From an uncultured cyanobacterium (GTDB taxonomy: Bacteria > Cyanobacteriota > Cyanobacteriia > CACIAM-69d), in the NCBI GenBank assembly GCA_937883785.1, contig CALGDE010000108.1, forward strand, positions 1 to 33,184: a stretch of DNA of 33,184 nt. The letters are read 5' to 3'. The notes under the pieces were generated by a model that saw nothing but the letters and a program-made list of their open reading frames with translations, was not told where the DNA came from and did no database searches. The translations under genes and the position numbers were made by a program. This document shows positions 1 through 33,184 of this stretch, one piece after another. Position 1 is the first letter of the stretch. Each line of letters starts with the position of its first letter.

Positions 1-88
1 AGGGCTAAGAGGAAGATACAGGAAGCCTTTTAGCCTTCTTGTCACCCCGTCAGCAGTCACGGTCTAGATCGGCGAATATCCTAGCCTA

Positions 89-131
89 GGTGCAGCGCGA
101 TGAAAGCTTTGCTATTTTGTCGCGCTGCACC
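89..131. repeat. Strong 12-bp hairpin upstream of the first EamA gene
   Basis: GGTGCAGCGCGA (89-100) and TCGCGCTGCACC (120-131) are perfect reverse complements, separated by a 19-base loop. No T-tract follows, so it is not a textbook intrinsic terminator. It may be a 3' processing hairpin of a gene left of the window, a structured leader of the EamA gene starting at 213, or a small palindromic repeat. Confidence 0.6.
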
Positions 132-212
132 CGGTTCTCTAGGTACCCTAAAACCCGAAGGAGTTACCAAGTCCAGACCAGACACCAGCGCTAAATGCTG
201 AGGAGGGGACCA

Positions 213-647
213 GTGATCAATTCTGAACAATCCTGGTGGATATTCGCGTTACTTTCAGCTTTTTTTGCTGCACTAACAACAATCTTCGCAAAATTGGGCG
301 TTCAAGGAATCGACTCAAATTTAGCAACGGCGATTCGAACAGTTGTTATCTTGGCGATCGCCTGGGGCATTGCCTGGCAGGGCGGCCACCTATCGAAACT
401 AGGGGCGATCGCCCCAAAAACCTGGCTATTCTTGGTTTTATCGGGCATTGCCACAGGATTATCGTGGCTATGTTATTTCAGAGCATTACAGACAGGAAAT
501 GCATCATTAGTCGCCCCCATTGATAAATCCGGGGTAGTCCTTGTACTCATCCTATCGGCCCTATTTCTCGGTGAACCCCTAACCCCTTGGACTGTTATGG
601 GAACAGCTTGCATTGTCCTTGGAACACTATTCCTAATAAAAGGCTAA
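213..647 (+). CDS. Half-size EamA/DMT family transporter (copy 1)
   Basis: This small integral membrane protein of the drug/metabolite transporter superfamily has one EamA unit of about 144 residues and roughly five hydrophobic segments, half the usual ten-helix protein. It probably works as a dimer; the substrate is unknown. I chose the GTG at 213 because AGGAGG at 201-206 sits at ideal distance before it. The in-frame ATG at 195 lies upstream of that ribosome binding site and would add only six residues. A paralogue at 6138-6584 is about 85% identical by eye, including the WWIFALLSAFFAALTTIFAK start and the stretch APIDKSGVVLVLILSALFLGE. The two copies bracket the siderophore uptake genes. 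Confidence 0.85.
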   Translation: MINSEQSWWIFALLSAFFAALTTIFAKLGVQGIDSNLATAIRTVVILAIAWGIAWQGGHLSKLGAIAPKTWLFLVLSGIATGLSWLCYFRALQTGNASLVAPIDKSGVVLVLILSALFLGEPLTPWTVMGTACIVLGTLFLIKG

Positions 648-806
648 GGCACATCACCCCCAAGAAATTTACCGCGTCACAGCGATCGCCCCTCCGACCC
701 CCAAGCAATAGCCATTAGGCAGGCCCTGAACAGCATCGCTTATTGACATCTGGTATCATCTACGGACCACTCGCTTCCTGCCTTGACCCCTGTCACCCGA
801 TGAATC

Positions 807-1793
807 ATGACCATCACCCTGCGAGACCATGAATGGGCGCAACTGCTCCGGGATGGGACGCGGCGCCTACAGCCTGAGCTGCTAGCCAATCCCAAAGATC
901 ATACGCTCATGCTGCCACAGTGGCTGGGACAAGGTTACAAGCGCAATATTCGGCTGGAGCGTGATATCTCGATGACCCTTCACCATTACCAACTGCGTGA
1001 AGATACGATTACTATTGGCTCAACAATCCAGCGCGACTGTTTCGAATTCTCATTTGTCGCCAGTGGCAAAGCCCTCGTCGAGGGGCAGGTTTTTAATGCG
1101 AACCAAGAGGTTGTCTTCCAGAATTCCGATCTGCCAGCGGCGGCAGTCCTTCAATATGCCAACCATGAGTTTCTAGCGGTAGATGTTCATATCAAAAAGG
1201 CTGTCTTAGCCAGAATGCTGGATGCCGACGAGCAAACCGTTCCCCCAGAGTTGCAGGCTATGGTCATTGGCAACGACGATCGCCCCGTGTTGCCTCCGTT
1301 GAAAATACAGCCCGCGATGCAGCAACTCCTCCAGCAAATCTGGCATTGTCCTTATGGGGGATTGACGCGATCGCTCTTTCTCGAAGCCAAGTCCCTCGAG
1401 CTCATTGGGTTGTATATCCAGAGCGCCCAGGACAGCCATGAGGGGATATCCAAACTACAATCAGCGGACGTTGAGAGTATTCGCTATGCCCAAGAAATAC
1501 TCCAACAAAACTTGGATACCCCCCCATCCCTTATGGAGTTAGCGCGTCAAGTTGGCATCAATGACCGCAAGCTTAAACAAGGCTTTCGGGAACTATGCGA
1601 TACCACCGTCTTTGGCTATTTAACCCAGCAACGTATGGAACGAGCCTGCCAGCTACTGCGGCAAGAAATCTCCGTTGCGACTGTCGCTTCAAGGGTGGGT
1701 TATAAAAGTCCGACCGCCTTTAGCGGCGCATTTCGCCGGACCTTAGGAATCACGCCAAAAGCCTATCAACTGTCAAACAGCCGTCGGGCATAA
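807..1793 (+). CDS. AraC-family transcriptional regulator, PchR-like
   Basis: A 328-residue regulator, predicted to activate ferric-siderophore uptake in response to the siderophore. The N-terminal ~210 residues form an effector-binding region of the kind seen in PchR-type regulators. The C-terminus carries the AraC double helix-turn-helix: first HTH at about residues 241-262 (LMELARQVGINDRKLKQGF), second at about 289-311 (VATVASRVGYKSPTAFSGAF), ending in the characteristic GITPKAY. The gene lies directly upstream of and codirectional with a TonB-dependent receptor, the usual arrangement for PchR-like regulators in cyanobacteria and pseudomonads. A direct repeat in the gap between them (1853-1892) is a plausible binding site. 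The function follows from family and context; the effector is unknown. Confidence 0.9.
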   Translation: MTITLRDHEWAQLLRDGTRRLQPELLANPKDHTLMLPQWLGQGYKRNIRLERDISMTLHHYQLREDTITIGSTIQRDCFEFSFVASGKALVEGQVFNANQEVVFQNSDLPAAAVLQYANHEFLAVDVHIKKAVLARMLDADEQTVPPELQAMVIGNDDRPVLPPLKIQPAMQQLLQQIWHCPYGGLTRSLFLEAKSLELIGLYIQSAQDSHEGISKLQSADVESIRYAQEILQQNLDTPPSLMELARQVGINDRKLKQGFRELCDTTVFGYLTQQRMERACQLLRQEISVATVASRVGYKSPTAFSGAFRRTLGITPKAYQLSNSRRA

Positions 1794-1852
1794 TGCGCCC
1801 CTATGGCGATCGCAGCCTTCCTTGGCAGGGGCGATAAGCAAGGGGCAATAAG

Positions 1853-1899
1853 AAAGTCCTGATCGCAGAGAAAAAAGTCCGAATCGAAGAGATTCCGAC
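1853..1899 (+). promoter_or_regulatory. Candidate AraC/PchR operator: 21-bp-period direct repeat plus dyad
   Basis: AAAGTCCTGATCGCAGAGA (1853-1871) is repeated as AAAGTCCGAATCGAAGAGA (1874-1892): 16 of 19 bases match, with a period of 21 bp, two helical turns. The second copy overlaps an imperfect dyad, GTCCGAATC-N5-GATTCCGAC (1877-1899, one mismatch). AraC-family proteins commonly bind direct repeats on one DNA face. The position, between an AraC regulator and its presumed receptor target about 120 bp downstream, fits an activator site. Binding is inferred. Confidence 0.5.
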
Positions 1900-2015
1900 A
1901 ATTGCAGCACCCTACACTGGCGGGCAATTATTTGCAAACTTTTCCTATCTAGGCTCTCTCTTGCGGGGATGGATAGGGGAGTGGCAGGTCCTACTACTTG
2001 TGGTGTGAGGGAACG

Positions 2016-4604
2016 ATGATTCAACGATTTGGGCTCGGGGCAAGGTTAGGAATATTGCCATTCATGGTGCTGGCGTTGGCCTCTCCTGCAACGGCTGAAT
2101 CGGTTGCTGAACCGGGTGAGTCACTGTCCGCTGCCCTGGTGGGACAGGAAGATAGAGAAGGCACTTCGACGGATGCCAACGCTGCAAGTTTACAGGGGCT
2201 AGAGGAGTCCGGGGCGATCGCCCAAGTAGGCGAAACCATAGCCATTACCGGCATAGAAATTGAGGAAACGTCCTCCGGCCTAAGCATTATGATCGCCGCC
2301 GACGGAGACATCACAGCGGGGCCGTCAAAAGTCGTGGGCAATGCGTTGGTGGTTACCCTGCCGGGTGCAACGCTGAATTTAGATGACGCCGACCAAGCGG
2401 AGCAGTTTAGTCCCACCGCCGGCATTGCTTTGGTCAGTCTGGTGGAACTGCCCGATGGGGTTCAGGTGTCCATCACGGGGAGCGATGCCCCCCCTGTCGT
2501 TGAGGTGAAGACCGAAGGGGAGGCTTTCGTGCTGGGGATTACCCTCGGCGACCCCGATGCGGTGGCAGAAGATGACGATGCGATTGAGCTGGCCGTTCAA
2601 GGCGATCGCGAGACTTATTATGTGCCGAACGCGTCCACGGCGACCCGAACGGATACGCCCTTGAGCGAAACCCCACAATCGATTCAAGTCATTCCCCAAT
2701 CAGTCCTCGAAGAGCAGCAGGTGATTCAGTTGGGGGATGCCCTGCGCAATGCCAGTGGTGTGGTGTCCAGCTCCCGGGATCAACGGGGTCCTCGATTCAT
2801 TATTCGCGGCTTTAACAGCGGTGCAATTTTGCGGGACGGTTACCGACTGTTGAATGCAGGGGGGGGCAATGTCGGCTATCAGGAGCTAGCAAACGTTGAG
2901 CGCATTGAAGTCTTGAAAGGGCCTGCCTCCATTTTGTCTGGGGCACTGGAGCCAGGGGGAGCCATCAACCTCGTCACCGAACAGCCGCTGCCAGAACCGG
3001 CCTATGAACTTAGCTTTCGGGGGGGCAGCCGCACGCTAATCGAACCCAGTGTTGATTTGACGGGGCCCCTAACCCAAGATGGACGATTGCTCTATCGCCT
3101 CAACGCTGTATACCGTCGTGAGGATTTTTATCGGGATTTTGATACGCCAACGGAACAGTTTTTCATCGCGCCGACCATTAGCTGGGCGATTAACGATCGC
3201 ACTGATTTGGTCGTAGAGGTGGAATACAGCGACGAAACGCGAGCGTCAGATTTTGGCGGCTTACCGGCCCTAGGCGATCGCATTGCCGATGTACCCCTTG
3301 ATCGGATTACCGGTGAACCGGGCGATCGCGCCACCAATGAAACCTTGCAGGCGGGCTATCGGTTTGAGCATCGTTTTAGCAACAGTTGGAAAATCCGCAA
3401 TAGCTTTCGGTATTTGCGCTTTGAGCCGGAATTTATATCTAACGCCGCATTCCGCGTTCTTGACGAGGAGGCGGGGGATCTCTTCCGGGTATGGATTCAG
3501 AATGCTCAGCCCGTCAGCTCCTACGAATTGCAAACCAATGTGGTTGGCGAATTTTCCACCGGCACGCTTAAACATACTCTGCTGGCAGGCATTGATTACT
3601 ATCGCCGAGACTTCACCAGCCGAGGACGCGCGGATTTAGCCAACCCCCAAGCACCGTTCAATATTTTTAATCCGGTGTATGGCGCTGAACGTCCCGACAA
3701 CTTTGATGACCCGCTCCCTAGAACCGATTTCTTCCGAACGAGAAACCTAGGGATTTACGTTCAGGATCAGGTGGAAATCTTCGATAATCTCTTCCTACTG
3801 GCGGGACTTCGATATGACACGGTTAAGCAAGAGTCATTCGATTTCGAGGATTTCACCGACGACGAACGGGATGACCAAGGCTGGACCCCACGGTTTGGGC
3901 TCGTCTATCAACCCATCGAAAACCTATCCCTCTATGGCAGCATCAGCACCTCATTCAGCCCCAATTCAGGACGAAATCGCGAAGGAAACATTATCGAACC
4001 TGAGCGGGGCAGGCAGTTTGAAGTGGGGGCACGGGCCGAGCTGTTCGATGGACGACTGACAGCGAATTTAGCCCTCTTCCACATCACCAAAACCAACGTA
4101 GCAACGTCGGATCCGGAGGCCCTACCCACCGATAATTTTGTAGTTGCCACCGGTGAGCAACGTAGTCAGGGAATTGAGCTAGATATCATCGGCGAAATTC
4201 TGCCCGGCTGGAACATCGTCGCCAACTATGCCTACACCGACGCCGATATCACTGAAGACAATACCGGGATTGAAGGGAACCGCTTATTTGGGGTGCCGGA
4301 GCATAACTTTAATCTGTGGACCAGCTATGAGATTCAAGAGGGGGATTTGGAAGGGCTGAGGTTTGGGATTGGCTTCAACTATGTCAGCGATCGCTTTGGA
4401 GATAACGACAATAGCTTCATCCTGGAGGATTATTTCTTGACCAACGCAGCGATCGCCTATGAGCGGGATAACTGGGAAATGGCTATCAACTTCCGCAACC
4501 TGTTTGACATTGATTACATCGATAGCTCAGAAGGATCGCGGGCTTTTGAAAACCGCCCCGGCGAAGGGTTTACCGTGTTAGGACGATTCTCAATACGCTT
4601 CTAA
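2016..4604 (+). CDS. TonB-dependent siderophore receptor with N-terminal AMIN domain
   Basis: An outer-membrane receptor that imports ferric siderophores using TonB/ExbBD energy. I chose ATG 2016 because GAGG at 2007-2010 precedes it; an in-frame TTG at 1998 is possible but would precede the signal peptide by six residues. From ATG 2016 the protein has 862 residues. Residues 1-27 form a signal peptide ending ASPATA. About 74-178 form an AMIN domain, which in cyanobacterial receptors sits before the plug and probably binds the peptidoglycan or cell-wall layer. The plug starts near 205 (TPLSETPQSIQVIPQSVLEE; then FIIRGFNS), and a beta-barrel runs to the C-terminal FSIRF, ending in phenylalanine as outer-membrane barrels do. 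It lies downstream of the AraC regulator and upstream of a siderophore-binding lipoprotein, so ferric siderophore is the likely cargo; the exact ligand is unknown. Confidence 0.93.
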   Translation: MIQRFGLGARLGILPFMVLALASPATAESVAEPGESLSAALVGQEDREGTSTDANAASLQGLEESGAIAQVGETIAITGIEIEETSSGLSIMIAADGDITAGPSKVVGNALVVTLPGATLNLDDADQAEQFSPTAGIALVSLVELPDGVQVSITGSDAPPVVEVKTEGEAFVLGITLGDPDAVAEDDDAIELAVQGDRETYYVPNASTATRTDTPLSETPQSIQVIPQSVLEEQQVIQLGDALRNASGVVSSSRDQRGPRFIIRGFNSGAILRDGYRLLNAGGGNVGYQELANVERIEVLKGPASILSGALEPGGAINLVTEQPLPEPAYELSFRGGSRTLIEPSVDLTGPLTQDGRLLYRLNAVYRREDFYRDFDTPTEQFFIAPTISWAINDRTDLVVEVEYSDETRASDFGGLPALGDRIADVPLDRITGEPGDRATNETLQAGYRFEHRFSNSWKIRNSFRYLRFEPEFISNAAFRVLDEEAGDLFRVWIQNAQPVSSYELQTNVVGEFSTGTLKHTLLAGIDYYRRDFTSRGRADLANPQAPFNIFNPVYGAERPDNFDDPLPRTDFFRTRNLGIYVQDQVEIFDNLFLLAGLRYDTVKQESFDFEDFTDDERDDQGWTPRFGLVYQPIENLSLYGSISTSFSPNSGRNREGNIIEPERGRQFEVGARAELFDGRLTANLALFHITKTNVATSDPEALPTDNFVVATGEQRSQGIELDIIGEILPGWNIVANYAYTDADITEDNTGIEGNRLFGVPEHNFNLWTSYEIQEGDLEGLRFGIGFNYVSDRFGDNDNSFILEDYFLTNAAIAYERDNWEMAINFRNLFDIDYIDSSEGSRAFENRPGEGFTVLGRFSIRF

Positions 4605-4718
4605 CATTTCCAAAGCGCCCCAAAGTGCTTAAAAATAAAAGTGCCTAAGAATGAAAAGGCTTAAAAATAGGTGATCGCCCTAGGTCGCCTATGGTACCAA
4701 CCATGATGCTAAGTCGAG

Positions 4719-5711
4719 ATGTTCAGCCTGAAACCCGGTCTCCAAAGCTGCTGGCAGCAGATTCAACCAATCTGCGGGAAAGGCATGGCGCTGCTGCTGA
4801 CCATGGTGCTCGCGATCGCCTGCGGTAGCGGGACAAACCCATCCCAACCTGCCGCCCAGACCAGCCCTAACACCCACGCCGTGGAACATGCCATGGGTAC
4901 CACCCTGGTTCCAAACCAGCCCAGCCGGGTGGTGGTGCTGGATACGGCGCCTCTAGATGCGGCGATCGCCCTCGGAATCACTCCCGTGGGCGCTCGGGTA
5001 CACAGGAAATTTCCAGACTATTTAGAAGAGCACACTGGCAGCATTGTTAACGTTTCCGCTAGCGGGCAACCCAGCCTGGAAGCAATTATCAAGCTACATC
5101 CGGATCTCATCCTTAGCAATAAAGTCAGCAGTGCGAAGGTTTACCCATTGCTATCTCAAATCGCACCCACAGTTCTTGCGGAGGACACGGGGCGCATCGG
5201 GGACTGGCCCAAACAGCTACGGCTCTACGGTGAGGCCCTCGGTCGAGGCGATATCGTTGAGGAAATATTAGCGGACTACCAAGGGCAGCTTAGGGATCTA
5301 CGGCAAAGGTTTGAAATAGCCAACAAAACCATTTCAGTGGTATTCGCCTGGCAGCACTATGTGGGTTTCTACAGCGATACCAGCTTTCCTGGCTCAGTGT
5401 TGTCGGGCATGGGTTTTCAACGCCCCCTTATCCAAACCCAAAGCACACTAGCGCCACACCTCAGCATCGTTTCCAAGGAAACCTTCCAAGACTTAGACGG
5501 CGATGTCATTTTCCTGATGCTTGATGAAGATGATGTGCTGACCTACGACAGCTTTATGCAAGATCCGCTATTTTCTCGGCTATCGGCAGTTCGAAATAAA
5601 CAGGTCTACCCAGTGCAGTCGGCGGTGTGGGCGGGCGGGCGTAATATCCTAGCGGCGCAGCAAATTCTACAGGACGTTACCGAGGCCTTGATGAATGGCT
5701 CAACGGGATAG
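4719..5711 (+). CDS. Iron-siderophore ABC transporter substrate-binding lipoprotein (FecB/FhuD-like)
   Basis: A 330-residue periplasmic binding protein of the Peripla_BP_2 (class III, helical-backbone) fold that hands ferric siderophores to an ABC importer. Residues ~23-35 form a lipoprotein signal ending LAIAC, with Cys35 as likely lipid anchor; the -3 position is Ala, so the lipobox is slightly atypical. A Gly/Ser/Pro/Gln-rich linker follows, then the binding domain from about residue 50 (PSRVVVLDTAPLDAAIALGI, later IKLHPDLILSN). It follows the TonB receptor by 114 bp in the same direction and is probably coregulated. Neither the cognate permease nor the ATPase is adjacent, so the partner must be elsewhere. 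Confidence 0.9.
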   Translation: MFSLKPGLQSCWQQIQPICGKGMALLLTMVLAIACGSGTNPSQPAAQTSPNTHAVEHAMGTTLVPNQPSRVVVLDTAPLDAAIALGITPVGARVHRKFPDYLEEHTGSIVNVSASGQPSLEAIIKLHPDLILSNKVSSAKVYPLLSQIAPTVLAEDTGRIGDWPKQLRLYGEALGRGDIVEEILADYQGQLRDLRQRFEIANKTISVVFAWQHYVGFYSDTSFPGSVLSGMGFQRPLIQTQSTLAPHLSIVSKETFQDLDGDVIFLMLDEDDVLTYDSFMQDPLFSRLSAVRNKQVYPVQSAVWAGGRNILAAQQILQDVTEALMNGSTG

Positions 5712-5715
5712 AGGG

Positions 5716-5740
5716 GACGGCCAGCCGGAGCGGAGCCGTC
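5716..5740. repeat. Hairpin after the siderophore-binding protein gene
   Basis: GACGGC (5716-5721) pairs with GCCGTC (5735-5740) around a 13-base loop, just past the stop codon at 5711. No T-run follows, so it could stabilise the mRNA 3' end rather than terminate by itself. Confidence 0.35.
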
Positions 5741-5827
5741 GCAACTAAATGCGTTTGGGGCTCGAAATGTATGGAGAGCGATCGCGAAATTCTTTAATCT
5801 AATCAGGAAAAGTCTGCTCAAAACACC

Positions 5828-6076
5828 CTAGGGCGTGTCATCACTTGAGCACCAAAAGCTTTACGTACAGGACTTACACAAAAACCTGAATGCCCTCATC
5901 CCCCAGCCCCCTGCGACTACGTCCAGAATATGCTTCTCCCTGGGAAGAAGGTGCAAGAAAAAATGACAAACGTTGGATCATGCGTCCGAAGTCCCTCTCC
6001 CTGGGGAGAGAGATTTAGGGTGAGGGGCTCTGGGATTTTGCGTCAGTGCTGACGTAGTGGGGAGTACACGCCCTAG
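5828..6076. mobile_element. MITE-like palindromic element between the binding protein and EamA copy 2
   Basis: CTAGGGCGTGT (5828-5838) is repeated in inverse as ACACGCCCTAG (6066-6076), giving 11-bp perfect terminal inverted repeats about 249 bp apart. Inside, a second imperfect inverted repeat joins CCCTCATCCCCCAGCCCC (from about 5893) to a GGGTGAGGGGCTCTGGGA stretch (from about 6018). CTCCCTGGG / CCCTCTCCCTGGGGAGAG hairpins lie between. This resembles abundant noncoding palindromic repeats of cyanobacterial genomes. No transposase is encoded, so it would be non-autonomous. It fills most of the 426-base gap between the two genes. Confidence 0.5.
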
Positions 6077-6137
6077 CGCTGATCACCTTTTGTCTACAGC
6101 CAAAGCTAAGAGCTATTTAGTAAGGGGTTCGGACTCG

Positions 6138-6584
6138 ATGAACTTACCAATATTGGCGTCAGAAAAAGCCTGGTGGATATTTGCCTTGCTATCCGCTTTT
6201 TTTGCCGCCTTAACCACGATTTTTGCGAAAGTTGGCGTGGAAGGGGTTAATTCGAATTTGGCAACGGCCATTCGTACGGTGGTCATTTTGGCGATCGCCT
6301 GGGGCATTGCCTGGCAGGGAGGACAGCTTTCAAAGTTAGGGGCGATCGCGCCCAAGAGCTGGCTATTTCTAATTTTGTCCGGCATCGCCACGGGTCTGTC
6401 CTGGCTGTGCTATTTCAAGGCATTGCAAATTGGAAATGCATCCTTGGTAGCCCCCATTGATAAGTCCGGGGTGGTGTTGGTGCTGATTTTATCCGCCCTA
6501 TTTCTCGGTGAATCCCTAAGCTATCAAACGGTTGTGGGCACAGCTCTTATTGTGGCGGGCACCCTATTTTTAATTAAGGCATAG
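6138..6584 (+). CDS. Half-size EamA/DMT family transporter (copy 2)
   Basis: Paralogue of the protein at 213-647: a single EamA unit of 148 residues with about five transmembrane helices; substrate unknown. I chose ATG 6138 because AAGGGG at 6122-6127 precedes it and because homology with copy 1 begins a few residues later (KAWWIFALL against QSWWIFALL). The in-frame GTG at 6057 would extend translation into the palindromic element ending near 6076 and is unlikely. Protein identity to copy 1 is about 85%, but many synonymous third positions differ, so the duplication is not recent or the copies came from different sources. Confidence 0.85.
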   Translation: MNLPILASEKAWWIFALLSAFFAALTTIFAKVGVEGVNSNLATAIRTVVILAIAWGIAWQGGQLSKLGAIAPKSWLFLILSGIATGLSWLCYFKALQIGNASLVAPIDKSGVVLVLILSALFLGESLSYQTVVGTALIVAGTLFLIKA

Positions 6585-6644
6585 GGATAGTATCAGTAAA
6601 ATATTTGCCTTTTTCAGAGCAATTCGCAAATTAAAAATACACGC

Positions 6645-6752
6645 AAAAAATGAATCAATAATGAAAGCAAGATGGGTTCAAGACAAAGTCAGACCTGCTT
6701 TTTATTGCTGATATCATTCCTTAAAAAATGAATTAAAAGTGAAAGCAATATG
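6645..6752. repeat. AT-rich imperfect direct repeat upstream of mntP
   Basis: A 30-base segment starting AAAAAATGAATC at 6645-6674 recurs at 6723-6752, starting AAAAAATGAATT, with 26 of 30 positions identical and a 78-bp period. Both contain GAAAGCAA. The whole 6585-6835 leader is very AT-rich compared with the window. I see no yybP-ykoY manganese riboswitch signature in it. The repeats may be regulator sites for the manganese exporter or remnants of a duplicated insertion. Confidence 0.5.
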
Positions 6753-6835
6753 AATCGAATATGAAAATAAATTCATTAAAAATTAGGTAGACTGACGAAA
6801 ATAATATTTATTTTCTCGGGAATTATAATTTTTTA

Positions 6836-7393
6836 ATGGATTTAGGAAGTGTTTCTCTAATTGGAATTGGTTTAGCCACTGATGCCTGCGCTGTGTCTTT
6901 AAGCAGCGGACTGTTTATTAAAAACATCAAACTCAGTAAAGCCTTGAAAATTGCCTTGGCATTTGGCATTTTTCAAGCGGTCATGCCCCTTCTAGGGTGG
7001 TCCATTGGGTTAGGATTTCGTGAATTTCTTGTCCAATCAAGCAACTGGATTGCCTTTATCTTACTGACAATAATCGGCAGTAAGATGATTTACGAAAATC
7101 TCCAAGATAAGGAAGCAGACAAGTTCAATCCATTAGACAATTACACTTTGCTGGGGTTAGCGATCGCCACCAGTATTGATGCGTTAGTGGTGGGGGCGAG
7201 TTTATCAATCCTAGGAAATTCTATTCTCACCGCAGCAGCAAAAATCGGCGCAATCACTTTTTGCTTATCTCTAATTAGCGTCTATTTGGGACATAAATGG
7301 GGCAGCTTGTGCAAGGTTAAGCTGGAAATTGTTGGGGGAGTCATCTTGATCTTTCTGGGCAGCAGAATCTTGCTCACCCACCTGATGGGTTAA
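6836..7393 (+). CDS. mntP: Manganese efflux pump MntP
   Basis: A 185-residue inner-membrane exporter of Mn(II), about the standard family length (E. coli MntP is 188). Two internally homologous halves with about six helices are visible. Each contains the diagnostic acidic motif: LATDACAVSLSSG around Asp16 and IATSIDALVVGASL around Asp115, positions that match the essential aspartates of the family. The ATG at 6836 lacks a clear purine-rich ribosome binding site (ATAATTTTTT precedes it), and the gene and leader are more AT-rich than their neighbours, which could indicate acquisition. It is convergent with the P450 gene that ends at 7497. Confidence 0.92.
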   Translation: MDLGSVSLIGIGLATDACAVSLSSGLFIKNIKLSKALKIALAFGIFQAVMPLLGWSIGLGFREFLVQSSNWIAFILLTIIGSKMIYENLQDKEADKFNPLDNYTLLGLAIATSIDALVVGASLSILGNSILTAAAKIGAITFCLSLISVYLGHKWGSLCKVKLEIVGGVILIFLGSRILLTHLMG

Positions 7394-7496
7394 TGCCTTT
7401 GAATACGTCATCTTCCCGTTAAAGCCGTATTGCAAAACAGATGGCGGTGCGCATAGGGTCCTCCCCCATCTCCCCAAAGTGGACAGTGACAGCCTT

Positions 7497-8864
7497 TTAA
7501 ACGGGACCAACAAATCGCATGTTGACGCCGCCCTTTTGCCCTAGAGTGACCCCTCGCCGCTGAGGTTGAACCGGTCCAGGTTCGTTCAAGGCAAAGTTAC
7601 CTTGCTTAAGCCAGGTGCCTATGGCGATCGCCAGTTCCGCCATAGCCAGCGCTGCCCCCACACAGCGTCGACTACCGCCGCCAAAGGGCATAAACTCCGT
7701 GGCGCTAAAGGATCGCTCCAAAAACCGCTCGGGGCGGAACGCGTGGGAGTCGGGGAAAATATCCTCCTGGTGATGCACCGAATAAATGCTGCCCAGGATA
7801 ATGCGCCCCTGCTCTAGGGTATAGCCGTCCAGCTCGAAGGGTTTTTCCACGTACCGCGGGAAAGTGACGATCGCCACCGGATATAGCCGCAGCGCTTCAT
7901 TGCACACGGCGCTTAAGTAGGGCAGCCGCATCATATCCATCGGCGGCATATCACCGGGCACGGCGCTCAGCTCGTCCCGCAATTTTTCCAAACACTCCGG
8001 CTGACGGTGGAGCCAATATATCGCCCAAGCCATGGCAGTGGCGGTGGTTTCGTGTCCCGCAAACAGCAGGGTAATCAGCTCATCCCGCAGTTCCTCGTCG
8101 GTCATTGGGTTGCCGTCCTCGTCCCGCGCCGTCATCAGCAGGCTTAAAATATCCTCGCGGTTTTCTACCCCAGCTTTGCGGCGATCGCTAATTTCCCCAT
8201 AAATCAGCACGTCTAAATCTGCCCGTGCCCGCTCAAACTTCCCCCAAGGTCCCCAAGACTTTTGCAACACCGGAAAAAATAGCAAGCTGGCACGGATGGG
8301 CTCCGCCACCATATCCACCATTTCCGTTAGCAACGGCTTCATGGCATCGAAGCGATCGCCCCCGGCAATGCCAAACACCGTTTCCATAATCACCCGCAGG
8401 GTTAGTTCCTGGGTGGCGTGGCGGGCGACGAATCTTTGCCCCGGTGTCCACTGGTTAAAAATTTCCTGGGCGATGGTTTGGATGGTATTGCCGTAGGATT
8501 TAAGGCGATCGCCGTGAAAGGGAGGCAAAATCAACTTGCGCCGCCGTCGATGGTCATTGCCGCTTAATAGCAACAGGGACTGGGAGCCCACCAGGGGCTG
8601 AATCAGTCCATTAAACCGCCCCGGCGTTGACAGTTCCTTGCCGTCCCGGGCAAATAGTTCTTTGATTTGGCGGGGATGACACGCAAAAATCAGCTTGTCA
8701 TAGCCGGGACCGATGCTATTTACCGCAAACAGGTCGCCGTAATTTTTGGTGTGGTTATCCATCAGCCCCAAAGGATCCACTAGCCAATACAGGGTTTGCA
8801 CAAAGGATGGCGAGGTGGGGCCTGGCAGGGGTTTTCCTAAGGTCTTGGGGGCAGTAACAGTCAT
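7497..8864 (-). CDS. Cytochrome P450, CYP110-like (copy A)
   Basis: A 455-residue heme monooxygenase. All family landmarks are present: I-helix oxygen-activation motif AGHETT at 269-274, K-helix EALR at 323-326, PERF at 378-381, and heme loop FGGGSRRCVG at 394-403 with axial ligand Cys401. There is no membrane anchor, so it should be soluble. The closest family by motif and architecture is CYP110, the cyanobacterial clade linked to fatty acid, alkane and terpene oxidation; the substrate cannot be read from sequence. The start at 8864 has GAGG six bases upstream. It is the third gene of a minus-strand group after copy B and a GNAT gene. No ferredoxin or reductase partner is adjacent. Confidence 0.93.
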   Translation of the reverse strand: MTVTAPKTLGKPLPGPTSPSFVQTLYWLVDPLGLMDNHTKNYGDLFAVNSIGPGYDKLIFACHPRQIKELFARDGKELSTPGRFNGLIQPLVGSQSLLLLSGNDHRRRRKLILPPFHGDRLKSYGNTIQTIAQEIFNQWTPGQRFVARHATQELTLRVIMETVFGIAGGDRFDAMKPLLTEMVDMVAEPIRASLLFFPVLQKSWGPWGKFERARADLDVLIYGEISDRRKAGVENREDILSLLMTARDEDGNPMTDEELRDELITLLFAGHETTATAMAWAIYWLHRQPECLEKLRDELSAVPGDMPPMDMMRLPYLSAVCNEALRLYPVAIVTFPRYVEKPFELDGYTLEQGRIILGSIYSVHHQEDIFPDSHAFRPERFLERSFSATEFMPFGGGSRRCVGAALAMAELAIAIGTWLKQGNFALNEPGPVQPQRRGVTLGQKGGVNMRFVGPV

Positions 8865-8978
8865 AACAACCTCGGGGCGATCGCCAATAAACGGGCGTAC
8901 TATTTCGGCGTACTACCTTAATAGTATTGAGTTTCCCTATTGAATTCCGGCGATCGCTTGGTTTTTGAACAGCCAGGA

Positions 8979-9506
8979 CTATTTGCAGCGGGCAAACATA
9001 AAGCATGGGCGAGGGGTATCGGAAATATTGGGATGCATCGTGTACCTTTCAAGTCGCCCTTCATTGGTGAACCCACATTTTTCCAAGGTGCGCATTGAGG
9101 GGTGATTGTCCACGTCACAGGTAGCTTGGACCCGAAAGCATTGTTCCTGTTGAAGGGCGATCGCCGTCAGTGCAGACAAAGCCTCCGGCATTAGCCCCTG
9201 CCCCCAGTATTTTTGAGCAAGCACATACCCCACATCCAGAAGATGTCCCTCAATACGCGCATCTAGCATCCCAATAAGGGGGACTTGCCCCGCCTCCAGC
9301 ACATAGGCAAACCGGAGTTGACTATCCCAATCTTCAACGGCTTGCTGGATAAACCCCTCTGCCTCAGATTGCTCCGCCAACGGGCGCCAAACCATATATT
9401 TAGACACATCTGGGTCTTGTCCGTAAGCGTCAAACAACACCTTCGCATCGGGCAAAGTGGGTTTCCGTAGCTTCAGTCGCGACGTTTGAATTGTTTGAGG
9501 CAGCAT
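8979..9506 (-). CDS. GNAT-family N-acetyltransferase (RimJ/RimL-like)
   Basis: A 175-residue acetyl-CoA-dependent acyltransferase. The opening TSRLKLRKPTLPDAKVLFDA is typical of the RimJ/RimL/Acetyltransf_3 branch. The acetyl-CoA-binding motif A is YVLAQKYWGQGLMPEAL (about residues 94-110), and the C-terminal SMRTLEKCGFTNEG is the usual N-x-x-S-x-x-x-x-E-K-x-G-F element. Such proteins modify alpha-amino groups of proteins or small molecules; the substrate is unknown. It sits between two P450 paralogues on the same strand, with 114 bp to copy A and 189 bp from copy B, so co-transcription is possible. The ribosome binding site is weak. Confidence 0.88.
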   Translation of the reverse strand: MLPQTIQTSRLKLRKPTLPDAKVLFDAYGQDPDVSKYMVWRPLAEQSEAEGFIQQAVEDWDSQLRFAYVLEAGQVPLIGMLDARIEGHLLDVGYVLAQKYWGQGLMPEALSALTAIALQQEQCFRVQATCDVDNHPSMRTLEKCGFTNEGRLERYTMHPNISDTPRPCFMFARCK

Positions 9507-9619
9507 GGGGATAATTGGAGAGTTAGGGTAAGTGTCACCAGGGCTTTAAGCAGTAGACCTTTTGATTGGTGCAAGAGGTCTAACGCCAGCTCAGCAATAA
9601 TCCCAGTCGTGGGGTGACC

Positions 9620-9660
9620 GTAGTGGGGCGGCAGTAGTGGGGCGGCAGTAGTGGGGGGCA
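9620..9660. repeat. 14-bp tandem repeat, three units
   Basis: GTAGTGGGGCGGCA occurs at 9620-9633 and 9634-9647, and a 13-base variant GTAGTGGGGGGCA at 9648-9660. It lies in the gap between P450 copy B and the GNAT gene. It resembles short tandemly repeated sequences common in cyanobacterial intergenic DNA and can vary in copy number by slippage. Confidence 0.8.
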
Positions 9661-9695
9661 ATAGCGCGATGATTGCCCTGCGCCGCCAAAATTTC

Positions 9696-11060
9696 CTAGG
9701 ATCGCCGCCCTACAAATTTCATCTTGACGCCGCCCTTAGGTCCCATAGTGATGCCGCGACGGGCGGGCTTTAGGGAATCAGAGTCCCGCAGCTCAAAATT
9801 GCCCTGTTTCACCCAGGTGCCCACGGCGATCGCCAATTCCGCCATTGCCAGCGCCGATCCAATGCACCGCCGACTGCCGCCACCAAAAGGCATAAATTCC
9901 GTGGCGCTGTAGGTACGCTCTAGAAAACGCTCGGGACGGAAACGATCCGGCTCTGGATAAATATCCGGGTGATGGTGCACCAGGTACACACTGCCGATAA
10001 GGGCCTGTCCCTCATCGATTTGGTAGCCGCCAAGGGTGAAGGGAGCCTCCACAAGGCGAGGAAAAACCCCGACTGTCACTGGATAAATCCGCAGGGTTTC
10101 ATTGCACACCGCCATCAAATAGGGCAATTTCGTCATCGCCATAGGTGGCGTATCCTCAGGGACCCCGTCCAACTCCTCCCGCAGCTTTTCCAAACACTCT
10201 GGCTGTACTTGGAGCCAATACATGGCCCACGCTAAGGCTGATGCCGTAGTTTCGTGCCCGGCAAATAGTAAGGTTACAAGCTCATCCCGCAGCTCAATAT
10301 CGCTTAACGGATCGCCGTTTTCATCCCGCGTTGTTAGCAACAAACTAAGAATATCCTGGCGATTGTCAGCGTCGCCCCTTTCCATCTCCGCCCGCCGATC
10401 CTCCAGCTCCTGCCGCAGAAGCTGGTCTAGCCGGTCCCGAGAGCGCTCAAATCTTCCCCAGGGTCCCCAGGATTTTTGCCAGCTTTTGAAAAACAAAAAC
10501 GTAGATTTGGCGGGGGTCGAGATCATATTCACCATCTCGCTCATCAGCGGTCCCATCTCTTGGTAGCGATCGCCGCCACCTATCCCAAACACCGTTTCCA
10601 TAATCACCCGCAGGGTTAGCTCCTCGGCGACCTTCCGCCCATTTAACCGCTGTCCCGGCTGCCACTGGTCACTCATATCCTGGGCGACCCTTTCGATGAT
10701 GCTGCCATAGGATTGCAGCGCTCTTCCGTGGAAGGGAGGCAATAATAACTTGCGACGGTGGCGATGGCGATCGCCACTAAGGAGCAAAACCGACTGATCT
10801 CCCAAAATCGGTTGCAGTATGCCATTGTTAGCACCGGGCGTTGATAGCTCTCGTCCATCTCGCGCAAATAGCTCGCTGATGTAGTCGGGATGCCCCAGCA
10901 CAACGGCACGGGAATTTATACGAAAAATATCTCCGAAGCGATCGCGCCGTTTTTCTAACACGTCCAAAGGGTTTAGAATCCAGCGGAAAGCCCGAATCCA
11001 TGCCGCCGACTTCTTAACCATCGGAGGCAGCGGTCGAGGCGCAAAACTTGTGGTAGCCAT
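9696..11060 (-). CDS. Cytochrome P450, CYP110-like (copy B)
   Basis: A 454-residue soluble P450, clearly paralogous to copy A, with conserved blocks such as ELTLRVIMETVFGI and FLERTYSATEFMPFGGGSRR. Landmarks: AGHETT at 267-272, ETLR at 321-324, PERF at 376-379, heme loop from Phe392 with axial Cys399. The substrate is unknown. The N-terminus and the region before the I-helix differ most between the copies, as expected where substrate recognition differs. AGGGA lies six bases before the ATG at 11060. It is transcribed divergently from gatB across a 238-bp gap. Confidence 0.93.
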   Translation of the reverse strand: MATTSFAPRPLPPMVKKSAAWIRAFRWILNPLDVLEKRRDRFGDIFRINSRAVVLGHPDYISELFARDGRELSTPGANNGILQPILGDQSVLLLSGDRHRHRRKLLLPPFHGRALQSYGSIIERVAQDMSDQWQPGQRLNGRKVAEELTLRVIMETVFGIGGGDRYQEMGPLMSEMVNMISTPAKSTFLFFKSWQKSWGPWGRFERSRDRLDQLLRQELEDRRAEMERGDADNRQDILSLLLTTRDENGDPLSDIELRDELVTLLFAGHETTASALAWAMYWLQVQPECLEKLREELDGVPEDTPPMAMTKLPYLMAVCNETLRIYPVTVGVFPRLVEAPFTLGGYQIDEGQALIGSVYLVHHHPDIYPEPDRFRPERFLERTYSATEFMPFGGGSRRCIGSALAMAELAIAVGTWVKQGNFELRDSDSLKPARRGITMGPKGGVKMKFVGRRS

Positions 11061-11298
11061 GGAAGATCCCTACATAAAATACGACGGGTTCTGATCCATA
11101 ATTTTAAGTAGTCTGCTTAGAAAGCGATTTAATACCACTAGACAATCAAAGAATTGGAACAAGATCGTTGAAGTGACCAAAGTTAACACCCCTTCAAACA
11201 TGGGCTGTTTGAGTTATTCAATTATCTTGCATCAACTTTTTTCAGTGGACGAAACGTAAACTATCTACGCTGTCGCTAACGCCGTAATTGGGAGAACT

Positions 11299-12783
11299 AT
11301 GACCACTGCCGCGCCTGCCAAAACCGAATACGAAGTCATTATTGGTCTGGAAACCCACTGTCAGCTGGGAACGGAGACCAAAATTTTCTCCGACAGCGCC
11401 ACGGAATTTGGTGCTGATCCCAATACCCATATTGACCCAGTTTGCCTAGGGCTACCGGGAACGTTGCCGGTGCTAAATCAAACGGTTTTGGAATATGCGG
11501 TAAAGGCGGGGTTGGCGCTGAATTGTGCGATCGCCCCCTACAGCAAGTTCGACCGCAAGCAATATTTCTATCCCGACCTACCGAAAAACTACCAAATTTC
11601 CCAATACGACCTGCCCATCGCCGAGCACGGTCACATTGAAATCGAGCTGGTGGACAAAAAAGGTAACGCCACCCGCAAGAAAATTGGCGTCACTCGCCTA
11701 CATATGGAAGAAGACGCGGGCAAACTGGTACACGCTGGCACCGATATGTCTGGCTCTGCCTACTCCCTGGTGGACTACAACCGCGCAGGCGTACCCCTGG
11801 CAGAAATCGTGTCCGAACCCGACCTACGCTCCGGGGCTGAAGCGGCTGAGTATGCCCGAGAAATTCGCCGGATTGTGCGCTATCTGGGCATTTGCGACGG
11901 CAATATGCAGGAAGGTTCCCTGCGCTGCGACGTGAATATTTCCGTGCGCCCGGTGGGTCAGAAGGAGTTTGGCACCAAGGTGGAGATTAAAAATATGAAC
12001 TCCTTTAATGCCATTCAGCGGGCGATCGACTACGAAATTGAACGGCAAATTGACGCCCTGGAGACGGGCAACGATACCATCGTCCAGGAAACGCGCCTGT
12101 GGGATGAAGGCGGTCAGCGCACTATTTCCATGCGCTCCAAGGAAGGCTCCAGCGACTATCGTTATTTCCCCGAGCCGGACCTGACCCCCATTGAAGTGTC
12201 CGCCGATCAGCGGGAAGCCTGGGCCGCCGAGCTGCCGGAGTTGCCTGCCGCCAAGCGTAGTCGCTACCAAACCGACCTGGGACTCTCCGCTTACGATGCC
12301 AACGTACTGGTGGACGATCGCACCACCGCCGAGTATTTCGAGGCCGTGGTCACCGCTGGGGCCGATGCCAAGCTTGCTGCCAACTGGGTCCAGGGCGATA
12401 TTGCCGGCTATCTAAAAAACGAAAAGAAAACCCTGAACGACATTGCCCTGACTGCCGAAAACCTTGCCGAGTTGATTGGCTTGATTACCGACGGCACCAT
12501 TAGCGGCAAAATCGCCAAGGAAATCCTGCCGGATCTGCTGGAACAAGGGGGATCACCCAAGACGCTGGTGGAAGAGCGTGGCTTGGTACAAATTTCCGAC
12601 GCCAGCGAGTTGGAAGCCATTATCCAAAAGGCGATCGACGACAACCCCAACCAGCTGGAGCAGTTCCGTGCGGGAAAAACCAAGCTGCGAGGCTTCTTTG
12701 TGGGGCAGGTAATGAAAGCCACCCAAGGCAAGGCAGATCCCAAGTTAACCAACCAAATCCTGGGCAAATTACTGCAAGGTTAG
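11299..12783 (+). CDS. gatB: Aspartyl/glutamyl-tRNA amidotransferase subunit B
   Basis: The kinase/transamidase subunit of GatCAB, which converts Glu-tRNA(Gln) and Asp-tRNA(Asn) to the amidated forms using ATP and ammonia channelled from GatA. The 494 residues match the family length. Diagnostic blocks are IGLETHCQL near 15-23, [10 protein letters not shown] near 133-142, and the family signature [18 protein letters not shown] at 159-176. A helical middle domain and a YqeY-like tRNA-binding tail (ending [20 protein letters not shown] region) follow. GGGAG precedes the ATG by about six bases. gatA and gatC are not adjacent, as usual in cyanobacteria where the subunits are scattered. Confidence 0.97.
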
Positions 12784-13150
12784 GGCAAGAAACTGAGGCG
12801 TTGTCGTCGCCGTGGGCAGAAACCCTAATTTGTATCCGCCCTATCCCCTAATTTTGAAGCACCATAGGTGACAAAAAACACCTATTACCAGGAGGCAATA
12901 ACAGCCCCCACCTAACAGCTCCCTCTCAACAGAGCCTGATCGTCGAGGGGGAATTAGTATTTTTAGGTCAAAATCAGTCAAGAAAACCTGTTTTCACATG
13001 GGCTTTGTATCCAAGAGTTGAAAAATTCCATTGGGGCTAGCATCCTATCCCTAGCCACCCCAGGCAAGGTAAGTGGTATTTCCACTCATCTATTCGTATC
13101 AAATCAAACCTAGAAGTCCAGTCACAGAAAATATTTTTTCGAGAAAGGGG
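12784..13150. other. Intergenic region downstream of gatB
   Basis: No convincing gene. TCCCTC (about 12920) can pair with GAGGGG (about 12945) just past gatB, followed by AATTAGTATTTTTA; this is a weak terminator candidate. The rest shows no repeat or ORF I can support. Confidence 0.5.
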
Positions 13151-13187
13151 GTGACACCCCTAGGGGGTCTGATGCTATACTCCGTTC
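13151..13187 (+). promoter_or_regulatory. Promoter with palindromic -35 region for a candidate small RNA
   Basis: TATACT at 13176-13181 is a good -10 box. GTGACA at 13151-13156 is -35-like but 19 bp away, which is long. The -35 area is unusually palindromic: GGGGTG-A-CACCCC is a perfect 13-base dyad, and its right arm continues as CCCCTAGGGG, a second palindrome. Nested dyads over a promoter suggest an operator. Confidence 0.45.
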
Positions 13188-13239
13188 AGTAGATGCACCC
13201 TGATGATTGGGAGAGTCCAGTGCGGCTCTCCTTTTTTTT
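13188..13239 (+). ncRNA. Candidate small RNA ending in an intrinsic terminator
   Basis: Between a TATACT -10 box and the T-run lies a short transcript of about 50 bases. It ends in an eight-pair hairpin (GGAGAGTC 13210-13217 with GGCTCTCC 13224-13231, one G-T pair, loop CAGTGC) followed by eight T residues (13232-13239). It lies between gatB and argJ and is too far from gatB (over 420 bp) to be its ordinary terminator. I recognise no known family such as Yfr1 or 6S. Alternatives are a transcription-attenuation leader for argJ or a remnant terminator. Confidence 0.45.
13210..13239 (+). terminator. Intrinsic terminator between gatB and argJ
   Basis: The stem 13210-13217/13224-13231 with a six-base loop is followed directly by T8. 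The structure is directional, and the T-run marks the plus strand as transcribed. Confidence 0.85.
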
Positions 13240-13309
13240 GTCTATTTTTTGTCTGCACGTACGTCAGCAATCGGAAGCCCATTGCGCCGCGCCGGAAAAC
13301 GGAGACTGT

Positions 13310-13339
13310 TATAATCGCTGCAAATTTTTGGGCATAGGG
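13310..13339 (+). promoter_or_regulatory. argJ -10 box and ribosome binding site
   Basis: A consensus TATAAT lies at 13310-13315, giving a start near 13322 and a leader of about 26 bases. AGGG at 13336-13339 precedes the argJ ATG (13348) by eight bases. No good -35 is visible at 17 bp, so activation or an extended element may be needed. Confidence 0.55.
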
Positions 13340-13347
13340 TAGCGATT

Positions 13348-14589
13348 ATGACGCCGTGGATAGAGATTGAGGGAAACGTAACAGCTCCTAAAGGGTTTAA
13401 GGCGGCGGGCATTGCGGCGGGGCTAAAGCCGTCAGGGTCGCCCGATTTAGCTTTGATCTATTCGGAGGTGGAGGCGATCGCCGCGGGAATCTTCACCAAA
13501 AGCCAGGTGAGAGCTGCGTGTGTGGACTATTGTCGCCAGAACCTGGCGGAGCGCCCCGGTTGCCAAGCAATTTTGGTGAATTCTGGGCAGGCAAACGCCG
13601 CCACGGGACAGCAAGGATGGGACGATGCTCAGGCATCAGCCCAGTGGGTGGCGTCGGCGTTAAATATTGAGCCCAGCAGCGTCCTATTGGCATCCACCGG
13701 GGTTATTGGTCAGCGCATCGCCGTCGGTCCCATGGAAGCGGGTATTCCTAAGGTGGTGGCAGCCCTGTCGGAAACCGGGGGCGATGACGCATCAAAGGCA
13801 ATTTTGACCACGGACCTGATTACAAAATCCATTGCCCTGGAAACGGAAATTAACGGTCGCCCGGTGCGTATCGGCGGTATTTCCAAAGGGTCGGGCATGA
13901 TTCACCCGAATATGGCGACGATGCTGGCGTTTGTCACCTGCGACGCGGCGGTGTCTCCCCATATTTGGCAGGAGATGACGGCACGGGCAGGAAGTCGCAG
14001 CTTTAACCAAATCACCGTAGACGGCGACACCAGTACCAACGATTCCCTATTTGCCCTTACGAACGGTCAGTCGCGCACCCCTGCCATTACCCAGTGGGGA
14101 CCGGAGGCAGAAGTGCTGGAGGGAATGCTGACGGCGGTGTGCATCCATCTGGCGAAGGCGATCGCCCGGGACGGCGAGGGAGCAACCTGCTTAATTGAAG
14201 TGCAGGTCACCGGTGCGCCCAGTGAAGAGGGGGCCCAAAGCATTGCCAAAACCATCGCTGGCTCCTCCTTGGTGAAATCCGCCATATTCGGCCGAGATCC
14301 CAACTGGGGGCGTATCGCTGGAGCCGCCGGTCGGGCTGGGGTAGCATTTGACCAAAACGACCTATGCGTCACGTTGGGGGATATCGCTCTGATGAAAGAC
14401 GGCCAGCCATTGCCTTTTGACCGCGACGCCGCCAATGCTTATTTGTGCCAAGCAGCGGCGGGAGACTATCTGAAAACTGACACGGTGCTGATTCAGGTTA
14501 GCGTCGGAGATGGTCCCGGCAGCGGCACGGCTTGGGGCTGCGACCTAAGCTACGACTACGTGAAAATCAACGCAGAATACACCACTTAA
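13348..14589 (+). CDS. argJ: Bifunctional ornithine acetyltransferase / N-acetylglutamate synthase
   Basis: This enzyme transfers the acetyl group from N-acetylornithine to glutamate (and may acetylate glutamate from acetyl-CoA), closing the cyclic arginine pathway in the cytoplasm. The 413 residues match the family. It is an Ntn-type enzyme that cleaves itself into alpha and beta chains: the cleavage motif HPNMATMLAF is present, with Thr191 as the new N-terminal nucleophile. VNSGQANAATG near residues 87-97 and GRDPNWGRIAGAAGRAG are further family blocks. It is a single gene with its own promoter; other arg genes are not adjacent. Confidence 0.97.
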   Translation: MTPWIEIEGNVTAPKGFKAAGIAAGLKPSGSPDLALIYSEVEAIAAGIFTKSQVRAACVDYCRQNLAERPGCQAILVNSGQANAATGQQGWDDAQASAQWVASALNIEPSSVLLASTGVIGQRIAVGPMEAGIPKVVAALSETGGDDASKAILTTDLITKSIALETEINGRPVRIGGISKGSGMIHPNMATMLAFVTCDAAVSPHIWQEMTARAGSRSFNQITVDGDTSTNDSLFALTNGQSRTPAITQWGPEAEVLEGMLTAVCIHLAKAIARDGEGATCLIEVQVTGAPSEEGAQSIAKTIAGSSLVKSAIFGRDPNWGRIAGAAGRAGVAFDQNDLCVTLGDIALMKDGQPLPFDRDAANAYLCQAAAGDYLKTDTVLIQVSVGDGPGSGTAWGCDLSYDYVKINAEYTT

Positions 14590-14604
14590 ATTTGCTGTAA
14601 ATTT

Positions 14605-14619
14605 GCGAGTAAAACTCGC
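14605..14619. repeat. Small hairpin just after argJ
   Basis: GCGAGT-AAA-ACTCGC is a perfect 6-bp stem with a three-base loop, 15 bases past the argJ stop codon. No T-run follows, so termination is uncertain. Confidence 0.4.
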
Positions 14620-15092
14620 GTTGCGACCAGGCGCAGAATTGCAGGTGGCGGGGTTATCGCCGCCACGTCACCAACGTTATTGCCGGGAAATTGATCGCCC
14701 TTTACGGCAGGCATTTACAGTCAGCCCCCTTGAGCATCAATGGTCGCATAACCCTAAAAGCTCTTGGCGGGCGCTGCCGATCCGCGCGTGCAGTGGGGGC
14801 GATCGCCAATACAAACCAATTTCTGAAATGGACAGCCGCAGCGCACTCCCTAGCCTCCATTCAGACGTAGGGAACGTTGTTCCCCAATTTTCAACTACTG
14901 TTAAATCAATTTAGATTTATCCAATCAAAAAAATATTTCGCAAGCCGTTTTAGGGTGAAGGTTATTAACAGCTTAAGTTCTTCCTAAGGAATCGGTTATT
15001 GCGGTGCAACCCATGCCAGGTGACGAACAATCTATCCACAGACGGATGTATCAGCTTGGAGTAGTCATCCCAAGAACTGTAGTTATAAGCAC
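14620..15092. other. Gene-poor stretch between argJ and the minus-strand terminator
   Basis: A TTG-initiated 103-codon frame (14603-14914) has no recognisable domain and starts inside the hairpin, so I do not call it. No RNA gene, IS or repeat was recognised here. Confidence 0.5.
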
Positions 15093-15120
15093 AAAAAAAA
15101 GGCGAGCCACTCAGCCCGCC
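15093..15120 (-). terminator. Minus-strand intrinsic terminator
   Basis: Read on the minus strand, GGCGGGC-TGAGTG-GCTCGCC is a seven-pair stem (15101-15120) followed by eight T residues (complement of 15093-15100). One pair is G-U on the minus strand but A-C on the plus strand, so the stem is complete only in minus-strand RNA. It is about 320 bp past the mreD stop, so it either ends a long mreD 3' UTR or closes a separate short transcript. Confidence 0.75.
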
Positions 15121-15436
15121 TCTAGCACTCACTCCATCTACAATATAAGTCAAAGTTGGTGAAAATGCAGCCCTCTTAGATAGAAATTTAAACTTTTTAT
15201 GAGTTTGCAGGGATCTGATTTTGAACCCTTTACAAAGTCCGATTTAAAAACCTTTCCTAACTAAAATACCTTTTCCAAAAGCGTGGTTTAAAAGCGTCGT
15301 TAAAAAGCCATCCAGAAGCGTCACCGATCAGAGATTTTTACCAGACACTACAAAATTTCTAGGTCCAGACGTTTACCAGGTCAAAGGCATTATCCCCTTA
15401 CCTGATAAGCCTCACTGGAAGTGATTACGGCTAGCC
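15121..15436. other. Gap between the minus-strand terminator and mreD
   Basis: AT-rich, no convincing ORF. A TATATT box (complement of 15142-15147) could start a very short minus-strand RNA ending at the adjacent terminator, but no good -35 is visible. Several AAAAGCGT-like motifs occur around 15280-15320 without clear periodicity. Confidence 0.4.
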
Positions 15437-16063
15437 TTAGGTATTTTTCTCAACGTTGGCGATCGCCTGCCACCAAAGTTTAAGGGGGAAATAAACCGCT
15501 GGTCCCCACAGACTGCTTAAAATTGCTGAGCACAGTGCGAGGCGCTGGTGATGGGGCCAAATAACGCTGCCCAGGGTGCCATCTTGGATGAGATAAAGTC
15601 CTGCCGTAATGGTTTCGGTCAGAATTGCTGCCGCAAAAATCAGCAAAAATAGCGCCACAACATCATCTTCAATAATGCGTCGGCGCTGGAATTGGCTAAT
15701 CAAAAACCCGGCGACGCCCAAACCAACGGCATGGCTAGGGGCGATCGTTGCCAGGGCTTCCTCCATATTGCCGATGGGAGAAGCTGATGAAGTCACTAGC
15801 GCATCCTGAGCCAACCCCATAAAGCACCCCGCCAGCGCCCCTAACCAGGGCACCCGACAAATACTCCAGGCTGCCACCCAAATCAGCGCCCAATTAGGGC
15901 CAATGCCCAATAGGCTCATTCCCGGCAGCCGCACTGGCAACAGCATTAAACACAGGGCCGCCGACAGTCCCGTAATCACGGCATTAAACAGGACTCGCTG
16001 CCAAACAGGCCACTGATAAATGGCCGCCTCCCACCGCCGCTGTAGCTCTACAATCGTGTTCAT
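15437..16063 (-). CDS. mreD: Rod shape-determining protein MreD
   Basis: An integral membrane component of the elongasome that connects MreB/MreC to peptidoglycan synthesis. The 208 residues contain about six hydrophobic helices after a short cytoplasmic N-terminus (e.g. VLFNAVITGLSAALCLMLLP, WALIWVAAWSICRVPWLGAL, VVALFLLIFAAAILTETITA). The sequence is poorly conserved as usual for MreD; the assignment rests on topology, the GxxxGxxQD-like GCFMGLAQDAL segment, and its place after mreB and mreC. It starts 73 bp after mreC on the same strand. Confidence 0.9.
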   Translation of the reverse strand: MNTIVELQRRWEAAIYQWPVWQRVLFNAVITGLSAALCLMLLPVRLPGMSLLGIGPNWALIWVAAWSICRVPWLGALAGCFMGLAQDALVTSSASPIGNMEEALATIAPSHAVGLGVAGFLISQFQRRRIIEDDVVALFLLIFAAAILTETITAGLYLIQDGTLGSVIWPHHQRLALCSAILSSLWGPAVYFPLKLWWQAIANVEKNT

Positions 16064-16136
16064 CTGCTAACAATCTTCGCTAACAATTTCCACAACAACC
16101 TTGGTTAAAGCAACCCGGTCAACTTTCCGATGTCGC

Positions 16137-16976
16137 TTACTGTCCAACGTTGCCAGTGCCCTCTGACTCTCCGTCGCCAGCCTGGTTATTTAGGGCAGGT
16201 TCGTTATCGTCAGTTAAAGGTAAATTATCTAGGGATTCCGGAGTGTAAGGATAAATAATGGTCCACTCCAAGGTGCTCAATGGGGCAGTAATGCGCACCT
16301 TCGCTTCGGGGGCCGGTCCACTTTTGGTGTCCACCGATTCCACTACGCCCACGGGCAAACCCGCCGGAAAAAGCTGGCTGTAGTTAGATGTAAATACGGT
16401 GTCCCCCGCTCGCACATCCGGCAGCTTTTCGAAAAATTCCATAACGGCAACGTTGCCGTTTTGACCCCGCAGGTATCCCATAAACCGCGATCGCCCCACG
16501 GTAACCCCCACCCGGCTGCTGAGGTTACTTAGCAGCAGCACACGGCTAGTATTAGCGGTGACCGCCTCCACCCGTCCCACTACGCCGCCGGGAGCCATAA
16601 CAATCGCCCCTTCCACCACGCCGTCATTGGAGCCTCGCCCCAGCACGACCTGCTGCCACCAGCCGTTGGCGCTGCGACCAATGGTGGGAGCTGCAATACC
16701 CTTGTCATCTAATTCGCTTTGGTAGTCGATGAGCGATCGCAGGCTACGGTTTTGATTTTCCAACTCCGCCAGCCGCTGCTGAAGCTCCAAAACCCGCGCA
16801 TCCCGCTCCCAGGATTGGTTCGGCGCATCTCCCTGAAGGGGGCGAGCTACCCAGCCATAAATTTCCGTCAGCACATCTCCCTGAGTTTGGCGCAGTCCCC
16901 AAACCGCACCGGCTGAAACGCCGATTAAGACAATACGAAGCCAATTTTTAAGCCACCAGCGGCGAAGGGAAAGCAT
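16137..16976 (-). CDS. mreC: Rod shape-determining protein MreC
   Basis: A periplasmic scaffold of the elongasome, 279 residues. One N-terminal transmembrane helix (about 13-28, LRIVLIGVSAGAVWGL) is followed by a coiled coil (about 60-92, ARVLELQQRLAELENQNRSL). Next comes the double beta-barrel domain with GRSANGWWQQVVLGRGSNDG and the typical VVGRVEAVTANTSRVLLLSN. It ends in an acidic, low-complexity tail rich in Asp, Glu, Asn and Gly. It lies between mreB and mreD in one minus-strand operon; a 158-bp gap separates it from mreB. Confidence 0.96.
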   Translation of the reverse strand: MLSLRRWWLKNWLRIVLIGVSAGAVWGLRQTQGDVLTEIYGWVARPLQGDAPNQSWERDARVLELQQRLAELENQNRSLRSLIDYQSELDDKGIAAPTIGRSANGWWQQVVLGRGSNDGVVEGAIVMAPGGVVGRVEAVTANTSRVLLLSNLSSRVGVTVGRSRFMGYLRGQNGNVAVMEFFEKLPDVRAGDTVFTSNYSQLFPAGLPVGVVESVDTKSGPAPEAKVRITAPLSTLEWTIIYPYTPESLDNLPLTDDNEPALNNQAGDGESEGTGNVGQ

Positions 16977-17134
16977 AGTTAAAAACTAGTAGACGTCGGA
17001 GTTGTGCCTGAGTGTGTTTTTCGAAAGTGCCCTTCAAATAAGAATTACGGAAGAAACAGTTTCGAACCAAGGTAACGGGTTTGAGGTGAAACAATCTAAG
17101 CGCCTGAGTTTTGCTGACCCAGACGCTTTGTTTT

Positions 17135-18172
17135 CTAAATAGAGCGCGATCGGCTGCTGAACACCCGCTCAAGTTCTTTGAAGTTCTCCAGCACTCGCCC
17201 GGTACCCAACACGACGCAGCTTAGGGGATCCGCCGCCACGTGAACTACAATTCCTGTTTCGTGGCTAATCAGGGTATCCAGTCCTTTTAGCAACGCGCCG
17301 CCGCCCGCCAGCATAATGCCACGATCAATAATATCCGCCGCCAATTCTGGAGGGGTTCGTTCTAAAGTGCGTTTCACCGCCTCCACAATCACCGACAGGG
17401 GCTCCGACATACTTTCGCGGATTTCCCCTTCCTTAACGGTCACCGTGCGAGGCAACCCCGAAAGCAAGTGCAGTCCACGCACCTCCATACCTTGGTCATC
17501 GTTGTCGCTGGGATAGGCAGAACCAATGCGGATCTTCACTTCCTCAGCGGTGCGCTCACCAATCACCAGGTTGTGTACCTTCTTCATGTACTGGGAAATA
17601 GCGTCGCTTAGCTCATCACCAGCCACCCGCACCGATTCACTAAGTACAGTGCCCTGTAGGCTAAGCACCGCCACCTCCGTAGTGCCGCCGCCAATGTCGA
17701 TGATCATATTGCCGGTGGGATCCGCCACCGGCAGCCCAGCGCCGATCGCCGCCGCCACCGGTTCATCAATTAAGTACACTTCTCGCGCCCCCGCCTGGGC
17801 CGCCGCTTCCATCACCGCCCGTCGCTCGACGCCAGTAACGCCGCTGGGAATACCAATCACAATGCGGGGGGGCACCAGCCGCCCTTCGCTCACGCGGGTA
17901 ATAAAGTGTTTCAACATTAGCTCCGCCGTGTCGAAGTCGGCGATTACGCCGTCCCGCAAAGGACGCAGCGCCGTCACATTGCCAGGGGTACGCCCTAGCA
18001 TTTTCTTGGCATCTTCACCCACAGCGAGGGGGTTGTTTTTATCTTGGTCGATCGCCACCACCGACGGCTCTTGGAGCACAATTCCCTTACCTGAAACGTA
18101 AACCAGGGTATTGGCAGTGCCCAGGTCAATGCCCATATCGCGCGACAGCGAAAACCGATTAAAAGGACCCAC
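17135..18172 (-). CDS. mreB: Rod shape-determining actin homologue MreB
   Basis: A bacterial actin that polymerises under the membrane and directs lateral cell-wall growth. The 345 residues have the actin ATPase motifs in order: phosphate-1 DMGIDLGTANTLVYV (12-26), phosphate-2 IIDIGGGTTEVAVLS, and the adenosine motif GIMLAGGGALLKGLD. The start is GTG at 18172, which gives the expected cyanobacterial opening MGPFNRFSLSRDMGIDLG. It is the first gene of mreBCD; queA lies 203 bp upstream on the same strand, and the gap is long enough for a separate promoter. Confidence 0.98.
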   Translation of the reverse strand: MGPFNRFSLSRDMGIDLGTANTLVYVSGKGIVLQEPSVVAIDQDKNNPLAVGEDAKKMLGRTPGNVTALRPLRDGVIADFDTAELMLKHFITRVSEGRLVPPRIVIGIPSGVTGVERRAVMEAAAQAGAREVYLIDEPVAAAIGAGLPVADPTGNMIIDIGGGTTEVAVLSLQGTVLSESVRVAGDELSDAISQYMKKVHNLVIGERTAEEVKIRIGSAYPSDNDDQGMEVRGLHLLSGLPRTVTVKEGEIRESMSEPLSVIVEAVKRTLERTPPELAADIIDRGIMLAGGGALLKGLDTLISHETGIVVHVAADPLSCVVLGTGRVLENFKELERVFSSRSRSI

Positions 18173-18375
18173 TACTTCTATCCCTCAAGGAAAAGAATAT
18201 TAAACATCTTGTGTCGGGCGACTAACGGTGTAGATCTGCGCTCAATCACAACTTGCAATTGGCCCGGATTTTATTACGTTTTTATGCGCCCGTCCAGTCG
18301 TAACCGTTAACACCCCCTTACCCATGGGTGGGCTAGAAGCCGTTACCCAGAACCTTCGAGAGATTAAGGGCACAA

Positions 18376-19554
18376 TCAGGGAAGTTTTGCCGTTGGCAAA
18401 ATTAACATTGCGTCGCCAAAGGAATAAAAACGATACGGGCGATCGCCAACGCTGGGAGGCGCATCAAGGGCAAGCTGATACAGCTCCAGCAGCCGATCTC
18501 GACCAATCAAAGCCGCCACCAGCATCATCAAACTGGAGCGCGGCAGGTGGAAATTGGTAATTAGCCCATCCACCACCTGCCACCGATAACCGGGATAAAT
18601 AAATAGATTAGTTTTGCCGCAAAACGGTGCCAAAGGCTTATTCTCGCCCAGGCTGGCTTGACCGGCGCTTTCCAAAGCCCGCACCGCTGTGGTGCCCACG
18701 GCGATTACCCGCCCGCCGCGATTCCGAGTCGCCTGAACTTTTTCCACCACATCCGTCGGTACCTCCGTCCATTCGTGATGCATTTCATGGTCGGTGATGG
18801 TTTCCGACTCCACCGGGCGGAAGGTGCCCACCCCCACGTGCAAGGTGAGTTTTACGTGGTCAATACCGGCAGCGGCGAGGGCATCAAAAAGCTGGGGCGT
18901 AAAGTGCAGTCCGGCGGTGGGGGCAGCGGCAGAACCAGCGGCGCTGGCATAGATGGTTTGGTAGCGTTCCGGTGGGGCGTCGGACTCGGTAATGTAAGGC
19001 GGCAAGGGCATATTTCCCCACTGATCCAGCACGCTTAACAGATGGACGTCGTCGGGCAAATGAAATTTTAGCCAGCGCCCTCCAGTTTCCGTGTCCGTAT
19101 CCGTGATGGTGGCGGTGAGGGGATCAGCTGTGGATGGAGAGGAAGGGGCAGCGGATGCAGGGTCGGACCCTGCGTTCAAATTTGGTGCATCAGGGTGGGA
19201 TTCACTGGGACGAAATTCAATCACGCTGCCCACGGGGAGACGTTTACCGGGGCGCACCAATGCCAACCATTCCTGGGGCGATCGCGCCTCTAGCAGCAAC
19301 ACTTCCACCGCCGCCCCGGTGATTTTGCGGCCGTACAATCGCGCTGGGATCACCGACGTGTCGTTTAGCACCAGTAGATCCCCTGCCTTCAGCCACTGGG
19401 GCAGGCTATCGAAGCGAGCATGGCGGTGTTCTGTGGGGGAGCTTGCCACCAGCAACCGAGAATGATCCCGAGGCTCCGCTGGGTTTTGAGCAATGCGGCT
19501 CTCCGGCAACTGGTATTCATACCGATCCAGCTTTAAATCTTGGTCATTTTGCAT
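18376..19554 (-). CDS. queA: tRNA preQ1(34) S-adenosylmethionine ribosyltransferase-isomerase
   Basis: It moves the ribosyl group of S-adenosylmethionine onto preQ1 at tRNA position 34, making epoxyqueuosine. Family blocks: RYEYQLPESRIAQNPAEPRD near the start, LLVLNDTSVIPARLYGRK (60-77), the signature AGSAAAPTAGLHFTPQL (206-222), and the C-terminal FYSFGDAMLI. It has 392 residues against about 345-360 typically. The excess is a low-complexity insert at about 117-150, rich in Ser, Pro, Ala, Asp and Thr, inside a region usually spanned by a short loop. It probably leaves the active site intact. Confidence 0.96.
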   Translation of the reverse strand: MQNDQDLKLDRYEYQLPESRIAQNPAEPRDHSRLLVASSPTEHRHARFDSLPQWLKAGDLLVLNDTSVIPARLYGRKITGAAVEVLLLEARSPQEWLALVRPGKRLPVGSVIEFRPSESHPDAPNLNAGSDPASAAPSSPSTADPLTATITDTDTETGGRWLKFHLPDDVHLLSVLDQWGNMPLPPYITESDAPPERYQTIYASAAGSAAAPTAGLHFTPQLFDALAAAGIDHVKLTLHVGVGTFRPVESETITDHEMHHEWTEVPTDVVEKVQATRNRGGRVIAVGTTAVRALESAGQASLGENKPLAPFCGKTNLFIYPGYRWQVVDGLITNFHLPRSSLMMLVAALIGRDRLLELYQLALDAPPSVGDRPYRFYSFGDAMLILPTAKLP

Positions 19555-19671
19555 AAGAGTAGTTGCAGGGAGAAAGCGTGCGCATAATATTTTTTTAATA
19601 TTGTGGTTATAAAGCTTAATTACTTGAGAGAATAGGGGTGTAGAACAAACTTGGCTATAGCAAGTAGTGCG

Positions 19672-20061
19672 ATGGACATTTTCTATCGATTTGCCAATGC
19701 CAGCTTGACGCTGCGGACAGTTGAGCGATTAGCTCAGCTTCAGTTTGTAACCGACATGCAGGTTACGATTGTCCATCAACCTGATGGATGGATCTTGCGT
19801 TTAGAGTTGGATCATATGGTGTGCCCGCTGGATATTTTAGATCTACGCTCATTTTTGTCTGAGCTAGGGGAGGTGTACGAGCCCAAAGGTCCGCTAAAAG
19901 TGGCGTTTTGGGGGTTGGATGTGGGCGAATCGCCCATTTCGGTAATGCGGCAGCAGCAGGTGGCGATCGTGTCCTACGGATTGCCAAACCGCATTGATAT
20001 TGAGGAGTTTTGCAAGGAGTTTATTGCAGGACTGGGATATTGCCCGGCAACCCTGGTTTAG
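19672..20061 (+). CDS. Conserved-looking hypothetical protein
   Basis: A 129-residue soluble protein of unknown function. It has no signal peptide, membrane helix or catalytic motif that I recognise; a mixed alpha/beta composition with a hydrophobic core (LRLELDHMVCPLDILDLRSF) looks like a real folded protein. I prefer ATG 19672, giving the opening MDIFYRFANASLTLRTVERL; a TTG at 19651 with AGGGG upstream would add seven residues and cannot be excluded. It lies between queA (divergent, 117 bp away) and a YraN gene (convergent, 23 bp apart). Confidence 0.7.
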   Translation: MDIFYRFANASLTLRTVERLAQLQFVTDMQVTIVHQPDGWILRLELDHMVCPLDILDLRSFLSELGEVYEPKGPLKVAFWGLDVGESPISVMRQQQVAIVSYGLPNRIDIEEFCKEFIAGLGYCPATLV

Positions 20062-20084
20062 GGTGCGTCTCACCGTTACCGGGT

Positions 20085-20612
20085 TTAGCCAAGGTCGAAG
20101 GCGTTGGGAATATAGTGCTGTAGCGTCAGGCGGTGGTTGTAGATAACCTGTGGGCTGCCGGGAGCGATCGCTGAGCACTGGTGAGTTAGGTCGATGGGAT
20201 CAATCAGTGATGGTGGTGTTTGGGGTTGGCGATCGCACCGTACTGCTGCCACATCAAAGCGACAGGCATCGTCGCTCAAGTCTGGAAATTCACTGAGAAA
20301 CGTTTGGGCGGCGCGAATTAGTTTGGAGCATTTACTGGGACTTAGGGCGAGTAATCCGTCTTGGTCCCAGTTTTTGCGACTGCGGGTTTTCACTTCGATA
20401 AAGGCGAGGGTGCGGGGTTGGTTTTTTTCCTGGACTTTGGCAGGGATGGGCGATCGCGCCACCAAATCCAGCTCTCCCCATCGACATCGCCACCGCTGGG
20501 CAACCAGTTCCCAAGATTGCTGCCGCAGCCACGCCGCCACAAACGCCTCGCCCAATACGCCCGACTGATGTGAGGATGTTGGCACGGTCGAAAAACTTCT
20601 GAAAAACTTCAC
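20085..20612 (-). CDS. YraN/UPF0102 family predicted endonuclease-like protein
   Basis: A 175-residue member of the UPF0102 family, which has a restriction-endonuclease-like fold and a suggested role in nucleic acid processing. The family core is visible: GVLGEAFVAAWL (about 18-29), then WRCRWGELDLVAR with Glu47 and Asp49, and FIEVKTRSRK with Glu73-x-Lys75, together forming the D/E...ExK site. It is longer than the usual ~120 residues because of a Gln/Pro-rich C-terminal extension from about 135. The start is GTG at 20612, divergent from the toxin-antitoxin module at 20723. Confidence 0.88.
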   Translation of the reverse strand: MKFFRSFSTVPTSSHQSGVLGEAFVAAWLRQQSWELVAQRWRCRWGELDLVARSPIPAKVQEKNQPRTLAFIEVKTRSRKNWDQDGLLALSPSKCSKLIRAAQTFLSEFPDLSDDACRFDVAAVRCDRQPQTPPSLIDPIDLTHQCSAIAPGSPQVIYNHRLTLQHYIPNAFDLG

Positions 20613-20679
20613 TGACTACCGTTACTTTTTATCCTGAACAAGGAGCCGTTCACGCCACCATTTCAAATTGAGTCATCGG

Positions 20680-20694
20680 TACAATATGTATTGT
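20680..20694 (+). promoter_or_regulatory. Promoter-overlapping dyad in front of the EAD1-MntA/HepT module
   Basis: ACAATA-TG-TATTGT (20681-20694) is an inverted repeat with perfect 6-bp arms. It overlaps TACAAT (20680-20685), a good -10 box, about 30 bp before the GTG start. A dyad over the -10 of a toxin-antitoxin operon is the expected place for an autorepression operator, though no -35 at ideal distance is visible. Confidence 0.4.
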
Positions 20695-20722
20695 TCATCC
20701 AACTCGACTACTTTATAGGGCA

Positions 20723-21424
20723 GTGGAATCCAAACGCTGGAATCGTGCAGGCAAAAAAGAATTTCGCCTGGAACTGGTTGATACTTACAAAACCTACAAG
20801 TTCTTGTTGATTTTTGTCGCCGAAGAATTGGGTGAGTCCTTGCCCAAGTTGACTGGAGACACAACTGTGGAAGGTGCCGCGTTTGATTTGATCAACTGGG
20901 CAGAGTCCGAGCACCGACTAGACGAGCTTTTTACGGCGTTCTTATCAGAGAATCCTAACCGCTACTCAGGGCTAGACATCACACAAAATCACTGCGGATC
21001 GGGCGATCGTATTTCATGCAACAAAAGCGCCTTGCCGCTGAGCGATCAAGTAAACACAAGCCAGAATCTCTGGCGGTCAAAACACAGCTTGGTTAAGACG
21101 GACTCTGTCGATGAAATTATGGAAGTGCGTCACGAAGTTGTTGTGAATCGCGACCTTCTAACTAAGCTGTGTAAAAGCCACAACATTCAAGAACTTTACT
21201 TATTTGGCTCGGTTCTACGGGATGATTTTGGGCCCAATAGCGATGTTGACATATTGGTAAAATTTCACCCAGGATGCACGCCTGGTCTGGGCTTTATCGA
21301 TGTTCAAGACAGTTTAAGCAAACTATTTAATCGCCCTGTTGATCTCAACACTCCGGAAGATCTTAGTCCCTATTTCCGCAGTGATGTTCTTGCCGTCGCG
21401 AGACAAATTTATGGAGAAAAGTGA
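20723..21424 (+). CDS. EAD1-like domain fused to MntA-type nucleotidyltransferase antitoxin
   Basis: A 233-residue two-domain protein. About residues 12-80 resemble effector-associated domain 1, a small helical adaptor of bacterial conflict systems: FLLIFVAEELGESLPKL, then EGAAFDLINWAESEHRLDEL and FLSENPNR. A polar linker (81-131) leads to a minimal nucleotidyltransferase with a perfect GSx10DxD site (Gly162, Ser163, Asp174, Asp176) and a third acidic residue in PVDLN (Asp207). MntA antitoxins AMPylate their HepT partner to neutralise it. The stop overlaps the HepT start by 14 bases. The start is GTG 20723 with weak ribosome binding; an internal ATG at 21119 (residue 133) could yield a plain, standard-length MntA. 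Known MntA proteins are about 100-140 residues, so the N-terminal extension is unusual. The EAD1 assignment is by eye and needs a profile search. Confidence 0.8.
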   Translation: MESKRWNRAGKKEFRLELVDTYKTYKFLLIFVAEELGESLPKLTGDTTVEGAAFDLINWAESEHRLDELFTAFLSENPNRYSGLDITQNHCGSGDRISCNKSALPLSDQVNTSQNLWRSKHSLVKTDSVDEIMEVRHEVVVNRDLLTKLCKSHNIQELYLFGSVLRDDFGPNSDVDILVKFHPGCTPGLGFIDVQDSLSKLFNRPVDLNTPEDLSPYFRSDVLAVARQIYGEK

Positions 21425-21752
21425 CGTTGATCGAGTCCAGCATATGCTGGATGCGGCGAAGAAAATCGTTGAGTTTACCCAGGATGTTCAGCGTGCAGAT
21501 TTGGATAGAAATGAGATGCTGTCTTTGTCGGTAGTGCGCCTGATCGAAATCATTGGTGAGGCAGCAAAGCACGTTTCTATAGAAACTCGCAGACAATATC
21601 CTAACGTTCCTTGGCGACAAATATGCGGTATGCGCGATCGCCTTGTCCATGCTTACTACAAAGTAGATTTAGACGTTGTGTGGGGCGTAGCCGCAAGAGA
21701 TTTACCAGAAACTATTCCTGAGTTGGAAAGAATATTGGGAGATTTGAAATAA
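21411..21752 (+). CDS. hepT: HepT-type HEPN ribonuclease toxin
   Basis: A 113-residue all-helical HEPN-fold toxin of the HepT/MntA type. The catalytic motif RX4HXY is intact: Arg75, His80, Tyr82 in MRDRLVHAYY, followed by the typical VDLDVVW. In characterised systems HepT cleaves RNA (mRNA or tRNA 3' ends), and the antitoxin AMPylates the motif tyrosine. I chose ATG 21411, which gives a standard HepT opening (KSDVDRVQHMLDAAKKI); the frame is open further upstream but that part only shadows the antitoxin. The 14-base overlap with the antitoxin gene indicates translational coupling. It ends nine bases before the convergent GT39 gene. Confidence 0.93.
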   Translation: MEKSDVDRVQHMLDAAKKIVEFTQDVQRADLDRNEMLSLSVVRLIEIIGEAAKHVSIETRRQYPNVPWRQICGMRDRLVHAYYKVDLDVVWGVAARDLPETIPELERILGDLK

Positions 21753-21761
21753 TACTTTGGC

Positions 21762-23441
21762 TTATCGAGACGAACGCTGGAAAATTTGGATTTCCGGGTC
21801 AATTTTATCGAAGTTAGTGTAGACAGCCATTGTATCGATCGCCCGCTCATTAACCTCATCAAAATCAAATAAATATCCATCCGGTTGCGTTTGTTTTTGT
21901 AACACCCGCTTGTAACCTAATGACTCTGACTTCAGCATTGTAAAAAACTGATGAGTTGGGTTGTCGGCTTCAAAGCGCCGCTCATCGTAACCGCTAGAAA
22001 TCACGATAAGTTCCGGTTGAAGCGCTGCGATCTCCTCAATCTTCGGCGCTTCGATATGCTCAGTTTTAAATCCATCAAATCGCGGTAGATACTTTCTAAT
22101 TCCCACTCGAAGTACCAGGGAATCTTTGGGAATATTCCCTGCCATCCACGTTTCAACGCCGTAGCGAGAATCGTTCAACATTAGAGTATTTGGCGTCCAA
22201 GCATAGGCGAAGGTGTAGGCGAAAACTCCAGCAGCGATCGCCCCAGCCACCCATCGAAAATTTCCCCGTTTAGAAACTATATCTGCCACAAATTTACCGC
22301 CAAAGATCGCCAGCATCGGCATTAATGGCATTAGGTAGCGATCGGGGTTGTACATCACCGGAGTGACGTAGAGAAAGTAGTAGGAAACTGAGGGAATTAG
22401 TAGCCCCAGAGGAATCCAGTTTCTTTGATGGAGTTTGGCGGTGATTAGGTGCCAGGTGTATCGACCAATTCCGCACAAGATGGCGATCGCCACCGGCCAG
22501 CCAAACATAAATCGAAACGTGCGCAGGGTGGTGCCAAACATTTGCCACTGTCCCCACAAATCTTCGCTGTAGCGGGGACGAATCTTAGCACTGCCGTAGA
22601 GCAATAGGTTGATGCGATCGATAAATCCATCGAAGTTTAAAAAGGCATTGCTTAGGGTTAAAAATCCAAAGATTCCAATTAGTAATGGCTGCCAGAAGCG
22701 GCGATCGCTCAGCACCTTTTTAAAAGTCTTTCCCCACGATTGCTTTGGGTTTTCCTTACGCAGCCTAAATCCATACAGGATTAGGACAGGAAGAAGCGGC
22801 AAAGATACAAATCCGTAGGCAGGATCTTTAGTGCAAATTGCGATTGTTCCTAACAGCGCTCCCCATCGATAATCTGATAAGCGCTGGTCTCTTAAAATGC
22901 GCCCATAAAATATTAGAAATCCCACTAACCAAAACAGCATTGGAATATCAAGGTTAGTGATTTTGGCGTAGTACACATACACTGGCGTCAGGGTAAATAT
23001 TAACGCCGAAAATAACCCTGTTCTTACGTCAAAAATCTCCTTACCAAGCTGATAGATTAGGGCGATTGTTCCCATTCCCATCAACACCGATAGCGATCGC
23101 CCCAAAAGAAACAGCAACGTGTAGGTTTCGTCACTTGCTCGGTCAGTGAGCCCCAGTTTTGCTAATGCCAATACGGGCATATAGAAAACCGATAATAGGT
23201 AATAGTGAAACGGCGGATATTTATAGTGCCAACCGTTAGCAAACCCTAAATCAATCGCCTCTAAAACTTTCTCGGGAACCAGCTCGTCCGCCGCCCATCC
23301 CAACCGATCCGGCAACCCCCACTGAATCCCCGGAATAGCGATCGCCCCCGCCAGCAAAACGATTGCAATCAGCGCCAAATTCTGAGGCTGCCGAAGCGTC
23401 TGCCAATGACTACTTAACCGTGGGAGCCGCAAAAATTCCAT
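21762..23441 (-). CDS. GT39/ArnT-like polyprenyl-phosphate-dependent glycosyltransferase
   Basis: A 559-residue polytopic membrane protein of the PMT/ArnT superfamily (GT-C fold), which transfers sugars from polyprenyl-phosphate donors on the outer face of the membrane. The first helix (about 22-40) is followed by an acidic loop (WAADELVPEKVLEAI) where the family keeps its catalytic Asp/Glu, then HYKYPPFHYYLL. About ten further helices follow, and a soluble periplasmic C-terminal portion from about residue 420. Acceptor and sugar cannot be predicted; cell-envelope glycan or lipid modification is likely. It is convergent with hepT. Confidence 0.85.
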   Translation of the reverse strand: MEFLRLPRLSSHWQTLRQPQNLALIAIVLLAGAIAIPGIQWGLPDRLGWAADELVPEKVLEAIDLGFANGWHYKYPPFHYYLLSVFYMPVLALAKLGLTDRASDETYTLLFLLGRSLSVLMGMGTIALIYQLGKEIFDVRTGLFSALIFTLTPVYVYYAKITNLDIPMLFWLVGFLIFYGRILRDQRLSDYRWGALLGTIAICTKDPAYGFVSLPLLPVLILYGFRLRKENPKQSWGKTFKKVLSDRRFWQPLLIGIFGFLTLSNAFLNFDGFIDRINLLLYGSAKIRPRYSEDLWGQWQMFGTTLRTFRFMFGWPVAIAILCGIGRYTWHLITAKLHQRNWIPLGLLIPSVSYYFLYVTPVMYNPDRYLMPLMPMLAIFGGKFVADIVSKRGNFRWVAGAIAAGVFAYTFAYAWTPNTLMLNDSRYGVETWMAGNIPKDSLVLRVGIRKYLPRFDGFKTEHIEAPKIEEIAALQPELIVISSGYDERRFEADNPTHQFFTMLKSESLGYKRVLQKQTQPDGYLFDFDEVNERAIDTMAVYTNFDKIDPEIQIFQRSSR

Positions 23442-23517
23442 AATCGGTTTGGGTCTAAAGCCCCGCCAAAAATCCCGCTAAAATCCTCCCAACCTTACCA
23501 GCCCCAACCGATTAGCA

Positions 23518-24780
23518 ATGACTTCCAACACCCCCATCCCGCGCCCTACACCATCAACCCTGGGCGATCGCGAGGTGCCGCTGGAGGGAGCCCACTTGCA
23601 AGGAAAACGGGTGGCGCTACTGATTTCCGGGAGCATCGCCGCCTATCGATCACCAGATATTGCCCGGGTCCTCCGTCGCCAGGGAGCCGATGTGGTGGCG
23701 TTTGCCTCCGACGAAGCCCTGCGCTATGTGACTCGTGACGTGCTGGGCTGGAGCACCACTAATCCGGTAATTACGGAGCTAACCCCCGCTGCCGAGCACC
23801 TCAGCGACGATCGCCCCTTTGCCGCCTACGTCCTCGCTCCCGCCACCTACAACACCCTCAATAAATTTCGCCAGGGCATCGCCGATACGGTGCTAACCAG
23901 TTCGCTGGCGTCGGCATTGGGGCGATCGCTTGATCCCCACCTCCCCGAGGCGAAACGCCCAAAAATCCTAGTCGCCCCTTGCATGCACGGCAGTCTACAC
24001 ACCCCAATCCTCGATGAAACCCTGGCAGCGCTGCAATCCTGGGGCGTACGCATCATCTTCCCTCGCGACGCTTACGGAAAACACAATCTGCCCGACCCTA
24101 TGGCGATCGCCGTCGAAACCTGCCGTGCTATCAGCAATTCCCCGCTGCGCCATAGAAAAATCCTGGTCACTGGCGGTCCCACCCCCGTCCCCATCGACAA
24201 CGTTCGCCGCCTCACCAATAAATTCACCGGGCGGCTGGGAATGGCGATCGCCGAAGAACTCTACCGCCGAGGAGCCGACACCCGCCTGATCCACGGTCAA
24301 GGCACCACAACACCCCCAAGCTGGCTGCCCCACAAAATCGTCCCCACCTACGACGCCTACCGCCAAGCCATTCACACCCGCCTTGCCGCAACGCCCCACC
24401 ACGCCGGAATTTTCTCCGCCGCTGTCGCCGACTACGCCCCCGAAACCGTCCACCCTGGCAAACTCCCCAGCGGTGACGTATTGGATATGGCTCTAAAACC
24501 CACCGAAAAAGTGATTGCCCAAGTGCGCCGGAATCATCCTCAGCTCGCGATGGTGACATTTAAATATCAGGAGCAGGTTAGCCATGACCAGCTAATGGAT
24601 ATTGCTCGCGATCGCCTCACCCAAGGTTACGAGGCGGTCATTGCCAACCGGGGAGAAGACCAGGGCCCCAACGGCGAACAGGTGGCATATCTAGTGACGA
24701 AGGCTGGGGCTTCGGCGGGACTGATTGGGAAATCGGGCATTGCGGGGGCGATCGCTGATTATTTGGAAACTTCCCTGTGA
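23518..24780 (+). CDS. coaBC: CoaBC-like phosphopantothenoylcysteine decarboxylase / phosphopantothenate-cysteine ligase, archaeal-style motifs
   Basis: A two-domain protein of coenzyme A synthesis, 420 residues: an N-terminal flavoprotein (about 27-205, LLISGSIAAYRSPDIARVLR; FMN-binding APATYNTLNK 108-116) and a C-terminal CoaB domain (about 213-418, LVTGGPTPVPIDNVRRLTNK; SAAVADY 300-306). Key sites depart from the usual bacterial enzyme. The PAMN substrate motif reads PCMH (154-157). The ACGD flap that carries the decarboxylase Cys reads AYGK (185-188). The GFAAET motif reads TFKYQE (347-352). From memory, archaeal CoaBC has similar changes (PAMH), so this may still be active. A canonical second copy may exist elsewhere. 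It starts 76 bp from the divergent GT39 gene. Confidence 0.8.
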   Translation: MTSNTPIPRPTPSTLGDREVPLEGAHLQGKRVALLISGSIAAYRSPDIARVLRRQGADVVAFASDEALRYVTRDVLGWSTTNPVITELTPAAEHLSDDRPFAAYVLAPATYNTLNKFRQGIADTVLTSSLASALGRSLDPHLPEAKRPKILVAPCMHGSLHTPILDETLAALQSWGVRIIFPRDAYGKHNLPDPMAIAVETCRAISNSPLRHRKILVTGGPTPVPIDNVRRLTNKFTGRLGMAIAEELYRRGADTRLIHGQGTTTPPSWLPHKIVPTYDAYRQAIHTRLAATPHHAGIFSAAVADYAPETVHPGKLPSGDVLDMALKPTEKVIAQVRRNHPQLAMVTFKYQEQVSHDQLMDIARDRLTQGYEAVIANRGEDQGPNGEQVAYLVTKAGASAGLIGKSGIAGAIADYLETSL

Positions 24781-24860
24781 ACTTTACGGCTGTTATGGAG
24801 GGGCGATCGCCCCCGCAAAATTCTGTCTAAAAACCGAAAAATATCACCCGATCCAACCAG

Positions 24861-24911
24861 GTTCGGTAATCTTGGCTTCAGAGATTAGCACTCGCTAGAT
24901 TAGAGTGCTAG
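24861..24911 (+). promoter_or_regulatory. CIRCE operator (HrcA site), with a partial K-box upstream
   Basis: TTAGCACTC (24885-24893), a 9-base spacer, then GAGTGCTAG (24903-24911) matches CIRCE (TTAGCACTC-N9-GAGTGCTAA) except for the last base. HrcA bound here represses groEL until heat stress. Just upstream GTTCGGTAATCTTGGC (24861-24876) partly matches the cyanobacterial K-box (GTTCGG-NNAN-CCNNAC); its second half deviates, so only CIRCE is certain. Confidence 0.93.
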
Positions 24912-24993
24912 CGTTACTGGGGTCAGCTTGGGACACGTAGCTTTACATATTGCGCTTCCCGCCCTCACCGCGCACATTCGACAGTCAACATAA

Positions 24994-26733
<1,740 letters not shown>

Positions 26734-26776
26734 TCCTCTCCCTTCGAGCCCACTGGTTAAATTGAGTGATTAAAAG

Positions 26777-26816
26777 GCGATCGCCCCGAGTTTTTTTCTC
26801 AGGGCGATCGCTTTTT
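26777..26816 (+). terminator. groEL terminator built from HIP1 palindromes
   Basis: GCGATCGCCCCGAG (26777-26790) pairs with CTCAGGGCGATCGC (26798-26811), one mismatch in 14, around a loop of seven T residues, and five more T residues follow (26812-26816). It lies 44 bp past the groEL stop. The HIP1 motif GCGATCGC occurs in both arms. Confidence 0.85.
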
Positions 26817-27045
26817 CAGAAACAGCGTTAATGATGACGTCCCAAAACAGTGCAAATTGCCCCCTAAAACCGTTGAAATCTTTGAAATCTGTGATGAATT
26901 TGAGATTTTAAGGGTTTAGAGCCTGACGAATGGAAAATGTTATGCGATGTTGGTATGGCGTCGTATCGCTTTACGAACGCCAAAGGCAGAAATACCGCCT
27001 ATTTGAATCGCTACGTCCGCATTGGCCACCCCTGGAATTCGCCTC
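26817..27045. other. Gap between the groEL terminator and the coiled-coil membrane protein gene
   Basis: No gene called. A 64-codon frame at 26930-27124 overlaps the next gene in another frame and has no recognisable features. AAAACCGTTGAAATCTTTGA-like AT-rich sequence near 26870 may hold the promoter, but no clear -35/-10 pair is visible. Confidence 0.4.
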
Positions 27046-27660
27046 ATGGCTGCTGCTCCTCAACCCAATGAACCTCGGAGAGTTCGTCGGCAAGTTCGCC
27101 GCGATCGCCGTCGTGGGCCCATAGGAGCAAATTCCGCAGCGTCAAATCCCGCAGCCCCCCAATTTACACCCCCAGGTAGCGCCCGGCGGTCGTCTCGCAA
27201 AGTTATTCGTTTTCCGTTCCTTGATCGGCGATCGCAGAAGAACAACGCCGCCAAAAGCCCCGCGACGCGTATTACATCAATTCCCAGCCCTACCCCAGAC
27301 CCCCAATGGTTAGGGACAATGCGCCAAGCCTACCGTTGGTCATCGGTGGCGGTCTTTAGCTTGGGCGTCGCGGTAGCTGGAGTCTATAGCCAAACGGTGC
27401 GGCTGGAGCAGGACCTGGGCACGACCTACAACCGTTTGCGGACGCTAGAGCGTCAAGAGCGAGAGCTAACGGTGGCAATGGAGCAACTTAAGGATCAAAT
27501 TGCTCGCCAGGCAGCTCAGCCGGATTCAGGATTGGCATTACCGAAGCCAACGGACCAGCTTTTTGTGGCGCCATCACCATCGCAATCCCAACAGCCGCGC
27601 CCCAACGCAGCCCCCGTCACACCAAAGCAAGACACTTCCGAAAGCTCCGTTGGCTATTAG
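27046..27660 (+). CDS. Hypothetical single-pass membrane protein with coiled coil (FtsL/DivIC-like layout)
   Basis: A 204-residue protein of unknown function. The N-terminal ~85 residues are strongly basic and disordered (RRVRRQVRRDRRRG, RRSSRKVIRFPFLDRR). One transmembrane helix follows (about 98-116, VAVFSLGVAVAGVYS), then a coiled coil (VRLEQDLGTTYNRLRTLERQ and on), and a Pro/Gln/Ser-rich periplasmic tail. This order (basic cytoplasmic segment, helix, leucine-rich coiled coil) recalls FtsL/DivIC division proteins, but no motif proves it. I chose ATG 27046, with GGAA about eight bases upstream; a TTG at 27022 is in frame. Confidence 0.7.
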   Translation: MAAAPQPNEPRRVRRQVRRDRRRGPIGANSAASNPAAPQFTPPGSARRSSRKVIRFPFLDRRSQKNNAAKSPATRITSIPSPTPDPQWLGTMRQAYRWSSVAVFSLGVAVAGVYSQTVRLEQDLGTTYNRLRTLERQERELTVAMEQLKDQIARQAAQPDSGLALPKPTDQLFVAPSPSQSQQPRPNAAPVTPKQDTSESSVGY

Positions 27661-27675
27661 GGCTGAATGCAAGGA

Positions 27676-28074
27676 CTAAAGTAGGTTTTCCAGGCGGCGG
27701 CGGATATTGTCGAGTTCGCTAGAATCCTCCTGGGGGCGATCGCCCGCATCTTTCTCCCGACCCTCCTCATTCCAATCCATTTCATCTTCAGACAGATTGG
27801 TTTCTGGGGGCATCAGCAGCATCTCGCTGGTAACCGGCTTACACTCGTAACCCGCCCCGTCGCAAAATTCCTTAACTTCGTCTTCATCAATTTCCGTCAC
27901 CGTGCATTCAGGAAAATCCTGAGCTTCCAGCATGACCCCAAAGCGCGTGGCATCATCCTCTTCCTGAAACATCAGCACCACATTGCGCATTGCGCCATCT
28001 TCGCCCTGGAGACGGAGGGAGTGAATGCCTTCGTTTTCGGTGCCAGCGTTAAACAAAAGAACATAAACGCGCAT
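27676..28074 (-). CDS. DUF3110 domain protein
   Basis: A 132-residue protein of a cyanobacterial/plastid family of unknown function. The DUF3110 core spans about residues 1-90 (MRVYVLLFNAGTENEGIHSL; VVLMFQEEDDATRFGVMLEA; TVTEIDEDEVKEFCDGAGYE). The C-terminal ~40 residues are acidic and probably disordered, ending in a short amphipathic helix (LDNIRRRLENLL). It is convergent with the coiled-coil membrane protein, 15 bases apart, and shares strand with hisH, 59 bp upstream. Confidence 0.9.
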   Translation of the reverse strand: MRVYVLLFNAGTENEGIHSLRLQGEDGAMRNVVLMFQEEDDATRFGVMLEAQDFPECTVTEIDEDEVKEFCDGAGYECKPVTSEMLLMPPETNLSEDEMDWNEEGREKDAGDRPQEDSSELDNIRRRLENLL

Positions 28075-28133
28075 AGGAAATATCAGGTAGCGATCAGCGT
28101 AAACGAAATATTTCCTACAGGATATCCCGCCAC

Positions 28134-28790
28134 CTAGCAGGGGACGGCGGTACGTACGATTTCGACAAAATTCGCCAGCGCCTTAAGTCCAGCGGTGGAA
28201 GATTTTTCTGGGTGGAATTGCACTGCCATTAGGTTGGGGCGGGGGGAGCCCAGGAACTGCCCCTGAACGGCGGCGGTTATCGTTTGGCTGCCGTGGGTGA
28301 CGGTGGCAGCGCGGATAGATTTGTCCTCTGGGTCCACGTAGTAGGAATGTACAAAATACATCCATGGGGCGTCGCCCATCCCATTCCACAGGGAGCAATC
28401 GGGCTGGGCTAAATCCAGCGCATTCCAACCCATATGGGGAATGGTCACCCCTGGCTCAGAGGCAAAGCGCCTCACCACGCCGGGGATAATACCCAAGCCC
28501 GGCTGCTGTCCCTCTTCGCTGCGGTCAAACAACATCTGTAAGCCAACGCAAATGCCTAAAAATGGCTTGCCGCTGGCGATCGCCCCTCGAATGGGTCCCT
28601 CTAAATCCTTCGCTCGCACCTGTTCCATGGCGTAATCGAAGGCGCCGACCCCAGGCAATACCACCGCATCCGCCGCCTCAATTTCCTGCGCCGACTCGGT
28701 TACCACTGGCGTCGCCCCCGCCTGCGCCAGCCCTTTACAGGCAGAGTGCAAGTTGCCCATGTCATAGTCAATCACTGCAATTTTTGCCAT
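28134..28790 (-). CDS. hisH: Imidazole glycerol phosphate synthase glutaminase subunit
   Basis: It hydrolyses glutamine and channels ammonia to HisF for histidine (and AICAR) formation. The 218 residues match the family. The class-I glutaminase triad is complete: Cys81 in LGICVGLQML, His193 and Glu195 in AVQFHPEKSS. PGVGAF (46-51) is the phosphate/oxyanion-side block. I chose ATG 28790 because the opening AKIAVIDYDMGNLHS is the family N-terminus. An in-frame start at 28886 would add 32 unrelated residues translated from a tandem repeat. hisF is not adjacent. Confidence 0.96.
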   Translation of the reverse strand: MAKIAVIDYDMGNLHSACKGLAQAGATPVVTESAQEIEAADAVVLPGVGAFDYAMEQVRAKDLEGPIRGAIASGKPFLGICVGLQMLFDRSEEGQQPGLGIIPGVVRRFASEPGVTIPHMGWNALDLAQPDCSLWNGMGDAPWMYFVHSYYVDPEDKSIRAATVTHGSQTITAAVQGQFLGSPRPNLMAVQFHPEKSSTAGLKALANFVEIVRTAVPC

Positions 28791-28814
28791 GGTTATAGTG
28801 CTCCTAAGACAACA

Positions 28815-28870
28815 GGCGACAGAAAACGGGCGACAGAAAACAGGCAATAAACAACGGGCGATTAAGCGGG
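28815..28870. repeat. 14-bp short tandem repeat between hisH and the C15-like peptidase
   Basis: Units GGCGACAGAAAACG (28815-28828), GGCGACAGAAAACA (28829-28842), GGCAATAAACAACG (28843-28856) and a degenerate GGCGATTAAGCGGG (28857-28870). The first two differ at one base. It is typical of cyanobacterial short tandemly repeated sequences and occupies the promoter region of two divergent genes. Confidence 0.8.
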
Positions 28871-28877
28871 ACGGGTT

Positions 28878-29423
28878 ATGACCCACAAACTATTGGTAAC
28901 TTCATTTCAAACTTGGTTACCCCACCAATTCGAAAATTCATCGGATGTACTGCTAGAGACCACAAAAGCAAAGTTATCTAGCGACTGCATTTTACTGCGA
29001 AAGCTACCGGTGGATTTTGTTGCCGCGCCCCAGCTAGTGCTCCAGGCGGTGAAGCAGAACCGCCCTAGGGCAGTGGTGGCGTGTGGGATGGCGGAAGGGC
29101 GATCGCTGCTAACCGTTGAACAATTTGCCCGACGCGACAGCACAACGCTGGAAACGTCCCTGCCCCTGCCCCAATTAATTGATGGCTTAAGTCACACAAA
29201 GATCAGTGAAGATGCAGGCGACTTTGTTTGCAATGGGTTGTATTTTGATCTGCTGGCCGCTACTGATAAAGCTACGGTTTCACCGCATCAGACGCCGCTA
29301 AAGGACGCGGTTTTTGTGCATGTGCCTCTACTAACTGATGATAATCAAGGGGCGATCTCCGCAGATTTCACTCAGTTTCTAAAGCGTCTTAATCAATTTT
29401 TGAATAGCTTTTCCTATAGCTAA
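28878..29423 (+). CDS. Pyroglutamyl-peptidase-like cysteine peptidase (family C15)
   Basis: A 181-residue protein like pyrrolidone-carboxylate peptidases, which remove N-terminal pyroglutamate. The Glu-Cys-His triad is identifiable: Glu81 in GRSLLTVEQFARR, Cys118 in GDFVCNGLYF, and His148 in AVFVHVPLL. It is shorter than the ~200-215 residues usual for Pcp, and the middle segment before the Cys is reduced, so specificity may differ. Its stop codon TAA shares its last base with the ATG of the following glycosyltransferase (TAATG), so the two are translationally coupled. It diverges from hisH across a tandem repeat. Confidence 0.85.
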   Translation: MTHKLLVTSFQTWLPHQFENSSDVLLETTKAKLSSDCILLRKLPVDFVAAPQLVLQAVKQNRPRAVVACGMAEGRSLLTVEQFARRDSTTLETSLPLPQLIDGLSHTKISEDAGDFVCNGLYFDLLAATDKATVSPHQTPLKDAVFVHVPLLTDDNQGAISADFTQFLKRLNQFLNSFSYS

Positions 29424-30526
29424 TGGCTCACTCATCGCTGTTAATTAATTTAAGCTTTGCTATTCCCCAACCCACCGGTTTATCCAACTACGCCTTGTCC
29501 ATTCTTCCGCACCTTCAGTCCCTGGAACCCACCCTACTAACGCCTCAGAATCAGGAAGGGTTTTCGTGCTGTTTTACCCAGGAGAACATGACCGCTGCCC
29601 ATGGTGCTAAAGGACATTTGCGGCGATTGATTTGGACGCAGTTTAAATTACCTCAGTGGTACAAAAGGCTCGACAGTCGTTTGCTGTTCTGCCCGATTCC
29701 AGAAGCCCCCGTAAAACTTCCGCTTTTGCCCAATGTCTGCCGCACGGTGGTGATGGCCCACGACGTTATTCCGCTGCGGGTAGCGCCACCGCGATCGCGA
29801 CTCCACCAATATTTTCGTCATTACGTGCCGCGGGTGCTGCACCAGGCGGAGCATATTATTTGCAATTCCCAGGCAACGGCGGATGATTTAATTGACTTCT
29901 ATAAAATTCCAGCGCCCAAACTAACCCCAATCCCCCTTGCTTATGACCCTGATCGCTATCGACCACTGGGGCTTCAGCGACAGCCATTTTTTGTGTATTT
30001 AGGGCGCAACGATCCCTATAAAAATCTCAGTCGGGCGATCGCCGCTTTTTCAGACTTTCTAACGCAAATTCCCGATGCAGATTCCTGGGAATTTCGCCTG
30101 GCCGGTCCCATCGATGAGCGATATCACCCCACATTGTTGGCGCAAATTCACGATTTACGGCTGGGCGATCACGTCAAAGTTCTCGGTTATGTGCCCGATA
30201 ATCAGCTTCCCATTTTGCTCAACCAAGCCACGGCCCTAATTTTCCCCAGCCTATGGGAAGGATTCGGCTTGCCAGTGCTGGAAGCCCTCGCCTGTGGAAC
30301 CCCTTGCATTGTGTCGCGTCGGGCATCTTTGCCGGAAGTGGCGGGAAACGCGGCGCTGTGGATTGACCCGCTGCGAACGGAGACCATCACAACGGCGATG
30401 GTGGAGTTGGTTCAGGATGCGGCGGTAAGGGAAACGGCGCAACGATTGGCGATCGCCCAGGCATCAAAATTTAGCTGGAAAAAAACCGGTCAAGCCACCG
30501 CCGAAATTTTGCAGCAATTTATGTGA
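29423..30526 (+). CDS. GT4-family glycosyltransferase
   Basis: A 367-residue retaining GT-B glycosyltransferase. The C-terminal nucleotide-sugar domain has VYLGRNDPYKNLSRAIAAF (191-209), the VKVLGYVPDNQLPILLNQAT block and the catalytic EX7E motif, Glu279 and Glu287 in WEGFGLPVLEAL. The N-terminal domain contains MAHDVIPLRV, as in mannosyltransferase-like GT4 members. No membrane helix is seen. Acceptor and donor are unknown; envelope or exopolysaccharide glycan synthesis is likely. Its start overlaps the stop of the peptidase gene by one base. It is convergent with the iron permease gene. Confidence 0.93.
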   Translation: MAHSSLLINLSFAIPQPTGLSNYALSILPHLQSLEPTLLTPQNQEGFSCCFTQENMTAAHGAKGHLRRLIWTQFKLPQWYKRLDSRLLFCPIPEAPVKLPLLPNVCRTVVMAHDVIPLRVAPPRSRLHQYFRHYVPRVLHQAEHIICNSQATADDLIDFYKIPAPKLTPIPLAYDPDRYRPLGLQRQPFFVYLGRNDPYKNLSRAIAAFSDFLTQIPDADSWEFRLAGPIDERYHPTLLAQIHDLRLGDHVKVLGYVPDNQLPILLNQATALIFPSLWEGFGLPVLEALACGTPCIVSRRASLPEVAGNAALWIDPLRTETITTAMVELVQDAAVRETAQRLAIAQASKFSWKKTGQATAEILQQFM

Positions 30527-30538
30527 CTTTGCCGAATC

Positions 30539-32269
30539 CTACTGGGGCTTAAGCTTGCGGGATTGGGTGATTTGCCAGCTTAGAATCAGGGTCGGCACCA
30601 AGCCCACCAGCAAAATGGCGATCGCCGGTAGCGCCGCATCATACAGCCGCTCATCGGATGCCAGGGCAAACACCTGGTAGGACAACGTGTCGAAGTTAAA
30701 AGGGCGCACAATTAATGTTGCCGGCAGCTCCTTGGCGGAGTCCACAAACACCAACAGCACCGCCGTCAACAGCCCCCCGCGCAGAATGGGTAAATGCACG
30801 CGCCACAGGGTTCGGGTCGGGGACTGCCCCAGGCTGCGAGCGGCATCATCTAGGTTTGGTCTTACCTTCACCAGGCTAGACTCGACGGTGCCGAAAGCCA
30901 CCGATAAAAATCGCACCAGGTAGGCGAACACTAACGCCACAATGGTTCCGCTCAGCAATAAGCCGGAGGAAATATTAAACGTGTTTTCCATAAAGCGATC
31001 CACGTTTTGATCGATCCATCCCAAGGGCATTAGCAGTCCCACCGCCACCACCGAGCCGGGAATGGCATAGCCCATGGACGCCAATCGGGTGCCCGTGCGC
31101 ACAATCCAGTGGGAATTGAGCCGCTGACCGTAGCCAAGAATTAGCGCCAGAATCATGCCCAAAACGGCGGTGATACTGCCCACCAACATGGTGTTAAATA
31201 TCAGGCTAATAAAACGCTCGCTGGTAATAAGTCCCGGATCCTTTTGCAGCCTTTGGGCGGCAAGCCATACCAGCCGTCCGGTGGGTACGAAAAACGCCAA
31301 AAATAACGGCGCTGCACAAAACAATACGGCTCCCCACTTGTGCCAGCCCCGCAGCAAATATGGCGCCACCGGCTTAAAGTTTTCATTGCCATAGTGCTTC
31401 GCCTGCCCGCGCGAATAGCGCTCCAGGGTAATCAGCCCAATCACCACAAACAGCAGCACCGACGCCAACTGGGATGCCGCCGCGCGATCGCCCAAGCCAA
31501 ACCAAGTGCTGTAAATACCGGTGGTAAAGGTATTCACCCCGAAATAATCCACCGTGCCAAAGTCGCTAAGAGTTTCCATCATCACCAGCGCCAGGCCCGC
31601 CATAATGGCTGGTCGGGCCAGGGGCAGCGCCACCGTAAAAAAGCTTTGCCAAGGCGATCGCCCCAAGATCCGGCTGGCTTCAATGGTGGCGGTGGATTGC
31701 TCCAAAAAGGCCACCCGCACAAGCAAGTACACATAGGGATACAGCACCAGACTTAACATGGCGATCGCCCCCCACAGGGTGCGCACCTGGGGAAACCAGT
31801 AGTCGCCGTATTCCCAACCGGTAATCTTTTGCAGAGTGTTTTGCACCGGTCCGTAAAAATCGAGAAATTCCGTATAGGTGTAGGCCAACAAATACGCCGG
31901 AATCGCCATGGGCAACAGCAGCGCCCACTCAAACAGTCGCCGTCCCGGAAACTGACACAGGGCGACAATCCACGCCATTCCTGTGCCCAGGATGACCGTA
32001 ATGATACCTACGCCAATGCCCAGAACCACAGAGTTGTAGATATAGTTCGGCAGAACCGTTTCCACTAAATGCTGCCATAGGTCCCATTTGGCAGTAATCG
32101 ACGCCTGCACCACCGTCAAAATCGGCAGCATAATCAGTCCGGCGATCGCCAACACTGCCACAGTCCACCCAGAAAAGCAGCGATTTTGTCGAGCGGCACC
32201 AAACCATGACAGAAAACTTTGCCACAGCGAGGAAGACAATACATTCGGCGGGGAAGCGGGCGATTTCAT
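30539..32269 (-). CDS. futB: Fe(III) ABC transporter permease, fused two-domain (FbpB/FutB type)
   Basis: An inner-membrane permease of the ferric iron ABC importer: one polypeptide with two binding-protein-dependent permease modules and about twelve helices. Both EAA-type loops that contact the ATPase are visible: EASRILGRSPWQSFFTVALP and DAARSLGQSPTRTLWRVHLP. I chose ATG 32269 (576 residues, opening MKSPASPPN); a GTG at 32314 is in frame and would add 15 residues. Neither start has a clear ribosome binding site. In cyanobacteria this permease works with FutA1/A2 and FutC, neither of which is in the window. The gene symbol follows the Synechocystis homologue; the assignment to iron is by family. 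Confidence 0.9.
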   Translation of the reverse strand: MKSPASPPNVLSSSLWQSFLSWFGAARQNRCFSGWTVAVLAIAGLIMLPILTVVQASITAKWDLWQHLVETVLPNYIYNSVVLGIGVGIITVILGTGMAWIVALCQFPGRRLFEWALLLPMAIPAYLLAYTYTEFLDFYGPVQNTLQKITGWEYGDYWFPQVRTLWGAIAMLSLVLYPYVYLLVRVAFLEQSTATIEASRILGRSPWQSFFTVALPLARPAIMAGLALVMMETLSDFGTVDYFGVNTFTTGIYSTWFGLGDRAAASQLASVLLFVVIGLITLERYSRGQAKHYGNENFKPVAPYLLRGWHKWGAVLFCAAPLFLAFFVPTGRLVWLAAQRLQKDPGLITSERFISLIFNTMLVGSITAVLGMILALILGYGQRLNSHWIVRTGTRLASMGYAIPGSVVAVGLLMPLGWIDQNVDRFMENTFNISSGLLLSGTIVALVFAYLVRFLSVAFGTVESSLVKVRPNLDDAARSLGQSPTRTLWRVHLPILRGGLLTAVLLVFVDSAKELPATLIVRPFNFDTLSYQVFALASDERLYDAALPAIAILLVGLVPTLILSWQITQSRKLKPQ

Positions 32270-32569
32270 GGAAGGAGTTTGAGAAGTCAAACGGCGTGAG
32301 GGTAGTAGACGCACTGCTTTCTATGGCTGATTTTCATACCTGGCCCTTGGGAAACACCGCACCAAATTCTAATTCGGCACTGCATCTCAGGTCACATCTG
32401 ACACCAAGTAAGCGGCGAAATGTCCGGACACGGAATTGATGCTGCCCAGATGAATATCCACAAGGATGAATATCCATAAAATCGAACCGATAAAGCTCGA
32501 TCTTTTACATGTCAAAGTCAACAACAAAACCGCCAGGAAAGCCCACAGTAAAGTCGTTCAGAGGAACTA
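32270..32569. promoter_or_regulatory. Upstream region of the iron permease with a 10-bp palindrome and a direct repeat
   Basis: TGTCCGGACA at 32421-32430 is a perfect palindrome. GATGAATATCCA occurs at 32449-32460 and again at 32465-32476. Both lie 150-210 bp before the permease start on the minus strand. They could be regulator sites; no AT-rich Fur box (GATAATGATAATCATTATC type) is visible. Confidence 0.35.
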
Positions 32570-32764
32570 ATGATTCGTGAGGCAACCAATTGTAATTCAG
32601 ATTACTTACAAAAACAGAAACAACTAGCAAGGATTCTCAACAAGAAGAATTTATTTGGTAACAACGCAAGCAAAAAGTCGCTAAATCCCTTTTCTGACAA
32701 GGATTTTGCCCATTTTCAAAACTGCTCATCTAATGTCTATTTCGCTCTAACGAAACCTCAGTAA
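32570..32764 (+). CDS. Possible small hypothetical protein
   Basis: A 64-residue frame preceded by AGAGGAA at 32560-32566, a plausible though close ribosome binding site. The product (MIREATNCNSDYLQKQKQLA...) is Asn/Lys/Ser-rich with no membrane helix or domain that I recognise. The composition follows the local AT-richness, so it may be chance. Confidence 0.25.
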   Translation: MIREATNCNSDYLQKQKQLARILNKKNLFGNNASKKSLNPFSDKDFAHFQNCSSNVYFALTKPQ

Positions 32765-33184
32765 ATTGATGAGTTAGCAACGTAACCAGCAACTTACTAG
32801 TTGCCTAGAACGCCAACAACCTCCCTCAGCGTCCCTCGATGTTGCCTGGATAAACTGCTTGGATAAACCCAATACTCCGCCGTAAACTCCACCAATAACG
32901 GCATACTGAAGATGCGCATCTAAAATTTGATTGTTGCTTGTTCGTCGATGGCTTTTATCTTCTGAACGCGGCACGCCTATGCCCATTTACTTGGATTGAT
33001 TGAGATACATTTACTAAAGTCTCTTAAGCCCATCATCAGACGATCCAAATATGTCCAAATACGCTAAGCCACTGCCCCGTGTCCGTGATCGCTAATGGTC
33101 CGTACCAGCTAGCATTCAACCAGGTGCAATCCTTAGAGGACGTCTGAAAAGTCTAATTTATGACGCCAGCCGCTTGAGTAAGAG
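32765..33184. other. Right-end region without a supported gene
   Basis: No gene, RNA or IS recognised. A 70-codon minus-strand frame (32774-32986) contains VIGGVYGGVLGLSKQFIQ but no family I know; it may be a chance frame or a gene remnant. The window ends before any downstream gene. Confidence 0.4.

Follow-up and report, generated by a model that had tools for sequence, protein, structure and literature searches.

An open reading frame that joins an EAD1 adaptor domain to the antitoxin of a HEPN/MNT pair in an uncultured cyanobacterium

The window analyzed here is a stretch of 33,184 nucleotides of DNA from an uncultured cyanobacterium. At the locus of interest, two overlapping genes and a promoter-like element lie between two genes of the opposite strand, with the following features.

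20085 to 20612, minus strand: UPF0102 gene, flank; the copy in the sister species is 75% identical
20653 to 21752 (approximate), plus strand: unit present here; in the sister species G001 (contig C515) the flanks adjoin and the unit is absent at this site
20680 to 20685, plus strand: TACAAT, a −10-like element, 43 nt before GTG 20723
20723 to 21424, plus strand: EAD1-linker-MntA fusion gene, GTG start, 233 amino acids
20738 to 20962, plus strand: EAD1 domain, residues 6–80, Pfam match; helices predicted with moderate confidence at residues 21–36, 39–44, 49–62, and 66–76
20978 to 21025, plus strand: linker motif ITQNHCGSGDRISCNK, residues 86–101, similar by eye to INQEHSGGGDNVGGSK (C100) and VNQDHRSSGDNVASNK (C88)
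21026 to 21118, plus strand: 31-codon joint, residues 102–132, predicted to be disordered
21119 to 21424, plus strand: MntA-type minimal nucleotidyltransferase, with internal ATG 21119 and intact GSx10DxD, a short form without the long C-terminal helix
21411 to 21752, plus strand: hepT, HEPN RNase toxin, 113 amino acids, with RDRLVHAY; PF01934
21762 to 23441, minus strand: PMT-family glycosyltransferase gene, flank; the copy in the sister species is 83% identical

The initial annotation had read the N terminus of the antitoxin as EAD1-like, a reading staked on a match at the profile level, and such a match was found: Pfam EAD1 (PF19955) covers residues 6–80 with 30.3 bits against a cut-off of 24.2, the E-value being 5.9e-7 with the whole protein and 1.1e-7 with the N-terminal 92 amino acids alone. 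A linker of residues 81–132 leads to a complete MntA-type nucleotidyltransferase (residues 133–233), where Polbeta/NTP_transf_2 matches residues 145–232 and inspection locates the GSx10DxD signature as GSVLRDDFGPNSDVD; the Pfam matches for MNT (PF01909/PF18765) and HepT (PF01934) are all above the curated cut-offs. AlphaFold2 modeled with confidence, from residue 132 on, an MNT domain that resembles the solved MNT antitoxins 8xeo, 7ae9, and 7bxo with Z scores of 9–10, and predicted residues 87–129 to be disordered and the EAD1 part to be helical with moderate to low confidence; a Foldseek search of the EAD1 model alone against the PDB returned no useful match.

The in-frame connection of EAD1 to an intact GSx10DxD nucleotidyltransferase, also claimed at the outset, holds: the frame from 20723 to 21424 is open and the motif is intact. 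The 396 bases of EAD1 and linker contain no in-frame stop, against seven and six in the other two frames. However, the joint of residues 102–132, which resembles nothing found, would stay open in frame by chance in ∼7% of cases, and the open frame alone is therefore not strong evidence for a fusion, so that other evidence is needed. Taken with that evidence, the EAD1-mntA open reading frame is very probably real; it is well supported and its translation is likely, while its function is inferred.

The next open reading frame codes for a HepT-like protein (PF01934, E = 1.3e-24), whose RDRLVHAY fits RX4HXY. Its ATG at 21411 precedes the end of the MntA stop codon at 21424, an overlap of 14 bases; overlap and motif are as described initially, and a cognate HepT is supported. 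The scores for NF047752 (MntA, 42.8 bits) and NF047751 (HepT, 36.6 bits) missed the NCBIfam equivalog cut-off of 60 bits, and because of this the pair is assigned to the wider HEPN/MNT kind and not to the equivalog. HepT relatives, up to 58% identical, sit directly behind MNT genes in other genomes. The most closely related MNT-HepT pairs are plain, including the closest one, in genome G026, where MntA and HepT are 59% and 58% identical to those described here and hepT again follows directly.

A second EAD1-MNT fusion was found neither in 33 other EAD1-positive cyanobacterial genomes, nor with the fusion protein searched against 96 relatives, nor in 29 + 5 chosen genomes, nor in 389 class genomes at E 1e-18, nor on plasmids, GTDB contigs, and viral contigs, and several MNT matches in long frames that were inspected carried no EAD1. 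The genomes sampled were mostly from Cyanobacteria, and fusions in Planctomycetota and Chloroflexota are possible. The initial annotation had counted a lack of homologues with the same fusion against its own reading, and in the genomes searched this is what was found. Two known kinds are combined here as nowhere in the literature examined or the genomes searched, and the combination has been seen once.

The EAD1 of the fusion can be placed among relatives of its own. The genome holds 13 EAD1 domains, the fusion's copy included, and they form a genus-specific subfamily with an M-x-W start and an NP-x-H-x-F end, of which the fusion's EAD1 is a member; the subfamily has five matches in the sister species G001 and none in G002–G005 of the same family. 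At 27 conserved positions, the fusion's EAD1 departs from the consensus five times and the own-genus EAD1s one to seven times, and by this sequence comparison it shows no more decay than its paralogs do. The motif ITQNHCGSGDRISCNK that follows it resembles, by eye, the post-EAD1 motifs INQEHSGGGDNVGGSK and VNQDHRSSGDNVASNK of two own-genome paralogs.

These comparisons bear on the possibility that the pair landed by accident behind a resident EAD1 fragment, with functional MntA made from ATG 21119 and the EAD1 neutral or being lost. Such an accident would agree with the single occurrence of the fusion, the partly diverged linker, the ∼7% chance of an open joint, the position of ATG 21119 at a normal MntA start, and the replacement of the canonical Met-x-Trp start, but the EAD1 is conserved as well as its paralogs, no stop interrupts its frame over 396 bases, and TACAAT precedes the EAD1 while none precedes ATG 21119; we consider the account doubtful. 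A vestigial internal EAD1, as in the sister gene G001:C220 (49% identical), was also considered but is disfavored by the promoter-like element upstream and the linker motif.

The start of translation was left by the initial annotation between 20723 and 21119, and each has something in its favor. The promoter-like element upstream and the conservation of the EAD1 favor GTG 20723. TA[CG]AAT lies 34–42 nt ahead of the ATG in several own-genus EAD1 genes; a chance match in a slot of 21 positions has a probability of ∼1%, which is weak evidence by itself. No TANNNT occurs in 20966–21118, ahead of the internal ATG. The transcript should accordingly carry the EAD1 frame, with the reservation that TACAAT and TA[CG]AAT are consensus matches and do not prove expression. 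Where the paralogs begin with Met-x-Trp, Lys-Arg-Trp stands here, and because Lys replaces Met, the start rests on the upstream GTG. On the other hand, plain MntA relatives have their initial Met close to where ATG 21119 lies, which makes a short MntA also possible. The long EAD1-MntA protein is probably made, and both long and short products may be.

The neighborhood was compared with that of the sister species, where the UPF0102 and PMT genes are adjacent with ∼65 bp between them; ∼1.1 kb is extra here, so that the TACAAT element is present or absent together with EAD1-mntA and hepT, as a single unit. The unit may be a gain here or a loss from the sister species, and the relatives favor neither direction, with UPF0102 and PMT at different places in G003–G005 and no PMT match in G002. 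Around the unit, a search for terminal repeats or a target-site duplication gave only a 10-bp direct repeat, AACGCTGGAA (20733 and 21773), explicable by chance. Between queA and UPF0102, the stretch 20063–20228 likewise fails to align with the sister species. The GC3 of the EAD1 part is 0.56, which is host-like, against 0.39 for MNT and 0.42 for HepT, a contrast that, in samples this small, hints at two origins, a resident EAD1 gene joined locally to an incoming pair. That the assembly itself joined an EAD1 gene to an MNT-HepT pair is very improbable: the source is a single draft assembly of 167 contigs, but the join lies mid-contig within a 1.1-kb unit whose two flanks are collinear with the sister, and the genome has no second near-identical copy of either EAD1 or MNT.

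EAD1-bearing proteins elsewhere in the genome, which the initial annotation had postulated as partners, do exist. Among the 12 further EAD1 genes, five carry NTPase-like domains (NB-ARC twice and AAA_35 above the cut-off, and two weaker AAA/STAND matches) and four carry FGE-sulfatase-like domains. Further EAD1 proteins are a WD40 propeller protein with a C-terminal EAD1 (L112:2281-3951, minus strand) and a 122-amino-acid EAD1-only protein with a GGGDN-type tail (L106:3399-3767, plus strand), possibly a free adaptor or competitor. At L109:4797-7845 (G000:C132), the gene of an EAD1-AAA ATPase shares 4 bp with xisH, and xisI, a 99-amino-acid open reading frame, an MNT antitoxin gene, and hepT follow xisH on the same strand; this genome thus has a second HEPN/MNT pair with an EAD1 gene nearby, possibly through chance proximity. 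EAD1 was proposed to couple effectors to cores by homotypic contact, with lineage-specific copies closest to each other, and this pairing is a published prediction (PMC7159879).

The explanation we put forward, tentatively and at somewhat below even probability, is that a HEPN/MNT pair resembling type VII was joined to a resident EAD1 gene and is tethered through MntA to EAD1-bearing NTPase proteins; EAD1-dependent control of HepT is put at about the same probability. The domains, the frame, the empty site in the sister species, and the subfamily membership of the EAD1 are observed. An EAD1 above the cut-off and not degenerate, the paralog-like linker motif, TACAAT, GC3, the MNT fold, the other EAD1 genes of the genome, and the published coupling proposal (PMC7159879) also speak for this explanation, and the single genome, Lys-Arg-Trp at the paralogs' start, the well-placed internal ATG, and the sub-equivalog NCBIfam scores speak against it.

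If so, the fusion would stand under the EAD1 gene's own promoter-like region, and MntA would AMPylate the motif tyrosine of HepT as in the characterized pairs, where oligo-AMPylation of this tyrosine blocks the RNase (PMC7641770, PMC11586414). The EAD1, on its flexible tether, might dock homotypically onto STAND/NB-ARC/AAA proteins that bear EAD1 and are encoded elsewhere, and docking would put the MntA-HepT complex at a signaling platform. Once the platform is activated, EAD1-MntA might be clustered or occluded, so that newly translated HepT would stay unmodified and its RNase would act as the effector; a short MntA from the internal ATG might act as a buffer. The release of HepT by recruitment or cleavage of MntA, as first suggested, is not supported in that form, for in the characterized pairs HepT is inactivated covalently by oligo-AMPylation (PMC7641770, PMC11586414), and the removal of MntA should therefore spare only new, unmodified HepT. 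A reading that goes further, in which EAD1 clusters at activated STAND platforms, MntA is thereby withdrawn from nascent HepT, and the selfish RNase module becomes a triggered effector, seems rather unlikely.

Another possibility is that MNT itself is the recruited effector, with EAD1 bringing the adenylyltransferase to a new target at an EAD1 platform and the control of HepT being secondary. EAD1 is described as linked mainly to effector domains (PMC7159879), and in bacterial TRADD-N proteins a pol-beta nucleotidyltransferase is found where the effector lies (PMC8195603), both of which fit this idea. The gene is, however, overlapped by an intact HepT with the acceptor tyrosine, as in ordinary pairs, and plain antitoxins share up to 59% identity with this MntA, so that we regard a role of this kind as improbable.

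Control of HepT through an EAD1-tethered MntA, if true, would amount to a bacterial death-domain-like adaptor governing a toxin–antitoxin pair by way of the antitoxin. The antitoxin–adaptor link, for which this genome encodes a dozen possible partners, would offer a directly testable trigger of HEPN/MNT pairs. It would also show how the predicted multi-component systems for immunity or cell death in cyanobacteria can recruit a toxin–antitoxin pair; the present data suggest, but do not prove, that an RNase toxin–antitoxin pair is wired into such a network of this lineage.

The likeness to the type VII HEPN/MNT pairs of Shewanella oneidensis (SO_3166/SO_3165), Aphanizomenon flos-aquae, and Legionella pneumophila extends from the arrangement, with MNT upstream of HEPN in overlapping genes, to the GSx10DxD and RX4HXY motifs and the MNT fold, for which Z is 9–10 (PMC7641770, PMC11586414), while the N-terminal EAD1, the linker of ∼50 residues, and the sub-equivalog NCBIfam scores set the present pair apart. 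Other MNTs bind HEPN through a long C-terminal helix; the L. pneumophila MNT lacks this helix (PMC11586414) and shares the short form with the MntA described here. A cyanobacterial protein of the cell-death type is also linked to a toxin–antitoxin pair in Microcystis, where the orthocaspase MaOC1 neighbors a ParDE-like pair (PMC7935541), but there a separate protease cleaves the antitoxin, with no fusion, no EAD1, and another toxin–antitoxin family. The word MNT is absent from the main texts of the two papers on EAD1-coupled conflict systems (PMC7159879, PMC8195603). The fusion shares with these systems a genus-specific N-terminal EAD1 followed by an enzyme domain, in a genome that also has EAD1 with STAND/NB-ARC/AAA and FGE-sulfatase-like domains, and differs from them in that the domain fused is the antitoxin of a toxin–antitoxin pair whose toxin is encoded by a separate gene.
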